64,000 bases of DNA from Chelativorans alearensis (GTDB taxonomy: Bacteria > Pseudomonadota > Alphaproteobacteria > Rhizobiales > Rhizobiaceae): assembly GCF_010993735.1 (NCBI RefSeq), contig NZ_WQNI01000016.1:62001-126000 (forward strand). Reading direction: 5' to 3'. A program made the position numbers and the translations under genes. The notes below the pieces were generated by a model. That model was not told where the DNA came from, did not search any database, and saw nothing but the letters and a program-made list of their open reading frames with translations. Of the stretch, positions 1 through 64,000 are shown piece by piece. Within the stretch, counting starts at the first letter, position 1, and the number at the start of each line of letters is the position of its first letter.

Positions 1-812
1 CCCAACGGCGCCGGCAAGACGACGCTGATCTCCATCGTCTGCGGCATCGTCAACGCGACCAATGGCAAGGTCAGCGTGCAGGGCCACGACATCATCAGCG
101 AGTTCCGCGCCGCGCGGGAACTCATCGGGCTGGTGCCGCAGGAACTGCACGTGGAGACCTTCGAGACCGTGTGGGACACGGTGAGCTACAGCCGCGGCCT
201 GTTCGGCAAGAAGCCGAAGCCCGAACTCATCGAGCAACTCCTCAGGGACCTCACCCTGTGGGACAAGAAGGACAATAAGATCCTCGAGCTTTCCGGCGGC
301 ATGAAGCGGCGAGTCATGATCGCCAAGGCCCTGGCGCACGAGCCGAAGATCCTGTTCCTCGACGAGCCGACGGCGGGCGTCGACGTGGAATTGCGCAAGG
401 ACATGTGGCAGCTGGTGCGGCGGCTGCGCGAGGAGGGCGGCGTGACCATCATCCTCACCACCCACTATATCGAGGAGGCGGAGGAAATCGCCGACCGGGT
501 GGGCGTGATCAACAAGGGCCGGCTGATCCTGGTGGAGGAGAAGAACGAGCTGATGCGCAAGCTCGGCAAGAAGCAGCTCACGCTCGAGCTGAACGACGTT
601 CTGGAATCGCTCCCCGAAGCGCTCGGCCGCTACGATCTCGATCTGGAGAACGGCGGCGAGCGCCTCGTCTACCGCTACGACACGCAGGCAGAGCGCACGG
701 GCATCGGCTCGCTGCTTGCCGACCTCAACCGGGCGGGAATCTCGATCAAGGACCTCGACACCGAGCAGAGCTCGCTTGAGGACATCTTCGTCACCCTGGT
801 GGAGGAAACGCG

Positions 813-816
<4 letters not shown>
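1..816 (+). CDS. ABC-2 type exporter, ATP-binding subunit (5' end outside window)
   Basis: The frame is open from base 1, so the N-terminus lies outside the window. This is the ATPase of an ABC exporter; it would hydrolyse ATP at the inner membrane for the permease encoded next. The fragment opens inside the Walker A loop (NGAGKTT), then shows a Q-loop (VPQE), the signature LSGGMKRR, Walker B ILFLDEP followed by TAGVD, and the switch histidine in [10 protein letters not shown]. Its stop overlaps the GTG start of the permease by four bases, so the two are translationally coupled. Family layout resembles YadG-type exporters; NodI and CcmA belong to the same broad group. The substrate cannot be read from the sequence. 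Confidence 0.93.
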
Positions 817-1574
<758 letters not shown>

Positions 1575-1588
1575 GGGATGGAGCCGGC

Positions 1589-2497
1589 GTGATTGCCGTG
1601 ATGCCGCCAAGGCTGAAACCGGGCGATACGGTCCGTTTCGTCTCTCCCGCAAGCACGCCTGAGAGGGATCAGATTCTCCGGCGTGCCGAGTTGCTGGAGA
1701 GCTGGGGCCTCAAGGTGGAGTTCGGCGCACGCGCCTTTTCCAGCTTCGCCCGTTTCGCTGGCACCGATGAAGAGCGCCTCGCCGACCTCAACGATGCGCT
1801 CCGGGACCCCAACGTGCGGGGGATAATTGCTACACGCGGCGGCAAGGGCTCCTACCGGATTGCCGACCGGCTCGACTTCGACGCCGTTCGACGCGATCCG
1901 AAGCTGCTCGTCGGCTTCAGCGACATCACCATCCTGCATCTGATGCTTTGGAAGCAGTGTGGGCTGATCGGCGTGCACGGAGCGGTGACCCTTTGGGAGC
2001 CCTGCCGCGCCTTTATGCAAAATATCCTAATGGGGTCGGACGACATCGTGATCCAATCCCGCGCGGAGGAGCCGACATCCGCTCTAACGACGGAAGGGCG
2101 CGCGCAGGGCCGGCTTATCGGGGGCAATCTTGACATGCTCGCGACGGCCGCGGGCTGGGCATTGCCGAGCCTGAAGGGAGCTATTCTTCTGGTGGAAGCG
2201 GTGAACTCCCGTCTGGGTCAGGTCGACCGGCAGTTGACGATGCTCCGCAAGGGCGGCCACTTGGACGGTTTGGCGGCCGTCGCCGTCGGCCGGTTCACAG
2301 GCTTCGAGCTTACAGGCGACTTCACGATCATCGATCTGCTACGGGAGCATCTCGATCGACTGGATGTTCCCATTCTCGGTGGATTGCCGTTGGGCCATGA
2401 CAAGGAGCCACTTGCCACCCTTGTGGGAGCTTCGGCGTTTCTGGACGCTGCGGCTGGAAAGCTTACGGCAACCAGAAGCACAGCAAATTCTCACTGA
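1589..2497 (+). CDS. peptidase S66 family (LD-carboxypeptidase-like)
   Basis: A 302-residue serine peptidase of family S66. Characterised members trim the terminal D-Ala from murein tetrapeptides (LdcA) or inactivate microcin C (MccF). Candidate triad: Ser111 in GFSDIT, Glu203 in LLVEAV and His270 in GLPLGHD; the conserved ATRGGKGSYR lies at 82-91. Start chosen at GTG 1589 because GGAG at 1580-1583 is five bases upstream; ATG 1601 is the alternative, and the frame is also open further upstream. It follows the ABC permease closely and may share its transcript. Peptidoglycan recycling is the default guess, but the link to an exporter makes an MccF-like self-protection role worth considering. 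Confidence 0.85.
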   Translation: MIAVMPPRLKPGDTVRFVSPASTPERDQILRRAELLESWGLKVEFGARAFSSFARFAGTDEERLADLNDALRDPNVRGIIATRGGKGSYRIADRLDFDAVRRDPKLLVGFSDITILHLMLWKQCGLIGVHGAVTLWEPCRAFMQNILMGSDDIVIQSRAEEPTSALTTEGRAQGRLIGGNLDMLATAAGWALPSLKGAILLVEAVNSRLGQVDRQLTMLRKGGHLDGLAAVAVGRFTGFELTGDFTIIDLLREHLDRLDVPILGGLPLGHDKEPLATLVGASAFLDAAAGKLTATRSTANSH

Positions 2498-2532
2498 ATG
2501 GCGCCGCTTACGACCACGCTATCTTAGGCAGA

Positions 2533-2937
2533 TCAGGTGTGGGAGTTCGGTGGCAACGAGGGACCAGTTCTGCGCCCTGAACCAGACAAATCCGACTGTT
2601 CGACAAGCTCTCCATGAAGCTTGGCAGAGCGACGAAGCCGTGCGTTAGGCTCTGGCGGATTGATGAGCGCTTCCGCGAAACGCATCTGGTCTTCGGGCGT
2701 CAGACGCGGGACATTCGCCTGCTCCAAGGGTTGGTGTACACCTTTACTGTGCTTCTCCCAAATAGCCATGCGACGCTCCTCATGCGGTATACCCTTGTCA
2801 TCGAAATCGGCGAACATCGCCCGAGACGAGATGGATAGGCAGACACCTTCGATCTCGTTCAGCTTTGTCATTGCCTCACGTCCGACGATAAACTTGCCAG
2901 TTCGGGCATCACGCTTGATAGAACTTCTCTCGGCCAT
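2533..2937 (-). CDS. orphan antitoxin-like protein, apparently chimeric
   Basis: A 134-residue soluble protein. Its N-terminal half (RDARTGKFIVGREAM, then EERRMAIWEKHSKG) looks like small rhizobial antitoxin-like proteins. Residues after about 75 (LTPEDQMRFAEALINPPEPN) look like the C-terminal part of DUF1778/TacA-type antitoxins, which normally pair with a GNAT acetyltransferase toxin. No toxin lies downstream: the next gene on that side is the convergent S66 peptidase 35 bases away. The last 20 residues are Ser/Gly/Pro rich with no similarity I recognise. Family resemblance is from memory of motifs only, so function is not assigned. It may be a relic formed by fusing two antitoxin fragments. 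Confidence 0.5.
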   Translation of the reverse strand: MAERSSIKRDARTGKFIVGREAMTKLNEIEGVCLSISSRAMFADFDDKGIPHEERRMAIWEKHSKGVHQPLEQANVPRLTPEDQMRFAEALINPPEPNARLRRSAKLHGELVEQSDLSGSGRRTGPSLPPNSHT

Positions 2938-2994
2938 ATGCTCACAATATCACGGTTCACTCGCACTGCCAGGCATTCTCACCCGGCCACACCC

Positions 2995-3022
2995 TTGCAT
3001 CCAGCCCAAAACCCTGTATATA
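2995..3022 (+). promoter_or_regulatory. candidate housekeeping promoter of the rpsF operon
   Basis: TTGCAT at 2995-3000 and TATATA at 3017-3022 are separated by 16 bases. This predicts a leader of about 200 nt before rpsF. That leader contains a short hairpin CCGGC-CAA-GCCGG at 3151-3163, which could take part in autoregulation of the S6/S18 operon, although I cannot show it is the known S6:S18 motif. Confidence 0.45.
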
Positions 3023-3228
3023 CGCGCCGTCTGCCGGTCCCAGTTGGGGGCTGAACGGAGGGCCGGGTGTTTGTCGCCCGTTGTGAAGGCAAAAGTCTTC
3101 CGCCTCCCGTGTCTCCGCTCTCGACCGTCTCCAATACGCGCCTTTCTTCTCCGGCCAAGCCGGCAAGATAGGTCGCTGAGGCTTTAGCCGCTGGGGCCCG
3201 ACGGACGGAACAGAAGAAAGGCAAGACA

Positions 3229-3690
3229 ATGGCTCTATACGAACATGTGTTTCTTGCCCGGCAGGACCTCTCGCAGCAGCAGGTCGATGCGCTCCTTGAG
3301 CAATACAAGGGTGTCATCGAGAACGGCGGAGGCACGATCGGCCGGGTCGAGAACTGGGGACTGAAGTCCCTCGCCTACCGGATCAAGAAGAACCGCAAGG
3401 CCTATTTCACGCTCGTGGACATCGACGCGCCGGCAGATGCCGTCAAGGAGATGGAGCGGCAGATGGGACTTTCCGAGGACGTGCTGCGCTTCATGACTGT
3501 GCGCGTTGACGCGCACGAGGAAGGCCCGTCGGCGATGATGCAGCGCCGCGACGACCGCGGCCCGCGCCGCGACGACCGTGGCCCGCGCCGTGACGACCGC
3601 GGCCCGCGCGGCGACCGCGACGACCGTCCGCGCTTTGATCGCGATGACCGCCCGCGCCAGCCGCGCGAAGCCAGTGAGGGAGGCCAATAA
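3229..3690 (+). CDS. rpsF: 30S ribosomal protein S6
   Basis: Small-subunit protein S6, which binds S18 in the 30S platform. Residues 1-98 form the conserved S6 fold ([15 protein letters not shown] at the start, [20 protein letters not shown] in the middle). After that comes a basic/acidic tail with the heptad RRDDRGP repeated three times and further Asp/Arg-rich units, giving 153 residues against about 130 in E. coli. The start is supported by AAAGG at 3216-3220 upstream of the ATG. The stop TAA overlaps the ATG of rpsR by one base. Confidence 0.97.
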
Positions 3691-3938
3691 TGGTCGACAT
3701 CAACCAGATCCCGACGCGGCGCCCCTTCCACCGCCGCCGCAAGACCTGCCCGTTCTCCGGCTCGAACGCGCCGAAGATCGACTACAAGGACGTCAAGCTC
3801 CTGCAGCGCTACATTTCCGAGCGCGGCAAGATCGTGCCGTCGCGCATCACCGCGGTGAGCCAGAAGAAGCAGCGCGAGCTTGCCAGGGCGATCAAGCGGG
3901 CGCGCTTCCTGGGCCTTTTGCCCTACGTGGTGAAGTAA
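3690..3938 (+). CDS. rpsR: 30S ribosomal protein S18
   Basis: An 82-residue S18, partner of S6 in the 30S platform. The diagnostic [20 protein letters not shown] and [20 protein letters not shown] stretches are intact, with the C-terminal FLGLLPYV. It starts at the A of the rpsF stop codon (TAATG), so translation is coupled to rpsF. Confidence 0.97.
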
Positions 3939-3942
3939 GACC

Positions 3943-3970
3943 GGCTGCGGGCGCATTTGCGCCCGCAGCC
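3943..3970 (+). terminator. strong stem-loop after rpsR
   Basis: A perfect 12-bp stem, GGCTGCGGGCGC (3943-3954) with GCGCCCGCAGCC (3959-3970), closed by ATTT. No T-run follows, so it is more likely an attenuating or RNA-stabilising structure inside the operon than a full terminator. The rest of the rpsR-rplI gap (3971-4163) holds no reading frame I can support. Confidence 0.5.
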
Positions 3971-4163
3971 CCTCCCCGCGGCGGGCGCGGATCGAGGGAC
4001 AGGAAAATCCCGAGTTGGGGCAAGGCCCCTAACTGCCAGAAGGGCAGGACAGCGAACCTGAAGCCGCAAGGCACCCGTTTCCTGACCTGCCTTCCATGCT
4101 CAAGCGGCGACTAGCCGCCGAAGCCCAAGCGGCTGATTGCCGCCTGAAGAAGGAAACGGAACG

Positions 4164-4799
4164 ATGGAAATCATTCTCCTGGAACGCATCCCGCGGCTCG
4201 GCCAGATGGGCGACGTCGTGAAGGTCAAGGACGGCTTTGCGCGCAACTTCCTGCTGCCGCAGGGCAAGGCGCTGCGCGCCAACGAGGCCAACAGGAAAAA
4301 GTTCGAGACGCAGCGCGTCGAGCTCGAGGCGCGCAACCTGGAGCGGAAGAAGGAAGCCGAGGGCGTCGCCGAGAAGCTCGACGGCCAGAGCTTCGTCGTC
4401 ATCCGCTCGGCCGCCGAGACGGGACAGCTCTACGGCTCCGTCTCGCCGCGCGACATCGTCGAGGTGCTGGACGAGAACGGCTTCAAGATCGGCCGCAACC
4501 AGGTCGATCTCAACCAGCCGATCAAGACGATCGGTGTGATGAACGTGGCGATCGCGCTGCACCCCGAGGTCGTCGTGACCATCAGCCTCAACGTTGCCCG
4601 CTCGGCCGAGGAGGCGGAGCGCCAGGCGCAGGGCGAGACGCTGGATTCGGCCGAGGCGATCTACGGCGAGGACGTCAACGAGAGCGCCCGGCCGGAGGAG
4701 TTCTTCGACCCGGAAGCCGAGTTCGCGGAGCCGGAAGAGGCGGAGGAGACCGCTGCCGAGGAGGCGCCCGCCGGAGGCGAGGAGGAAGAGAAGGCCTGA
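4164..4799 (+). CDS. rplI: 50S ribosomal protein L9
   Basis: A 211-residue L9, a two-domain protein that binds 23S rRNA near the L1 stalk. The N-terminal signature [19 protein letters not shown] and the glycine/lysine rich linker ([13 protein letters not shown]) are present; the C-terminal domain ends near residue 150. A very acidic Glu/Ala tail of about 55 residues follows, as in many alphaproteobacteria. Start chosen at 4164 (AAGGAAACGGAACG just upstream) because L9 begins MEI/MEV; an in-frame ATG at 4137 would add nine non-conserved residues. Confidence 0.96.
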
Positions 4800-4826
4800 G
4801 CCGGGCCTTCCGTGGGTATGCTTTGA

Positions 4827-4861
4827 GGGGCCGGGCGGCAACGTCCGGCCCCACACTTTTT
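4827..4861 (+). terminator. rho-independent terminator of the rpsF-rpsR-rplI operon
   Basis: Stem GGGGCCGG (4827-4834) with CCGGCCCC (4845-4852), a 10-base loop, then ACAC and a run of five T (4857-4861). It lies 28 bases after the rplI stop. Confidence 0.85.
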
Positions 4862-4986
4862 GTGAGCCAATATTTCAGGCGAATTGAGCCAATTGTGTCC
4901 AGAGGGTCGTCAGCGCCGTATTGGGCGGATTGCGGCGTTTCTCGCGATGTCAGCAGTCTTTTCGCCGTGGGTGCAGGCGAGCCTCG

Positions 4987-5012
4987 GGAACCCTTTTCAA
5001 CCGAGGCGCTTG
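4987..5012 (+). promoter_or_regulatory. possible EcfG-type (general stress) promoter of cfa
   Basis: GGAAC at 4987-4991 followed after 17 bases by CTTG (5009-5012), placing TT where the alphaproteobacterial EcfG/RpoE2 consensus (GGAAC-N16-18-cgTT) expects it. The -35 is perfect but the -10 is not. It would give a leader of about 35 nt before the cfa start. Confidence 0.3.
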
Positions 5013-5052
5013 TGATACATAATCGCAACATCCCAGGCTAGCGGGGTGAGTG

Positions 5053-6306
5053 ATGAACCAGTTGCTTGCGAAACTTGCTTCCCGCCTCGTGCGGTCGGGC
5101 TCCCTGAGCATCACGGACGCGGACGGCGCGGTGCACCGTTTCGGCGACGGGTCCGGCGAACCGGTGCATATCGTCATCCATTCGAGGAGAGCCGAGCGGG
5201 CGATCGCACTCGACCCGATGCTGGCGGTTCCTGAAAGCTATATGGAGGGCGAACTGGATTTCGAGCAGGGCGACGTCCTGGCGCTGCTCAAGCTCAGCTA
5301 TCAGAACCTGGAGGGCGCCGGCGCTGAGGCGTTCGTCATGAAGCTGGGCGAAGGCGTGCGTTATCTTTTCCGCCGCCTGCACCAGTTCAACCCCGCCAGC
5401 CGTTCCAAGCGCAACGTCGCACGCCATTACGACCTCTCGGGCGAGCTCTACCGGATTTTCCTCGACGAGGATATGCAGTACTCCTGCGCCTATTTCCCTG
5501 ACCCGGACACTTCCCTGGAAGAGGCGCAGCGCGCCAAGAAGCGCCACATCGCCGCCAAGCTGGCGCTGGAGCCGGGCCAGAAGGTGCTCGACATCGGCTC
5601 CGGATGGGGCGGGCTGGGGCTCTATCTGGCGCGCCAGTTCGACGTCGACCTCCTCGGCGTCACCCTGTCGGAAGAGCAGCACGCGGTCTCCCGGAAGCGG
5701 GCGAAGGAGGAGAAGCTCGACGGCAAGGCGCGCTTCGAGATCGCCGACTACCGGGCGCTTTGCGGACCGTTCGACCGTATCGTCTCGGTCGGCATGTTCG
5801 AGCATGTGGGCATCAACCACTACCGCACCTTCTTCGACAAGTGCGCACAGCTCTTGAGCGACGACGGCGTGATGCTCCTGCACACGATCGGCCGCACCTC
5901 CGGACCGACGGTCACCAATGCCTTCATCCGCAAGCACATCTTCCCCGGCGGCTACATCCCTTCCCTTTCGGAGGTGATTCCGGCGATCGAGAAGTCCGGC
6001 CTCTTGATCACCGATATCGAGGTGCTGAGGCTGCACTATGCGGAGACGCTGAAGAACTGGCGCGAGCGCTTCCTGGCCAATCGCGACAAGGTTCTGGAGA
6101 TCTATGACGAGCGTTTCGCACGCATGTGGGAATTCTATCTCGCCGGCTCCGAGGCCTCCTTCCGCTGGCAGGATATGGTGGTCTTCCAGATCCAGCTCGC
6201 CAAGAAGCGCGAAACGCTGCCGCTGACACGCGATTATATCGGCGAGACGGAGAAGCGGCTGGCCGCCCCCAACGGGCGAAAGACGTTTACCGACGCGGCC
6301 GAATAG
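5053..6306 (+). CDS. cfa: cyclopropane-fatty-acyl-phospholipid synthase
   Basis: A 417-residue SAM-dependent enzyme that adds a methylene bridge across the double bond of unsaturated acyl chains in membrane phospholipids. The SAM-binding glycine motif VLDIGSGWGGLG is at 178-189. Family motifs QYSCAYF, SVGMFEHVG and FIRKHIFPGGYIPS are intact, and length is normal. Start chosen at ATG 5053 with GGGGTGA at 5043-5049; a GTG one codon upstream is also in frame. It stands as a single-gene unit between the rplI terminator and a hairpin at 6347. In related bacteria such enzymes are stationary-phase or acid induced. Confidence 0.93.
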   Translation: MNQLLAKLASRLVRSGSLSITDADGAVHRFGDGSGEPVHIVIHSRRAERAIALDPMLAVPESYMEGELDFEQGDVLALLKLSYQNLEGAGAEAFVMKLGEGVRYLFRRLHQFNPASRSKRNVARHYDLSGELYRIFLDEDMQYSCAYFPDPDTSLEEAQRAKKRHIAAKLALEPGQKVLDIGSGWGGLGLYLARQFDVDLLGVTLSEEQHAVSRKRAKEEKLDGKARFEIADYRALCGPFDRIVSVGMFEHVGINHYRTFFDKCAQLLSDDGVMLLHTIGRTSGPTVTNAFIRKHIFPGGYIPSLSEVIPAIEKSGLLITDIEVLRLHYAETLKNWRERFLANRDKVLEIYDERFARMWEFYLAGSEASFRWQDMVVFQIQLAKKRETLPLTRDYIGETEKRLAAPNGRKTFTDAAE

Positions 6307-6346
6307 GAATATTATCCACCCTACGCTGGTGATTCGCTGTCAAGCA

Positions 6347-6372
6347 TGGAAAACGCAGGAATGCGTTTTCCA
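6347..6372 (+). terminator. perfect hairpin with GGAA tetraloop after cfa
   Basis: TGGAAAACGCA (6347-6357) pairs perfectly with TGCGTTTTCCA (6362-6372), closed by GGAA, a GNRA-type tetraloop. The hairpin sits 40 bases after the cfa stop and ends in the T-rich arm, so it can act as a terminator; it is symmetric and could work in both directions. The rest of 6307-6524 is the dnaB upstream region. Confidence 0.6.
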
Positions 6373-6524
6373 CGGTGCGCGGCGCGATTGCGTGTGGATA
6401 GCGGGATGCTTCGGCACAACAGCCTTACGCAGCGGCGCGCAAAGGTCTACGAGAGAACGGTTTTGGGGGCGCCGGATTTGTCCGCTGTTATCCGGCAGCC
6501 ATAATAGCGACAAACGGAAATCCG

Positions 6525-8015
6525 ATGGCTGAAGCAGTCCGCAAGCTGAACACGGCGGAAACGCCTCTTTATCGCGAGGCACCCAACAATATCGAGGCCG
6601 AGCAGGCCCTGCTCGGCGCCATCCTCGTCAACAACGACGCCTTCTACCGCGTTTCGGACTTCCTGAAGTCGACCCATTTCTACGAGCCGCTGCACCGCAA
6701 GATATACGAGGTGGCGGGCGAACTCATCCGCATGGGCAAGATGGCCAATCCGGTGACCATCAAGACGTTCCTGCCCGCCGACGAGAAAGTGGGCGAGATG
6801 ACGGTGCAGCAGTATACCGCGCGGCTCGCCGCGGAGGCCGTCACCGTCATCAACGCCGCCGACTACGGCCGCGCCATCTATGACCTCGCCATCCGCCGGG
6901 CGCTGATCACCGTCGGCGAGGACATGGTCAACATCGCCTATGACGCGCCTGTCGATATGGCGCCGGGCGAGCAGATCGAGGATGCGGAGCGGCGGCTGTT
7001 CGAGCTTGCCGAGACCGGGCGCTACGACGGCGGTTTCGAAAGCTTCGGCGATGCCACCAAGATCGCCGTCGACATGGCCAACGCCGCCTTCATGCGCGAC
7101 GGGCATCTGTCCGGCATCGCCACGGGCCTGCGCGACCTCGACCGGCGCATGGGCGGCCTGCAGCCGTCGGACCTCATCATCCTTGCCGGCCGCCCCGGCA
7201 TGGGCAAGACGTCGCTTGCCACCAATATCGCCTTCAACATCGCCAACGCCTACGAGCCGGCGCCGCAGGCCGACGGCTCCTTCGCCGCGGCCAATGGCGG
7301 CGTTGTCGGCTTCTTCTCGCTGGAAATGTCGTCGGAGCAGCTGGCCACCCGCATCATCTCCGAGCAGACGGAAATCCCCTCCTCCAAGATCCGCCGCGGC
7401 GAGATCTCCGAGGCCGATTTCGAGAAGCTGGTGGGCTGCGCGCAGATGATGCAGAAGATCCCGCTCTTCATCGACCAGACGGGCGGCATCTCCATCGCCC
7501 AGCTCGCCGCGCGCGCAAGGCGGCTGAAGCGCCAGCGCGGGCTCGACGTTCTCGTCATCGACTACGTGCAGCTCATGCAGGGCACCAGTGCCCGCGCCCA
7601 GCAGAACCGCGTGCAGGAGATCACCGAGATCACCACCGGGCTGAAGGCGCTCGCCAAGGAGCTCGCCGTGCCGATCCTCGCGCTCTCCCAGCTTTCCCGT
7701 CAGGTGGAAAGCCGCGAGGACAAGCGCCCGCAGCTTTCGGACCTGCGCGAATCGGGCTCCATCGAGCAGGACGCCGACGTGGTTCTCTTCGTCTACCGCG
7801 AGGAGTATTATCTGGGCAACCGCGAGCCGAAGCCCGGCACGGAAGAGTACATCAAGTGGGAGAGCGAGATGAACGAGGCGCGCGGTAAGGCCGAGGTCAT
7901 CATCGCCAAGCAGCGCCACGGGCCTACAGGCTCCGTCAATCTCGGCTTCCAGGGCGAGTTCACCCGCTTCTCCGACCTTGCCGAGGATTCCCACCTGCCG
8001 GAGCGTTTCGAGTAG
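6525..8015 (+). CDS. dnaB: replicative DNA helicase
   Basis: The 496-residue hexameric 5'-3' helicase of the replication fork. The N-terminal primase-interacting domain begins NNIEAEQALLGAIL (residues 21-34). The RecA-like core has Walker A GRPGMGKTS at 222-230, a Walker B around DVLVIDYVQLM, and the arginine-finger region LSQLSRQVESREDKRP. No intein is present at the usual P-loop insertion point. The ATG at 6525 has only a weak ribosome site (GGAAATCCG). Confidence 0.97.
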   Translation: MAEAVRKLNTAETPLYREAPNNIEAEQALLGAILVNNDAFYRVSDFLKSTHFYEPLHRKIYEVAGELIRMGKMANPVTIKTFLPADEKVGEMTVQQYTARLAAEAVTVINAADYGRAIYDLAIRRALITVGEDMVNIAYDAPVDMAPGEQIEDAERRLFELAETGRYDGGFESFGDATKIAVDMANAAFMRDGHLSGIATGLRDLDRRMGGLQPSDLIILAGRPGMGKTSLATNIAFNIANAYEPAPQADGSFAAANGGVVGFFSLEMSSEQLATRIISEQTEIPSSKIRRGEISEADFEKLVGCAQMMQKIPLFIDQTGGISIAQLAARARRLKRQRGLDVLVIDYVQLMQGTSARAQQNRVQEITEITTGLKALAKELAVPILALSQLSRQVESREDKRPQLSDLRESGSIEQDADVVLFVYREEYYLGNREPKPGTEEYIKWESEMNEARGKAEVIIAKQRHGPTGSVNLGFQGEFTRFSDLAEDSHLPERFE

Positions 8016-8017
8016 AG

Positions 8018-9187
8018 GTGCCCTATTTGCCCGACATGACCGGCAGCGGGCCAGCGCCGCATCTGGCGGGGGGGCGGCTGACCGTCGATCTTTCCGCGCT
8101 GGCGGCGAATTACCGCCTTTTGGCAAAACGCTCGGCGCCGGCGCAGGCGGCCGCCGTGGTGAAGGCCGATGCCTACGGGCTTGGCCTTGGCCCCGTGGCG
8201 CGTGCGCTCTGGGCGGCGGGATGCCGGCGCTTCTTCGTGGCGCTGCCGGCGGAGGGCCTGGCGCTGCGCACCGTCCTGCCGGATGCGGAAATCTTCGTCT
8301 TCAACGGGCTTTTCGGCCCGGAAGCGGCGGCCGCCTACCGCGAGGGGCGGCTGATCCCGGTTCTCAACGCGCAGAGCGATCTTTCCATCTGGGAAGCCTA
8401 TGGCTGGGACGACGGCGATACGCCGCGCCCCTGCGCCATCCATGTCGAGACCGGCATGAACCGGCTTGGCCTGGCGCCGGAGCGGGCCCGCACCCTGGCG
8501 GAGGAAAACGCGCTGACGAATGCGCTCACCCCGGTCCTGGTGATGAGCCACCTCGCCTGCGCGGACACGCCCGGCCACCCCATGAACCGGCGGCAACTTG
8601 AATCCTTTCAGGCACTTCGGGCGCTTTTCCCAGAAACCGAATCAAGCCTTGCCAACTCCGCCGGCATCTTCCTCGGCGGCGACTACCTGTGCGATGTCAC
8701 ACGGCCGGGCATCGCGCTCTACGGCGGGGCGCCGGTCAGCGACGCGGCAAACCCGATGCGGCCGGTCGTGACGGCGGAAGCGCGCGTGGCGCAGGTGAAG
8801 CAGGTGCGCGCCGGCGACGCCGCCAGCTACGGCGCCACCCCGCTTCATCGCGACACGATCATCGCCGTCGCCTCCACCGGCTATGCCGACGGCTACCATC
8901 GCGCCGCCTCGGGCGGCGGCGTGCCCTTGCGCGATGTGCGCGGCGGCGCCAGCGGCTTCATCCACGGGCACGAGGCGCCGGTCGTCGGCCGGGTGACGAT
9001 GGACCTCACGCTTTTCGACGTCACCGCGCTCGGGCCGGACGCGGTGGCGGTGGGCGACCACATCGAACTGTTCGGGCCGAACATGCCGATCGATGCCGTG
9101 GCGGAGGCGGCCGGGACGGTCGCCTACGAGCTTTTGACGTCGCTGGGGCGGCGGTATCACCGCGAGTATGTGGGGGGTGGGGTGTGA
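8018..9187 (+). CDS. alr: alanine racemase
   Basis: PLP-dependent racemase converting L-Ala to D-Ala for peptidoglycan. The PLP lysine is Lys49 in VVKADAYGLG. Other conserved stretches are HVETGMNRLG, SNSAGIF-like ANSAGIFLG, RPGIALYGG and the C-terminal ASTGYADGY with GRVTMD. It follows dnaB by two bases. The start is uncertain: GTG 8018 gives 389 residues, TTG 8027 has the best spaced AGAGG, and ATG 8036 is also in frame; conserved sequence begins only near residue 17. The last 40 bases are unusually G-rich (a run of GGGG codons), unlike the rest of the gene. Confidence 0.94.
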   Translation: MPYLPDMTGSGPAPHLAGGRLTVDLSALAANYRLLAKRSAPAQAAAVVKADAYGLGLGPVARALWAAGCRRFFVALPAEGLALRTVLPDAEIFVFNGLFGPEAAAAYREGRLIPVLNAQSDLSIWEAYGWDDGDTPRPCAIHVETGMNRLGLAPERARTLAEENALTNALTPVLVMSHLACADTPGHPMNRRQLESFQALRALFPETESSLANSAGIFLGGDYLCDVTRPGIALYGGAPVSDAANPMRPVVTAEARVAQVKQVRAGDAASYGATPLHRDTIIAVASTGYADGYHRAASGGGVPLRDVRGGASGFIHGHEAPVVGRVTMDLTLFDVTALGPDAVAVGDHIELFGPNMPIDAVAEAAGTVAYELLTSLGRRYHREYVGGGV

Positions 9188-9222
9188 GCCAATCGCTGAA
9201 CTGCAACGACCTATCCATACGT

Positions 9223-9340
9223 GCGTCATCCCGGAAGCCGGAGCGAAGCGGAGGCTGTCCGGGACCCATTCCGGAATGTGGAAGAGTCACGGAATGGATC
9301 CCGGCTCGCGGGAGCAAAGCTCCCTTGGCCGGGATGACGC
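9223..9340. repeat. palindromic intergenic repeat element (REP/MITE-like)
   Basis: Outer arms GCGTCATCCCGG (9223-9234) and CCGGGATGACGC (9329-9340) are perfect inverted repeats 118 bp apart end to end. Inside lie further inverted pairs: GGGACCCATTCCG against CGGAATGGATCCC (one mismatch), the palindrome CATTCCGGAATG, and GGGAGC-AAA-GCTCCC. Nested hairpins with GTCATCCCGG ends are typical of rhizobial extragenic palindromic repeats. It fills the alr-radA gap. Confidence 0.8.
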
Positions 9341-9386
9341 GCGCGGAGCGAGAAACAGCAGCCAACCGCACCAGGGCCGCCCACTG

Positions 9387-10772
9387 ATGGCCAAGTCCCG
9401 CGTCCAGTTCGTCTGCCAGAACTGCGGCACCGTGCATGCCCGTTGGGCGGGCAAGTGCGATGGCTGCGGCGAGTGGAACACGCTTGTCGAGGAAGGCACC
9501 GTCGGCGGCATCGGCGCGGGGCCGCAGTCCCTGCGCAAGGCGCGGGCCGGCCGCGCCGTGGCGCTGACGACGCTTTCCGGCGACATCGAGGACGCGCCGC
9601 GCATCGTCACCGGCATCGGCGAACTGGACCGGGCGACGGGCGGCGGCTTCGTGCGCGGCTCGGCGCTTCTGGTGGGCGGCGATCCGGGCATCGGTAAATC
9701 CACCCTTTTGACCCAGGCGGCGGCCGCCCTTGCCGCGAGGGGCCACCGCGTCATCTACGTCTCGGGCGAGGAGGCGGTGGCGCAGATCAGGCTCAGGGCA
9801 CAGCGGCTTGGCGTGGCGGAGACGCCGGTGGAGCTTGCCGCCGAGACCAATGTCGAGGACATCCTGGCCACCATCGGCGACGGCAAGAGGCCCGATCTCG
9901 TCATCCTCGATTCCATCCAGACGCTGTGGACCGACCTTGCCGAATCGGCGCCGGGCACGGTGACGCAGGTGCGTGCGTCGGCCCAGGCGATGATCCGCTA
10001 TGCCAAGTCGACGGGGGCGGCCATCGTGCTCGTCGGCCACGTCACCAAGGAAGGGCAGATCGCCGGCCCGCGCGTGGTCGAGCACATGGTGGACGGCGTT
10101 CTTTATTTCGAGGGCGAAGGCGGGCATCACTACCGCATCCTGCGCACGGTGAAGAACCGTTTCGGCCCGACGGACGAGATCGGCGTCTTCGAGATGGGGG
10201 ACAAGGGCCTGCGCGAGGTGCCGAACCCATCGGAGCTTTTCCTGGGCGAGCGTAGCGCGGCCGCACCCGGTGCCGCCGTCTTCGCCGGCATGGAGGGCAC
10301 GCGGCCGGTGCTGGTGGAGATCCAGGCGCTCGTCGCCCCCTCCCCGCTCGGCACGCCGCGGCGCGCCGTGGTGGGTTGGGATTCGCCAAGGCTTTCCATG
10401 GTGCTGGCGGTGCTCGAAGCCCACTGCGGCGTGCGTTTCGCCACCCATGACGTGTACCTGAACGTGGCCGGTGGCTACCGCATATTCGAACCGGCGGCGG
10501 ATCTGGCGGTGGCGGCCGCGCTCGTCTCCTCGCTCACCGGGCTTGCCCTGCCCGCCGATTGCGTCTATTTCGGCGAAATCAGCCTCTCGGGCGCCGTCCG
10601 CCCGGTCGCGCATGCGGCAAGCCGGCTCAAGGAAGCCGAGAAGCTCGGTTTCGGCCAGGCCGTCATGCCGCCGGGAAACGAAGAGCCCGCTGGCGGCATT
10701 TCGGCGCAGGCATGGCGGCCGGAGGGACTTGCGGATCTCGTTGCCCGGATCGCCGGGTCGCGTGCGCCGTGA
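9387..10772 (+). CDS. radA: DNA repair protein RadA (Sms)
   Basis: A 461-residue RecA-related ATPase that helps branch migration of recombination intermediates. A four-cysteine zinc finger opens the protein (Cys10, 13, 24, 27; FVCQNCG and CDGCGEW). Walker A GGDPGIGKST is at 97-106, the RadA-specific KNRFG motif lies near residue 256, and the C-terminal Lon-protease-like domain contains the SLSGAVRPV stretch. Start at ATG 9387 because conserved sequence begins at once; the frame stays open upstream into the repeat element. Confidence 0.96.
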   Translation: MAKSRVQFVCQNCGTVHARWAGKCDGCGEWNTLVEEGTVGGIGAGPQSLRKARAGRAVALTTLSGDIEDAPRIVTGIGELDRATGGGFVRGSALLVGGDPGIGKSTLLTQAAAALAARGHRVIYVSGEEAVAQIRLRAQRLGVAETPVELAAETNVEDILATIGDGKRPDLVILDSIQTLWTDLAESAPGTVTQVRASAQAMIRYAKSTGAAIVLVGHVTKEGQIAGPRVVEHMVDGVLYFEGEGGHHYRILRTVKNRFGPTDEIGVFEMGDKGLREVPNPSELFLGERSAAAPGAAVFAGMEGTRPVLVEIQALVAPSPLGTPRRAVVGWDSPRLSMVLAVLEAHCGVRFATHDVYLNVAGGYRIFEPAADLAVAAALVSSLTGLALPADCVYFGEISLSGAVRPVAHAASRLKEAEKLGFGQAVMPPGNEEPAGGISAQAWRPEGLADLVARIAGSRAP

Positions 10773-10857
10773 AGGAGAAAAACCTTGGCGGATTGGCTGG
10801 CAGGATACGGGAAGAAGCGGTATTGGGCGTGCTTCCTAAAACGGAGTTGGGTTGACG

Positions 10858-11403
10858 ATGCCAATCACGCTGCTTGACGGAATCCTCGTCGGCTTCACGC
10901 TCGTCTCGGCGATGCTGGCCATGGTGCGCGGATTCTCGCGCGAAATCCTGTCCATCGCCTCCTGGGCGATTGCCGCGATTGCCGCCTATTTCTTCTACCC
11001 GTTGGTGCTGCCCTATGTGACGCCCTATATAGGCAATGCGATGGTCGCTCTGGTGGCGGCGGCGGCAGGGGTATTCTTTGTCGCGCTCATCATCGTGACG
11101 GTGATCACGATGAAGCTGGCCGACTTCATCATCGATTCCAGGGTCGGCGCGCTCGACCGCACGCTGGGCTTCCTGTACGGCGCGGTGCGCGGCATCCTGG
11201 TGATGGCGGTGGCGCTTTTGTTCCTGAACTGGCTCCTGGGTGCGAACCCGCCGAGCTGGGTCGCGGAAGCGAAGTCGCGCCCGCTCCTCGAGGGCGTCGG
11301 AGTGTGGCTGCAGGACCTGCTGCCCGACGACCCGGAGACATCGATCCTCGACCGCGTGTCGCCCGGCTCGAATGCGGCGGGCGAGGCGGAGACGAACAAC
11401 TGA
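10858..11403 (+). CDS. cvpA: CvpA family membrane protein
   Basis: A 181-residue inner-membrane protein with four predicted spans (near residues 5-25, 28-48, 60-85 and 100-122) and a polar C-terminal tail of about 55 residues. CvpA homologues were named for colicin V production and are commonly found just upstream of purF, as here (53 bases). The motif MVRGFSREILSIASW is typical. ATG 10858 has GGAGTTGGG upstream; a TTG two codons earlier is also in frame. Molecular role is not established beyond envelope stress tolerance. Confidence 0.9.
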   Translation: MPITLLDGILVGFTLVSAMLAMVRGFSREILSIASWAIAAIAAYFFYPLVLPYVTPYIGNAMVALVAAAAGVFFVALIIVTVITMKLADFIIDSRVGALDRTLGFLYGAVRGILVMAVALLFLNWLLGANPPSWVAEAKSRPLLEGVGVWLQDLLPDDPETSILDRVSPGSNAAGEAETNN

Positions 11404-11456
11404 CGGCCCGGAAGGCCGCCAGAAGGTAAGCAAACCAAGGCACGAGGCGGCCAGCG

Positions 11457-12929
11457 ATGGCGGACGACACAAATTTGCCTTTCATGGGCGAAGCCGACGA
11501 TCATTTCCACGACGAGTGCGGCGTGTTCGGCATCTTCGGGCGCCAGGACGCGGCGGCCATCGCCACGCTGGGCCTGCACGCCCTGCAACACCGCGGCCAG
11601 GAGGCCGCCGGCATCGTCTCCTTCGACGGCACCCAGTTCCATGTCGAGCGGCATATCGGGCTTATCGGCGACACTTTCACCAAACCCACCGTCATCGAGC
11701 GGCTGAACGGCTCCCGCGCAATCGGCCACACCCGCTATTCGACCACCGGCGGCTCGGGCCTGCGCAACGTGCAGCCTTTCTTTGCCGAGCTTGCCGAGGG
11801 CGGGCTGGCGGTCGCCCATAACGGCAACATCACCAACGCGATGACCGTGCAGCGCCGGCTGCAGAAGCAAGGCTCGATCTTCTCCTCCACGTCCGACACC
11901 GAAACCATCATGCACCTGGTGGCGACCAGCAAGGAGCGCGACACCAACGCCCGCTTCATCGACGCGGTGCGCCAGCTGGAAGGCGCCTTCTCGCTGGTGG
12001 CGCTGACATCGAAGAAGATGATCGGCTGCCGCGACCCCCTGGGCATCCGCCCGCTGGTGCTGGGCGACCTCGACGGCGCCTCTATCCTGGCCTCGGAGAG
12101 CTGCGCGCTCGATATCATCGGCGCCCGCTTCGTCCGCGACCTCGGGCCGGGCGAGATGGTGGTGGTCACCGAACAGGGGATCGAGAGCTTCTTCCCCTTC
12201 AAGAAGGCCAAGCAGCGCTTCTGCATCTTCGAATACGTCTATTTCGCGCGGCCCGATTCCTCGGTCGAAGGCCGCAACGTCTACGAGGTGCGCAAAGAGA
12301 TCGGCGCCGAGCTGGCGCGCGAGAACCCGGTTGAGGCCGACATCGTCGTGCCGGTGCCTGATTCGGGCACGCCGGCGGCCATCGGCTTTGCCCAAGCGGC
12401 CGGCCTTCCCTTCGAGCTCGGCATCATCCGCAACCACTATGTGGGCCGCACCTTCATCCAGCCGACCGATTCCATCCGCCACATGGGCGTGAAGCTGAAG
12501 CACAACGCCAACCGCCGCCTGATCGAGGGCAAGCGCGTGGTGCTGGTGGACGATTCCATCGTGCGCGGCACGACGAGCCAGAAGATCGTGCAGATGGTGC
12601 GCGATGCGGGAGCGACGGAAGTGCACATGCGCATCGCCTCGCCGCCGACGCGCGCTTCCTGCTTCTACGGCGTCGACACGCCGCAGACGGCGAAGCTGCT
12701 TGCCTCCCGCATGTCCGTTGAGGAGATGGCGGCGTTCATCCGCGTCGATTCGCTCGGGTTCCTCTCCATCGACGGGCTTTACCGCGCGGTCGGCGAAGCG
12801 GCGCGCAACAACGGTGAGCCGCAGTTCTGCGACGCCTGCTTCACCACCGAATACCCGACGGAGCTGACCGACCACCACGGCACCGACAACGTGCGCCAGC
12901 TCTCGCTGCTGGCGGCGGGCGGGCAGTAG
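11457..12929 (+). CDS. purF: amidophosphoribosyltransferase
   Basis: First committed enzyme of purine synthesis: PRPP plus glutamine to phosphoribosylamine. The N-terminal nucleophile would be Cys21 (HDECGVFGIFG), exposed after removal of a 20-residue propeptide. The PRPP-binding loop is VVLVDDSIVRGTTS. Cysteines at the positions that hold the [4Fe-4S] cluster in the Bacillus-type enzyme are present (CIFEYVYF, SCFYGVDT, CDACFTTEYPTE), so this is the processed Fe-S type rather than the E. coli type. It likely shares a transcript with cvpA. Confidence 0.97.
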   Translation: MADDTNLPFMGEADDHFHDECGVFGIFGRQDAAAIATLGLHALQHRGQEAAGIVSFDGTQFHVERHIGLIGDTFTKPTVIERLNGSRAIGHTRYSTTGGSGLRNVQPFFAELAEGGLAVAHNGNITNAMTVQRRLQKQGSIFSSTSDTETIMHLVATSKERDTNARFIDAVRQLEGAFSLVALTSKKMIGCRDPLGIRPLVLGDLDGASILASESCALDIIGARFVRDLGPGEMVVVTEQGIESFFPFKKAKQRFCIFEYVYFARPDSSVEGRNVYEVRKEIGAELARENPVEADIVVPVPDSGTPAAIGFAQAAGLPFELGIIRNHYVGRTFIQPTDSIRHMGVKLKHNANRRLIEGKRVVLVDDSIVRGTTSQKIVQMVRDAGATEVHMRIASPPTRASCFYGVDTPQTAKLLASRMSVEEMAAFIRVDSLGFLSIDGLYRAVGEAARNNGEPQFCDACFTTEYPTELTDHHGTDNVRQLSLLAAGGQ

Positions 12930-12956
12930 GCGCCACGCAAGCGGGATCATTCATCC

Positions 12957-13703
12957 ATGACAAACTCCCTCGACCTTTCAGGCCGCATCGCGCTCGTCAC
13001 CGGCGCCTCGCGCGGCATCGGCTATTTCGTCGCCAGGGAGCTGGCGGCGGCGGGCGCCCATGTGGTCGCCGTGGCGCGCACCGTGGGCGGGCTTGAGGAA
13101 CTGGACGACGAGATCAAGGCGGGCGGCGGCGAGGCGACGCTGGCGCCGCTGGACCTGGCCGACATGGCCGGCATCGACCGCCTGGGCGGCGCCATCCACG
13201 AGCGCTGGGGCAAGCTCGACATCCTGGTGGCCAATGCCGGCATCCTCGGCACCATTTCGCCCATCGGCCATGTGGAGGCGAAGACCTTCGAGAAGGTGAT
13301 GGCCATCAACGTGACGGCCACCTGGCGGCTGATACGCTCGGTCGACCCGCTTCTGAGGGCCTCCGACGCAGGGCGCGCCATCGTCATGTCGTCGGGTGCC
13401 GCCCATTCCGCCCGCGCCTTCTGGGCGCCCTATGCGGCGTCCAAGGCCGCCGTCGAGGTCCTGGTGCGCTCGTGGGCGGACGAGACCAAGAACATGCCGC
13501 TCAGGGTCAACTCGGTCAACCCGGGGGCCACGCGCACGGCGATGCGGGCGCAGGCGATGCCCGGCGAGGACCCGCAGACCCTGCCGCATCCGGGCGAAGT
13601 GGCGGCGAAAATCCTGCCGCTGGCAAGCCCGGCGCTGACGCAGACCGGGCTCGTCTTCGACGTCCCCAAGGACCGCTTCCTGCACTACCGGATGCCGGAA
13701 TAG
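12957..13703 (+). CDS. SDR family NAD(P)-dependent oxidoreductase
   Basis: A 248-residue classical short-chain dehydrogenase. The cofactor motif TGASRGIG is at 15-22, the structural NAG at 93-95, the catalytic Ser in MSSGAAH (145/146), Tyr159 and Lys163 in YAASK. It lies 27 bases after purF on the same strand and in related genomes is often linked to it. The substrate cannot be deduced. Arg41 after the second strand suggests NADP(H) preference, which is only an inference. Confidence 0.9.
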   Translation: MTNSLDLSGRIALVTGASRGIGYFVARELAAAGAHVVAVARTVGGLEELDDEIKAGGGEATLAPLDLADMAGIDRLGGAIHERWGKLDILVANAGILGTISPIGHVEAKTFEKVMAINVTATWRLIRSVDPLLRASDAGRAIVMSSGAAHSARAFWAPYAASKAAVEVLVRSWADETKNMPLRVNSVNPGATRTAMRAQAMPGEDPQTLPHPGEVAAKILPLASPALTQTGLVFDVPKDRFLHYRMPE

Positions 13704-13900
13704 GGCCCTTTCCCCCAAAACGCGATTGACCTTGCCCGGTCTTCGGTTACCCTCGCGCGGAGCGGCCACCAGAAGCCGCGGCAGGGAGAGAGCGCCGTCG
13801 GCCATTGTTGCGGTGAATCAAGTCGCGGCTCCAACTTATTGTTTATGTGAAAAATTAGACCGATTGCGGAGACCGGCCTGCGGCTGGGAGGTGCGGAAGA

Positions 13901-14620
13901 ATGACGATAGCCATTGCGCTTGTGGCAGCGATCCTGGCTTTGTGGCTCGCCGCCGCGGTCTATTGCCGAATGCGGCGGGGCATGAGCCTGCACCAGGCGA
14001 TGCTCTATGCGCCGCTGAAGGTTCTCTTCCGCATCGGCGACGGCGCCATCGCCAGGGCCCGCGCGGCGCAGCCGCCTGTCATCTATGCGGTGTGGCACAG
14101 CTCGCGGCTGGAGCCGGCGCTGATGCTCGCCCTCTTGCCGGATGATACGCTGCATATCCTCGATGAGGACTCGGCTGAGGCGTGGTGGCTCGATCCATGG
14201 CGGGCGCTGGCGCGCAATATTGTCTTCAACGCGCAGCATGTCTTCGTCAGCCGGCGTCTGGTGCGCCGTTTGAGGGGCGGAGGCCGGCTCGCTGTCTACC
14301 TGCCCGACGAGGAGGCGCCCGATCCCAAAGCCTTCCGCCTCTTCCGGGCGATCGCCCGCATCGCCGCAAAGGCGGAGGCGCGCGTGGTGCCGATCCACGT
14401 GGAAGGCTCTGAACGGTCGCTCTTCGCGCTGGCGCCGAACGGCGGGCGGCGGCCTCTGCCGCGCCTTTCGGTGGCCACGCTCGAACCCCTGACCATCGCC
14501 GAAATGATAGCGCTCGCGCCGACCGAGCCAAAACCGATGGCCGCCAACGCGCTGTTCGGCCGCATGCTGGCGGTCCGCCGCACGGCACCGCAGAAGATGG
14601 AAGACCGGGAGATGGCGTAA
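13901..14620 (+). CDS. PlsC-like lysophospholipid acyltransferase family protein
   Basis: A 239-residue protein with one N-terminal membrane span (residues 3-22). The core resembles the PlsC acyltransferase fold: WHSSRLEP (66-72) stands where H-x4-D is expected, and YLPDEEAPDP where the FPEG-type motif occurs. The catalytic Asp is thus replaced by Glu (His66-x4-Glu71), so activity is uncertain. It lies head to tail opposite pssA-psd, whose products make phosphatidylserine and phosphatidylethanolamine, which fits a role in lipid A or phospholipid acylation. GGGAGGTG precedes the ATG. The preceding 197 bases hold no gene. Confidence 0.65.
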   Translation: MTIAIALVAAILALWLAAAVYCRMRRGMSLHQAMLYAPLKVLFRIGDGAIARARAAQPPVIYAVWHSSRLEPALMLALLPDDTLHILDEDSAEAWWLDPWRALARNIVFNAQHVFVSRRLVRRLRGGGRLAVYLPDEEAPDPKAFRLFRAIARIAAKAEARVVPIHVEGSERSLFALAPNGGRRPLPRLSVATLEPLTIAEMIALAPTEPKPMAANALFGRMLAVRRTAPQKMEDREMA

Positions 14621-14630
14621 TGTAACGCCC

Positions 14631-15443
14631 TCAGTCCTCGCCGTCCTTCGCGGCGGCTTCCTCGCGGGTCGCACGGCGCGAATAGGCGCGCACGCTGAAG
14701 ACGAGGAAGACGAGATAGGCGATGGCCGAGGCCGTCATGGTCTGCCAGGTGTAGCTGGCCAGAAGCAGCGCGTAGAAGACGACGACGAGCATCAGGGGCA
14801 TCACCAGCTCGCGGCGCACGCGGCTGCCGGAGCTCTTGCCTGAATAGACCGGCAGGCGGCTGATCAGGAGAACCGCGATAGCCAGCGTATAGGCCGAGGC
14901 GACAAACGCTACCGCGCGGTCCGGCACGAGGCCGAGAAACCCGAGATAGACCGGTAGCATGACGAGCGCGGCGCCAGCCGGCGCCGGCACGCCGACGAAG
15001 TAATCCGCCTGCCAGGCCGGGCGGTCCGCATCGTCGAGCATGACGTTGAAGCGGGCAAGACGCAGCGCGCAGGCGATGGCGAAGAGAAGCGCGGCGATCC
15101 AGCCGATGGCCCCTGCCTTGTCGAGCAGGTAGGCGTAGAGCACAAGCGCCGGAGCGACACCGAAATTGACGATGTCGGCCAGCGAATCCATCTGCGCGCC
15201 GAACTTCGACGAGGCCTTGAGCATGCGTGCCACGCGCCCGTCCACGGCGTCGAGGAAGGCGGCGAAGAGCACCATGATGACGGCCGTCTCCACCCGCCCC
15301 TCGAAGGCAAGGCGAATACCGGAGAGCCCGGCGCAGATGGCCAGCACCGTGATCAGGTTCGGCACCATCAGGCGCAGCGGGATCTCGCGGATGCGCGGCC
15401 CCCCGCCGCCATGCGGCTCGAAGGGTGGAAACGGCCCGGCCAT
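14631..15443 (-). CDS. pssA: CDP-diacylglycerol--serine O-phosphatidyltransferase
   Basis: Integral membrane phosphatidylserine synthase of 270 residues, transferring the phosphatidyl group of CDP-DAG to serine. The CDP-alcohol phosphotransferase signature D-G-x2-A-R-x8-G-x3-D-x3-D is complete at residues 68-90 (Asp68, Gly69, Ala72, Arg73, Gly82, Asp86, Asp90). Seven to eight hydrophobic segments follow. Its ATG overlaps the psd stop by one base (ATGA), so it is translated from the psd-pssA operon. It ends 10 bases from the convergent PlsC-like gene. Confidence 0.95.
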   Translation of the reverse strand: MAGPFPPFEPHGGGGPRIREIPLRLMVPNLITVLAICAGLSGIRLAFEGRVETAVIMVLFAAFLDAVDGRVARMLKASSKFGAQMDSLADIVNFGVAPALVLYAYLLDKAGAIGWIAALLFAIACALRLARFNVMLDDADRPAWQADYFVGVPAPAGAALVMLPVYLGFLGLVPDRAVAFVASAYTLAIAVLLISRLPVYSGKSSGSRVRRELVMPLMLVVVFYALLLASYTWQTMTASAIAYLVFLVFSVRAYSRRATREEAAAKDGED

Positions 15444-16141
15444 CAGGAGACGCGCACGAGCGTTGGCGCTTCCTGGCTGCCGAACTCGGCGATGACCGTC
15501 TCGCCGCCGATCGCCGTCTGGCCGACGGCCACGCGCGGCCGGGCGCCTTGCGGCAGGTAGACGTCGACGCGCGAGCCGAAGCGGATGAGGCCGAAGCGCT
15601 CGCCGACGGCGATCTCACCCGGCGCCTCGGCCCAGCAGAGGATGCGACGGGCGACGAGGCCGGCGATCTGCACCACGGGGATCGGACCATGCGGGCTTTC
15701 GATGACGAGGCTGTTGCGCTCGTTCTCACTACTCGCCTTGTCGAGATCGGCGTTGAGGAAGCGGCCCTTCCGATGCTCGATCAGCGAGATGCGCCCGCGC
15801 ACGGGGGCGCGGTTGATGTGACAGGAGAAGACGTCCATGAAGATGGAAATCCGCATCATCTCGCCCGCCCCGAGGCCGAGTTCGGCGGGCGGCGTGGCAG
15901 GGCCGACGGAGGAGACCGCGCCGTCGGCCGGCGCGATCACCAGCCTGTCGTCAACCGGTGTGACGCGCGCCGGATCGCGGAAGAAATAGGCGCACCAGGC
16001 CGTGAGCAGCATGCCGATCCAGAAGAGCGGTTCCCAGATGAGGCCGAGGACGAGGGAGGCCACCGCGAAGCCGGCGATGAAGGGATAGCCCTCGCGATGG
16101 ATGGGCACGAATGTCTTTCGGATCGTGTCGGTCAAGCTCAT
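15443..16141 (-). CDS. psd: phosphatidylserine decarboxylase proenzyme
   Basis: A 232-residue short-form Psd that makes phosphatidylethanolamine from phosphatidylserine in the membrane. Self-cleavage is expected at Gly189-Ser190 (RFGS), the Ser becoming the pyruvoyl group; the catalytic stretch [14 protein letters not shown] is at 101-114. Two N-terminal hydrophobic segments anchor it. First gene of the psd-pssA operon. Upstream (16142-16254) a 9-base unit TGGATATCA occurs twice in direct repeat around 16161-16181, a possible operator. Confidence 0.94.
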
Positions 16142-16254
16142 CGGTTCTCCGCGCCCCTGGTGGATATCAAATATGGATATCAGGTGCGGATTTCCTATCG
16201 GAAAGGCGCGCGGGCTGCAATGTGGGTGGCTTGATCCTGCTTCCCATTGGGCGG

Positions 16255-16674
16255 TCAGCGGCCCTCGGCGTAACGTTTCAATCGCTTGTCCAGCGTTCCG
16301 GTGTGCAATTCGAACATGTGGTTGTCGGCGTCATAGAAGTAGATCGATTGCCCTTCGCCCGGCACGCGCGACCGCCCTTCGCGTACCTCCAGACCGAGCC
16401 CGCGAACGCGCTGCAGATAATCCTCGTATTCGTCGTCAGCAATCTTGAACGCCACATGATTGTAGGTCCGCGTTGGAAGCGCTTCACCCTCCATCGTGGC
16501 GACCCAAACTGGCGGCTCGCCCCCTCCGATGAGGAAAAAGCGCTCTTTTGACAGGGAGAAGGTTTCCGTGCCGCTATCATAGACCTTTCGTGCATCGAAA
16601 ACCGTTGTGAGAATTTCCTCCATACGGTCGAGGTCACGGACGATGAACGTCATGTGGCTGAGGCCCTGAACCAA
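16255..16674 (-). CDS. fosX: fosfomycin epoxide hydrolase, FosX family
   Basis: A 139-residue vicinal-oxygen-chelate enzyme that opens the fosfomycin epoxide with water in a Mn(II)-dependent reaction. The start is TTG 16674: AAGGAGG occupies 16680-16686 on the coding strand five bases upstream, and the protein then begins [14 protein letters not shown] exactly like rhizobial FosX. The metal ligands His7, His73 and the Glu of HMFELH are present. Glu44 (LSKERFF), the residue that separates FosX hydrolases from the glutathione- or thiol-using FosA and FosB, is conserved. It lies downstream of the Atm1-type exporter on the same strand. Confidence 0.85.
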
Positions 16675-16788
16675 CTGTTCCTCCTTTTTCGAGAGTGAGA
16701 CGTGCCTGGGGAAACAGAAGCTCTCAATGGGAAGGAAGAATGGCAGCAATCGGCCCTAAAGCCGAATTTAACCCGGGCCCTCGCCCCC

Positions 16789-18669
16789 TCAGTAGCTCGG
16801 CACCTTCCTTACCACCACGCCCATCTCGTCGGTCTCGCGGGCACGCCGCAGGCGCTCCTCGGCCTCGCTCGCCTCGCGCTGGCGGTCCCACATCTCGGCG
16901 TAGAGGCCGCGCGCGGCGATGAGCCCGTGATGGGTGCCGCGCTCGGCGATGCGGCCGTCCTTCAAGACGATGATCTCGTCGGCGCCGATGACAGTGGAAA
17001 GCCGGTGGGCGATGACCAGCGTCGTGCGGCCCCGGCTGACCAGGTCGAGGGCGGCCTGGATCTCCTGCTCGGTGTGGGTGTCGAGCGCCGAGGTCGCCTC
17101 GTCGAGGATGAGGATGGGCGGCGCTTTCAGGATGGTGCGGGCGATGGCGACGCGCTGCTTCTCGCCGCCCGAAAGCTTCAGGCCCCGCTCGCCCACCATG
17201 GTGTCGTAGCCATGCGGCAGGCCGTCGATGAAATCGGCGATCTGCGCCAGTTCGGCGGCGCGGCGCACCTCCTCTTCCGTAGTGTCGGGACGGCCGTAGC
17301 GGATGTTGTAGGCAATCGTGTCGTTGAAGAGCACCGTGTCCTGCGGCACCATGCCGATCGCCGCGCGCAGGCTCGCTTGAGTGACGTCGCGCACGTCCTG
17401 GCCGTCGATCAGGACGGCGCCTTCCTGGACGTCGTAGAAGCGGAAGATGAGCCGCGAGATGGTCGACTTGCCGGCTCCCGAGGGGCCCACCACCGCCACC
17501 GTCCTGCCGGCGGGGATGTCGAAGCTGATCCCTTTCAGGATCGGCCGGTCCCCGTCATAGGCGAAGGCGACATCGTCGAAGCGCACATGGCCCTGATCGA
17601 CCGCGAGGGGTGCTGCACCCGGCCGGTCCCGCACCTCGGCGGGAACGTCGAGCAGGTCGAACATCTGCTCGATGTCGGTAAGGCCCTGGCGGATCTCGCG
17701 GTAGACGAAGCCGATGAAGTTGAGCGGGATGGACAGCTGCATCAGCATGGCGTTGATGAAGACGAAGTCGCCCACCGTCTGCGTGCCGCGCATCACCTCC
17801 CACGCCGACAGCCCCATGGCGGCAGCCATGCCGAGGCCGAAGATGACGCCCTGGCCGAAGTTCAGCCAGCCGAGCGAGGTCCAGGTCTTGGTGGCGGCCT
17901 CCTCGTAGCGGCCCATGGAGCGGTCGAAGCGGCCGGCCTCCATCGCCTCGTTGTTGAAGTATTTCACCGTCTCGAAATTGAGCAGCGAATCGATCGCCTT
18001 GGTGTTGGCGTCGGTGTCGGACTCGTTCATCTCCCGCCGGATGGTGATGCGCCAGTCGCTCGCCCGCACGGTGAACCAGGTGTAGAGCCACACGGTGACG
18101 GCGATGATGGCCACATAGGCCCAGCCATAGGCGACAGCGAAGATGACCGCCGAAAGCGCGAATTCCAGGAGCGTCGGCACCGTGTTCAGGATGGTGAAGC
18201 GGACGATGGTGTCGATGCCCTTGGTGCCGCGCTCGATGATGCGCGACAGGCCGCCCGTGCGCCGCTCCAGATGGAAGCGCAGCGACAGCGCGTGCATGTG
18301 CACGAAGGTGCGGTAGGCGAGCTGGCGCACGGCGTGCTGGCCGACGCTGGCAAACAGCGCATCGCGAAGCTGGTTGAAGCCGAGCTGGACGACGCGCACC
18401 AGATTGTAGGCGACCACCAGCATCAGGGGGCCGGCAAGGATGGCCGGCAGATAGGCGGGTGCCGTGCCCTCGCCCGACAGAACGTCGGTGGCCCATTTGT
18501 AGAAATAGGGCACGAGAACGAGGATCACCTTCGCCAGGACAAGGAAGACGGTGGCCATCACCACGCGAAACTTGAGATCCCGCCGGTCCGATGGCCACAT
18601 ATAGGGCCACAGGTTCACAAGCGTGTGGAGCATGGAGCCGGATTCGGCGGAGACGGTTTTTTGGGCCAA
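16789..18669 (-). CDS. Atm1/HMT-type ABC exporter (fused permease-ATPase)
   Basis: A 626-residue half-transporter: six membrane spans (about residues 30-300) followed by an ATPase with Walker A GPSGAGKST, signature LSGGEKQR and Walker B ILILDEATSALD. The segment VKYFNNEAMEAGRFD is typical of the Atm1 group (mitochondrial Atm1 and bacterial Atm1), which exports glutathione-linked sulfur compounds or metal-thiolate conjugates. It begins 11 bases after an ArsR-family regulator, which suggests metal- or thiol-responsive control. The C-terminal tail is Arg/Glu rich and probably cytoplasmic. Confidence 0.88.
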   Translation of the reverse strand: MAQKTVSAESGSMLHTLVNLWPYMWPSDRRDLKFRVVMATVFLVLAKVILVLVPYFYKWATDVLSGEGTAPAYLPAILAGPLMLVVAYNLVRVVQLGFNQLRDALFASVGQHAVRQLAYRTFVHMHALSLRFHLERRTGGLSRIIERGTKGIDTIVRFTILNTVPTLLEFALSAVIFAVAYGWAYVAIIAVTVWLYTWFTVRASDWRITIRREMNESDTDANTKAIDSLLNFETVKYFNNEAMEAGRFDRSMGRYEEAATKTWTSLGWLNFGQGVIFGLGMAAAMGLSAWEVMRGTQTVGDFVFINAMLMQLSIPLNFIGFVYREIRQGLTDIEQMFDLLDVPAEVRDRPGAAPLAVDQGHVRFDDVAFAYDGDRPILKGISFDIPAGRTVAVVGPSGAGKSTISRLIFRFYDVQEGAVLIDGQDVRDVTQASLRAAIGMVPQDTVLFNDTIAYNIRYGRPDTTEEEVRRAAELAQIADFIDGLPHGYDTMVGERGLKLSGGEKQRVAIARTILKAPPILILDEATSALDTHTEQEIQAALDLVSRGRTTLVIAHRLSTVIGADEIIVLKDGRIAERGTHHGLIAARGLYAEMWDRQREASEAEERLRRARETDEMGVVVRKVPSY

Positions 18670-18680
18670 TGCGTGTTGCC

Positions 18681-19037
18681 TCAGATTTCCCTGCCGTTCT
18701 CGTCCGCCCGCGCGGCGCAGGCATTGAGCAGGCCGCCCACCGCCTCGGAAAGCGCCAGCAGCGCCTTACTGTCCACCGCATAGCGTGAGCGCTGCCCCTG
18801 CGGGCTCATGCGCACCAACCCCGCCTCCAAGAGGATTTTCAGATGCTGCGAGACGGTCGACTGGGCAAGCTGCAGCCGGCAGACCACATCCTTGCAGCAG
18901 CAATAATCGACGCCCGAGAGATAGCGCAGGATCTCGATGCGCGCGGGATGCGCCAGGGCGAATAGGCCGCGGGAAAGCACATCGGGAGTGCAACAGCCGG
19001 AGGCGGGAGGTTCGGAGATTTTTGCCAAGCTGTTCAT
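18681..19037 (-). CDS. ArsR/SmtB family metal-responsive repressor
   Basis: A 118-residue winged-helix protein with the ArsR recognition segment CRLQLAQSTVSQHLKILLEA (53-72) and ALAHPARIEILRYL. Cysteines cluster at 15-16 (GCC) and 46-48 plus 53 (YCCCKDVVC); the latter overlaps the position of the As/Sb-binding CxCxxC of classical ArsR. It is first in an operon with the Atm1-type exporter. The ATG lies inside an inverted repeat, so its own expression is probably repressed by binding at the start. The inducer (arsenite, cadmium, lead or a thiol) cannot be told. Confidence 0.9.
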   Translation of the reverse strand: MNSLAKISEPPASGCCTPDVLSRGLFALAHPARIEILRYLSGVDYCCCKDVVCRLQLAQSTVSQHLKILLEAGLVRMSPQGQRSRYAVDSKALLALSEAVGGLLNACAARADENGREI

Positions 19038-19063
19038 CGTTCATCGTCGATATACGATGAACA
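19031..19063. promoter_or_regulatory. palindromic operator of the arsR-exporter operon
   Basis: TTCATCGT (19040-19047) and ACGATGAA (19054-19061) form a perfect inverted repeat around CGATAT. A second left arm, TGTTCATCGT (19031-19040), is the exact reverse complement of ACGATGAACA (19054-19063) and contains the arsR start codon. Binding would cover both promoter and ribosome site. Confidence 0.65.
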
Positions 19064-19146
19064 GAGGATTGCCAAGGGGTGTTGTGGTTTTCCTGAAGAT
19101 CGGGGCGATCAAGGGCCTGCTCCGGTTCTTGGAAACGCCGGCGCCC

Positions 19147-20784
19147 CTACCCCTCCTCGTCTGGCGCCCTTTCCTCCGGCGAGACGGCCTGGTCGCCGAT
19201 GGCGCCGAGGTCGGCTTCCTCGCCTTGTTCGGTCCTTTCGGGAAGGGCGAATATCTGCCCCGGCCAGATGCGGTCGGGATCGCGGATCTGGTTCTGGTTG
19301 GCGCGGTAGATGGTGGTGTAGCGGATGCCGCGCCCATAGACGCGGCGGGAGATGTGCCACAGCGTGTCGCCGCGGCGGATGATGACCGCGCCGTCGACCG
19401 GCTCGAGCGGCAGCGCCATCCCGGCGGTCTCGCCGATGCCCGTATCCTGTCCGCCCTCCCCGGCTCCGGGCGGCGGCCGATCCCCGTCGGCGGCGTCGGC
19501 GCTGTCGGACGTGTCGCCGACCGTCCCGGTGTCAGGTATTCCGGCCCTTGCGTCCGGAGCTGCCCTCCTGGCCGGGTCGGGCGCCACGGCGGCGATCTTT
19601 TCGCCTTCCTCCCGCTGGAAGGGAACGGCGGCACGGGCGATCACGCTGGCGCCGTCCTCGCCGAGAACGTCGGCGCGCACGATATAGTCGCCCACCGGAA
19701 GGTCGCGTTCGGTCTCGACAAGGAAGCTGCCGTCAGGATTGACGGTTGCCTGGCCGAGCAGCACGTCGTTGGCATAAACGCGCACATTGCGGCCGGGCTC
19801 GGCCCTGCCGGCCACGAACACCTGCCGCCCGTCGATCTCGACCGCCTCGATGAAGGCCGAGGCGTCGGCCTCGGCCGCCTGCGCGGGCGCATCTTCCAGC
19901 GCGGGTGCCTCCGCCGCCTGCGCGTCCTGCCCCTCCTGCGCCGGTGCGGACGTGCCGACCCCTTCGCCCGTACGTGCCTCGGCTTTTGGGGCTTCGGCTG
20001 CCGGTCCGCCGCGCTCTTCGGCGGGGGCTTCCTCGCCGGTCGCACCCGCCAACTGCTCCGTCGTCTCTTCGGCTTCGCCAGCGTCCTCGCTGGCGCCAGG
20101 CACTGCTGCCTGTTCCCCGGAAGGCGCCTGCGCTTGTGCCGGTTCGCCCTCCGCTTCGGCGCTTTGCCCGGCCTCGGGGGCATCGCCAGCCGGCGCATCG
20201 GCGTCCGGCGCGGTGATCAGACGGCTCGGCTGACCCGGCTGCTGTACCAGGGCGACGACCTCCCCGCTGCCGGCGGACGGGATCGACACGATGGCCGTCT
20301 CGGCGGAGGTGGCGGCTACTTTGTCGGAAGACGTGGCGCGCAGCACGATGTTGTGCTCTCCCGGTGTCAGCGGCCGATCGAGCACAGCGGCAAAATCACC
20401 CGATGGTCCGGCCTCGGTCGTGGCCAGAAGCGTGGAACCGCTAAGGACTTCCACCTCGGCGCCGGGGGCGGCCCTGCCGGCGACGACCATGGAGCCATCG
20501 CGCTCGACGCGCAGAACGTCGAACGAGGGAACCACCACATTCTCCGGCTTCGGCGCAGCCGCGTCTTCCTCCGCCTCCTCGGGTGCTCCCGTGCCGGTGG
20601 AGGGCCTGTCACCGCGCTGCGACGACGATGCCCCGGCGTCCGCATCTCCAGCGTCGAGCGCGGCTGCCATTTCGCCGTCTTCTCGCGCCGCCGGATCGAA
20701 TGCGCCGGCAAAATAGGCGGTGCCCACGCCGAAAACGACCATTCCAGCGAGGAAAAGCAGCACCTTGAGCGGAGTAATCGCCAT
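19147..20784 (-). CDS. LysM domain cell-envelope protein with Ig-like repeats
   Basis: A 545-residue protein with a single N-terminal membrane anchor (VLLFLAGMVVFGVGTAYFAG). Two related Ig-like units follow: VVAGRAAPGAEVEVL near residue 100 and VFVAGRAEPGRNVRVYANDV near 315. They are separated by about 130 residues of Ala/Glu/Pro-rich low-complexity linker. A C-terminal LysM (about 468-517; IIRRGDTLWHISRRVYG to RIWPGQIFALPE) should bind peptidoglycan. This layout is common in rhizobial periplasmic LysM proteins of unknown role. ATG 20784 is preferred over a TTG one codon upstream. Confidence 0.85.
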   Translation of the reverse strand: MAITPLKVLLFLAGMVVFGVGTAYFAGAFDPAAREDGEMAAALDAGDADAGASSSQRGDRPSTGTGAPEEAEEDAAAPKPENVVVPSFDVLRVERDGSMVVAGRAAPGAEVEVLSGSTLLATTEAGPSGDFAAVLDRPLTPGEHNIVLRATSSDKVAATSAETAIVSIPSAGSGEVVALVQQPGQPSRLITAPDADAPAGDAPEAGQSAEAEGEPAQAQAPSGEQAAVPGASEDAGEAEETTEQLAGATGEEAPAEERGGPAAEAPKAEARTGEGVGTSAPAQEGQDAQAAEAPALEDAPAQAAEADASAFIEAVEIDGRQVFVAGRAEPGRNVRVYANDVLLGQATVNPDGSFLVETERDLPVGDYIVRADVLGEDGASVIARAAVPFQREEGEKIAAVAPDPARRAAPDARAGIPDTGTVGDTSDSADAADGDRPPPGAGEGGQDTGIGETAGMALPLEPVDGAVIIRRGDTLWHISRRVYGRGIRYTTIYRANQNQIRDPDRIWPGQIFALPERTEQGEEADLGAIGDQAVSPEERAPDEEG

Positions 20785-20937
20785 CAAACCCGATCCCTTG
20801 GCCCCTATTTTGAGCGGTCTATCCTGTTTTTCCAGGGCCTACAAGGAAAAGCCCGCGGCGGCCGTCCCGGCCAGGAAAACCACTTGCGCGTCATTTCCAT
20901 CTTGACCCGACTCGGCCGTGCAATCACCAATAAAGGC

Positions 20938-21537
20938 ATGAGCACGATCACATCCGTCTGCGTCTACTGCGGGTCGTCCACGGGCCGCGACGGCAGCTTT
21001 ATCGAGGCTGGGCGCAAACTCGGCAACGACCTAGCGCGCGCCGGCTTGCGGCTCGTCTATGGCGCCGGCGCCACGGGCATCATGAATGCCGTCGCCACCG
21101 GCTGTCTGGAGGAGGGCGGCGCGGTGACAGGCATCATCCCGCGCTTCCTTATCAACAGGGAGGCGCCGGGGTCGTCGCTCGACAGGCTCGACGACCTCAT
21201 TCTCACCGAGGACATGCACCAGCGCAAGCACCTTATGTTCGACCGTTCGGATGCCTTTGTGGCGCTGCCCGGCGGCATCGGCACGCTGGAGGAGATCGTC
21301 GAGATCATGACCTGGGCGCAGCTCGGGCGGCACGAGAAGCCCATCGTCTTTGCCAATTTCGGCGGCTTCTGGGGGCCGATGCTCTCGCTCCTCTCGCACA
21401 TGAAGGCGGAAGGCTTCATCCATTCGGAAGAGCGGGTGCGGCCGCTGGTCGTCGACCGTGCCGAGGACATCGTGCCGGCGCTGACCCGCACAGGCGCCTA
21501 TTCGGAAGGCGATCCGGCCATCATCGGCCGCCTCTGA
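20938..21537 (+). CDS. LOG family protein (TIGR00730)
   Basis: A 199-residue Rossmann-fold protein of the LYSINE DECARBOXYLASE-like / LONELY GUY family. Characterised members cleave cytokinin riboside monophosphates or other nucleoside monophosphates to base plus ribose phosphate. The active-site motif PGGIGTLEE is at 111-119 and the Arg of MHQRKHLM is at 97, both conserved. Many bacteria keep LOG proteins as housekeeping nucleotide hydrolases, so a cytokinin role should not be assumed. Start ATG 20938; the frame is open far upstream but without similarity. Its 3' end overlaps the convergent RarD-like gene by 40 bases. Confidence 0.9.
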   Translation: MSTITSVCVYCGSSTGRDGSFIEAGRKLGNDLARAGLRLVYGAGATGIMNAVATGCLEEGGAVTGIIPRFLINREAPGSSLDRLDDLILTEDMHQRKHLMFDRSDAFVALPGGIGTLEEIVEIMTWAQLGRHEKPIVFANFGGFWGPMLSLLSHMKAEGFIHSEERVRPLVVDRAEDIVPALTRTGAYSEGDPAIIGRL

Positions 21538-22445
21538 CGAAAGCGCGCCCTGAGCATCGGCCACGTGTAGATCACCAGCGCCGCCCAGATGAGGGCGAAG
21601 GCGATGGCGCGAACGCCGCCGAAGGGCTCCTTGAAGGCGAAGACGGCGATGAGGAAGATCATGGTCGGCGCGATGTACTGCATGATGCCGATCGTCGAAT
21701 AGCGCAGGAGCTTGGCCCCGAAAGCATAGAAGATGAGCGGCACCGCCGTGATCGGCCCGCAGGCCAAGAGCAGCCAGGTATCCGCCGCTCCCGCAAGGCG
21801 GAAATGCCCCTCCCCCGTCCACTCTCCCCAGGCGATGTAGCCGAGTGCCGGGATGCTGAGGATCAGCACTTCGAGGAAGAACCCCTGGCTGGGGCCGACG
21901 GGCAGTGTCTTGCGCAGGAAGCCGTAGGTGGCGAAGGAGAAGGCGAGCACCAGCGACACCCAGGGCAGCCCGCCCGCGTCGACCGTCAGCACGACCACCG
22001 CCAGCGCGGCAAGCCCCACCGCGGCCACCTGCATCGCGCTCAGCTTCTCGCGCAGGAAGATCGCCGCCAGCGCGATCGAGACCAGCGGGTTGATATAGTA
22101 GCCGAGCGCGGTCTCGACGGCGCGGCCGGCGCCGACGGCCCAGACATAGACGCCCCAGTTCACCGCGATCACCGTTGCCGTCAGCGCCGCCATCGCCAGC
22201 GTGCGCGGGGAGCCGAGGGCCCGCCGGATGTCGGCCGTGCGGCGCAGGAGAAGGAGCACGACGCCGGCGATCGGCACCGACCAGACGACGCGATGCGCCA
22301 CCACCTCGCTCGCCGGAATATGTGCCACCGCCTTCATGAAGAAGGGCAGCATGCCCCACAGGAGATAGGCCGAGAGGGCGAAGAGGAAGCCCCGCAGCGA
22401 TTCATCGTCGCCGGCGGGCCGGGGAGCCGTGACCGTTTCAACCAT
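21498..22445 (-). CDS. rarD: RarD-like EamA family permease
   Basis: A 315-residue inner-membrane protein with ten predicted spans in two EamA repeats. RarD hallmarks are LLWGMLPFFMKAV near the N-terminus, AHRVVWSVP, NWGVYVWAV and GYYINPLV. Substrate unknown; the E. coli homologue was named for chloramphenicol sensitivity and most relatives carry metabolites. It starts three bases after the cimA stop, so the two are probably co-transcribed. Confidence 0.88.
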   Translation of the reverse strand: MVETVTAPRPAGDDESLRGFLFALSAYLLWGMLPFFMKAVAHIPASEVVAHRVVWSVPIAGVVLLLLRRTADIRRALGSPRTLAMAALTATVIAVNWGVYVWAVGAGRAVETALGYYINPLVSIALAAIFLREKLSAMQVAAVGLAALAVVVLTVDAGGLPWVSLVLAFSFATYGFLRKTLPVGPSQGFFLEVLILSIPALGYIAWGEWTGEGHFRLAGAADTWLLLACGPITAVPLIFYAFGAKLLRYSTIGIMQYIAPTMIFLIAVFAFKEPFGGVRAIAFALIWAALVIYTWPMLRARFRQRRPMMAGSPSE

Positions 22446-22448
22446 ATC

Positions 22449-24062
22449 CTATTCGGCCGCGAGGCCGGCCCTTTCGCGGTTCTTCACCAGCTTGTAGACG
22501 ATGGAATCCATCAATGCCTGGAAGGAGGCGTCGATGATGTTGTCGGAGACGCCGACCGTCCACCAGCGCGCGCCGGTGGAATCGTGCGATTCGATGAGCA
22601 CGCGGGTCACCGCCTCCGTGCCGCCGTTCAAGATGCGCACCTTGTAGTCCGCCAGCCCGAGGTCGGCAATCTCGCTCTGATATTTGCCGAGGTCCTTCCT
22701 GAGCGCGATGTCGAGCGCGTTGACAGGCCCGTGCCCCTCGGCGACGGAAAGCAGCGTCTCACCGTCGACGGTCACCCGCACGACGGCCTCCGATACGGTC
22801 TTCAAATTGCCCATGGCGTCGAAGCGGCGCTCGACCATGCAGCGGAAGCTGTCGACCTTGAAGAACTCCGGCACGCTGCCCAGCGTGCGCCTGGCGAGCA
22901 ATTCGAAGCTCGCATCCGCGCCCTCGTAGGCATAGCCTATCGCCTCGCGCTCCTTGACGAGCGCGACGAGCGTATCGAGGCGCGGATCGGCCTTGTCGAC
23001 CTTGACGCCGCGCCGCTTCAGTTCGGCGATGAAGTTGGACTTGCCGCCCTGGTCCGAGACCATGACGCGGCGCGTGTTGCCGACGGCTTCCGGCGGCACG
23101 TGCTCGTAGGTCTCCGGCTCCTTGAGGATAGCCGAAGCGTGGATGCCGGCCTTGGTGGCGAAGGCGGAAGCGCCGACATAGGGCGCCTGGCTGTTGGGCG
23201 CGCGGTTCAAAAGCTCGTCGAAGGCGTGCGAGAGGCGCGAGATATCCTTAAGCCCCTCGCGCGAAATGCCGGTCTCGAAGCGGTTCGCATAGGCGGGCTT
23301 CAGCATGAGCGTGGGGATCAGCGTGATCAGATTGGCGTTGCCGCAGCGCTCGCCGATGCCGTTCAGCGTGCCCTGGACCTGGCGCACCCCCGCCTCCACC
23401 GCCGCCAGCGAGTTGGCGACCGCCTGGCCGGTATCGTCATGGGCGTGAATGCCGAGATGGTCACCGGGAATGCCGGTGGCGATCACGGCTCTGACAATGT
23501 CGCGGATCTCGCCGGGCTGCGTGCCGCCGTTGGTGTCGCACAGGACCACCCAGCGGCTGCCCGCCTCGTAAGCGGCCCTGGCACAGGCCAGCGCATAGTC
23601 CGGGTTGGTCTTGTAGCCGTCGAAGAAGTGTTCGCAATCGACCATCGCCTCCTTGCCGGCGGCGCTTGCGGCCTCGACGGAGGCACGGATCGATTCCAAG
23701 TTCTCCTCGTTCGTCGAGCCGAGCGCCAGGCGCACGTGATAGTCCCAGCTCTTGGCGACGAAGCATATGGCATCGCTCCTGGACTGCACGAGGGCCGCAA
23801 GGCCGGGGTCGTTAGAAGCCGAAACGCCGGCGCGCTTGGTCATGCCGAAGGCGACGAAGGCCGAACGGCTGGTGCGCTTTTCGGCAAAGAAGGCGGTATC
23901 GGTCGGGTTGGCTCCGGGATAGCCGCCCTCGACATAGTCGACGCCGAATCGATCGAGCAGACCGGCGATGGCGATCTTGTCCTCGACGGAAAAATCGACG
24001 CCCGGCGTCTGCTGCCCGTCGCGCAGGGTGGTGTCGAAGAGGTAGATGCGTTCTTTTTTCAT
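22449..24062 (-). CDS. cimA: (R)-citramalate synthase
   Basis: A 537-residue HMGL/DRE-TIM enzyme condensing pyruvate and acetyl-CoA to citramalate, the threonine-independent entry to isoleucine (2-oxobutanoate) synthesis. The catalytic start LFDTTLRDGQQTPG, metal histidines in LGIHAHDDTG and the segment QGTLNGIGERCGNANL are intact. A C-terminal LeuA-type regulatory domain (about 400-537) suggests feedback control by isoleucine. Sequence and length match the TIGR00977 group rather than isopropylmalate synthase. The leader from 24063 back to the GFA gene is 31 bases. Confidence 0.9.
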   Translation of the reverse strand: MKKERIYLFDTTLRDGQQTPGVDFSVEDKIAIAGLLDRFGVDYVEGGYPGANPTDTAFFAEKRTSRSAFVAFGMTKRAGVSASNDPGLAALVQSRSDAICFVAKSWDYHVRLALGSTNEENLESIRASVEAASAAGKEAMVDCEHFFDGYKTNPDYALACARAAYEAGSRWVVLCDTNGGTQPGEIRDIVRAVIATGIPGDHLGIHAHDDTGQAVANSLAAVEAGVRQVQGTLNGIGERCGNANLITLIPTLMLKPAYANRFETGISREGLKDISRLSHAFDELLNRAPNSQAPYVGASAFATKAGIHASAILKEPETYEHVPPEAVGNTRRVMVSDQGGKSNFIAELKRRGVKVDKADPRLDTLVALVKEREAIGYAYEGADASFELLARRTLGSVPEFFKVDSFRCMVERRFDAMGNLKTVSEAVVRVTVDGETLLSVAEGHGPVNALDIALRKDLGKYQSEIADLGLADYKVRILNGGTEAVTRVLIESHDSTGARWWTVGVSDNIIDASFQALMDSIVYKLVKNRERAGLAAE

Positions 24063-24093
24063 GTAAGCACCGGCTGCGCGCGTTCCTTGTTCG

Positions 24094-24585
24094 TCAGTGT
24101 CCTTCCGGCGGCCACTGCTTGGTGTCGTGGTCCGGATGCTGATGGTTGGTGTGTCTTATCCTGTCCAGCAGTTCGGGCGGATCGGTCTCCTCGGTGGCGG
24201 TGCTCTCCAGCTCAGTGAGTTCGGCAAACCACGGCATCCGCCCCTCGCTGCCGGCCTGCCGCGCCGGCTTCACGCGCTCAGGGCGATCCAGCGAGCCGAG
24301 CGCGATGCTGATATGGCTGGTTCCCTCGACATGGCGGAAGGTGAGCGGCGTACCGCAGTCGCGGCAGAAGCCGCGCTCCACCAGGTCCGAGCTTTTGAAG
24401 ATGGCGATCGTGCCGCGCGTGACCTCAAAATCCTCCATCTCGACGCCGGCGAGCGGCGCGAAATAGGAGCCGAAGGCCTTCTGGCACATGCGGCAATGGC
24501 AGATGTGCGGGTTATGCGGCTCCTTGTGCAGCGCATAGCGGACGGCGCCGCACTGGCAGCCGCCGGTGATCGGTTGGACGTTCAT
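24094..24585 (-). CDS. GFA family (glutathione-dependent formaldehyde-activating-like) protein, copy 1
   Basis: A 163-residue zinc-binding beta-sandwich protein of the GFA/Mss4 fold. The seven conserved cysteines are Cys10 and 12 (GGCQCG), Cys29, 31 and 34 (ICHCRMC), Cys74 and 77 (GFCRDCG). Family members bind glutathione or small thiols; true Gfa activity has been questioned. Start ATG 24585 overlaps the stop of the second copy (ATGA). Both copies end with the same short tail, HPDHDT then WPPE, which is outside the Pfam-like core. The pair arose by tandem duplication and diverged. Confidence 0.88.
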   Translation of the reverse strand: MNVQPITGGCQCGAVRYALHKEPHNPHICHCRMCQKAFGSYFAPLAGVEMEDFEVTRGTIAIFKSSDLVERGFCRDCGTPLTFRHVEGTSHISIALGSLDRPERVKPARQAGSEGRMPWFAELTELESTATEETDPPELLDRIRHTNHQHPDHDTKQWPPEGH

Positions 24586-25073
24586 TGGCGTTCCTCCGGT
24601 GGCCATTTCTCCGTGTCGTGGTCGGGGTGCTGGTAGGAGACGAGGTCGGCGAGATAGCTCTCCGCCGGCGTGTCCTCCATGGTGTCGTGCCCCGGCAAGG
24701 TGTGAAGCGTGTCGACGTAGGGCAATTTGCCCTCGATGCCCCACTGGACGACGGGCACGACCTCCTCCGGGTGATCGAAAGCGCCGATGGCGAGCGCCGG
24801 CCCGTCCGGCGCTTCGAAAGTAAGCGGCGTGCCGCAGCGCGCGCAGAAGCCGCGTTTGACGTGGTTCGACGACTGGAAGCGGCTTGGCTCACCGCGGGTC
24901 CATTGCAGCTTCGCATGGCTCACCGAGACCAGGGGCGCATAGAAGCCGCCGAGGGCCTTCTGGCACATGCGGCAATGGCAGATGGAACCTTCGCCAACCG
25001 CGCCTTCGACGCGGAAGCGCACGGCGCCGCACTGACAGCCGCCAGTGTAGAGGGGCTCGTTATCAAGGCTCAT
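24582..25073 (-). CDS. GFA family protein, copy 2
   Basis: A second 163-residue GFA protein, translated just before copy 1 and overlapping it by four bases. Cysteines match position for position: Cys13 and 15, Cys32, 34 and 37, Cys77 and 80. The cores differ enough (for example FRHVEGTSHISIALGSLDRP against FEAPDGPALAIGAFDHP) to suggest different ligands. The shared C-terminal tail HPDHDTxxWPPE argues for a common function of that tail. Co-directional with a VOC gene and cysS upstream. Confidence 0.88.
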   Translation of the reverse strand: MSLDNEPLYTGGCQCGAVRFRVEGAVGEGSICHCRMCQKALGGFYAPLVSVSHAKLQWTRGEPSRFQSSNHVKRGFCARCGTPLTFEAPDGPALAIGAFDHPEEVVPVVQWGIEGKLPYVDTLHTLPGHDTMEDTPAESYLADLVSYQHPDHDTEKWPPEERQ

Positions 25074-25088
25074 GGTTGCCTCTCATGC

Positions 25089-25472
25089 TTACGCCGGCTG
25101 ATGACAGACGGCCTCGACATTGTTGCCGTCCGGGTCGAAAACGAAGGCGCCGTAATAGTCCGGGTGATAATGCGGCCTCAGCCCCGGCGCGCCGTTGTCG
25201 TGCCCGCCGGCGGCGAGTGCGGCCGCGTGGAACGCATCGACCTCCGCGCGAGAGCGGGCCGTGAAGGCCACATGCTTCGATTCGCCTCCCCCCGCGCCCT
25301 CGTGCAGCCAGTAGACCGGCCGCTCGCGGCCATAGCCGCCGATCTTGATGCCGCCCGTATATTCCTCCGGCACCATCATCAAAAGGCTCGCGCCAAGCGG
25401 CGCCAACGCCTTGTCGTAAAACGCCCTGGCCCGCTCGAAATCCGCGACCTTGATACCGATATGGTCAATCAT
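25089..25472 (-). CDS. VOC family (glyoxalase-like) protein
   Basis: A 127-residue single-domain vicinal-oxygen-chelate protein. MIDHIGIKVADFERARAFY is the usual first strand and helix. Candidate metal ligands are His4, the His of ESKHVAF and Glu in PDGNNVEAVCH. The motif order resembles the common uncharacterised glyoxalase/bleomycin-resistance-like proteins of rhizobia. It lies 15 bases before GFA copy 2 and follows cysS by 21 bases, so the four may share a transcript; a detoxification theme (thiol-linked aldehydes) is only an inference. Confidence 0.85.
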   Translation of the reverse strand: MIDHIGIKVADFERARAFYDKALAPLGASLLMMVPEEYTGGIKIGGYGRERPVYWLHEGAGGGESKHVAFTARSRAEVDAFHAAALAAGGHDNGAPGLRPHYHPDYYGAFVFDPDGNNVEAVCHQPA

Positions 25473-25493
25473 CGCTTCGCCTCCTCGCTACGT

Positions 25494-26987
<1,494 letters not shown>

Positions 26988-27458
26988 CTTCGATCCCGTC
27001 ATTTTGCCCCTCATCTCGCTCCGTCATCTCGAACACTTGCACTTGCACAGCGCAAGCTGAACCCTCGGCCTGCTGGCCTGGGCGTTTTTCGTGTCGGGCA
27101 AGAAAAGGCGAAAACGACCGGACCAGCGGGAGGCGCTAGCCGATAATGCAAATGCCGATGGTGGCGAACAGCGTTTTCATGGTCGTCCTTATCGCCTTCA
27201 CGCCCGCCCTCGTCAAGCACGGAGATTGCCAGTGGTCTGACCCAAACGGATGGTACCCATCCGTTTGGAAAAGTCAGCCCACAAGATTGGTAGGGCATGT
27301 GTTGCAACGGCCACACAGTGTGAAGGAACTATTAAGTTTGTTACCGCAATTTTATGAACTGGTCCCCGGCGTAAGGTGTTTAGGGCGCGAAAGACATGAA
27401 TATGTCGGAATCAGTACCCACCTGCCACCGGAAGGGACGTGTAACCCAGGCAAGAACC
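26988..27458. other. 470-bp intergenic region with a perfect inverted repeat
   Basis: No convincing gene. It contains the repeat described at 27242-27268, TGGTCTGACC at 27233-27242, and a locally AT-richer stretch (27301-27360) that could carry a promoter for the small gene at 27459. An open frame from 27146 has no coding character that I can recognise. Confidence 0.6.
27242..27268. repeat. perfect 12-bp inverted repeat, copy A of a palindromic element
   Basis: CCAAACGGATGG (27242-27253) and CCATCCGTTTGG (27257-27268) flank TAC. The central 19 bases match 17 of 19 with a palindrome at 29129-29147 upstream of the YedK-like gene, so the two are copies of one element. Confidence 0.75.
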
Positions 27459-27647
27459 ATGGCCTCAGACAACGCCAGGCAAGAGAAAGCCGACACCGTG
27501 GAACAGATACCCGCGAAGAAGAAGCAACTCGTCGACCAATACCGAAAGGTCGGCCCTGCCGCCATCAACGCCGCGCTTTTGTGCAAGGGCAAGCCGAAGA
27601 AGAAGGATGAGCCCAAGCGCCTATACGAAGCGCGCGAGGAGGCTTAG
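27459..27647 (+). CDS. small basic protein, unknown
   Basis: A 62-residue hydrophilic protein rich in Lys, Glu and Ala, with one Cys (NAALLCKGKPKKKDE). I recognise no family. The frame can also start at ATG 27396 (83 residues). The 3' end overlaps the convergent LysE gene by 27 bases. Coding status rests on frame length and charged, helix-prone composition only. Confidence 0.35.
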   Translation: MASDNARQEKADTVEQIPAKKKQLVDQYRKVGPAAINAALLCKGKPKKKDEPKRLYEAREEA

Positions 27648-28241
27648 GCCCAACGCGGCCATCACCAGGCCGATCAGGCTGTCGAGCACGCGCCAGGCGC
27701 GCGGCCGGGCGAACACCGGCTGCAGGAGCCGGGCGCCGTAGCCAAGCCCGTAGAACCACAGGAAAGACGCCGCCACAGCGCCCGCGGCAAAGCTCGTGCG
27801 TGCCGCGCCTCGATAGGCGCCGGACAAGGACCCCACCAGAAGCACCGTGTCGAGATAGACGTGCGGGTTGAGGAAGGTGAAGGCGAGGCAGGTGGCGACA
27901 GCCGCCTTCAGCCCCTTCGCCCCGCCTTTCGCCGCGTGCAGCGCATCGGGGTGCAGCGCGCGGCGAAAGGCCATGACGGCATAGGCGAAAAGGAAGACCG
28001 CGCCGCCGAGGGTGACCACCGCGATCATGGCCGGCGAGCGGGCCACCAGCGTGCCGAGCCCCGCCACGCCAGCGGCAATCAGTACGGCATCGGAGAGCGA
28101 ACAGATAAGGCACAGGACGAAGACGTGCTGGCGCAGGAGGCCCTGGCGCAGGATGAAGGCATTCTGCGCGCCGATGGCGATGATCAGCGAGCCGCCGAGG
28201 AAAAGACCGGCCAGGAAGGGGGAATAGAGCGCGTCGTCCAT
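27621..28241 (-). CDS. lysE: LysE/ArgO family amino acid exporter
   Basis: A 206-residue inner-membrane protein with six hydrophobic segments, the standard LysE size. Family motifs GAQNAFILRQGL and TFLNPHVYLDTVLL, and GLGYGARLL near the C-terminus, are present; they match the ArgO/LysE branch that exports arginine or lysine. Start at ATG 28241 (MDDALYSPFLAG); the open frame extends 19 codons further without similarity. No LysG-type regulator is adjacent. Confidence 0.9.
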   Translation of the reverse strand: MDDALYSPFLAGLFLGGSLIIAIGAQNAFILRQGLLRQHVFVLCLICSLSDAVLIAAGVAGLGTLVARSPAMIAVVTLGGAVFLFAYAVMAFRRALHPDALHAAKGGAKGLKAAVATCLAFTFLNPHVYLDTVLLVGSLSGAYRGAARTSFAAGAVAASFLWFYGLGYGARLLQPVFARPRAWRVLDSLIGLVMAALGLSLLARFV

Positions 28242-28350
28242 GGATGGCGATTTGCCCGAGGCCGAAGGTGCTTGCAACAGGCAGAAGCGGCAAGGCATAG
28301 GGCCAGGGGGGCGATGGGGTGCTAGATTATCGAAGAACGCACGGCAGACC

Positions 28351-29097
28351 TCAAAACAGCCGCAACTGCTCCGCCCGTTCCGCGACCTCCTCCTCCACTA
28401 CCTCCGGCTCAACCCGTTCCTGCACCTCCGGTCCCGTATTGGCCACCTTGTTCACCTTGCCCGAAACCGGAACCGCCTCGAAGAACCCCTCCTCCACCGG
28501 CACCAACAGATCCGCCACATCGCGCGGCTCGCAGCGCACGCAGTCGAGCCAGCGGGAAAAATGCTCCGGCCGGATGACGGCCGGCATGCGGTGGTGGATG
28601 CCGGCGAGGTCTCGGCTGGCCGCCGTGGTCAGGATGGCACCGGTGTCGATCTCGCTGCCGCCAGGCTCCGAATAGGTTTCCATCAGGCCAGCAAAGGCGA
28701 TAAGGCCGCCGGAACGCGGGCGCACCCAGTAGGCCTGCGCGCGCCCCTTGCCGCTGCGCCGCCATTCGTAGAAACCCGACGCCGGCAGCAGCGCGCGGCG
28801 ATGGCGCATGGCGGCGCGGAAGGCCGCCTTCCCGGCCGCCGTCTCCGAGCGGGCGTTGATGAGAAGCGGCATCTCCTTGGGGCTCTTGGCCCAGGAGGGA
28901 ATGAAGCCCCAGCGCACGAGAAGCGCCCGCCGGTCCGGCAGGTTGGAGCCTTCAGGGCGCGGCGCGCCGCCGACGACCATCAGGATCGGCTGCGTGGGGG
29001 CGATGTTGTAGCGCGGCGGGAAGTCCTCGACGTCGGCGACGCCGAAGAGCGCCTCCACACCCTCCGGCTTGTCCGTCAGCGCAAAGCGTCCGCACAT
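28351..29097 (-). CDS. yedK: SRAP family protein (YedK/HMCES-type abasic-site shield)
   Basis: A 248-residue SRAP-domain protein. The family caps abasic sites in single-stranded DNA by forming a thiazolidine with Cys2. Here Cys2 (MCGRF), Asn81 in NARSET, Glu111 in GFYEW and His168 in HxRMP are all conserved. The last 45 residues are very acidic (Glu/Val rich) and extend beyond the usual domain, which may affect DNA binding. It is divergent from the Nudix gene; both could respond to DNA or nucleotide damage. Confidence 0.93.
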   Translation of the reverse strand: MCGRFALTDKPEGVEALFGVADVEDFPPRYNIAPTQPILMVVGGAPRPEGSNLPDRRALLVRWGFIPSWAKSPKEMPLLINARSETAAGKAAFRAAMRHRRALLPASGFYEWRRSGKGRAQAYWVRPRSGGLIAFAGLMETYSEPGGSEIDTGAILTTAASRDLAGIHHRMPAVIRPEHFSRWLDCVRCEPRDVADLLVPVEEGFFEAVPVSGKVNKVANTGPEVQERVEPEVVEEEVAERAEQLRLF

Positions 29098-29126
29098 TTC
29101 CGTCCTGCCTCCAAGCGGTGCGGTCC

Positions 29127-29189
29127 TGACGGACGATACCCATCCGTCAAGACAAATCGCCCCCAGACCGATAGCTTGTGGTCAGACCA
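29127..29189. promoter_or_regulatory. two palindromes in the yedK-nudix divergent region
   Basis: TGACGGA (29127-29133) pairs with TCCGTCA (29143-29149); this is copy B of the element at 27242. Downstream, TGGTC-A-GACCA (29179-29189) is a perfect palindrome of the type bound by FadR-subfamily GntR regulators (TGGTnnnACCA). A near copy, TGGTCTGACC, accompanies copy A at 27233. Confidence 0.5.
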
Positions 29190-29267
29190 TCAGGCCATGT
29201 GGTCCAAGACGGCGTTGCCACGCCGGGGGCCGCGGGTAGGGTAAGGTCATGCGCGGAGGATGCAACG

Positions 29268-29672
29268 ATGGCCGGTGAGGATATCCACGCCGTTTCGGTG
29301 GCGGCCATGCGGGATGGCCGCTTTCTGCTGGTCCGGCGCGGGCGCGCCCCCTCGCGCGGGCTGTTTGCCTTTCCCGGCGGGCGCGTGGAGGCCGGCGAGA
29401 GCGAGGAGGAAACGGCGCGGCGCGAGCTGCGCGAGGAAACGGGGCTCACAGCGGGTGAAATCGCCCCCCTATGCGAAATGACGATCGACGGTGACGGCGG
29501 GCGGCGATACCGGCTCAAGGTCTACCGTGCGCTCCAGCTACGCGGGGCGCCCGCTGCCGGCGACGATGCCGACCATATAGGCTGGTACACGGTCGAGGAG
29601 ATGCGCGACCTGCCGATCACCGCGAGCACGCTGGCTGTCGCCGAGGAGATGGCCGCCGGCGCCGGGAAATAG
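29268..29672 (+). CDS. Nudix hydrolase (ADP-ribose pyrophosphatase-like)
   Basis: A 134-residue Nudix protein. The box G-x5-E-x7-R-E-x-x-x-E-E-x-G-U is exact at residues 38-60 (GGRVEAGESEEETA, then RRELREETGL). Start ATG 29268 has GGAGGA at 29255-29260. The substrate (ADP-ribose, NADH or an oxidised nucleotide) cannot be read from the motif. Confidence 0.88.
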   Translation: MAGEDIHAVSVAAMRDGRFLLVRRGRAPSRGLFAFPGGRVEAGESEEETARRELREETGLTAGEIAPLCEMTIDGDGGRRYRLKVYRALQLRGAPAAGDDADHIGWYTVEEMRDLPITASTLAVAEEMAAGAGK

Positions 29673-29715
29673 CATTTCTCTTGCGTTTCGACCGGTTTCC
29701 CGGCGACAAAAGGGC

Positions 29716-30093
29716 ATGAGACCGTCGTCGAAGCCCTTTGCCGCAGCCGCGCTTTTCCTTGCCGCCGCCCTCGCCGCGCCGGCAGCAGCCGTCGAGGCGC
29801 CCTACGACCGTCAGCTCATGCGGCTGGCCGAGGTGCTGGGCTCAATCCACTACCTGCGCCGCCTGTGCGGCGAGGAAGACGGCGGCTGGCGCGCACAGAT
29901 GGAGGCGCTGCTTGAATCGGAAGCGCCGTCCGAAGAGCGCCGGGCCAAGCTGGTGGCAAGCTTCAACCACGGCTACCGCTCCTTCGCCGCGATCTATTCG
30001 ACCTGCACCGAATCGGCGGTGCAGGCAATCGAGCGCTACATGAGCGAAGGCGAGGCGCTGACGAGCGAGATCGTGCTGCGCTACGGCAATTAG
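29716..30093 (+). CDS. exported TIGR02301-family protein
   Basis: A 125-residue protein with a clear signal peptide (hydrophobic 8-22, cleavage probably after AAPAAAVEA). The mature part has the family stretch LAEVLGSIHYLRRLCG and a second Cys in YSTCTESA, so a disulfide in the periplasm is possible. TIGR02301 is restricted to rhizobia and relatives and has no known function. First of four consecutive same-strand genes of mostly unknown function. Confidence 0.8.
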   Translation: MRPSSKPFAAAALFLAAALAAPAAAVEAPYDRQLMRLAEVLGSIHYLRRLCGEEDGGWRAQMEALLESEAPSEERRAKLVASFNHGYRSFAAIYSTCTESAVQAIERYMSEGEALTSEIVLRYGN

Positions 30094-30282
30094 AGTACTC
30101 CGCTTCCCGGCCGGCACCCCTTCGCGCCGTCGTCTTCCATTTAACGATTCACCCCTCGTTAACCGCGATGAACAGTGCCCGCACGCCGCCGCATTTGCCG
30201 TGGTAGTCCATTATCCGGGACACTATGGGACTCCGGCGCACTCCGACCCAGGATCGGCGCCGACGTGACGGGTGAGGTTGCC

Positions 30283-30540
30283 ATGTACATGACTGTTGCC
30301 GACATCGAAGCGCAGATCGAGGAAGAGAAGCGCTCGACCTGCGCCGAATGCCATAGCGCGGCCTGGGCCGAAGGCCTGTGGGCCGGCATCGAGCCGGAGA
30401 TCATCGCCGAGGCGGCGCTGACGACGGCGTTGAGCGAGCTCGGCAAGAACGGCGGCGAGGACGCGCTCATCTCGCTCCTGGAGCGTATGCGCGAGCGCGT
30501 TCTGGCGGGCGATTTCACCCCCCACCGCACCTGCCATTGA
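30283..30540 (+). CDS. small conserved-type protein with Cys pairs, unknown
   Basis: An 85-residue acidic, helical protein. ATG 30283 is chosen because GGTGAGG lies just upstream; the frame also opens at 30175. It has CxxC near residue 20 (TCAEC followed by His) and ends CH, so a metal site is conceivable. I recognise no family. Confidence 0.55.
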   Translation: MYMTVADIEAQIEEEKRSTCAECHSAAWAEGLWAGIEPEIIAEAALTTALSELGKNGGEDALISLLERMRERVLAGDFTPHRTCH

Positions 30541-30635
30541 GCTTGCCACCGCCTTTGAGTATGTCTGGAGAGGCAGGCTGCTTCTAACAGCCCGTCTTAA
30601 ATCCGGCGGCCGACAGATGCGCGAAGGTGGCGCCG

Positions 30636-31337
30636 ATGATGACGTTTCTCCCACCGGTCTCCTTCGGCCGGCCATTCGTTGTGGCTCTGGCGGTGGCCGG
30701 GCTGGCTGGCCTTGCCGTCGAGGCGCGTGCCCTGAGCGAGGCACTGCCGGCGTATCAATCGGAGCGGGAGGAGCCGGGCATCCCCCTTCCCGATCTGGAG
30801 CTGCCGCCTTCCCAGGCGGGCGACCTGCCGATCGACGCCACGCGGCCCGACACGAGCCTTGATGCGGCTCTCCCGGAGGTGATCTACGACGTCGACCGGC
30901 TGCCGGAGCCGGCGCGGCGCATGCGCAACCTCATCATCAAGGCCGCCCGCAGCGGCGACCCGGAGAAGCTGAGGCCGCTCCTCGGCACGGGGCCGGAGAG
31001 GACCCAGATCTCGCTCGGCGGGATCGAGGGCGACCCGATCGATTTCCTGCGCGAGGTTTCCGGCGACGAGGAGGGCCAGGAGATCCTCGCCATCCTCATC
31101 GAAGTGATGAAAGCGGGCTTTGCGCTTCTCGACGCGGGCACGGACCGGGAGCGCTACGTGTGGCCCTATTTCTTCGCCCTGCCGCTGGAAGAGCTGACGC
31201 CGGCGCAGCGGGTCGAGCTTTTTACGCTTGTCACAGCCGGCGACTATGAGGAAATGAAGGACTTCGGCGCCTATATCTTCTACCGTGCCGCGATCACGCC
31301 GGAAGGGCGCTGGCTGTTCTTTGTCGCAGGTGATTGA
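30636..31337 (+). CDS. exported rhizobial conserved protein, unknown
   Basis: A protein of about 233 residues with an N-terminal signal sequence (hydrophobic FVVALAVAGLAGLAVEARA). A proline/acid-rich linker (residues 40-80) is followed by a compact domain with LPEPARRMRNLIIKAARSGD and a C-terminal WPYFFALPLEELTPAQ. Start at ATG 30636 with AAGGTGG at 30624-30629. I recall similar hypothetical proteins in Mesorhizobium and relatives but no function. It probably shares a transcript with the frameshifted gene that starts 15 bases later. Confidence 0.75.
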   Translation: MMTFLPPVSFGRPFVVALAVAGLAGLAVEARALSEALPAYQSEREEPGIPLPDLELPPSQAGDLPIDATRPDTSLDAALPEVIYDVDRLPEPARRMRNLIIKAARSGDPEKLRPLLGTGPERTQISLGGIEGDPIDFLREVSGDEEGQEILAILIEVMKAGFALLDAGTDRERYVWPYFFALPLEELTPAQRVELFTLVTAGDYEEMKDFGAYIFYRAAITPEGRWLFFVAGD

Positions 31338-31352
31338 GGAGAGGGAGGCAAT

Positions 31353-31773
31353 ATGCGCGACGCGACGATCCTCGCCCAGCCGGGCGCACGCGAACTGCCC
31401 CAGGCGCACGGGGGCAGCCGCACGCGGCTCGTGCGCCGGGTGGTCCTCTTCCAGGTGAAACTTTTCGCCGACGGCCTGCGCGACTTCGTGATGAGCCCCC
31501 TTTCCATCATCGCCGGAGTGCTCGGCATCCTCTTCAGCCGCGACCCCGAAGGCGCATACGATCGCCTCATGCGGTTCGGCCGCGAGACGGACCGGTGGAT
31601 CAACCTTTTTCGACGCCTATGGCCAGGAACAGGACGGACAGGGCCAGACGCTGGATACCGTCGCCGACGAGATCGAGACGGCCATCCGGCGCGACTATGC
31701 CAATGGCGGCATGAGCGCGCGCAGCGCGGACGCGATGCTGGGCCTTGCCCGGCAGTTGCGGCGCCGGCGGTAG
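31353..31773 (+). pseudogene. conserved small protein interrupted by a one-base frameshift
   Basis: The first 84 codons (MRDATILAQPG to RWINLF) read in one frame, with a strong GAGGGAGG ribosome site. At the T5 run 31607-31610 region (31606-31610) the coding pattern switches: skipping one base gives FDAYGQEQDG and a fluent acidic C-terminal part ending RQLRRRR and TAG at 31771-31773. The unshifted frame instead yields Arg/Pro-rich nonsense to 31808. The intact product would be about 139 residues with one hydrophobic segment (SPLSIIAGVLGILF). It could be a real mutation, a sequencing error in a homopolymer, or +1 recoding at CUU-UUU-C. Confidence 0.75.
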
Positions 31774-31850
31774 CGGTCTTGCCGATAGGCGCGCAGCCGC
31801 TTACCTAGACGGGAAGCCGCACTCGACCGGATTCGGGGATCGCCCTGCCC

Positions 31851-32708
31851 ATGCCCACTGCCCAGATTGCCAACCGCGCCGTCGTCCTCGTTGCAGGGCC
31901 GGACGCCGAACCCCTTCTGCAGAACATCGTCACCCCCGACCTTTCCGCTCTCGAAGCGGGTGAAGCACGGCCAGGCGCGCTCCTCACCCCGCAGGGGAAG
32001 ATCCTGTTCGACTTCCTCATCTCGCGCGCCGGAGCGGGTAGCTTCCGGCTCGACTGCCGAAGCGACACTGCGCCGGACTTCCTCAAGCGGCTGATGCTCT
32101 ACCGGCTTCGGGCGAAGGCGGGGATTTCCCTTGAGGAACAGTCTCTTGTCCATGTTTCGTGGCAAACCGATTCACCAGCTTCCCAAGATGATCCAACGAC
32201 CGTCACGGACCACCGCTTCCCCGAGCGGGTGATCCGGCATTATGGCGAAGGCGCGCGAGCCGACACGCCCGGGGAGGCGTGGCACCGCCTGCGGGTGATG
32301 CATGGTATTGCCGAGAGCGGCAGCGACTATGCGCTCGGAGACGCCTTCCCCCATGACATCCTGTTCGACCAGAACGGCGGCGTCGGCCTCAAGAAGGGCT
32401 GCTTCGTCGGCCAGGAGGTGGTCTCGCGCATGCAGCACCGCGGCACGGCGCGGCGGCGCCTGGTGATCGTCCACGGCGAGGCTCCCCTGCCCGCCTCCGG
32501 CACCGATTTGACGGCGGACGGTCGAGCGCTGGGCACGCTCGGCACGGTGTGCGGCAGCGACGGCCTGGCGATCCTGCGCGTCGACAAGGCATCAAGCGCC
32601 CGCCGGGCCGGGATGCCGATCCTGGCCGGCGATGTCCCCGTCGCGCTCGCCGTGCCGGCCTATGCCGCCTTCACGCTCGACGGCGGCGGCGAGGCGGAGA
32701 CGGCTTGA
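31851..32708 (+). CDS. ygfZ: YgfZ/GcvT-family folate-binding protein
   Basis: A 285-residue paralogue of the glycine cleavage T protein that supports Fe-S cluster enzymes through a folate-dependent redox role. The signature K-G-C-x-x-G-Q-E is present as KGCFVGQE at 182-189 with the key Cys184, followed by VVSRMQHRG. The N-terminal segment LLQNIVTPDL and QGKILFDF match the family. Stop overlaps the ATG of the HD-domain gene (TGATG). Confidence 0.9.
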   Translation: MPTAQIANRAVVLVAGPDAEPLLQNIVTPDLSALEAGEARPGALLTPQGKILFDFLISRAGAGSFRLDCRSDTAPDFLKRLMLYRLRAKAGISLEEQSLVHVSWQTDSPASQDDPTTVTDHRFPERVIRHYGEGARADTPGEAWHRLRVMHGIAESGSDYALGDAFPHDILFDQNGGVGLKKGCFVGQEVVSRMQHRGTARRRLVIVHGEAPLPASGTDLTADGRALGTLGTVCGSDGLAILRVDKASSARRAGMPILAGDVPVALAVPAYAAFTLDGGGEAETA

Positions 32709-33325
32709 TGGCACCCCGCCCGGCGGAGCCGCCGCGCGCCTGGCAGCGCATGCTTTCGGGCCGCCGGCTCGACCTTCTGGACCCCTCCCCCCTCGACGTC
32801 GAGATCACCGACATTGCCCATGGGCTGGCGCGCGTGGCGCGCTGGAACGGGCAGACGGAGGGCGACCACGCCTTTTCCGTGGCGCAGCACTCGCTGCTGG
32901 TCGAGCAGATCTTCCGCCGGCTGAACGGCGATGCCGGCCCCGACTGGGCCATGGCGGCCCTCCTGCACGATGCGCCGGAATACGTCATCGGCGACATGAT
33001 CTCCCCCTTCAAGGCGACGCTGGGCGGCGACTACAAGTCGGTGGAAAAGCGCCTGCAGCGGGCCATCCACCTGCGCTTCGCCCTGCCGCCAGAGACGCCA
33101 ACAAGGCTCCTGGCGGAGATCAAGCGCGCCGACCGCATCGCCGCCTTCTTCGAGGCGACAAGGCTCGCCGGCTTCTCCGACCGCGAGGCCGCGCGCTTCT
33201 TCGGCCGGCCGCGCGGCTTCTCCGCCGACGCGCTGAGCCTTGCCCCACAGCCCGCCCGGCGCGCGCAAAAAGCCTTCCTCGCCCGCTTCCATGTGATCGA
33301 GAAGCTGCGCGCCAAGGCGCCCTAG
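32708..33325 (+). CDS. HD-domain phosphohydrolase (YfbR-like)
   Basis: A 205-residue HD-superfamily protein. Metal ligands are His61 in AQHSLLVEQ and His87-Asp88 in LLHDAPEYVIGD, with a later Asp in KRADRIAAF. The pattern is that of YfbR-type 5'-deoxynucleotidases and related rhizobial proteins. Translationally coupled to ygfZ. The 188 bases after it contain no gene. Confidence 0.85.
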   Translation: MAPRPAEPPRAWQRMLSGRRLDLLDPSPLDVEITDIAHGLARVARWNGQTEGDHAFSVAQHSLLVEQIFRRLNGDAGPDWAMAALLHDAPEYVIGDMISPFKATLGGDYKSVEKRLQRAIHLRFALPPETPTRLLAEIKRADRIAAFFEATRLAGFSDREAARFFGRPRGFSADALSLAPQPARRAQKAFLARFHVIEKLRAKAP

Positions 33326-33513
33326 CACGCCGCTCAACGGTTTATTCACCAATTTCCCCTAGGGCACGGGCAGAGGTCGAACTGCGGCACTACGGGGCGA
33401 AAGCCGGTATTGGCATTCCGAACAACCGATATATCCGACCCTGACAAAGCCGCCTAATTTGGTCAGGCTGCGGCTGGGGGCTCGTGTGTCATGGTTGAAC
33501 GGAGATTTCTCAT

Positions 33514-34368
33514 ATGGAAATGGAAACCGCACTCGCACATCTGAGCGAGCTCGCCGTCAGCTATTCCCTCTCGATAGCGGGTGCGATCGTTCTGGTCCTC
33601 GCCGGCTTCATCGCCGCCCGCGTTCTGCAGCGTTGGGTGGGAAGCAGCCTCCGCCGCCTCCCCAATTTCGACGAGACGCTGGTGCGGTTCCTTTCGGAGA
33701 CCGTGCGCTACATCGTGCTTGCGCTGGTGCTGGTTGCGGTGCTGGCGCAGTTTGGCGTGCAGACGGCCAGCATCATCGCCGCGCTCGGTGCGGCGGGCCT
33801 GGCCATCGGCCTTGCCCTCCAAGGCACGCTGCAGAACGTTGCCGCCGGCATCATGCTTCTGGCGCTCAGGCCGTTCCGGGTCGGCGAATATGTCGATGCC
33901 AGCGGCATTGCCGGCACCGTCGAGGAGGTCGGCCTTTTCGCCACCGAATTGAAGACCGCGGACGGGGTCTACGTCCTGGCGCCCAACAGCCAGCTCTGGA
34001 ACACGGCCATCACCAACTACTCGCGCAACGCGCTGCGCCGCTTCGATCTGGCGATCGGCATCGGCTATGGCGACGATATCGAAAAGGCGCGGAAGATCCT
34101 GATCGACCTCGTGGAGGCGGACGAGCGCGTGGTCTCGGTGCCGGAGCCCGCCACCTTCGTCGCCGGGCTCGGCGACAGCGCGGTGCTGGTGACGGCTCGC
34201 TACTGGACGGCCACCGTCGACTTCTGGGATACGCAGTTCGACCTCACCCAGGCGGCGAAGCAGGCCTTCGACGAGAACGGCATCTCCATCCCCTTCCCGC
34301 AGCGCGACATTCACTACATCCCCGCGGAAGCGCCGAAGCCGCCCGCAAAGCCGCGCCGCGCGGCGTAG
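33514..34368 (+). CDS. mscS: small-conductance mechanosensitive channel, MscS family
   Basis: A 284-residue MscS with three membrane helices (about 20-40, 65-85, 90-115). The pore helix GAAGLAIGLALQGTLQNVAAG keeps the Gly/Ala spacing of E. coli TM3, with the beta domain (RPFRVGEYVDASGIAGTVEE) and a C-terminal alpha/beta vestibule. It opens on membrane tension during hypoosmotic shock. GGAG lies upstream of the ATG. Confidence 0.95.
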   Translation: MEMETALAHLSELAVSYSLSIAGAIVLVLAGFIAARVLQRWVGSSLRRLPNFDETLVRFLSETVRYIVLALVLVAVLAQFGVQTASIIAALGAAGLAIGLALQGTLQNVAAGIMLLALRPFRVGEYVDASGIAGTVEEVGLFATELKTADGVYVLAPNSQLWNTAITNYSRNALRRFDLAIGIGYGDDIEKARKILIDLVEADERVVSVPEPATFVAGLGDSAVLVTARYWTATVDFWDTQFDLTQAAKQAFDENGISIPFPQRDIHYIPAEAPKPPAKPRRAA

Positions 34369-34393
34369 AAACGGCAACGGGTGCTTTCACGGC

Positions 34394-34418
34394 AAGGGCG
34401 GGCGCATAAGCCCGCCTT
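34394..34418 (+). terminator. hairpin after mscS
   Basis: AAGG-G-CGGGC (34394-34403, one bulged G) pairs with GCCCGCCTT (34410-34418) around GCATAA. It sits 25 bases after the mscS stop; only a weak pyrimidine tail (CTTCTC) follows. Confidence 0.5.
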
Positions 34419-34519
34419 CTCAACTCATCAAAACTATTGAACGACCAGGCCTCATCAATTCGTTCAAATCATCACAGGCTTCGGCTAGGTTGCACTCTCC
34501 ACCATCACGAGATTCCCCC

Positions 34520-35758
34520 ATGGCCGAAGCTGCTCCCGCCCGTCCCGCCGCCCCGTCCTTCCCCTGGCTGATCGTCATTTGCGGCTGCCTCATTGCCGCC
34601 CTCACCTTCGGGCCCCGTTCGGCCATGGGCTTCTTCCAGCTTCCGATGCTGGAGGAGAAAGGCTGGGACCGCACGACCTTCGGGCTTGCCATGGCCCTCC
34701 AGAACCTGCTCTGGGGCATGGGCCAGCCCGTCTTCGGCGCCATCGCCGACCGCTTCGGCACCTGGCGCGTGCTGGCGCTTTCCGGCCTTCTCTACGCGCT
34801 CGGCCTGTTCCTGATGGCGACCGCCGAGAGCGAGGCGATGCTGCATATCGGCGGCGGCGTGCTCGTTGGCCTGGGCGTGGCGGCCGGCTCCTTCTCGATC
34901 GTTCTGGCCGCCTTTGCCCGCAACGTGCCGGCGGAAAGCCGCAGCCTCGTCTTCGGCATCGGCACGGCGGCGGGCTCGGCCGGCATGTTCCTCTTCGCGC
35001 CCATCAGCCAGGGGATGATCGACGCCTATGGCTGGTCCGATACGCTGGTCTATATGTCCATCGCCATGCTGGTCATCCCGGTGCTCGCCATTCCGCTCAC
35101 CGGCAATTCGAAGAGCGGCAGGGTGCAGCAGGTCGAGTTCGAGCAAACGTTCAGGGCAGCGCTCCGCGAGGCCTGCGCCCATCGCAGCTACGTGCTTCTG
35201 GTTTCAGGCTTCTTCGTCTGCGGTTTCCAGGTGGCCTTCATCACCGCGCATTTCCCCGCCTATATCGGCGATATCGGCATCGATGCCCGCTATGCGGTGA
35301 TCGCGCTGGCACTGATCGGCTTCTTCAACGTCATCGGCTCGCTGGCCTCCGGCTTCATCGGCCAGCGCTACCCGAAGCCCGCTTTCCTGGCGCTGATCTA
35401 TATCGGACGCTCGATCGCGGTGACCGCCTTCCTCCTCCTGCCGCAGACGCCCACCACCGTGATCGTCTTCGCCATCGTCATGGGGCTCTTGTGGCTGTCG
35501 ACCGTGCCGCCCACCAACGCGCTCGTCGCCGTCATGTTCGGCACGCGCTATCTCGGCATGCTGGGCGGCATCGTCTTCCTCTCGCACCAGGTCGGCTCGT
35601 TCCTGGGCGTGTGGCTCGGCGGCTATCTCTACGACCGGCTCGGCTCCTACGACGCCGTATGGTGGCTCGGCGTCGCACTCGGCATCTTCGCGGCGCTGGT
35701 GCATTGGCCGATCCAGGAAAAGCCGGTGGACAGGCCGGCGATGGCGGCCGCCGAATAG
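34520..35758 (+). CDS. MFS transporter
   Basis: A 412-residue permease with twelve predicted spans of the major facilitator superfamily. Features are GPRSAMGFFQLPML in the first loop region, the motif-A-like GAIADRFGTWR after TM2 and IGQRYPKP after TM8. Similar to uncharacterised transporters often labelled oxalate/formate antiporter-like or monocarboxylate-like. ATG 34520 is preferred to a TTG 30 bases upstream. Substrate unknown; no adjacent enzyme points to one. Confidence 0.87.
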   Translation: MAEAAPARPAAPSFPWLIVICGCLIAALTFGPRSAMGFFQLPMLEEKGWDRTTFGLAMALQNLLWGMGQPVFGAIADRFGTWRVLALSGLLYALGLFLMATAESEAMLHIGGGVLVGLGVAAGSFSIVLAAFARNVPAESRSLVFGIGTAAGSAGMFLFAPISQGMIDAYGWSDTLVYMSIAMLVIPVLAIPLTGNSKSGRVQQVEFEQTFRAALREACAHRSYVLLVSGFFVCGFQVAFITAHFPAYIGDIGIDARYAVIALALIGFFNVIGSLASGFIGQRYPKPAFLALIYIGRSIAVTAFLLLPQTPTTVIVFAIVMGLLWLSTVPPTNALVAVMFGTRYLGMLGGIVFLSHQVGSFLGVWLGGYLYDRLGSYDAVWWLGVALGIFAALVHWPIQEKPVDRPAMAAAE

Positions 35759-35766
35759 CGCGGAAG

Positions 35767-36513
35767 TCACGCGGCGTCTTCACCCTTCCCCAGACTGCGC
35801 CTCAGGGCTGAGAGGAACCCGCTTCGCGCTTCCGGCTCAGTGAGCCCGCGCGGCTCGTAGACATGGCGGTGGAGGAAGAAGCCGGTCAGCGCGAAGGCTT
35901 CCCCGAGCGCTTCACCGTCGCAGCCCGTCTCGCCGCCCGCCAGCAGGAACGCCGGCAGCGGCAGAAGCTTGTCGCGCCACGCCTCCCCCGCCTCGCGGCT
36001 GGCCGCCCTGCCCGTCTTCGGCGACACATAGGCAAGCTCCTCGCGGCTTCCCGTCAGCGCGCATCGGGAAAGGTCGAGGCCGAAGCCCAGCTCTTCCAGA
36101 ACGGCAAGCTCGAAGCGGGCGACCAGCGGGCCGGCCACGGCCGCATCGTCGAGATGGGCGGAGACGACACGAAGCGTCTCGAAGAGGCCGGGGTGCGGGT
36201 CGCGCTCGGGCAGAAGGCGCAAGTGGGCGGCCAACACCTGGATGCCGTAGACGGCGACAGCCGAATCCAGGAGCCGGGCGGCGTTCAGCTCCACCGGCTC
36301 GACCTGAAAGGTGCCCAGATGCTCGTCGAGCCGCGCGCGCCAGGTGATTTCTACCCGGTTGCCCGGCTGCAGGACGGGCTGCATCTTGCGCGAGCGGCCG
36401 CCGCGCACGAGGCCGAGATGGCGCCCGTGGGCGGGCGTCATCACCTCCAGGATGGCGCTGGTCTCGCCATGCCGGCGGGTGCCGAGGATGATGCCTTCGT
36501 CGTGCCATTCCAT
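35767..36513 (-). CDS. recO: DNA repair protein RecO
   Basis: A 248-residue RecO, loading RecA on SSB-coated DNA with RecR. N-terminal OB fold [19 protein letters not shown] with [17 protein letters not shown], then the helical domain. The zinc-type cysteines of some RecO proteins are reduced to Cys164 and a distant GCD. Last gene of the long minus-strand operon that begins at rpoZ, 18 bases after era. Confidence 0.92.
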
Positions 36514-36531
36514 GGCAAGGTTGTCGTCCCC

Positions 36532-37461
36532 TCACTCGGGGAATTCAAGCCCCAGCTCGCGGAAGCGTTCGGGGTCGTCGCCCCAGCCGCCGCGCACCTT
36601 GACGAACAGGAACAGGTGCACCTTCTGCTCCAGGATCGCCGCCATCTCCTCGCGCGCGGCCTGGCCGATGGCGCGGATCGAAGCGCCCTTGTGGCCGAGC
36701 ACGATCTTCTTCTGGCTGTCGCGCTCGACATAGATCACCTGCTCGATGCGCACCGAGCCGTCCTTCCGCTCCTCCCACTTCTCCGTCTCCACATGGGCGG
36801 CATAGGGAAGCTCCTGGTGCAGGCGCAGGTAGAGCTTCTCGCGGGTGATCTCGGCGGCAAGCTGGCGCATGGGCAGATCGGAGATCTGGTCTTCGGGGTA
36901 ATACCACGGCCCCTCTGGCAGCTTTTCGGCCAGATAGGCCATCAGATCGTCACAGCCGTCTCCCGTGAGCGCGGAGATCATGAAGGTGCGCTCGAAATCG
37001 GCGCGCTTGTTGGCCTCGTCGGCCAGCGCCAGAAGAGTCTCCCGCTTCACCCGGTCGACCTTGTTGAGGATCAGCACCTTGGGCTGACGGACATTGGCGA
37101 GGTTGTCGAGGATGGCTTCGGTATCGCCTCTGATGCCACGCTCGGCATCGACGATCAGCGCGACGACGTCGGCATCCCTGGCGCCTCCCCAGGCGGTCGT
37201 CACCATGGCCCGGTCGAGCCTTCGGCGCGGCCGGAAGATGCCGGGCGTATCCACGAACACGATCTGTGCCTGGCCGTGGATGGCGATCCCCCGGATCAGC
37301 GCGCGGGTGGTCTGCACCTTATGCGTGACGATGGAAACCTTGGCGCCGACCAGCCGGTTGAGCAGCGTCGACTTTCCGGCATTGGTGGCGCCGATCAGCG
37401 CGACGAAGCCGGAACGGGTGGCGGTTCCACCCTCGCCCGGTGAGGAAGCGGGCTCGTTCAT
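36532..37461 (-). CDS. era: GTPase Era
   Basis: A 309-residue GTPase that binds the 3' end of 16S rRNA during 30S maturation. G1 GATNAGKST at 24-32, G3 VDTPGIF, G4 LNKVD, and the KH domain with LGHKGASIRAIG. Start ATG 37461 overlaps the rnc stop by four bases (ATGA); an upstream ATG at 37485 lies within rnc and is less likely. rnc-era coupling is conserved across bacteria. Confidence 0.96.
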   Translation of the reverse strand: MNEPASSPGEGGTATRSGFVALIGATNAGKSTLLNRLVGAKVSIVTHKVQTTRALIRGIAIHGQAQIVFVDTPGIFRPRRRLDRAMVTTAWGGARDADVVALIVDAERGIRGDTEAILDNLANVRQPKVLILNKVDRVKRETLLALADEANKRADFERTFMISALTGDGCDDLMAYLAEKLPEGPWYYPEDQISDLPMRQLAAEITREKLYLRLHQELPYAAHVETEKWEERKDGSVRIEQVIYVERDSQKKIVLGHKGASIRAIGQAAREEMAAILEQKVHLFLFVKVRGGWGDDPERFRELGLEFPE

Positions 37462-38177
37462 GACGCGTCTTCCAGCGGTTCCCAAACGCCCTCGCGCACC
37501 AGAACCTCGGTGGCGGCGGCCTGTTCCGCCTCACGCTTGGAGCGGCCGCGGCCCTGCCCTTCCGCATAGCCGGCGATGGCGACGGTGACGGTGAAGACAG
37601 GGTCGTGGTCGGGGCCCTCACGGCCCTCGATCTGGTAGGCCGGCGGGGCGCCGGAGACCTGGTGCGCCCACTCCTGGAGCGCGGTCTTGGGGTCGCCGCG
37701 CGCCGCGCCCGCCGCCGTCGAGCGTTCGGCCCAGTTGGCGCGGATGAAGCGGCGGGCCGCTTCCAGCCCACTCTCCAGATAGATGGCGGCGATCAGTGAC
37801 TCCATCACGTCGGCGAGGGCGTTGACCTGCTTGCGCACGGCACGCGAGCGCAGGTCGTTGCCGGTCCGGATCAGCGTTCCGAGATCCAATTCGTCGGCGA
37901 TCGTAGCGAGCGTGTCGGCGTTGACCAGCCCATTGAAACGCACCGAAAGCTCACCCTCCGGCGCATCCGGAAAAGCCTCGTAAAGCATCTCGGCGATGGT
38001 GAGTCCCAGCACCCGGTCACCCAGGAATTCCAGCCGCTGATAGTCGGTGCCAGCCTTGCGGCGCGCGCTCGAATGCGTGAGCGCGCTTTCCAGGAGGCAC
38101 GCGTTGCGGAAGGCGATGCCGGTGCGCTGTTCCACCGCCTCCACCAGCTGCGCTCCCTTGAGACGCTTGGCTGTCAT
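37458..38177 (-). CDS. rnc: ribonuclease III
   Basis: A 239-residue double-strand-specific endoribonuclease. The catalytic signature RLEFLGDRVL is at 48-57, the second acidic pair in DVMESLIAAIY, and a C-terminal dsRNA-binding domain ends GRSKREAEQAAA. It processes rRNA and regulates sRNA-mRNA duplexes. It starts 10 bases after lepB. Confidence 0.97.
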   Translation of the reverse strand: MTAKRLKGAQLVEAVEQRTGIAFRNACLLESALTHSSARRKAGTDYQRLEFLGDRVLGLTIAEMLYEAFPDAPEGELSVRFNGLVNADTLATIADELDLGTLIRTGNDLRSRAVRKQVNALADVMESLIAAIYLESGLEAARRFIRANWAERSTAAGAARGDPKTALQEWAHQVSGAPPAYQIEGREGPDHDPVFTVTVAIAGYAEGQGRGRSKREAEQAAATEVLVREGVWEPLEDAS

Positions 38178-38187
38178 GACGTTGCCG

Positions 38188-38937
38188 CTAATTGACCCAG
38201 GTGAAGAGGCGCGAGGGGCGGATATCGGTCGGCCACTTCCAGATCTCCAGCGGGCTGACGCCGCCGGCGATGGAGAAGAAGATGATGTTGGCGCGGCCGA
38301 CGAGGTTCTCCTCCGGCACGAAGCCGACGGAGAAGCGGCTGTCGGTGGAATTGTCGCGGTTGTCGCCCATCATGAAGTAATGCCCCTCGGGCACGACGAA
38401 TTCGCGCGTATTGTCGCCGACGGAGTTGGGCGAAAGGTCGAGCGTGTCGTAGGAAACGCCGTTGGGCAGCGTCTCGCGGTAGACATCGACGGGCCGTGTC
38501 ATCTCGGTGATGTCGGGATTGTCGATCTCGCCGACCTTCTCACGCACCACCGCCGCGCCGTTGATGTAGAGCTGGCCCTCGCGCATCTGGATGCGGTCGC
38601 CCGGCAGGCCGATCACCCGCTTGATGTAGTCGAGCGAAGGGTTGGGCGGAAACTTGAAGACGACAACGTCGCCACGCTCCGGCTCCGAGCCCCAGATACG
38701 CCCGGAAAAGAGGGGCGGCGAGAAGGGAAGCGAGTGGCGCGAGTAACCGTAGGCCCATTTGGTGACGAACAGATAGTCGCCCTCCAGAAGCGTCGGGCGC
38801 ATGGAACCGGAAGGAATGGAGAAAGGCTGGAAAAGCAGGGTACGGATGACGAGTGCCAGGAGCAGCGCCTGGACAATGACGCTGACGGTCTCGCCAAGAC
38901 CGCCTGATTTCTTCCGGGATTTGTCGGCCACGCTCAT
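38188..38937 (-). CDS. lepB: signal peptidase I
   Basis: A 249-residue membrane protease removing Sec/Tat signal peptides. One N-terminal span (17-37), then the serine/lysine dyad Ser45 in PSGSM and Lys106 in YIKRVIGLPGD, and box MGDNRDNSTDSR. Length is normal for alphaproteobacteria, with only one obvious membrane span. It belongs to the acpS-lepB-rnc-era-recO run. Confidence 0.97.
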   Translation of the reverse strand: MSVADKSRKKSGGLGETVSVIVQALLLALVIRTLLFQPFSIPSGSMRPTLLEGDYLFVTKWAYGYSRHSLPFSPPLFSGRIWGSEPERGDVVVFKFPPNPSLDYIKRVIGLPGDRIQMREGQLYINGAAVVREKVGEIDNPDITEMTRPVDVYRETLPNGVSYDTLDLSPNSVGDNTREFVVPEGHYFMMGDNRDNSTDSRFSVGFVPEENLVGRANIIFFSIAGGVSPLEIWKWPTDIRPSRLFTWVN

Positions 38938-39050
38938 GTCGTCCTCGGTTCAGGGCAGCGGGCCGAACATCTCCGCGGCCCTTTTTGCGCTTCGTCTTAT
39001 CGGCTCATGCCGCTCACGGCAATGTGCTCACGCACTCGTGTTGCCCTTTG

Positions 39051-39452
39051 TCACACGTCTGCCACGGCTTCGATGATGACGAAGGCCTGGGCCAGGGGGA
39101 AATCGTCGGTGATGGTCAGGTGAACGAGCGCCTTGTGGCCGGGCGGCAGCATGGTCTCGAGCCTGGCCGCCGCGCCGCCGGTCAAATGCATGGTGGGCTT
39201 GCCGCCCGGCAAGTTCACCACGCCCATGTCGCGCCAGAAGACGCCGCGCGACAGGCCGGTGCCGAGCGCCTTGGCACAGGCCTCCTTGGCGGCGAAGCGC
39301 TTCGCATAGGATGCCGCGCGCAGGCGCCGGCGGTCCGACTTGGCGCGCTCGATCTCGGTGAAGACGCGATGGACGAACCGTTCGCCGTGGCGTTCCAGCG
39401 TCTTTTCGATGCGGCGGATGTCTATGAGGTCGCTGCCAAGACCGATAATCAT
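39051..39452 (-). CDS. acpS: holo-[acyl-carrier-protein] synthase
   Basis: A 133-residue phosphopantetheinyl transferase activating ACP. Metal-binding Asp8 in GLGSDLIDI and the Glu of [14 protein letters not shown] are present. ATG 39452 is the start: it shares one base with the upstream gene's stop; a TTG at 39455 is also in frame. The 113 bases to lepB hold no gene. Confidence 0.95.
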
Positions 39453-40042
39453 CAAACCTCACCCGCCACCGCATTGGATTGCGCAACCGCGCGCCGGCGC
39501 GCCTTTTCGGCCAGGCGCTTGCGCCGCTGCTCGCGGAAGGTGACGGTGCCCCAACGCGTGAGGATGTAGGCGGCAAGGCCTACGGCGAACCCCAAAGGCA
39601 GCGAGCCGACCGCCATCGGCTTCAGGAAAGGCTGCCACAGGCTTGAAAACTCCATGTGCCACAAAAGATGGCCGATGTCCCTCGGTCCCATGCCGGTCGG
39701 ATGGCGGCCGTAGAGGATAAGCTTGCCGAGTTCCAGCGTGGCGCCCCAGATGAAGGGGAAGGTAAGCGGGTTGCCGACGGCGGTGCCGATGGCCGAGGCC
39801 ACAAGGTTGCCGCCCATCACCCATGCGACGGCTGCCGCGATGACGAAGTGGAACCCGAGGAAGGGGGTGAAGGAGGCGAAGACGCCGGCGGCGATGCCGG
39901 CGGCGATCGCATGGGGCGTTGCCCGCAGCCGCAGCGCGCGCTTGGCGAAATATTGGGCCGAGCGCCAGAAAGAGCGCCGGGGCCACACCAGCATCCTTAC
40001 TCGCTCACTGAGGTCCACGCTTTTCCTTCGTTTGAACAGCAT
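39452..40042 (-). CDS. DUF2062 domain membrane protein
   Basis: A 196-residue protein with three to four hydrophobic segments; the domain core is [20 protein letters not shown] and [17 protein letters not shown]2062 is widespread and uncharacterised. In this operon position, between rsh and acpS, it is seen in many Hyphomicrobiales, which suggests an envelope or lipid-linked role, but nothing in the sequence proves it. Confidence 0.85.
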
Positions 40043-40227
40043 CTTTGTCTATCGCACCCCACGGCCTGCCGGCCAGCACTCCCCGAGCCGAGTATAAGCG
40101 GCTGCCGTTAACAGGGTCTTCCACAACACGGCCGACAAGGTTTTTGACCTCCTATGTAATGCCGGATCGTGCGAGGAAAACAGGCAACTTTCCAATAGCG
40201 GGAGCTGGCGGCCGAAATGAGGCTCGG

Positions 40228-42474
40228 CTACCCGTTCACCCGGCGTACGTCGCTCACGCAGGCCGCCTCCTTGAGCTGGGAGACGAGGCGGTTCAGGTGC
40301 TTCAGGTCCCAGACCTCGAGGTCGAAGATCATTTCGGTGAAGTCGGGCGCGGTGCGCGCCATCGAGAGCATGTGGATATTGGCGTCGTTGGTGGCGATCA
40401 CCTGGGCGATGCTGGCAAGCGAACCAGGCTCGTTGATGGCGGTGATCGAAAGGCGCGCGGGGAAGCGCTCCTTCATGTTCTCGTCGATGTCCCAGCGCAC
40501 GTCGATCCAGCGCTCCGGCTGGTCGTCGAAGGCGGTCAGCGCCGGCGACTGGATGGGATAGATGGTGATGCCGGAGCCCGGCTGCAGGATGCCGACGATG
40601 CGGTCGCCGGGCACCGCCCCTTCCGGGGCGAAGCGCACCGGCAGGTCGCCCGACACGCCGCGGATCGGCAGCGCCCCGTTGTCGCCGCCGGCCGCCTCCT
40701 TGCCCTTTTCCTTGCGGCCGCGGCGCGAGGAGCGGCCGGGGATCTGGAACAGCATGCCGGCGGCGTTGCGCAGGTTGAACCAGCCTTCCTCGCGCGCCTT
40801 CGGGCTCTGGGTGACGCGCTCGTCCTTGTAATCGGGGAAGACCGCGTGGACGACATCCTGCGACGACAGTTCGCCACGCCCGACGGCCGCCAAAACGTCC
40901 TCCACGTCCTTGCGGGCGAGCCGGTGCAGCACCGGCTTCAGCGCGTCCTTGGCGTAGGTCTTGCCGGCCCGCTCGAAGGCGCGCTCCAGAATGCGCGCGC
41001 CGAGGCCCGAATACTGCTTGCGGATGGCGTTCTTGGTGGCCCGCCTGATGGCCGAGCGCGCCTTGCCGGTGACCACCACCTGTTCCCAGGCCGCGGGCGG
41101 AACCTGCGCCTTGGAGCGGATGATCTCGACCTCGTCGCCGTTCTTCAGTTCCGTCATCAGCGGCATGATGCGGCCGTTGACCTTGGCGCCGACGCAGGTA
41201 TCGCCGACATCGGTATGGACGGCATAGGCGAAGTCGATGGGCGTCGCCCCGCGCGGCAGGGCGATCAGCCTTCCCTTGGGCGTGAAGCAGAACACCTGGT
41301 CCTGGAACAGCTCGAGCTTGGTGTTCTCCAGGAAATCCTCCGGGTTGTCGCCCTCCGACAGCGCCTCGATGGTGTGCCTCAGCCAGGCGTAGGCGTTGGT
41401 GTCCTTGGATATCCGGTGGCCGGGGCCGTTCGGCTTCGAGCCGAAATCCTTGTAGAGCGAGTGCGCCGCCACCCCGTATTCGGCGATGGTGTTCATCTCG
41501 CGCGTGCGGATCTGCAGCTCCACGCGCTGGCGCGACGGTCCGACGATGGTGGTGTGGATGGAGCGGTAGTCGTTCTGCTTCGGCGTCGAGATATAGTCCT
41601 TGAAGCGCCCCGGCACCATCGACCAGGTGGAATGAATGGCCCCCAGCGCGCGGTAGCAGTCGTCCACCGTGTCGACGACGACGCGAAAGCCGAAGATATC
41701 GGAAAGCTGCTCGAAGGAGAGCGCCTTGGTCTCCATCTTGCGGAACACCGACCACGGCTTCTTCTGGCGGCTCTTCACCGTCGCCTTGATCTTGTATTTC
41801 TTGAACAGCTTGGCGAGCGCCTCCTCGATCTCGGAGATGACGCCGCGATTGCGCTCCAGAAGGCCGGCGAGCCTTTCGGTGACCGCATGGAAGGCTTCGG
41901 GGTTGATGTAGCGGAAAGCCAGCTCCTCCAATTCCTCCCGCATATCCTGCATGCCCATGCGGCCGGCCAGCGGCGCATAGATCTCCATCGTCTCCTCGGC
42001 GATCCTCAGCCTCTTGTGAACCGGCACGTGGTCGAGCGTGCGCATGTTGTGCAGACGGTCGGCGAGCTTGACGAGGAGCACGCGGACGTCCTCGGAGACT
42101 GCAAGCAGCAGCTTGCGCAGGTTCTCCGCCTGCGCGGCCTTGGTGGAGACGAGGTCGAGCTTCTTCAGCTTGGTCAGGCCCTCGACGAGGCGGCCGATAT
42201 CGGGGCCGAAGAGTTCGTCGATCTCGGCGCGGGTGGCCGAGGTGTCCTCGATGGTGTCGTGCAGGAGAGCGACGGCGATGGTCGATTCGTCCAGATGCAT
42301 GTCGGTGAGGATGGCGGCGACTTCGAGGGGATGCGAGAAATAGGGGTCGCCCGAGGCGCGCTTCTGGTGGCCATGCTTCTGCATGGCGTAGACATAGGCC
42401 TTGTTCAGAAGCGCCTCGTTGACGTCAGGCTTGTAGCGCTGCACGCGCTCGACAAGCTGGTACTGACGCATCAT
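40228..42474 (-). CDS. rsh: bifunctional (p)ppGpp synthetase/hydrolase (Rsh)
   Basis: The single long RelA/SpoT homologue of 748 residues controlling the stringent response. The hydrolase HD motif LHDTIEDT is intact (71-78), the synthetase domain contains FGFRVVVDTVDDCYRALG, then TGS (CFTPKGRLIALPRGATP) and a C-terminal ACT domain. It can therefore both make and degrade ppGpp. Start at ATG 42474 with GGAGAGG upstream; a second ATG follows directly. The leader carries the same GTTTTGTGCA motif as that of rpoZ. Confidence 0.95.
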   Translation of the reverse strand: MMRQYQLVERVQRYKPDVNEALLNKAYVYAMQKHGHQKRASGDPYFSHPLEVAAILTDMHLDESTIAVALLHDTIEDTSATRAEIDELFGPDIGRLVEGLTKLKKLDLVSTKAAQAENLRKLLLAVSEDVRVLLVKLADRLHNMRTLDHVPVHKRLRIAEETMEIYAPLAGRMGMQDMREELEELAFRYINPEAFHAVTERLAGLLERNRGVISEIEEALAKLFKKYKIKATVKSRQKKPWSVFRKMETKALSFEQLSDIFGFRVVVDTVDDCYRALGAIHSTWSMVPGRFKDYISTPKQNDYRSIHTTIVGPSRQRVELQIRTREMNTIAEYGVAAHSLYKDFGSKPNGPGHRISKDTNAYAWLRHTIEALSEGDNPEDFLENTKLELFQDQVFCFTPKGRLIALPRGATPIDFAYAVHTDVGDTCVGAKVNGRIMPLMTELKNGDEVEIIRSKAQVPPAAWEQVVVTGKARSAIRRATKNAIRKQYSGLGARILERAFERAGKTYAKDALKPVLHRLARKDVEDVLAAVGRGELSSQDVVHAVFPDYKDERVTQSPKAREEGWFNLRNAAGMLFQIPGRSSRRGRKEKGKEAAGGDNGALPIRGVSGDLPVRFAPEGAVPGDRIVGILQPGSGITIYPIQSPALTAFDDQPERWIDVRWDIDENMKERFPARLSITAINEPGSLASIAQVIATNDANIHMLSMARTAPDFTEMIFDLEVWDLKHLNRLVSQLKEAACVSDVRRVNG

Positions 42475-42597
42475 GGGCGGCCTCTCCTCATGCACAAAAC
42501 ATGCGCCGCGTCACCCACGCGGCGCATATCGACGTTGCATCGGCAGGATATGCCTGTGCGGGCCGCTGCGAAAGAGCCGCGCGGGCCGCGTCGACGA

Positions 42598-42993
42598 TCA
42601 GAAATCGTCGCTCTTCTCCGGGGGGACGAGCCCCTCGATGCCGGCAAGCAGGTCTTCCTCGCTCATGCGATCGAAGGACACGCCCTCCTCTTCCGCCGCC
42701 TCGGCTTCCGGCGCGGCCTGGGGCAGGTCGGCGATGACCGGCAGGTCGGCCTCCGGCTCGTCCACCTCCACATGCTTCTGCAGGGAATGGATGAGCGCCT
42801 CCTTCAGGTCGCCGGGCGACAGCGTCTCGTCGGCGATCTCGCGCAGCGCCACGACCGGGTTCTTGTCATTGTCGCGGTCGATGGTGATCGGCTCGCCCTG
42901 GGAGACCTGGCGCGCCCGATGGGCGGCGAGAAGCACGAGGTCGAAGCGGTTCTCGACCTTGTCGATGCAGTCTTCAACGGTGACACGGGCCAT
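42598..42993 (-). CDS. rpoZ: RNA polymerase omega subunit
   Basis: A 131-residue omega, assembling beta' and forming part of the ppGpp site. [20 protein letters not shown] and ALREIADET are diagnostic. The C-terminal acidic extension (from about 75) is typical of Hyphomicrobiales. It heads the minus-strand run toward rsh. GGGG (42998-43003 region on the coding strand) precedes the ATG. Confidence 0.95.
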
Positions 42994-43306
42994 TGTCTGC
43001 CCCTTTCATTGCACAAAACTTGCGGGAAAACCTGCGCGGTCCTTAGCTTTTCCGGATGCAAAATACAAGGCTTCCGTGCGGGATGCGACGAGCCGCCACC
43101 TCCCTTGCCTTTCATGCGGGGCCTGTCATGCCGGAACGACATCCGCGCAGGCTCGATAATTTTTCACTGACTATAACTAATTTGCATTGGCATGATTACA
43201 AGTCCGCACTATGTCACCTTGTATGCTGAACCATTTCGGCGCCGGCTGTGTAATGGCGCCATGAGCTATTCCTGCGCAGCCGATTGCCACGAAGGATATT
43301 TGTACC
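42994..43306. other. 313-bp divergent promoter region rpoZ / NYN gene
   Basis: No gene seen. An AT-rich island at 43157-43200 (GACTATAACTAATTTGC) probably contains promoters. The motif TCATTGCACAAAACTTGC (43007-43024) is close to TCATGCACAAAACATGC (42488-42504) before rsh. Confidence 0.5.
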
Positions 43307-43891
43307 ATGTTCGACCCCCGCGAAAAGATCGCTATGTTCATTGACGGTGCGAATCTTTACGCCACGTCACGCGCGCTCGGATTTGACATAGACTACCGCA
43401 AGCTGCTCTCCAGCTTTCAGAAACGTGCCTATCTGCTGCGTGCCTATTATTACACGGCCCTGGTGGAGGACCAGGAGTACTCCTCCATCCGTCCGCTCAT
43501 CGACTGGCTCGACTACAACGGCTACAAGGTGGTGACCAAGCCTGCCAAGGAGTTCACCGATTCCACCGGCCGCCGCAAGATCAAGGGCAACATGGACATC
43601 GAGCTGGCGATCGACGCGCTCGAGCTCGCCGACGTGGTGGACCACTACGTGCTGTTCTCCGGCGACGGGGATTTCCGCACGCTGGTCGAGGCTTTGCAGC
43701 GCAAGGGCCGCAAGGTGAGCATCGTCTCCACCATCCAGTCGCAGCCGCCGATGATCTCCGACGAGTTGCGCCGGCAGGCCGACAATTACATCGACCTCGC
43801 CTCGCTGCAGGGAGAGGTCGGGCGGGACCCGTCCGAACGGCCGATGCGCCGTAGCGAGCCGCACGATTTCGAGCCCAACGAGGCCGAATGA
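43307..43891 (+). CDS. NYN domain protein (LabA/DUF88 family)
   Basis: A 194-residue PIN-like NYN protein, a predicted metal-dependent RNase. Acidic residues sit where the family needs them: Asp13 in MFIDGANLY, Asp in GNMDIELAIDAL, and the pair in LFSGDGDFRTLV. The C-terminal 25 residues are polar and probably disordered. Translation is coupled to the uracil-DNA glycosylase (ATGA overlap). The gene is widespread in Hyphomicrobiales next to rpoZ; its RNA target is unknown. Confidence 0.88.
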   Translation: MFDPREKIAMFIDGANLYATSRALGFDIDYRKLLSSFQKRAYLLRAYYYTALVEDQEYSSIRPLIDWLDYNGYKVVTKPAKEFTDSTGRRKIKGNMDIELAIDALELADVVDHYVLFSGDGDFRTLVEALQRKGRKVSIVSTIQSQPPMISDELRRQADNYIDLASLQGEVGRDPSERPMRRSEPHDFEPNEAE

Positions 43892-44541
43892 GCCTCTGCG
43901 CCGAGCCGCCTCGGGACTGTTCCCATTGCCCGCGCCTCAGCACCTTCATCGCCGGCTGGCGCGAGCGCGAGCCGGCATGGTTCAACGCGCCGGTGCCAAC
44001 CTTCGCACCGGCCGGCAGCGACGATGACGCGCGGCTCCTCATCGTCGGCCTTGCGCCGGGCCTGCGTGGTGCCAACCGGACCGGCCGCCCCTTCACCGGC
44101 GATTTTGCCGGCACGCTTCTCTACGAGACGCTGACCCGTTTCGGCTTCGCGCGCGGCACCTTCGACGCGCGCCCCGACGACGGGCTGGAATTGGTCGACG
44201 CCGCCATCACCAACGCCGTGCGCTGCGTGCCGCCGGAGAACAAGCCGGTGGGCGGTGAGATCAATACCTGCCGCAAGCATTATCTCGCCCCGACGATCGA
44301 GCGCTTCGCCAATCTCAGGGCGATCGTCACGCTCGGCACCATCGCCCACCAGTCGACGGTGCGCGCGCTCGGCCTCCCCGTCCGCGCCCTCCCCTTCGCC
44401 CACGGCGCGAACCAGGACGCCGGCAGCCTCCGCATCTTCTCCAGCTATCACTGCTCAAGGTACAACACGAATACGGGAAGGCTGACGGAGGCGATGTTCG
44501 TGGAGGTTTTCGGGAGGGTGCGGGCGTTTTTGAGTGAATAG
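43888..44541 (+). CDS. uracil-DNA glycosylase, family 5-like (UdgB) with Fe-S cluster
   Basis: A 217-residue glycosylase excising uracil and possibly other deaminated bases. Motif A is GLAPGLRGANRTGRPFTGD (54-72), with Ala instead of the catalytic acid of other families, as in UDGb; motif B is HCSRYNT where HPSxxN is expected. Cys11, Cys14, Cys112 and Cys127 fit the [4Fe-4S] pattern of families 4 and 5. The stop codon TAG lies inside a heptanucleotide repeat (44534 on). The last 20 codons prefer G-ending codons, unlike the rest. Confidence 0.88.
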   Translation: MSLCAEPPRDCSHCPRLSTFIAGWREREPAWFNAPVPTFAPAGSDDDARLLIVGLAPGLRGANRTGRPFTGDFAGTLLYETLTRFGFARGTFDARPDDGLELVDAAITNAVRCVPPENKPVGGEINTCRKHYLAPTIERFANLRAIVTLGTIAHQSTVRALGLPVRALPFAHGANQDAGSLRIFSSYHCSRYNTNTGRLTEAMFVEVFGRVRAFLSE

Positions 44542-44673
44542 TGAATAGTGAATAGTGAATAGTGAATAGTGAATAGTGAAGCTTAAGCCGTGATGCAGAT
44601 TGAATTCAAGTCATAACTGCCGATACTTTACCTATTTCACTACTCACTACTCACTACTCACTATTCACTATTC
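44534..44673. repeat. inverted pair of heptanucleotide tandem repeats
   Basis: GTGAATA is repeated six times plus five bases at 44534-44580. Opposite it, TACTCAC three times and TATTCAC once, with partial ends, occupy 44634-44673; these are reverse complements of GTGAGTA and GTGAATA. The 53 bases between have no gene. The two arms could fold into a long hairpin between the convergent UDG and smpB genes. Confidence 0.9.
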
Positions 44674-44679
44674 CCCACC

Positions 44680-45153
44680 TCACCCCTTCTCCTTCAACAG
44701 CCGCGCCTTCTCCCGCGCCCAGTCGCGCTTCTTCTCGGTCTCGCGCTTGTCGTGCAGCTTCTTGCCGCGGGCGAGCGCCATCTGCAGCTTGGCGATGCCG
44801 CGCTCGTTGAAATAGAGCTTCAGCGGCACCATGGTCATGCCTTCGCGGTCGACGGCCTGGGCCAGACGGGCGAGTTCCTTCTTGGAAACCAGGAGCTTGC
44901 GGCGGCGGCGCGGCTCGTGGTTGAAGCGGTTGCCGGCGAAGTATTCGGGCACATAGGAATTGATGAGCCAGAGTTCGCCGCCCTCCACGGAGGCATAGGA
45001 CTCCTGGATGTTGGCCTGCCCCTCGCGCAGCGACTTCACCTCCGTGCCGGTCAGGACGAGGCCCGCTTCCAGCGTGTCCATCACTTCATAGGCGAAGCGC
45101 GCCTTGCGGTTCTCGGCAACGGTCTTGATGTTGGGGTTCTTGTCTTTGGCCAT
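44680..45153 (-). CDS. smpB: SsrA-binding protein
   Basis: A 157-residue tmRNA partner for trans-translation. [34 protein letters not shown] and the basic C-terminal tail ([16 protein letters not shown]) are standard. It follows dapA by 25 bases on the same strand, an order seen in many Hyphomicrobiales. The tmRNA gene is not in the window. Confidence 0.97.
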
Positions 45154-45178
45154 GGAATGGGAATGCGCGCCGGCGCCG

Positions 45179-46060
45179 TCAGTTCATCAGCCCGGCGTGC
45201 ATCATCGCCGCGTCGATCTTCTCGGCCGTCGAGGCCTCCACGGTCACGAGCGGCAAGCGAACGGAATTCTCCACCTTTCCAAGGCGCGACAGCGCGTATT
45301 TGGCGCCGCAGAGCCCCGGCTCAATGAACAGCGCCTTGTGCAGCGGCATCAGGCGGTCCTGCAGGTCGAGCGCCCTTTCCTTGTCGCCGTTGAGCGTGGC
45401 TTCCTGGAACTCGGAGCATAGCCGCGGCGCCACGTTGGCGGTCACCGAGATCGCGCCGACGCCGCCATGGGCGTTGAAGCCCAACGCAGAAGCGTCCTCG
45501 CCGGAAAGCTGGATGAAATCCTTGCCGCAGGTCATGCGCTGCTCCGACACACGCTCCACCTTGCCGGTGGCGTCCTTCACGCCCGCGATGTTTCTGAAAT
45601 CGGCGGCAAGCCGGCCCATGGTCTCGGGCGTCATGTCTATCACCGAGCGCCCGGGGATATTGTAGATGAGGATCGGCAGCCTGGTGGCACGCGCCACGGC
45701 CGCGAAGTGCTCGTAGAGGCCCTTCTGGTTGGGCTTGTTGTAGTAAGGCGTGACGACGAGGACGGCATCCGCTCCCACCTTTTCGGCGTGCTCGACGAAG
45801 CCGATCGCCTCGCGCGTCGAATTGGAGCCGGCGCCGGCGATCACGGGAACGCGGCCAGCCGCCGCCTCCACGCATAGCCGCACCACCTCGCGGTGTTCAT
45901 CATGGGTCAGCGTCGGCGATTCACCTGTCGTGCCGACCGGGACGAGGCCAGTCGTGCCCTCCTCGATCTGCCATTCAACAAACGCGCTGAAAGCGTCTTT
46001 ATCCAGGCTTCCATCCTGACGGAACGGCGTCACCAGCGCTGTGATGGAACCCCTGAACAT
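45179..46060 (-). CDS. dapA: 4-hydroxy-tetrahydrodipicolinate synthase
   Basis: A 293-residue class I aldolase-fold enzyme condensing pyruvate and aspartate semialdehyde for lysine and diaminopimelate. Schiff-base Lys162 in GVKDATG, Tyr133 in YNIPGRS and the Thr pair in GTTGES (43-48) are present. Divergent from the lytic transglycosylase; the 213-bp gap holds both promoters but I see no riboswitch. Confidence 0.96.
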
Positions 46061-46273
46061 TTCCCGAAACTCCTCGATTCTGCTCCCGGCATACCCGCTT
46101 CGGCAGGCGGCCGACCGGCGCTTCTACCCGATCATGGAGCGCGGCACCATAGTGTTGCCACGCTAAGCCCGCAAGAACCGCATAGCGAATGGTTATTGGC
46201 ACAACGCCATCATGCCCGATAACCCTTCTTTAACGCGCTTTTCACTGCCCATGAAATAGGATGGGGTGAATAT

Positions 46274-48367
46274 TTGCGCCTTTGTGGCGATCATTGGGTG
46301 GCAGGGTTGTTGAAGACGAAAGCGGCGCTGACGGCGCTGGCACTGGGGCTTTCCGTATCCGGGGTGGGGGCACAGGCCGACAGCCTCCCCGGCGAGGCAC
46401 CGCTGCCGACGCCGCGTCCCTACGCGCCGCTGGACAAGGCGGCGATGGCCGCCTCGCTTCCCTTCGCCGCCGGCATCCTCAACCCGCAAGGAAACCTAGT
46501 GTTATTGAAAGAGGGCCTTCAGGCGCTGTCGAAGGGGGATACCACGGCCGCCAGAAAGGCACGGGAAAGGCTAAAAGAGGGTTCTCTCGACCACGCGATC
46601 ATGGGCTGGGCCATCGCCCTTTCCAATGCCGGGGGCGTGCGCAGCCGGGAGATCGCCGAGACCGCGAAGGCTCTTTCCAGGTGGCCCGGCATGGCGCGGC
46701 TGCGCGCCAACGGCGAGCGCGCGCTCTTCCGTGAGAACCTGCCGGCGAGCGACGTCATCGCCGCCTTCGCCGGCAAGCGCCCCACAACCTTCGAAGGCAC
46801 GATGGCGCTCGCCCGCGCGCATACCGCCCTCGGCAACCGCGGCGCGGCGCGGGCCGTGCTCTCCCCTTTCTGGCGCAGCGAAAAGCTGGGGCCGAGGCAG
46901 GAGGCCGCGCTCCTGAAGGAATTCGGCGGCCTGATACCGGCAGCGGACCACCGCCACCGGATGGAGCGCATGCTGTACGATGACCGCGTGCGCTCGGCCG
47001 AGCGAGTGGCGAAACTTGCCGGCGGCGAGGCGCTGACGCGGGCCTGGGCGGCCGTCATCCGCAACCAGCGCGAGGCGGGCAAGCTGCTCGACGCCGTGCC
47101 GGAGGGCGAGCGCACGGCCGGCTACGTCTTCGCCAAGGCGCGCTACCTGCGGCGAACGGAGAAGTTCCGCGAGGCCGCACAGGTGATGCGGTCGGCGCCG
47201 CGGGATGTTGCAAAGCTGGTCGATCCGGATACCTGGTGGTTCGAACGGCGGGTGCTGTCGCGCGAACTCCTGGACATCGGCGAGGCGAAAACCGCCTACC
47301 AGGTCGCCGCCGGCCATGTCGGCGGAAACCGGGCAAGCAGGGCGGACGCGGAATTCCACGCCGGCTGGTACGCGCTGCGCAGCCTCGGCCAGGCGAAGAC
47401 CGCCGCCCGCCATTTCGCCGGGATCGCCAAGATCGCCGACGGCCCGATTTCTCGCGCCCGCGCCTTTTACTGGCTCGGCCGGGCGGCGGAAGCGGGCGGG
47501 CCGGGAGACGCCAAGGACTATTACCGGCAGGCCGCCGCCTACGGCACGGCCTTCTACGGCCAGCTCGCTGCCGCCAAGCTCGACCGCTCCATCCTAGACG
47601 CCGCCCATCCGGAGCCGACGGACCTGGAGCGCCGGCGGTTTTCCGGGCGCAGGAGCGTGCAGGCGATCCGGCGGCTCGAGGCAGCCGGCGAGGACCGCTA
47701 TGCCGGCATCCTCTACCGTGATCTTGCCGAAGACCTTTCGAATACCGGCGAGTTGGCGCTTCTGGCGGCGATGGCGGAAGAGAGCGGCAACCACTACCTG
47801 GCGCTGCGCATCGGCAAGGCCGCCGCCGGCCGCGGGCTGGAGATCGGTATGCTGGCGCATCCCGTGGGCGCCATACCGGCAAGCGCCTCCGTCTCGGACG
47901 CCGGCAAGGCGCTCGCCTACGCCATCGCGCGGCAGGAGAGCGAGTTCAACACGGGCGCGGTTTCCAGCGCCGGCGCGCGCGGGCTTCTGCAGCTCATGCC
48001 GGGGACGGCCAAGGCCATGGCGCGGAAGGCGGGCCTTGCCTACTCCGCCCCCCGGCTCACCACCGACGCCGGCTACAACGCGACGCTCGGCTCGGCCTAT
48101 CTCAGCGAGCAGCTCGGCCGCTTCGACGGCTCCTATATCCTCACTTTCGTCGGCTACAACGCCGGCCCGCGCCGCGCCGAGGACTGGATGGAACGCTACG
48201 GCGACCCGCGCGGCGCACCGCTCGACGAAGTGGTGGACTGGATCGAGCGCATCCCCTTCACCGAAACGCGCACCTATGTGCAGCGCGTGATGGAGAACTA
48301 CCAGGTCTACAAGATGCGGCTGACCGGCCGCTTCGACATCGAGGAGGATCTGGTGAAGGGACGGTGA
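46274..48367 (+). CDS. slt: soluble lytic murein transglycosylase (Slt70-like)
   Basis: A 697-residue periplasmic enzyme that cleaves the glycan to 1,6-anhydro ends. Signal peptide near residues 9-35 (LTALALGLSVSGVGAQA). A long alpha-superhelical U-domain is followed by the GH23 domain with catalytic Glu555 in IARQESEFNTGAVSSAGARG, then GLLQLMPGTAK and GYNAGPRRA. The start is TTG 46274, supported by GGGGTGA at 46263-46269; GTG 46298 is an alternative. Confidence 0.92.
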   Translation: MRLCGDHWVAGLLKTKAALTALALGLSVSGVGAQADSLPGEAPLPTPRPYAPLDKAAMAASLPFAAGILNPQGNLVLLKEGLQALSKGDTTAARKARERLKEGSLDHAIMGWAIALSNAGGVRSREIAETAKALSRWPGMARLRANGERALFRENLPASDVIAAFAGKRPTTFEGTMALARAHTALGNRGAARAVLSPFWRSEKLGPRQEAALLKEFGGLIPAADHRHRMERMLYDDRVRSAERVAKLAGGEALTRAWAAVIRNQREAGKLLDAVPEGERTAGYVFAKARYLRRTEKFREAAQVMRSAPRDVAKLVDPDTWWFERRVLSRELLDIGEAKTAYQVAAGHVGGNRASRADAEFHAGWYALRSLGQAKTAARHFAGIAKIADGPISRARAFYWLGRAAEAGGPGDAKDYYRQAAAYGTAFYGQLAAAKLDRSILDAAHPEPTDLERRRFSGRRSVQAIRRLEAAGEDRYAGILYRDLAEDLSNTGELALLAAMAEESGNHYLALRIGKAAAGRGLEIGMLAHPVGAIPASASVSDAGKALAYAIARQESEFNTGAVSSAGARGLLQLMPGTAKAMARKAGLAYSAPRLTTDAGYNATLGSAYLSEQLGRFDGSYILTFVGYNAGPRRAEDWMERYGDPRGAPLDEVVDWIERIPFTETRTYVQRVMENYQVYKMRLTGRFDIEEDLVKGR

Positions 48368-48517
48368 GGCGGGGATTTCAGGAAACCGCCTGAAATGCCT
48401 GCGCCCCATCGCCATCCGCAAGTATCAGAATATCGCGCGCGAGAGGACTTGCCCTCCACCATATTTCCCATGAAGCTCCACACCTCTTGAAAGACCAACA
48501 CGGGCGGGAGCGAGGCT

Positions 48518-49405
48518 TTGCAGGACGGTTTTTCCGACTTCTTCTACACCTCCAGCGATGGGCTGAGGCTCCACGCGCGCGTCTACGGCAAATCGCGGGA
48601 CGGCAGGCTGCCTGTCGTCTGCCTGCCCGGCCTCACCCGCAACGCCGGCGATTTTCACGCGCTTGCCCTGCTCCTTGCGGGCGATGAGAAGACGCCGCGC
48701 CAGGTCATCGCCTTCGATTATCGCGGCCGCGGCCGGTCGGCGTATGACCGCGCCTGGCGCAACTACAATATTGCGACCGAGGCCGCCGACATCTCGGCCG
48801 GGCTGACGGTGCTGGGCGTGGAGCATGCCGCCTTCATCGGCACCTCGCGCGGCGGGCTCATCATCATGGCGCTGGCGGCGATGCGGCCGGCGGCGCTGGG
48901 GGCCGTGGTGCTGAACGATATCGGCCCGGTCATCGAGGGGGCGGGCTTGGCGCATATCCGCAGCTATCTGGAGAACGCGCCGAAGCCGCAAAGCATCGAG
49001 GAGGCCGTCCGCCTGCAGAAGGCGGCGCACGGGCAGGCCTTCTCCGGGCTTTCTAAGGCGGATTGGGAACGCCAGACGCGGGCGCTCTACCGCATCGAGG
49101 ACGGCCGCCTTACCGCCGACTTCGACCCGCGCCTCGTCAAGACGCTGAGAACGATCGACCTCAGCCTGCCTCTGCCGGCCAACTGGCCGCAATTCGAGGG
49201 GCTGGGAGGCGTCCCGCTGCTGGCGATCCGCGGCGCCAACTCGGCGCTGCTTTCGGCCGAGACCCTCGCCGAGATGGCACGCCGGCATCCGCGCCTCGAT
49301 TCCATCACCGTCGAGGGCCAGGGCCACGCCCCGCTTCTGGAGACCGGCGATCTGCCGCGCCGCATCGGCGCTTTCCTGACGCGCGCTGAAAGGGCGCGGA
49401 TATAG
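48518..49405 (+). CDS. alpha/beta hydrolase
   Basis: A 295-residue alpha/beta-hydrolase-fold protein. The oxyanion region is CLPGLTRNAGDF, the nucleophile elbow GTSRGG (Ser near 112), an acid in the C-terminal third, and His in GQGHAPLL. It resembles uncharacterised hydrolases of the epoxide-hydrolase/lactonase type. The start is TTG 48518; no ATG is available near the conserved sequence. It converges on the porin across a strong terminator. Confidence 0.85.
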   Translation: MQDGFSDFFYTSSDGLRLHARVYGKSRDGRLPVVCLPGLTRNAGDFHALALLLAGDEKTPRQVIAFDYRGRGRSAYDRAWRNYNIATEAADISAGLTVLGVEHAAFIGTSRGGLIIMALAAMRPAALGAVVLNDIGPVIEGAGLAHIRSYLENAPKPQSIEEAVRLQKAAHGQAFSGLSKADWERQTRALYRIEDGRLTADFDPRLVKTLRTIDLSLPLPANWPQFEGLGGVPLLAIRGANSALLSAETLAEMARRHPRLDSITVEGQGHAPLLETGDLPRRIGAFLTRAERARI

Positions 49406-49409
49406 AAAA

Positions 49410-49433
49410 ACCCGGCGGGCAAGCCCGCCGGGT
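49410..49433. terminator. bidirectional terminator between hydrolase and porin
   Basis: ACCCGGCGGGC (49410-49420) and GCCCGCCGGGT (49423-49433) form an 11-bp stem with a minimal loop. A-run on one side (49406-49410) and CCTTTC on the other allow use in both directions between convergent genes. Confidence 0.8.
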
Positions 49434-49460
49434 CCTTTCAAGCTGCTCTTCCAACCGCGA

Positions 49461-50609
49461 TTAGAAGTTGCGATCGAAGCGCAGGAAGCCGTGCCACTGG
49501 TCGGGATTGTGCAAGCTGCCCGCCACGCCATCGACGACAAAAGGAACATCGCCATCGAACTTGGTGTAGTTGATGGCCAGCTTGGCGTTGAAGTTCTCGA
49601 CGATCTCGTAGTCGATGGTAGCGCCAACCTTGATCGCGTCGAGGTCATCCCCGAAGAGCGGGTCGTGCCCGACATTGCCGAAGTACTGCGCACCGATCGA
49701 GGCCTTGAGACGCGGGTTGATGTGGTAGCCGACGAGACCGCCAGCGCTCCACTCGGCACCGACACGCGGGTGGTCGTCGAGATCATCCGTGAAACCGTGG
49801 CCGATACCGCCGAACGGATCAACCGAGTAGTAGCTGATGCCGCTTTCGTAGGTCGCGATGGCCTCGGCGAAGAAGGCGGTGCCGGGATCGTACGCCACGA
49901 TCGCCTTGGCGGCCCACTCTTCGGCCGTGGCGTCGTAAGCGCCCCACAGGTTCGCGCTGCCCCAAGCCTGGGAGACACCGACGTTGCCGACCACGTTCGG
50001 CGTCCAGTCGTAGGCGTCGTCCACCTCTTCGAGCGCCACCGACACGAACATACCGTTGGCGGTATCGAAGGTGTAGCGGACGAAGTTGACGCGGTCGCCG
50101 CCGCCCTGGTCGAACTCACCCGAAAGACCGGCGTCATAGAGCGTGTCGGACACACCCATAGAGAGGCCGCCGAGCGAGAGGATCGCCTGCTGGACTCGAG
50201 ACGTCGAGGAATTAAGGCCCTGCGAAAGGTGATCCCCCTCGTTGATCCCCGGGATAAAGACCGGATCAGTGCCCGTCGACTGCAGACGCAACTCGATGAA
50301 GCCGCCGAGCGTGCCGTATTCGGTCTCCGAGCGGGCGTCGAACGTGACCGTGGCACGGGCAAGCTTATCCCAGCCATCGGCGTCGCCGAAGTCACCGCTC
50401 GTGTAGCCCATCTCGTAACGGACATAGCCGCCGATCTTGAGGCAGGTCTCGGTGCCGGGGATGTAGAAGAAGCCGGCGCCGTAGACGTCGCAGACGCGGA
50501 CATATTCCATCGGCTCCGGCTCGGGAACGAAGATGGCGTCGGCCGCCTGGGCGCCCGTAGCGGCGACCGTGGCGGCCGCGGAGCCAATGAGAAGGCTCTT
50601 AATGTTCAT
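49461..50609 (-). CDS. porin, Omp2/RopA-type (long copy)
   Basis: A 382-residue outer-membrane trimeric porin of the rhizobial Omp2/RopA family. Signal peptide of 22 residues (MNIKSLLIGSAAATVAATG AQA), then a barrel with GGYVRYEMGY, EYGTLGGFIELRL and the C-terminal FLRFDRNF ending in Phe, needed for BAM recognition. A conserved Cys pair (VCDVYG, ETCLKIGG) may form a disulfide. GGAGGTCAGAAA precedes the ATG. It is divergent from a second porin with an identical 88-bp start; long stretches near the middle are also nearly identical (VVGNVG, WGAYDATAEEWAAKAI). Confidence 0.92.
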   Translation of the reverse strand: MNIKSLLIGSAAATVAATGAQAADAIFVPEPEPMEYVRVCDVYGAGFFYIPGTETCLKIGGYVRYEMGYTSGDFGDADGWDKLARATVTFDARSETEYGTLGGFIELRLQSTGTDPVFIPGINEGDHLSQGLNSSTSRVQQAILSLGGLSMGVSDTLYDAGLSGEFDQGGGDRVNFVRYTFDTANGMFVSVALEEVDDAYDWTPNVVGNVGVSQAWGSANLWGAYDATAEEWAAKAIVAYDPGTAFFAEAIATYESGISYYSVDPFGGIGHGFTDDLDDHPRVGAEWSAGGLVGYHINPRLKASIGAQYFGNVGHDPLFGDDLDAIKVGATIDYEIVENFNAKLAINYTKFDGDVPFVVDGVAGSLHNPDQWHGFLRFDRNF

Positions 50610-50625
50610 TTTCTGACCTCCAGTC
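50538..50625 (-). repeat. 88-bp inverted repeat, left copy (porin start)
   Basis: Read on the minus strand, this segment is identical over 88 bases to 51395-51482 on the plus strand. It covers the ribosome site, ATG and whole signal-peptide region. Identity stops sharply on both sides (GACTGG outward, GGCCGAC inward). Confidence 0.93.
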
Positions 50626-51109
50626 AAAAGTTCTAAATACGGGTCTGGGTATTTTGCTGAAGGACAGCTTTCCCTGCCCCATCCCCACGGTACGAAAAAG
50701 TTGCGCCCCCGGCGCTCCTTCTTCCAAGCCGACATTACTCACGCCGGGCCGGGGATCAACCGCGATTGCCGCACCTTCGCCGTCACGCACACGCTATCGA
50801 CGGCACCTGTTGCACAAAAGCCACGATTGAGCGGGCTACGGTAATGGATCGTTAAGGTTACGGGGCGGCTACGGTAGGAAACGCCGGAGATTTTTTCTCT
50901 TTTCCACACCGCAGCTCGGCGCGAAAGGGCGAATCGTGCGCATTGAATTCACGTTTGCCGGCGCCCATCTGCGCCTTTATGGCCGGCGCGATTCGTGGCG
51001 CGGCCGGACAGTGGAGGAGGCGCCTTGCGCGCTACGGTGTCATTAGTATGCGCGAAGCATGCAAGACATGTTGATTGTGCCGCCGCTTTTCTTTATCCAG
51101 CCTTGCCAC
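50626..51109. other. intergenic region between long porin and tRNA-Ser
   Basis: About 480 bp without a supported gene. GGCTACGGTA occurs twice, 33 bases apart (50834-50843 and 50867-50876), near the expected porin promoter. A pyrimidine run GATTTTTTCTCTTTTCC lies at 50888-50905. The tRNA promoter must be near 51020-51100 but no clear consensus is visible. Confidence 0.5.
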
Positions 51110-51200
51110 GGAGAGGTGGCCGAGTGGTCGAAGGCGCTCCCCTGCTAAGGGAGTAGGCCCCAAAAGGGCCTCGTGGGTTCGAATCCCATCCTCTCCGCCA
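51110..51200 (+). tRNA. tRNA-Ser(GCU)
   Basis: Acceptor arms GGAGAGG (51110-51116) and CCTCTCC (51190-51196), discriminator G, encoded CCA (51198-51200). Anticodon stem CTCCC/GGGAG around the loop CTGCTAA gives anticodon GCU (51144-51146), reading AGC and AGU. The long variable arm (TAGGCCCCAAAAGGGCCTC) confirms a class II serine tRNA, and GGTTCGAATCC is the T arm. Confidence 0.97.
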
Positions 51201-51394
51201 GCCTTCGCCCTGCGGGCTTCGGCTTGCAGGCCACCCGTCTCCCGAAGCCATGGCGAAGGCGGCTGCCAGACCGTTCCGCCGTTCGCGAACGCTCTTTTTC
51301 CTCGAGACGCAGTCTTCCCCTGACAGCGCGGAATCTTCATTCCGATTCGCTTTCCAAGCAAAATCAACCACTTCCGCCCTCCGGCCGCGATTCA

Positions 51395-51482
51395 GACTGG
51401 AGGTCAGAAAATGAACATTAAGAGCCTTCTCATTGGCTCCGCGGCCGCCACGGTCGCCGCTACGGGCGCCCAGGCGGCCGAC
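51395..51482 (+). repeat. 88-bp inverted repeat, right copy (porin start)
   Basis: Identical to the reverse complement of 50538-50625. The two copies are in opposite orientation and enclose about 770 bp that contain the tRNA and both porin promoters. Confidence 0.93.
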
Positions 51483-52376
51483 AGCGTCTGCGACGTCTAC
51501 GGCGCCGGCTTCTTCTACATCCCCGGCACCGAGACCTGCCTCAAGATCGGCGGCTATGTCCGTTACGAGATCGGCTTTGACGAGGACGACGACGGCTGGC
51601 GCAAGCTCGCCCGTGGCACGCTGACAGTCGACGCCCGCTCGGAGACCGAGTACGGCACGCTCGGCGGCTTCATCGAGCTGCGCGGCGACGTCAAGAGCGG
51701 CAGCGTCGGCAACCCCGACGACAACAACTGGATCCGCGTCCAGCAGGCGATCATCTCGCTCGGCGGCTTCTCCATGGGTCTGTCCGACACGCTGTACGAC
51801 GCCGCCCTTTCCGGCGAGTTCGACAACGGCGGCGGCGACCGCGTCCACTTCATGCGCTACACCTTCGATGCCGCCAACGGCGTCTTCGTCACGATCGCCC
51901 TCGAAGAGGCCGATTACAACGAGGACTACACGCCGAACGTGGTCGGCAACGTCGGCATCGCGCAGGGCTGGGGCAGCTTCAACGTCTGGGGCGCCTACGA
52001 CGCCACGGCCGAAGAGTGGGCCGCCAAGGCGATCGCCAAGATCAAGGCCACCGAGCAGCTCACGGTTGAGCTCATGGGCACCTACGAGTCCGACGAGAGC
52101 TTCTACTCGGTCTCGAAGGACGGCTTCGGTGGCTATGAGTGGACGGCCGGCGGCTACCTGAAGTACGCCGCGACGCCGAAGCTGTCGGTCGGCTTCGGTG
52201 GCCAGTACTTCGCCGACGCCCACTTCGATAGTGCCGACAACTACGCCCTCGGCGCTGTGGTCGATTACGAGCTGGTCGAGAACTTCAACACGAAGCTCGC
52301 GGTCAACTACTTCGACGGCGACAACTACGACGACGGCCACGTCGGCGGCTTCCTGCGCTTCGACCGCAACTTCTAA
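51411..52376 (+). CDS. porin, Omp2/RopA-type (short copy)
   Basis: A 321-residue porin with the same signal peptide and ribosome site as the long copy. Mature sequence starts ADSVCDVYGAG, lacking the acidic PEPEP insert of the other, and loops are shorter (about 60 residues less overall). Barrel landmarks GGYVRYEIG, EYGTLGGFIELRG, WGAYDATAEEWAAKAI and terminal FLRFDRNF are kept. Shorter loops may change pore size, as between Brucella Omp2a and Omp2b. The tRNA lies 210 bases upstream. Confidence 0.92.
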   Translation: MNIKSLLIGSAAATVAATGAQAADSVCDVYGAGFFYIPGTETCLKIGGYVRYEIGFDEDDDGWRKLARGTLTVDARSETEYGTLGGFIELRGDVKSGSVGNPDDNNWIRVQQAIISLGGFSMGLSDTLYDAALSGEFDNGGGDRVHFMRYTFDAANGVFVTIALEEADYNEDYTPNVVGNVGIAQGWGSFNVWGAYDATAEEWAAKAIAKIKATEQLTVELMGTYESDESFYSVSKDGFGGYEWTAGGYLKYAATPKLSVGFGGQYFADAHFDSADNYALGAVVDYELVENFNTKLAVNYFDGDNYDDGHVGGFLRFDRNF

Positions 52377-52390
52377 GCGGTCAACTCTTG

Positions 52391-52416
52391 CGCCCGGTGA
52401 CTTCGGTCACCGGGCG
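52391..52416 (+). terminator. terminator hairpin with TTCG loop after short porin
   Basis: CGCCCGGTGAC (52391-52401) pairs perfectly with GTCACCGGGCG (52406-52416) around the stable tetraloop TTCG. It starts 14 bases after the porin stop; only TT follows directly. Confidence 0.8.
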
Positions 52417-52768
52417 TTGCATCTCCGTTCAATCCCAAGTAAAGCCCTCTTATCGAATATAACCACACATCATATTGTGTGACCGGGGCTGGCGCTAAGG
52501 GGGGACTGAATGGTGGTTCAGGGCGAAAAAGGGTGGTCTGTATTTTTCCCGTTGGGGAAGGGTGTAAATGCAGAAGAGCACAGCCATAGCTCATCAAAAA
52601 ACTTCAGGGCTGGTGCCTTTGAAATAGCGGCTTTTATGGCCGGCAAGGCCAGACGAACGGTTCTATGGCTGCAAGGGATGGAGATGCATCGCATACCGCG
52701 GACACGGTCCGTGGCGGCGATAAACTGCTGATAAAGTTTAGTTTCTACAGCAGAGCGTCTCGATCGTT
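52417..52768. other. AT-richer region upstream of the recombinase
   Basis: About 350 bp of lower GC than its surroundings. I see one inverted repeat (CACACA-TCATAT-TGTGTG, 52464-52481) and no convincing gene. An open frame at 52510-52731 (73 codons) has no recognisable character. It probably marks the left part of an acquired segment. Confidence 0.5.
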
Positions 52769-53728
52769 ATGCCTCATGATCTGCATGCCGTTGGCAGCAA
52801 CAATGATGAATGGGTCACGAGCCCGGTAGCCGAGTATTCGGTGACGTTCGGCACCACGCCGTTGCGGGTTGTCGATACGTTCAGCCTCAAGGAACTCTTC
52901 GCCAAGTTCGGCGACGTTCTCTGGGAACCCGGACGACACAAATACAACGTCACCTCATTCATCGGCGAACTGGATGAACTGCTGCTAGCCAGGCGCTTCA
53001 GCGCCTTCGATCAGGAAACGCTCGACGACCTGATCGGAAAATTACGCTCCCGCGGGAACAGCAACGCGACCATCAACAGAAAGATGGCGGCGCTGAGCAA
53101 GTTGCTGCGGAAGGCATATAAGATGGGATGCATCCACAGTCTGCCGGAATTCCGGCGGCAGAAGGAGAGAGCGGGGCGGATCCGTTTCCTCGACATGGAG
53201 GAGGAGACGAGGCTGTTCACCGCCATCCGCGCGCGCAGCGAAGACGCCTACAGGCTGTGCATTTTCCTGGTGGACACGGGCTGCAGACTGGGCGAGGCGA
53301 TCGGGCTGACCTGGAACGACGTGCAGGGCGGGCGCGCCAGCTTCTGGATCACCAAATCCGCGCGCAGCCGCACCGTTCCCATGACCGCCCGCGCGCAACG
53401 CGCCGTGAAAATCCCGAAAAACGGGCATAAGGGCCCCTTCGCCATGCTGCAGCAGGCGCCTTTCCGCGCCATCTGGAACGAGGCCAAGGCCGAGGTCGGC
53501 CTCGGGACCGACACCCAGGTGGTGCCGCACGTCCTGCGCCACACCTGCGCCTCCCGCCTGGTGCAGGGCGGGATCGACATGCGCCGCGTGCAAATGTGGC
53601 TCGGCCACCAGACCCTGCAGATGACAATGCGCTACGCCCACCTGGCGACAAGCGACCTCGACCCCTGCGTCGACGTACTGGAAATGACCTGCCGCAAGCA
53701 GGCAAAGAGGGCGGGCGCGGCGGCATAG
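52769..53728 (+). CDS. tyrosine recombinase / phage-type integrase
   Basis: A 319-residue site-specific recombinase. All catalytic residues are present: Arg173 (DTGCRLGEA), Lys196 (TKSARS), His254 and Arg257 (HVLRH), His280 (WLGHQ) and nucleophile Tyr289 (MRYAHL). The N-terminal SAM-like core-binding region spans about 35-125 (NRKMAALSKLLRKAYKMG). No excisionase, relaxase or phage genes are near, so it is an orphan, either a remnant of an integrated element or a domesticated recombinase. ATG 52769 lacks a strong ribosome site. Confidence 0.9.
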   Translation: MPHDLHAVGSNNDEWVTSPVAEYSVTFGTTPLRVVDTFSLKELFAKFGDVLWEPGRHKYNVTSFIGELDELLLARRFSAFDQETLDDLIGKLRSRGNSNATINRKMAALSKLLRKAYKMGCIHSLPEFRRQKERAGRIRFLDMEEETRLFTAIRARSEDAYRLCIFLVDTGCRLGEAIGLTWNDVQGGRASFWITKSARSRTVPMTARAQRAVKIPKNGHKGPFAMLQQAPFRAIWNEAKAEVGLGTDTQVVPHVLRHTCASRLVQGGIDMRRVQMWLGHQTLQMTMRYAHLATSDLDPCVDVLEMTCRKQAKRAGAAA

Positions 53729-53764
53729 GGCGAGCGTCTTTGGGGCGCCCGCGCCCTTCGCGCC

Positions 53765-53917
53765 CCCCTCTGTCCTGCCGGACATCTCCCCCACGAGGTA
53801 GGAGATTGCGCCGGCCGCTTGCGCCGGCACCTGTTCTGCGATGTCAGCGATTGGCGAAAGTCGCCGCGGCAGCCAATCTCCCCCCGTGTGGGGGAGATGT
53901 CCGGCAGGACAGAGGGG
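53765..53917. mobile_element. MITE-like element with perfect 30-bp terminal inverted repeats
   Basis: CCCCTCTGTCCTGCCGGACA plus TCTCCCCCAC at 53765-53794 is matched exactly by its reverse complement at 53888-53917. Inside, GGAGATTG and CAATCTCC form a second pair, and the centre holds GCCGGC-type palindromes. It has no coding capacity and fills most of the gap between recombinase and aminotransferase (53729-54033). Elements with CTGTCCTGCCGGACATCTCCCC ends are, as I recall, common in Mesorhizobium-type genomes. Confidence 0.85.
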
Positions 53918-54033
53918 CGCGAAAGGGCACCGGCATCTCCATCCCTTCCAAGTAAGCAACACCCCACCCACTTTGCACCAGGCGCCCGCGGCCTTAAAGA
54001 AGACCGACGACACCTTCAAAAGCCGAAACGCCC

Positions 54034-55146
54034 ATGCCCCAGCGCCCTCCCCTCACCCCGCTTGTCGACAGCCTTCCCGCCACCGTGCCCTTCGTCGGAC
54101 CGGAAACGCAGGAGCGCAATCGCGGGCGGCCCTTCCGCGCCCGGCTCGGCGCCAACGAGAACGGCTTCGGCCCCTCGCCCAAAGTGGTCGAGGCGATGCG
54201 GGCGGCCGCGCCCGAGATGTGGAAATATGGCGACCCGGAGAGCCACGACCTCAGGCACACGCTCGCCGCCCTTCACGGCGTGGCACCGGAAAACATCGTT
54301 GTCGGCGAAGGCATCGACGGGCTGCTCGGCCTCATCGTGCGGCAGTATGCGGAGCCGGGCACGCCGGTCGTCACCTCGCTCGGCGCCTACCCCACCTTCA
54401 ACTATCATGTGGCCGGCTTCGGCGCGCGGCTCGTCACCGTACCCTACGAGGACGACCGGGAGAGCCTCAACGGGCTGCTTGAGGCCGTGCGGCGCGAGAA
54501 GGCGCGCATCGTCTACCTCTCCAACCCGGACAATCCCATGGGCACCTGGTGGGAAGCGGACGAGATCGCCCGCTTCATCGCAGCGCTCCCCGAGACCACT
54601 ATGCTGGTGCTCGACGAGGCCTATTGCGAGACCGCGCCCGCCTCCGCCCTGCCGCCGCTCGAGCCGGCGCGGCCCAACGTCCTGCGCATGCGCACCTTCT
54701 CCAAGGCCTACGGGCTGGCGGGGCTCAGATGCGGCTATGCGATCGGCGAGGCGGAGGCGATCCGCGCCTTCGACAAGGTGCGCAACCATTTCGGCATGAC
54801 GCGCATGACGCAGGCGGCCGCCCTTGCCGCACTCAACGACCGGGCGCATCTTGAGTGGGTGGTCGAGGCCGTCGACGCCTGCCGGCAGCGCCTCACGGCG
54901 GTCGCCGGCGCGCACGGGCTTGCCGCCCTCCCCTCGGCGACCAATTTCGTCACCATCGACTGCGGCGGCGACGGCGCCTTCGCCATGCGGGTGCTCGAAG
55001 CGCTCGGCGCGCGCGACGTCTTCGTGCGAAAGCCCATGGCCCCCGGCCTCGACCGCTGCATCCGCGTCAGCGTCGGCCCGGAGCCCGAGATCACCGTCTT
55101 CGAGGCAGAGCTGGGGGCAGCGCTGGAGAAGGCACGGCGAGGCTGA
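54034..55146 (+). CDS. HisC-like PLP-dependent aminotransferase
   Basis: A 370-residue class I/II aminotransferase closest to histidinol-phosphate aminotransferase by layout. Substrate-anchor region LGANENGFGPSP, SNPDNPMGTWW with the PLP Asn, LDEAY with the PLP Asp, and PLP lysine in TFSKAYGLAGLRCGY. True hisC usually sits with other his or tyrA genes; here it is isolated, so it may act on aromatic amino acids or another substrate. A weak hairpin (GGAGCC/GGCTCC, 55151-55172) follows the stop. Confidence 0.85.
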   Translation: MPQRPPLTPLVDSLPATVPFVGPETQERNRGRPFRARLGANENGFGPSPKVVEAMRAAAPEMWKYGDPESHDLRHTLAALHGVAPENIVVGEGIDGLLGLIVRQYAEPGTPVVTSLGAYPTFNYHVAGFGARLVTVPYEDDRESLNGLLEAVRREKARIVYLSNPDNPMGTWWEADEIARFIAALPETTMLVLDEAYCETAPASALPPLEPARPNVLRMRTFSKAYGLAGLRCGYAIGEAEAIRAFDKVRNHFGMTRMTQAAALAALNDRAHLEWVVEAVDACRQRLTAVAGAHGLAALPSATNFVTIDCGGDGAFAMRVLEALGARDVFVRKPMAPGLDRCIRVSVGPEPEITVFEAELGAALEKARRG

Positions 55147-55180
55147 CACTTGGAGCCTGACCTAAAAGGCTCCGTCTCTA

Positions 55181-55227
55181 GAGTATGATCTCCAAAAACG
55201 GATACCGGTTTTTGGAAAAGATCATAC
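55181..55227. repeat. 47-bp palindromic repeat
   Basis: AGTATGATCT (55181-55190) and AGATCATACT (55218-55227) are perfect outer arms. CCAAAAACGG and CCGGTTTTTGG are the inner arms around ATA. The same type of AT-GATC palindrome is a frequent intergenic repeat in rhizobia. It lies between the aminotransferase and AI-2E genes. Confidence 0.75.
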
Positions 55228-55350
55228 TAAAACAAATAGTTAGATCATGACGACAATTCAACGAAGCGACATCATGACCTAGGGACTGTTGAGATTCAGG
55301 ATATGGCTGTGGCGATAGCCCACTCCGCGCCTCATGAATCTCAACACACC

Positions 55351-56472
55351 TTAGGGCAAGCGCGAATACTGCTGGCGCCTTTCTTTCGGAAAGCCCCATT
55401 CGAAGCCGGGGACGATGTTGCGAACAATGGCGAGGAGTGTGAGGAGCGCTGGTATGGCGATGAAGCCTCCCACCGGTCCCCAGAGCCACAGCCAGAACGC
55501 CACTGCCAGGAACACCAGGAAGGGATTGAGTGTCATCCGGCGGCCAATCGTCATGGGAGTGACGAACTGAGCCTCGACGGCGTTGAGCGCAAGATAGGCG
55601 ACCGGCGGCAGGAGGCCGCCTAGAAAGGTGTCGAAGCTCGCAAGTCCTACGCCGAAGAGGATCGCGGCCATCACCGCCGGGCCGATATAGACGATGAAAT
55701 TCAGGATGCCGGCCAGCGCTCCCCATAGCGGTGCCGAAGGCACGTCCAGGAACCAAAGGGCGATGCCGACGGAAAGACCGAGCATGGCATTGATGAGGGT
55801 GATCGCCGCGAGATAGCTGGAGATCAGATCCTCGACATCGCGAAAGATGTGGGCGACGCGCCAGCGCAGCCGCCGGCCGGTGCACAGCTTCAGAGTCACC
55901 AGCCGTGTGTCGTGCCGCGTGGCGATGAAGAAGTAGAGGCTGGCGAGAAAGATCAGGACCTGCGCGATCAGTGCCGGTGCCAGGGTGGCCACGTTCTCCA
56001 TCGCCGAGCCCTCTTCGACCGAGACGGTGACGCCCGAACCGCCCGCTGCGGCGCGGATTTCCTCGCGCACGCTCCTGATGATGGCAAGGGGTTCCGAGAG
56101 GCTTGTCAGCTGAAGCTGCAACTTGTTCCAGATCTGCGGCACTTGGCCGGCCCAGGATGCGAGCGGCGTCGCGATCGCGGCACCAAGAGAGCTGACCACC
56201 ACGATGAAGATGGCCACGGCTGCAGCCGCGGAGAGGCTCGGAGGCACGCCCCGCTTCTCCAACTGCAAGGCGGCAGGGCTCAGCATTAGCCCGATGGTGA
56301 CGGCAAGCGCGACCGGAGCGAGCAGGAAGCGTCCTGCCTGGAGCGCAACCACGAGGCCGAGGAAGCCAAGGAACAGGATGGCCACCTGCGCGCCACGCGT
56401 CAATGCGAGTTCCAGGTTGGATTTCGGCGGCAGGCGTATGACGGGTGGTTCTTTCAGGCCTTTGATGCGCAT
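55351..56472 (-). CDS. AI-2E family transporter
   Basis: A 373-residue membrane protein of the AI-2 exporter/PerM family with about eight spans. Family stretches include GLMLSPAALQLEKRGVPPSL, YFFIATRHD, NAMLGLSVGIALWFLDVPSA, and the C-terminal NPFLVFLAVAFWLWLWGP. Members export varied substrates or exchange Na+/H+, so AI-2 transport should not be assumed. ATG 56472 is preferred to the TTG one codon earlier. A perfect EcfG-type promoter (56526 to 56502 on the minus strand) reads into it. Confidence 0.88.
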   Translation of the reverse strand: MRIKGLKEPPVIRLPPKSNLELALTRGAQVAILFLGFLGLVVALQAGRFLLAPVALAVTIGLMLSPAALQLEKRGVPPSLSAAAAVAIFIVVVSSLGAAIATPLASWAGQVPQIWNKLQLQLTSLSEPLAIIRSVREEIRAAAGGSGVTVSVEEGSAMENVATLAPALIAQVLIFLASLYFFIATRHDTRLVTLKLCTGRRLRWRVAHIFRDVEDLISSYLAAITLINAMLGLSVGIALWFLDVPSAPLWGALAGILNFIVYIGPAVMAAILFGVGLASFDTFLGGLLPPVAYLALNAVEAQFVTPMTIGRRMTLNPFLVFLAVAFWLWLWGPVGGFIAIPALLTLLAIVRNIVPGFEWGFPKERRQQYSRLP

Positions 56473-56501
56473 CAATCGGCTTTCCGGGTGGAAAGCGTAT
56501 C

Positions 56502-56526
56502 AACGGGTACGGCGCACGTCAGTTCC
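56502..56526 (-). promoter_or_regulatory. EcfG-type promoter for the AI-2E gene
   Basis: On the minus strand GGAAC (56526-56522), 16 bases, then CGTT (56505-56502). This matches exactly the alphaproteobacterial general stress sigma factor consensus GGAAC-N16/17-CGTT. The -10 is 30 bases before the ATG. Confidence 0.7.
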
Positions 56527-56538
56527 TGGGCGGTGCCG

Positions 56539-56564
56539 AGAACCTTACCCCCCGATCTCGCGTT
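56539..56564 (+). promoter_or_regulatory. EcfG-type promoter for the DUF883 operon
   Basis: AGAAC (56539-56543, one mismatch to GGAAC), 17 bases, then CGTT (56561-56564). It lies 13 bp from the minus-strand EcfG match, back to back, and 31 bases before the DUF883 ATG. Confidence 0.6.
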
Positions 56565-56595
56565 GGGGGAGTTGCAATGAAACGAGGAGAAGATC

Positions 56596-56901
56596 ATGGC
56601 CACGACCCGCGCAAAGGCAACGAATAAGGATGCGGACCCGCAGTCGGGCGCACCGGATCTGACGGCCGACATCCGGCAGTTGCGCGAGGACATCGCAAGG
56701 CTCGCCGATGACTTGCGCAAAACCGGAAGCCGGTCCGTGTCGCGGGCGCAGCAGGCAGCCAGGGAAAGTGCGGAAGACCTGCGCGGCAGCGCCGAGGAGT
56801 GGCAGGACGACGTGGCCAAGACGGTGCGCGAGAAGCCGTTCACCGCTCTTGCGCTGGCTGTCGGTGTGGGCTGGCTTCTCGCCATGATGACGCGCCGCTA
56901 G
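56596..56901 (+). CDS. DUF883 (ElaB/YqjD-type) membrane-anchored protein
   Basis: A 101-residue protein: a long amphipathic helix (LRQLREDIARLADDL region, 27-75) and a C-terminal hydrophobic anchor (FTALALAVGVGWLLAMM) followed by TRR. E. coli relatives YqjD and ElaB are stationary-phase, tail-anchored proteins that bind ribosomes or protect the membrane under stress. Good ribosome site (AGGAG). Followed 11 bases later by a YqjE-like gene, the same order as E. coli yqjD-yqjE. Confidence 0.88.
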   Translation: MATTRAKATNKDADPQSGAPDLTADIRQLREDIARLADDLRKTGSRSVSRAQQAARESAEDLRGSAEEWQDDVAKTVREKPFTALALAVGVGWLLAMMTRR

Positions 56902-56912
56902 CGGGCGGGGAG

Positions 56913-57365
56913 ATGTTTTCCCGGTTCATCGCGCTGCTCGCCGCCGGCGAGGCGGCGAACGTCAAACGGCGCGTCAAGGCCGCCGTCGTCGGCTATGTTC
57001 TGGTGGCGGCGACGGGACTTCCGGCACTTGCGTTCCTGCTTCTAGCCGCCTATCTCGCCGTCGCCGCCCGCTGGGGCCCGCTCGCGTCGGCGTTGTGGTT
57101 CGGCTCGGGCCTCGCCGTGTTGTGCGGCCTCACCTTTGTCGTCTACCGGACCGTTGCCGGGGCTCAGCGGCGCAAGCAGGAGCAAAAGCGGGCGGCGGAT
57201 GCCGGCCTGCTCATGGGGGCATCGGCTCTGACCGTGCTGCCTGCGCTCCTCGGACGGCGGCGCGGCGCGGCCGCCCTCCTCCTGGCGCTTGCCGGACTGG
57301 CGGGCTACGCCGCTTACCGCGAGCATGAACGCGGTGATACAGACGAACCGCATCCGGCTGAGTGA
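56913..57365 (+). CDS. YqjE-like / phage holin family membrane protein
   Basis: A 150-residue protein with an amphipathic N-terminus (FSRFIALLAAGEAANVKRRVK) and two central membrane spans (YVLVAATGLPALAFLLLAAYL and the next), as in YqjE/putative actinobacterial holin superfamily III proteins, plus a third hydrophobic patch near the C-terminus. Start ATG 56913 follows GGGGAG. Presumed co-expressed with DUF883 under stress control. Confidence 0.75.
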   Translation: MFSRFIALLAAGEAANVKRRVKAAVVGYVLVAATGLPALAFLLLAAYLAVAARWGPLASALWFGSGLAVLCGLTFVVYRTVAGAQRRKQEQKRAADAGLLMGASALTVLPALLGRRRGAAALLLALAGLAGYAAYREHERGDTDEPHPAE

Positions 57366-57650
57366 ACCTTCAGCGCAGAACCAGTAGGTGCTGCCCATGA
57401 ATGACAAGCTGCCACCCGAGAAGGCGCGTCAGGGCCGCAAAGGCTTTCCGGGTTGCGGCAGTCGAGCGATGTTCCCGTCACAGAGGATGGCGCGCCGCGC
57501 ACGCCCGGCGGTGAGGCGACGGCGGAATGAGGATCATGCCGCCTTCCGTAAGATCGCCGCCGCCTGGCGGGCGGGCAGCCGCCGGCGGGGTCACCTCGCT
57601 GTCGCGGTCGCGCTCCACTCAGCCAGGCCGCCGGATGCCTTCTTTCGGCC
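57366..57650. other. 285-bp region with a possible remnant of a small gene
   Basis: ATG 57397 begins MNDKLPPEKARQGRKGFP, which looks like the start of a small rhizobial membrane protein. No hydrophobic segment follows. Shifting frame near 57450 gives an acidic tail (DVPVTEDGAPRTPGGEATAE and stop). This may be what is left after an internal deletion. Nothing else is supported here. Confidence 0.3.
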
Positions 57651-57887
57651 CTAGCCCATATCCTCCTCGCCGCCCGGGCCGAACTGGCGATGCAGGATCT
57701 CCACCAGCTCCGCCACCTTGCCCTTGGGCATCGGGCGGAAATCGTTCACCAGCGCCTCGTCGTTCATCACCCAGGCATGCGCCTCGGCCAGTTCGCGCTC
57801 GCTGGCGCCGGTGGCGGCAAGCTCGGCCAGAAACGCATTGTCCACCGGTCCCAGGATCCGGTGCACCCCTTCCCTGGTCAGTGCCAT
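57651..57887 (-). CDS. small conserved-type protein, unknown
   Basis: A 78-residue acidic, helical soluble protein beginning MALTREGVHRILGPVD and ending FGPGGEEDMG. Start at ATG 57887 is supported by GGGGAG six bases upstream; the frame extends to 57989 without a ribosome site. I recognise no domain. It is divergent from the TetR gene. Confidence 0.6.
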   Translation of the reverse strand: MALTREGVHRILGPVDNAFLAELAATGASERELAEAHAWVMNDEALVNDFRPMPKGKVAELVEILHRQFGPGGEEDMG

Positions 57888-57982
57888 GGCGATCTCCCCA
57901 TTCTGCCTGTTGAACCCGAGGGAAATGCCGTCGATGCCATGTGGTTCCCGAGCTGCCAGGCGAGGCGCGCCCAAGCGCCGCC

Positions 57983-58011
57983 TTGCCATAATTAAACGTA
58001 CGTTCTATTAA
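57983..58011 (+). promoter_or_regulatory. TetR promoter with palindromic operator in the spacer
   Basis: TTGCCA (57983-57988), 17 bases, TATTAA (58006-58011). The spacer contains the perfect palindrome AACGTACGTT (57995-58004), a likely autoregulatory site for the TetR protein starting at 58034. GGAGGAG (58019-58025) is the ribosome site. Confidence 0.65.
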
Positions 58012-58033
58012 TTAATGCGGAGGAGCATCGGCC

Positions 58034-58630
58034 ATGGCACGCACCGCGGGTTCCGACGGGGAGAAGACCGAGGCTGCCATCCGCGCGGCGGCCCTGCGGC
58101 TCATGGCGCGGCACGGTTTCGAGGCGGTGTCCATGCGCCAGCTCGCTGCAGAGGTGGGCGTGCAGGCGGCCGCCCTCTACCGCTATTTCCCCACCAAGGA
58201 AGACCTGCTCTACACGCTCATGCGCGCGCATATGGAGGGGCTCATCGCCTCGTGGGAGGCGGCGCGGCCTGCCTCCGGCAATGCCGCCGCGCAGCTTTCC
58301 GCGTTCGTGGAAAACCACATCCGCTTCCACGTGGCACGGCGGCACTCCACCCATGTCAGCAACATGGAGCTCAGAAGCCTGTCGCATGAGCGGCTCACGC
58401 ATATCCTGCGCCTGCGCGGAGCCTACGAGAAGGAGCTGCGGCAGATCCTGCGCTCAGGCGCAGACGCCGGCACCTTCCACATCGAGGATACGGCGCTGAC
58501 GGCGATGGCGATCATCCAGATGATCACCGGCGTCATCGTCTGGTTCCGGCCGGGCGAGCGCCTTTCCGTCGAGGAGGTGGCCGATACCTATCACACCATG
58601 ACCCTGCGCCTTGTCGGCGCGCCAGCCTGA
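58034..58630 (+). CDS. TetR family regulator of the leucine-degradation genes
   Basis: A 198-residue TetR protein. N-terminal helix-turn-helix spans about 15-60 ([22 protein letters not shown]), followed by an all-helical ligand domain with [10 protein letters not shown]-like [15 protein letters not shown]. It is 16 bases before an acyl-CoA dehydrogenase on the same strand. By context it probably represses the operon and is relieved by an acyl-CoA intermediate; that is inference. Confidence 0.88.
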
Positions 58631-58646
58631 CGGGAGGACCTTTACA

Positions 58647-59810
58647 ATGTTCACGCAGACACTTTCCTTCGGCCTCGGTGAGGAGATCGAGGCCCTGCGC
58701 GACATGGTGCACCGCTTCGCAAAGGAGAAGATCGCCCCGCTGGCGGGGAAAATAGACGAGAGCAATGAATTCCCCGCCCATCTGTGGGCGCAGATGGGGG
58801 CGCTCGGCCTCCTCGGCGTCACCGTCGAACCTGAGCATGGCGGCTCGGGGCTCGGCTATCTCGCCCACGTGGTGGCGATGGAGGAGATCTCCAGAGCCTC
58901 CGCCTCCGTCGGCCTTTCCTACGGCGCCCACTCCAATCTCTGCGTCAACCAGATCCGCCGCTGGGGCACGCCAGAGCAGAAGGCCAGATACCTGCCGCCC
59001 CTGTGCACCGGAAAGACCGTCGGCGCGCTCGCCATGTCGGAGACCGGGGCCGGCTCCGACGTCCTTTCCATGCGCCTTAAGGCCGAGAAGAAGAACGACC
59101 GCTTCGTCATCAACGGCTCGAAGATGTGGATCACCAACGGCCCGGAAGCCGGCACGCTGGTGGTCTACGCCAGGACGGACCCGCAGGAAGAGGCCCGCGG
59201 CATCACCGCCTTCATCGTGACAAGCGGGATGCCCGGCTTTTCCGTCGCCCAGAAGCTCGACAAGCTCGGCATGCGCGGCTCCAACACGGGCGAGCTCGTC
59301 TTCGACAACGTCGAGGTGCCGTTCGACAACGTGCTCGGCGAGGAGGGCCGCGGCGTCGAGGTCCTGATGTCCGGCCTCGACTACGAGCGCGTGGTGCTCG
59401 CCGCCGGCCCACTCGGCATCATGGCCGCCGCGCTCGACGTCGCCGTTCCTTACGTGAAGGAGCGCAAGCAGTTCGGCCGGCCGGTCGGCGCCTTCCAGCT
59501 CGTCCAGGGCAAGCTTGCCGACATGTACACGGCGCTCAACGCGTCGAGAGCCTATGTCTACGCCGTGGCGGCGGCCTGCGACCGCGGCGAGACCACCCGC
59601 AAGGACGCCGCCGGCTGCATCCTCTTTGCTGCGGAGAAAGCCACCCAAACCGCCCTCGACGCCATCCAGCTCCTCGGCGGCAACGGCTACGTCAACGAGT
59701 TCCCGACCGGCCGCCTCCTGCGCGACGCCAAGCTCTACGAGATCGGCGCCGGCACGTCCGAGATCAGGCGCTGGCTGATCGGCCGGGAAATCGTCGGAGA
59801 AGCGGGCTGA
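58647..59810 (+). CDS. isovaleryl-CoA dehydrogenase
   Basis: A 387-residue FAD-dependent acyl-CoA dehydrogenase oxidising isovaleryl-CoA to 3-methylcrotonyl-CoA in leucine catabolism. The base is Glu247 in [12 protein letters not shown], the IVD-specific location; the usual C-terminal Glu position reads [14 protein letters not shown] as in IVD. FAD-binding segments [12 protein letters not shown] and WITNG are intact. GGGAGGA precedes ATG 58647. Next is the carboxylase for its product. Confidence 0.9.
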
Positions 59811-59870
59811 TCCGGCGCGCGAAATGCCCTATGCATTAATCCCGCCGCCCACCGCCGAGCACAGGAAGCC

Positions 59871-61478
59871 ATGGCCGTCATAAAATCCCAGCTCTCCCCC
59901 GCCTCCGACGCCTTCAAATCGAACGCCGCGCGCATGAAGGCGCTCGTCGCCGAGATGGCCGAGAAAGCCGCAACGATCGAGCGCGGCGGCTCGCAGGAGG
60001 CGCGCGCGCGCCACACCGCCCGCGGCAAGCTCCTCCCGCGCGAGCGCCTCGCCCGCCTCCTCGACGTCGGCGCCCCCTTCCTGGAGATTGGCCAGTTCGC
60101 CGCCTGGGGCATGTACGAGGGCGACATCGCCTCTGCCGGCATGATCGCCGGCATCGGCCGCGTCGAAGGCCGCGAATGCGTCATCGTCGTCAACGACGCC
60201 ACGGTGAAGGGCGGCACCTACTATCCGCTGACCGTGAAAAAGCACCTGCGCGCCCAAGAGATCGCGCTCGAAAACAACCTCCCTTGCATCTACCTGGTCG
60301 ATTCGGGCGGCGCGAACCTGCCCAACCAGGACGAGGTCTTCCCCGACCGCGAACATTTCGGCCGCATCTTCTACAACCAGGCCACCATGTCGGCTTTAAG
60401 AATCCCGCAGATCGCCTGCGTCATGGGCTCGTCCACGGCGGGCGGCGCCTATGTGCCGGCGATGAGCGACGAGACCGTCATGGTCAAGGGCCAGGCGACC
60501 ATCTTCCTCGGCGGCCCGCCGCTCGTCAAAGCCGCCACCGGCGAGGTGGTGACGGCGGAGGAGCTCGGCGGCGCCGAGGTCCACACCCGCCAGTCGGGCG
60601 TCGCCGACCACTACGCCCTGAACGACGAGCACGCCCTCGCCATCACCCGCCGCATCGTCAAGAACCTCAACCGCACGAAGACCATAGCCCTGGACCTTGC
60701 GCCCCCCGCCCCGCCCCTCTACGACCCGGCCGAGATCTACGGCCTCATCCCGGAAGACACCCGCCAGCCCTACGACGTGCGCGAGGTGATCGCCCGCCTG
60801 GTCGACGGCTCGCAGTTCGACGAGTTCAAGCAGAACTACGGCACCACCCTCATCACCGGCTTTGCCCGCCTCTACGGCATCCCCGTCGGCATCCTCGCCA
60901 ACAACGGCGTCCTCTTCTCAGAATCCGCGCTCAAGGGCGCCCACTTCATCGAGCTCTGCTGCCAGCGCAAGATCCCCCTCGTCTTCCTGCAAAACATCAC
61001 CGGCTTCATGGTCGGCAAAAAATACGAGGCCGGCGGCATCGCCCGCGACGGCGCCAAGCTCGTCACCGCCGTCGCCACAGCACGCGTCCCCAAGGTCACG
61101 GCCATCATCGGCGGCTCCTTCGGCGCCGGCAACTACGGCATGTGCGGCCGCGCCTTCTCCCCGCGCTTCCTGTGGATGTGGCCGAACGCGCGCATCTCCG
61201 TGATGGGCGGCGAACAGGCGGCAACGGTGCTCGCCATCGTCAAGCGCGAGGGCATCGAGCGCAAGGGCGGAACGTGGAGCGAGGAGGAGGAAGCCGCGTT
61301 CAGGGCGCCGATCCTGGAGAAATACGAGCGCGAGGGGCACCCGCTGTATTCGTCGGCGCGGCTGTGGGACGATGGGATTGTCGATCCGGCGAAGACGCGG
61401 GAGGTGTTGGGGTTGAGCCTGTCGGCGGCGTTGAATGCGGAGGTGGAGGAGACGCGGTTTGGGGTGTTTCGGATGTGA
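59871..61478 (+). CDS. methylcrotonyl-CoA carboxylase, carboxyltransferase (beta) subunit
   Basis: A 535-residue biotin-dependent carboxyltransferase. Acyl-CoA oxyanion residues in [15 protein letters not shown] and the biotin-side [18 protein letters not shown] are present; the sequence is of MccB/LiuB type rather than PccB. The biotin-carrying alpha subunit, hydratase and HMG-CoA lyase normally follow in one operon; here the next genes are unrelated (DUF5131 and TcmP), so the operon appears split. The last 40 codons use mostly G-ending codons, in contrast with the C-ending rest. Confidence 0.92.
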
Positions 61479-61582
61479 GTCTGCTGTCCACCAATATTTT
61501 CCGACGGCGTACCCCTAATTTCGTCTTATCAAGATGTTTACGATAATCGTGCAGTTGGAGCACCGACAAGATGGGGTGGGCC

Positions 61583-62335
61583 ATGGCTGACACTACGATC
61601 GAATGGACGGACGCAACTTGGAATCCGGTCGCTGGCTGTACGATCATGACCGCCGGCTGCACAAACTGCTACGCAATGCGAATGGCAGCTCGCCTAGAGG
61701 CGATGGGCGTTGAGAAATACGCCGGCCTGACTCGAAAGAGCGGTGGTCGAGCAAAGTGGACCGGCAAGATCAGACTCGATCATTCATCCTTAGTATTACC
61801 TACTTCTTGGAAGAAACCACGGCGGGTGTTCGTCAACTCCATGTCTGACTTGTTCCATCCGGATGTACCTCTGGATTTCATTAACGCCGTCTGGCTCGTG
61901 ATGGAGGAGACCCCGCGCCACACTTACCAAATTCTGACCAAGCGCCCAGACCGCATGGCTGAAATCCTTTCGACCTCAGCATTTAAGGTCTTGCCGAATG
62001 TGTGGCTCGGTACGAGTGTCGAGGACGGTCGGGTCTTACATCGCCTTGACGAACTGCGTTCGGTGCCGGCGGTAGTTAGGTTCGTATCTTACGAACCGTT
62101 AATCGGCTCCGTGGCCGGCGGCGACTTGACCGACATTCACTGGGTGATCGTCGGGGGAGAGAGTGGTCCAAATGCACGACGGATGGACCCTATGTGGATT
62201 GATGAAATATTTGATCAATGCACTGATGCTGACGCCGCGTTCTTCTTCAAGCAGTGGGGCGGAAAGAACAAGAAAGCTGCAGGTCGGTTCTATCGGGAGC
62301 GACTTTGGGACGATCTACCTTCATTGACAATATAA
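61583..62335 (+). CDS. DUF5131 / phage Gp37-Gp68 family, three-Cys-motif protein
   Basis: A 250-residue protein of the phage Gp37/Gp68 family (Pfam PF07505). Start ATG 61583 with GGGGTGG upstream; ATG 61571 is also in frame. It opens IEWTDATWNPVAGC and has Cys19, Cys26 and Cys29 (C-x6-C-x2-C), then FVNSMSDLFHPDVP, QILTKRPDRM and VIVGGESGPNARRM. The spaced cysteines, LTKRP and GGESG stretches are reminiscent of radical-SAM proteins. Function unknown. Codon use and GC are lower than in mccB. Its 3' end overlaps the convergent TcmP gene by 46 bases. Confidence 0.88.
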   Translation: MADTTIEWTDATWNPVAGCTIMTAGCTNCYAMRMAARLEAMGVEKYAGLTRKSGGRAKWTGKIRLDHSSLVLPTSWKKPRRVFVNSMSDLFHPDVPLDFINAVWLVMEETPRHTYQILTKRPDRMAEILSTSAFKVLPNVWLGTSVEDGRVLHRLDELRSVPAVVRFVSYEPLIGSVAGGDLTDIHWVIVGGESGPNARRMDPMWIDEIFDQCTDADAAFFFKQWGGKNKKAAGRFYRERLWDDLPSLTI

Positions 62336-63207
62336 GAGGCGATGTCAGTCGCTAGCCTGACCGCTGTAGCGCTGGTATTCGAGACGGCGAAGAATAGCGA
62401 TGCGAGAGGCGCGCCATTTCGATGATGAAGGCGGATCGGATCGAGAACAGCGCCTTTGAATACCGTTTCAAGCCGCTCTTTTACATACGCCTCGATCGCA
62501 TCCACATCAGTTCGTCGCACTGCCAGCTCCTTCGTTTCAAACATATCGGCTGGCGACGTTTCATGCTGGTACCACCGCTCGCGCCAGTCCGTTGCGCCGA
62601 GAACGCGATCTAAACTCGCCTCCTTGCCAGCATCGAGCTTCGTCGGATCATGGGGTGCGTTCCGATAGAGCCCGGACAATGGAAAGAAATACCAGCAATC
62701 GAGTGCTCGGGTCTGGGCGATTGCCTCAACCGTTTGCCAGGAAACTTCCATTCCATAGGGGTCGAGGAATATAACCCCCCTGACGCCTCGCCATTCTCCG
62801 TGTGACGAACGCCACTTCAAACGCTTGCAAAGTCGCCTAACGCGCTCATTGGCATCGCCGTTCCGCAGTATAATGCGGCGGTCAGGATAGCCGGCAGCCA
62901 GCTGTTTGAGTTCAGCGAAGCGATTCGCATCCCGCTCGATTAAGATTATTGCATCGAACGCCGGTTCCGTTTCGATTGCGATCCGCGCCGAACCAGGCGT
63001 TGTTACCTCAATCGGCTCGGCAAACTCTGGCCCCAAAAGAGGAAAAGCGGGCTGGACTTCAGTTCGGCTTCCAGAACCGGCAAACGCATCAATATATATA
63101 CAGGCGAAGCGCTGATTGCGAAGGGCAATCGTGAAAGCCTGAAGATAATCCTGCAAGCAGCGCAGCTTTTTCGTGGTGTCTGGTCCACCAAAGATATGAG
63201 CAGCCAT
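62290..63207 (-). CDS. tcmP: three-Cys-motif partner protein TcmP
   Basis: A 305-residue protein of the family named for its association with the three-Cys-motif protein. The family start (FGGPDTTKKLRCLQDYLQAF, with preceding HI) is clear. Methyltransferase-like landmarks follow in order: motif I DAFAGSG (40-46), acidic end of strand 2 ILIERD (88-93), Asp118 in RNGDAN, and FLDPYG (147-152), which resembles the D-P-P-Y motif of amino-methyltransferases. It lies opposite its partner, tail to tail. Target unknown. Lower GC than flanking core genes. Confidence 0.87.
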   Translation of the reverse strand: MAAHIFGGPDTTKKLRCLQDYLQAFTIALRNQRFACIYIDAFAGSGSRTEVQPAFPLLGPEFAEPIEVTTPGSARIAIETEPAFDAIILIERDANRFAELKQLAAGYPDRRIILRNGDANERVRRLCKRLKWRSSHGEWRGVRGVIFLDPYGMEVSWQTVEAIAQTRALDCWYFFPLSGLYRNAPHDPTKLDAGKEASLDRVLGATDWRERWYQHETSPADMFETKELAVRRTDVDAIEAYVKERLETVFKGAVLDPIRLHHRNGAPLASLFFAVSNTSATAVRLATDIASYIVNEGRSSQSRSR

Positions 63208-63363
63208 TCGCCGGTCGTCCCCCCACAGCCACGTCCGAACCGGTTACAAGTTTTGCTAGAGATTATGCGGCATATCGCCGTCACTGCAATAAGATTTGGG
63301 GATAGATGCTTGCTATACGTGATACCAAGCACCGGTTGTCTTTGATGACTCGCGACATCACCC

Positions 63364-63975
63364 CTACTCCCCATTCACCAACCCCAACACCAGCTGGTGC
63401 ACGTTCCCGCCCTCGCTCATCTCCACCCGGTCGAACTCCCGGCTCCGCCGCCTCAGCTCCTCCGCCAGCGGCGGCAAGCGGCGCTGCAGTTCGGCGCGGG
63501 TCTTCGTGCAGTCGGGGTCGTCGGCCACAGTCAGCCCCACCGACAGGGCCTCGATCTTCTTCGTGATGTCGAGGATGATCTCGCCGTGCACCCGCTCGTG
63601 CTTCTCCACCCCGTCGATGAACCGCTCCCACAGCCGGCGCGTTGCGGCCGGCAGGTCGCCGGCCGGCTCCGGCAGGCGGTAGGTGATGACGAGGTTGGGC
63701 CTGGCGGCGGCGAGCACGCAGCCGCCGCCCTGCGGCCGGTAATCGCGCCGCCAGGTGAGCTTGTAGTCCGTATAGGCAATGGCGCGGCCGATACCCGCCT
63801 TCGGCCCGTTTTCGCCGATCGAGCGGTAGAGCGCGATGCCCGTCTTGCCGGAGATTGCGTAGGTCTCCACCCGCTCGACAGCCCGCCACCCGGGCTGCCC
63901 CGCCGCATCGAGCGGGGCCAGCAAGGGCGCGACCAGACAGGCCGCGCCCAGCACAATCCGCAAACCCGCCTTCAT
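63364..63975 (-). CDS. DUF922 family putative secreted metalloprotease
   Basis: A 203-residue exported protein with a signal peptide (LRIVLGAACLVAPLLAPLDA, cleavage near AAG). The zinc-protease motif HExxH is present as HERVH (126-130) within EKHERVHGEI. Cys86 and Cys near 155 could form a disulfide. DUF922 members are predicted Zn-dependent proteases of unknown substrate. The 156 bases upstream of the TcmP start (63208-63363) hold no gene. Only 25 bases of its upstream region lie in the window. Confidence 0.83.
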   Translation of the reverse strand: MKAGLRIVLGAACLVAPLLAPLDAAGQPGWRAVERVETYAISGKTGIALYRSIGENGPKAGIGRAIAYTDYKLTWRRDYRPQGGGCVLAAARPNLVITYRLPEPAGDLPAATRRLWERFIDGVEKHERVHGEIILDITKKIEALSVGLTVADDPDCTKTRAELQRRLPPLAEELRRRSREFDRVEMSEGGNVHQLVLGLVNGE

Positions 63976-64000
63976 CGCGCTCCTCGTCGTCCGCTGCCGC

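What the first reader, a model, noticed from the sequence alone, without database searches (positions are those of the whole stretch)
50538..51482. Divergent porins share a perfect 88-bp inverted repeat enclosing tRNA-Ser and both promoters
The ribosome site, start codon and signal-peptide region of the two porins are identical base for base in opposite orientation, about 770 bp apart. Homologous recombination between them would invert the segment with the tRNA and swap the promoters between the porins. Brucella is known to carry omp2a and omp2b in opposite orientation at one locus with evidence of gene conversion.
Basis: partly seen in the sequence, partly recalled or inferred. Interest (0 to 1): 0.7.

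Follow-up and report, generated by a model that had tools for sequence, protein, structure and literature searches.

The report
Flipping promoter between two porins
Two outer-membrane pore genes sit back to back around one conserved control region, and that region has repeatedly turned around during evolution, so that sometimes one pore gene and sometimes the other is connected to it.

Summary
I compared 55 such two-porin loci. In the closest relative found, Chelativorans xinjiangense, the enclosed segment is inverted while porins and outer flanks stay collinear, with switch points at the arms. Both orientations recur (36 versus 19 loci; at least 10 changes on a flank-gene tree). Only one side of the segment (tRNA 5' side, "P5") carries a conserved porin leader. 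Where only one porin with the shared leader remains, it has P5 in 33 of 35 complete loci. Inversion therefore moves the only conserved porin control region from one porin to the other. Brucella pecoris has nearly the same gene order, so this is very probably the omp2a/omp2b-type locus, known for divergence, gene conversion and one expressed copy. A tyrosine recombinase under strong purifying selection sits beside 53 of 55 porin pairs and beside none of those 33 loci, so it is a candidate invertase. Homologous recombination is the ordinary alternative. Inversion within a population, and expression, were not tested.

The parts
50538..50625 (-). left arm of the perfect 88-bp inverted repeat (ribosome site, start and signal-peptide codons of porin A)
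51395..51482 (+). right arm of the perfect 88-bp inverted repeat (same part of porin B)
50410..50497 (-). second perfect 88-bp inverted-repeat arm inside porin A
51484..51571 (+). second perfect 88-bp inverted-repeat arm inside porin B
50626..51394 (.). invertible segment (769 bp): inverted relative to flanks and porins in C. xinjiangense
49461..50609 (-). porin A (382 aa, Porin_2), at present joined to the conserved P5 leader
51411..52376 (+). porin B (321 aa, Porin_2), at present on the unconserved P3 side
50610..50749 (-). P5 leader: 140 nt conserved across genera (GGGGATGGGG...CTGTCCTTCAGC...CCCAGACCC...TTGACTGGAGGTCAGAA)
50769..50809 (-). further conserved block upstream of P5, possible promoter or regulator site (inferred)
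   Evidence: no sigma-70 consensus found
51070..51102 (+). conserved block just before the tRNA, probably the tRNA promoter (inferred)
51110..51200 (+). tRNA-Ser(GCT), only close copy in this genome; marker of the segment's orientation
51201..51394 (+). P3 side: no element conserved across genera between the tRNA and about -25 of porin B
52769..53728 (+). tyrosine recombinase (Phage_integrase, PF00589), linked to the porin pair; candidate invertase. The N-terminal start is uncertain.
46274..48367 (+). lytic transglycosylase gene (slt), outer flank used as orientation reference
48518..49405 (+). alpha/beta hydrolase gene, outer left flank
54034..55146 (+). HisC-like aminotransferase gene (PRK08153), outer right flank

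Best explanation
This is an omp2-type porin pair with an invertible control segment. The 5' ends of two divergent porin genes form inverted arms kept alike by recombination. Crossing-over between the arms turns the 769-bp segment around (shown, between species). The segment holds one conserved porin leader (P5), probably with its promoter, on the tRNA 5' side. The other side (P3) has no control element conserved across genera beyond about -25 (shown). Inversion therefore joins P5 to one porin or the other and leaves the second porin behind the tRNA gene, weakly expressed or silent (inferred). The likely role is to let a population alternate between two pores of different permeability or antigenicity (inferred).
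For: (1) Window versus C. xinjiangense: flanks and porins collinear, intergenic segment inverted with switch points at the arms; 649/762 identical inverted versus 316/722 direct. (2) Other close pairs: L182/L180 609/656 inverted versus 186/484 direct; L171/L127 539/713 versus 238/567. Same-state controls are direct: WIN/L112 618/718, L127/L172 587/711, L181/L182 561/655. (3) Leader type follows tRNA direction in 38 of the 39 loci with the tRNA between the porins (18 '>>' and 19 '<<', plus the window; exception L187). (4) At least 10 changes of state on a 55-row tree of flank proteins. (5) Over the 75 nt before the start, P5 is 80-100% identical per 25-nt bin in all 17 pairs compared. On P3 from -26 to -150 the bins fall to 16-72% in 15 of the 17 pairs; exceptions WIN/L112 (76-92%) and the first such bin of WIN/L109 (80%). 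(6) 38 unnamed-genome loci have a single porin with the shared leader. Three are cut within 1.1 kb of the leader (L176, L192, L206). Of the other 35, 33 have P5; the two without are L124 (truncated relic) and L173 (half of a split locus whose other half, L048, has P5). (7) Arms are homogenised: 26 of 55 loci identical over 75 coding nt, mean 96.6%, versus 79.1% between genomes. (8) 109 of 110 porins keep more than 250 aa, so the copy off P5 is not decaying in these loci.
Against: No reads, no RNA data and no two strains of one species were available, so switching within a population is untested. Orientation is constant in part of the tree (all 13 Phyllobacterium-type loci '>'), so flips may be rare. 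The promoter itself is not located (one search found no sigma-70 consensus). L153/L166 is only weakly better inverted (731/1350 versus 582/1322). L187 has tRNA and leaders out of register. L128 and L129 have P5-like leaders on both sides. In WIN/L112 the P3 side is also fairly conserved.
Confidence: 0.66

Rival explanations
1. Inversion is a rare by-product of gene conversion between two inverted paralogues. It goes to fixation now and then and has no regulatory role; the two porins are kept for other reasons.
For: Porins of one genome are each other's nearest relatives in 16 of 55 loci, so recombination between them is common. Flipped loci have longer perfect tracts (median 191 bp, minimum 80, n=10) than default ones (median 81, minimum 21, n=43; one-sided p=0.0066, not corrected for kinship). 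Phyllobacterium-type loci show no flips.
Against: Only one leader is conserved across genera, so each inversion changes the control of both porins and should be visible to selection. Flips are found between close sister species.
Confidence: 0.27
2. The inversion is made by the neighbouring tyrosine recombinase acting at a short site in the arms, as a dedicated invertase, rather than by RecA-type homologous recombination.
For: The gene is beside 53 of 55 two-porin loci (plus window) and absent from the held stretch of all 33 complete loci whose only shared-leader porin is on P5. Homologues at E <= 1e-40 occur in 66 of 199 genomes, one copy in 64 of them. Of 20 further loci fetched, 18 lie next to a porin and the other 2 are at contig ends. 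dN/dS is 0.01-0.13 in seven species pairs, and R173, K196, H254, R257, H280 and Y289 are conserved in at least 95%. The shared leader is a dyad, TTCTGAC-TGGAG-GTCAGAA on the P3 side of many loci.
Against: By eye the same leader is equally conserved in single-leader loci without the recombinase, so it need not be a recombination site. Adjacency alone would explain loss together with the second porin. In L124 and L173 the gene stays beside a porin without P5 that has lost its partner or lies apart from it. Long identical tracts in flipped loci favour homologous recombination.
Confidence: 0.36
3. Opposite orientations are assembly errors caused by the inverted repeat.
For: Several draft contigs end in or next to these porins (for example L176, L205, L207, L216, L229).
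Against: The perfect arms are at most 232 bp. Both states occur in assemblies of very few contigs: '>' in G240 (1 contig) and G245 (5), '<' in G237 (2), G242 (2), G250 (5) and G177 (1). State follows phylogeny in large clades.
Confidence: 0.04
4. Both sides carry working promoters and the two porins are always expressed, under different signals. Inversion exchanges the signals rather than switching one porin off.
For: L128 and L129 have P5-like leaders on both sides. A short stretch CGATTC before the shared leader is conserved on P3 in many genera. P3 is fairly conserved between the window and C. salis. Both reading frames are kept.
Against: In 15 of 17 pairs the P3 side is poorly conserved beyond -25 while P5 is well conserved. 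[quoted passage not shown]
Confidence: 0.25

Closest known systems
Brucella omp2a/omp2b porin locus
   Same: Divergent Porin_2 pair about 830 bp apart, gene conversion between copies, one copy shown to be expressed (PMC7050475, passages). B. pecoris has the same order: smpB, dapA, slt, porin with P5, tRNA-Ser, P3, porin, recombinase, aminotransferase; the hydrolase was not found.
   Different: In PMC7050475 words beginning with tRNA, inver, orientation or promoter do not occur in the main text, so inversion of the intergenic segment, the tRNA and a single leader are not discussed there.
Dichelobacter nodosus omp1 inversion (Moses et al. 1995; seen only as a title in a reference list)
   Same: Outer-membrane protein phase and antigenic variation by DNA inversion.
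   Different: From recall: four omp1 genes and short crossover sites. Here two genes, with a tRNA in the segment and arms made of the gene 5' ends.
Campylobacter fetus sap S-layer promoter inversion (recalled; one search found no paper)
   Same: From recall: one promoter on an invertible segment flanked by opposed genes with identical 5' ends, RecA-dependent.
   Different: Different protein family and phylum. Here a linked tyrosine recombinase gene accompanies the pair.
fim-type switches with a neighbouring tyrosine recombinase (FimB/FimE; recalled)
   Same: Tyrosine recombinase gene next to an invertible control segment. NCBIfam tyrosine-type DNA invertase models match weakly, below cut-off.
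   Different: Arms are coding sequence and tens to hundreds of bases long, not short dedicated sites. Recombinase action is unproven.

Membership tests
Porin_2 / omp2-type divergent porin locus | two Porin_2 genes, divergent, less than about 1 kb apart | tested here: met
Porin_2 / omp2-type divergent porin locus | same genomic neighbourhood as in Brucella | tested here: met
   B. pecoris L209 has the same order except the hydrolase gene, not found there; classical Brucella not examined
Porin_2 / omp2-type divergent porin locus | gene conversion between the copies | tested here: met
   within-genome sisters in 16 of 55 loci (the window's two porins are not among them); homogenised arms
Porin_2 / omp2-type divergent porin locus | only one copy expressed | not testable with these tools
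   no RNA data; leader asymmetry is indirect evidence
Invertible promoter (DNA inversion) switch | inverted repeats flanking a control segment | tested here: met
   the segment's promoter is inferred, not located
Invertible promoter (DNA inversion) switch | both orientations occur | tested here: met
   between species only: 36 versus 19 of 55 loci
Invertible promoter (DNA inversion) switch | both orientations coexist in one population | not testable with these tools
   no reads, one genome per species
Invertible promoter (DNA inversion) switch | orientation controls expression | not testable with these tools
   inferred from a single conserved leader
Tyrosine-recombinase invertase system (fim-like) | intact tyrosine recombinase linked to the element | tested here: met
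   nine loci rechecked, seven of the ten flipped ones among them, have no stop inside the matched stretch
Tyrosine-recombinase invertase system (fim-like) | recombination site conserved only where the recombinase is present | tested here: not met
   by eye, shared leader equally conserved in loci without it
Tyrosine-recombinase invertase system (fim-like) | match to a curated invertase family | tested here: not met
   NCBIfam invertase models 41.9 and 29.8 bits against cut-offs 222 and 221

The most novel reading that the evidence does not exclude
Across this family (Rhizobiaceae in the wide sense, recalled; Brucella relatives included) a porin pair, one conserved regulatory leader and a porin-linked, vertically inherited tyrosine recombinase form a heritable porin switch. 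The recombinase turns the leader, together with a single-copy tRNA-Ser gene, from one porin to the other. This would give a mechanism for the old omp2a/omp2b question of why two porins are kept when one is expressed.
Probability: 0.3. Interest if true: 0.87.

Novelty: new variant of a known kind. Interest (0 to 1): 0.72.

Why it matters
It offers a concrete, testable mechanism for why many relatives of Chelativorans, Brucella pecoris included, keep two recombining, divergent porin genes. If the inversion works within populations, a major outer-membrane pore would be phase-variable in a large group of soil, plant-associated and animal-associated bacteria, and a single-copy tRNA gene would ride on the switch. 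It also points to an uncharacterised tyrosine recombinase family that stays with porin genes. The test is simple: a PCR across the two junctions, or counting long reads.

Tried and rejected
Rejected: assembly artefact (both states occur in assemblies of one or few contigs). Rejected: chance repeat. Rejected: relocation of the tRNA alone, because leaders turn with it in 38 of 39 loci (L187 is the one exception). Rejected: decaying phage-relic integrase, because of strong purifying selection, conserved catalytic residues and conserved place beside porins.

Led nowhere: Rfam gave only the tRNA, plus one hit below its gathering score on the tRNA's opposite strand. The sigma-70 scan found nothing in 50600-51420. 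RNA folding of P5 gave a plausible structure (GGGATGGGG/CCCAGACCC helix, CTGTCCTTCAG hairpin, a hairpin over the ribosome site) but 0 of 18 pairs with two-sided changes, so it is no proof of structure. PDB sequence search with porin B gave 0 hits at E <= 1. Porin-body trees could not settle left/right orthology because of gene conversion. Ten literature searches listed no title or abstract start on inversion at an omp2-type or rhizobial porin locus. Most listed papers were not opened (PMC3146883, for one, holds all four terms and was not read), and the library is open-access only, so this is weak evidence of novelty. PMC5596481 and PMC4081994 (passages) concern a 944-kb inversion and are unrelated.

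The 55-locus set is not a random sample: near relatives were taken densely, and G177, G170, G021, G123 and G050 were fetched because the pattern search suggested '<'. The less biased figure is: of 199 genomes, 69 had a P5 pattern within 16 kb of slt, 59 '>' and 10 '<' (one of these, G050, on the other side of slt); single-porin loci are counted there too. One search listed only part of its 185 slt positions. Not all 66 recombinase matches were examined for a neighbouring porin.

One search showed L192 (my fetch edge cut off a second shared leader, and one search places a recombinase gene beyond it), L206 and L176 to be cut, and L173 to be half of a split locus, not a contig-end cut; the figure is now 33 of 35. 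The stops that one search reports inside the recombinase matches of G143, G051, G189 and G170 are the natural ends of the genes (L130, L131, L136, L189).

Full report
OBSERVATION. The repeat is exactly as described. Arms 50538-50625 and 51395-51482 are 88 bp, perfect, with 769 bp between them. They hold the ribosome site, start and signal-peptide codons of two divergent Porin_2 genes, and tRNA-Ser(GCT) lies between them. A second perfect 88-bp pair follows inside the genes, 50410-50497 / 51484-51571. The tRNA is the only close copy in the genome; the next match over its length is 76% identical.

ORIENTATION TEST. I oriented loci by the flanking gene order smpB-dapA-slt-(hydrolase)-porin...porin-(recombinase)-aminotransferase. 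Against C. xinjiangense (slt 95% identical) both flanks and both porins are collinear, but the segment between the arms matches inverted, with the switch at the arms. Identity is 649/762 inverted against 316/722 direct. C. salis has the window's orientation (618/718 direct). Other close pairs in opposite states: L182/L180 609/656 inverted against 186/484 direct; L181/L180 559/655 against 191/484; L171/L127 539/713 against 238/567; L171/L172 558/713 against 237/554; L181/L131 489/653 against 222/477. L153/L166 is weak, 731/1350 against 582/1322 (all).

HOW OFTEN. One search classified 54 non-duplicate loci in which both divergent porins share the leader GGAGGTC; with the window there are 55. 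The state is '>' (P5 drives the slt-side porin) in 36 and '<' in 19. Of the 39 with the tRNA between the porins, leader and tRNA agree in 38; L187 is the exception. On a tree of SmpB, DapA and Slt (55 rows) the fewest changes of state are 10. Counted relative to the side of the recombinase gene they are 7, and the recombinase side itself changes 3 times. Sister rows in opposite states are WIN/L109, L171/L127 and L153/L166, and L180 falls in an unresolved trio with L181 and L182. The set is not random (see Tried and rejected). The less biased pattern survey gave 59 '>' and 10 '<' among 69 of 199 genomes.

ONE CONSERVED CONTROL REGION. The two sides of the segment differ sharply. The side next to the tRNA 5' end (P5) is conserved across genera for about 140 nt before the start codon, with further blocks up to about -240 and next to the tRNA. 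The side next to the tRNA 3' end (P3) is conserved across genera only over the last 20-25 nt. In 25-nt bins, L181 and L180 are 100% identical over 150 nt of P5 but 44-68% on P3 beyond -25. Over 17 pairs, P5 bins of the first 75 nt are 80-100%, and P3 bins beyond -25 are 16-72% in 15 pairs; WIN/L112 is 76-92% there and WIN/L109 80% in one bin. A profile of P5 without the shared last 20 nt finds it on the left only in 33, on the right only in 19 and on both sides in 2 of 54 loci (the two are L128 and L129). Thirty-eight unnamed-genome loci have only one porin with the shared leader. Three of them are cut within 1.1 kb of the leader (L176, L192, L206) and drop out. Of the other 35, 33 have P5. 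The two without are L124, a truncated relic, and L173, one half of a split locus whose other half, on a named contig (L048; L173 has the contig length of the Nitratireductor aquibiodomus contig behind L045), has the tRNA and P5. The 33 include C. intermedius and N. aestuarii (L116, L120), whose other shared-leader porin lies elsewhere (L115, L121). In 25 of the 33 no other porin was found in the stretch held. The porin kept at the locus is thus nearly always the one on P5. I infer that P5 carries the working promoter and leader. Its start site is not located.

RECOMBINATION BETWEEN THE PORINS. In 16 of 55 loci the two porin bodies are each other's closest relatives in the tree (not so in the window, whose porins pair with those of C. 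xinjiangense on the same side). The arms are identical over 75 coding nt in 26 of 55, with a within-locus mean of 96.6% against 79.1% between genomes. In 52 of 55 loci the perfect identity stops 16-21 nt before the start codon (2 nt in L053, L071 and L129), that is, where the segment proper begins. Loci flipped relative to the recombinase have longer perfect tracts (median 191, minimum 80, n=10) than the others (median 81, minimum 21, n=43), one-sided p=0.0066 without correction for kinship. This favours homologous recombination.

THE RECOMBINASE. Window 52769-53728 encodes a tyrosine recombinase (PF00589). It lies beside the pair in 53 of 55 loci (plus window; not L128, L129). It is absent from the stretch held of all 33 complete single-leader loci with P5, while L124 and L173 have it beside a porin without P5. 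Homologues at E <= 1e-40 occur in 66 of 199 genomes, one copy in 64. Of 20 further ones fetched, 18 are beside a porin (within about 550 bp) and 2 sit at contig ends; the rest of the 66 were not all examined. dN/dS is 0.01-0.13 in seven pairs, and the residues expected of the catalytic set (recalled: R, K, H, R, H/W, Y) are conserved. In five loci the merged matches contain stops (L053, L064, L067, L135, L174), none of them flipped. None of the ten flipped loci shows a stop inside the matched stretch, and seven of them (L109, L130, L131, L166, L171, L178, L188) were rechecked. It is therefore a stable, porin-linked gene and a candidate invertase. Against this, the leader dyad it might use looks equally conserved where the gene is absent.

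WHAT IT IS. B. pecoris carries the same locus in the same order, apart from the hydrolase gene, which was not found. The window's locus is thus very probably the counterpart of Brucella omp2a/omp2b, described as divergent, about 830 bp apart, shaped by gene conversion and with only omp2b shown to be expressed (PMC7050475, passages). Omp2b is reported essential in B. melitensis (PMC2952587, passages). Classical Brucella genomes were not examined here. Inversion switches of outer-membrane or surface proteins are known in other bacteria (D. nodosus omp1, title only; C. fetus sap, recalled). No title or abstract start on inversion at this locus appeared in ten searches of an open-access library.

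SHOWN AND INFERRED. Shown: the repeat; repeated inversion between species, with switch points at the arms in the pair mapped closely; one leader conserved across genera; homogenised arms; linkage and constraint of the recombinase. Inferred: that P5 contains the promoter, that the P3 porin is silent or weak, that inversion happens within populations, and which enzyme does it.

Noticed in passing
L200, L201, L230, L231, L232, L233: In some genera two porins are convergent with the recombinase gene between them, and in most of these one of them has a P5-like leader; a different arrangement of the same parts.
   Followed up: no
L126, L127, L168-L172, L174, L189-L191: The recombinase gene lies on the slt side of the pair (on the other side elsewhere), as if the whole porin-recombinase block had turned; at least 3 changes on the tree.
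   Followed up: partly
L187: tRNA-Ser points the other way from what the leaders predict, and a third porin lies beside the pair; the only exception among 39 loci.
   Followed up: no
L115/L116, L120/L121 and L173/L048: In three species the two shared-leader porins lie apart: one stays at slt, the other is on another contig, with the recombinase and aminotransferase genes in two cases and with the tRNA in the third.
   Followed up: no
L133, L134, L140: Two to six kilobases of other DNA lie on the 3' side of tRNA-Ser, as if islands had entered at the tRNA 3' end.
   Followed up: no
L176, L205, L207, L216, L221, L222, L224, L229: Draft contigs end in or next to the porins, so this locus is often broken in short-read assemblies.
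   Followed up: no
window 50610-50749: The P5 leader could fold with the ribosome site in a hairpin; the pairs hardly vary, so structure is unproven.
   Followed up: partly
window 53765 and 53888: A 30-bp perfect inverted repeat downstream of the recombinase gene.
   Followed up: no
L109, P3 side: C. xinjiangense carries about 250 bp more than the window on the P3 side of the segment.
   Followed up: no
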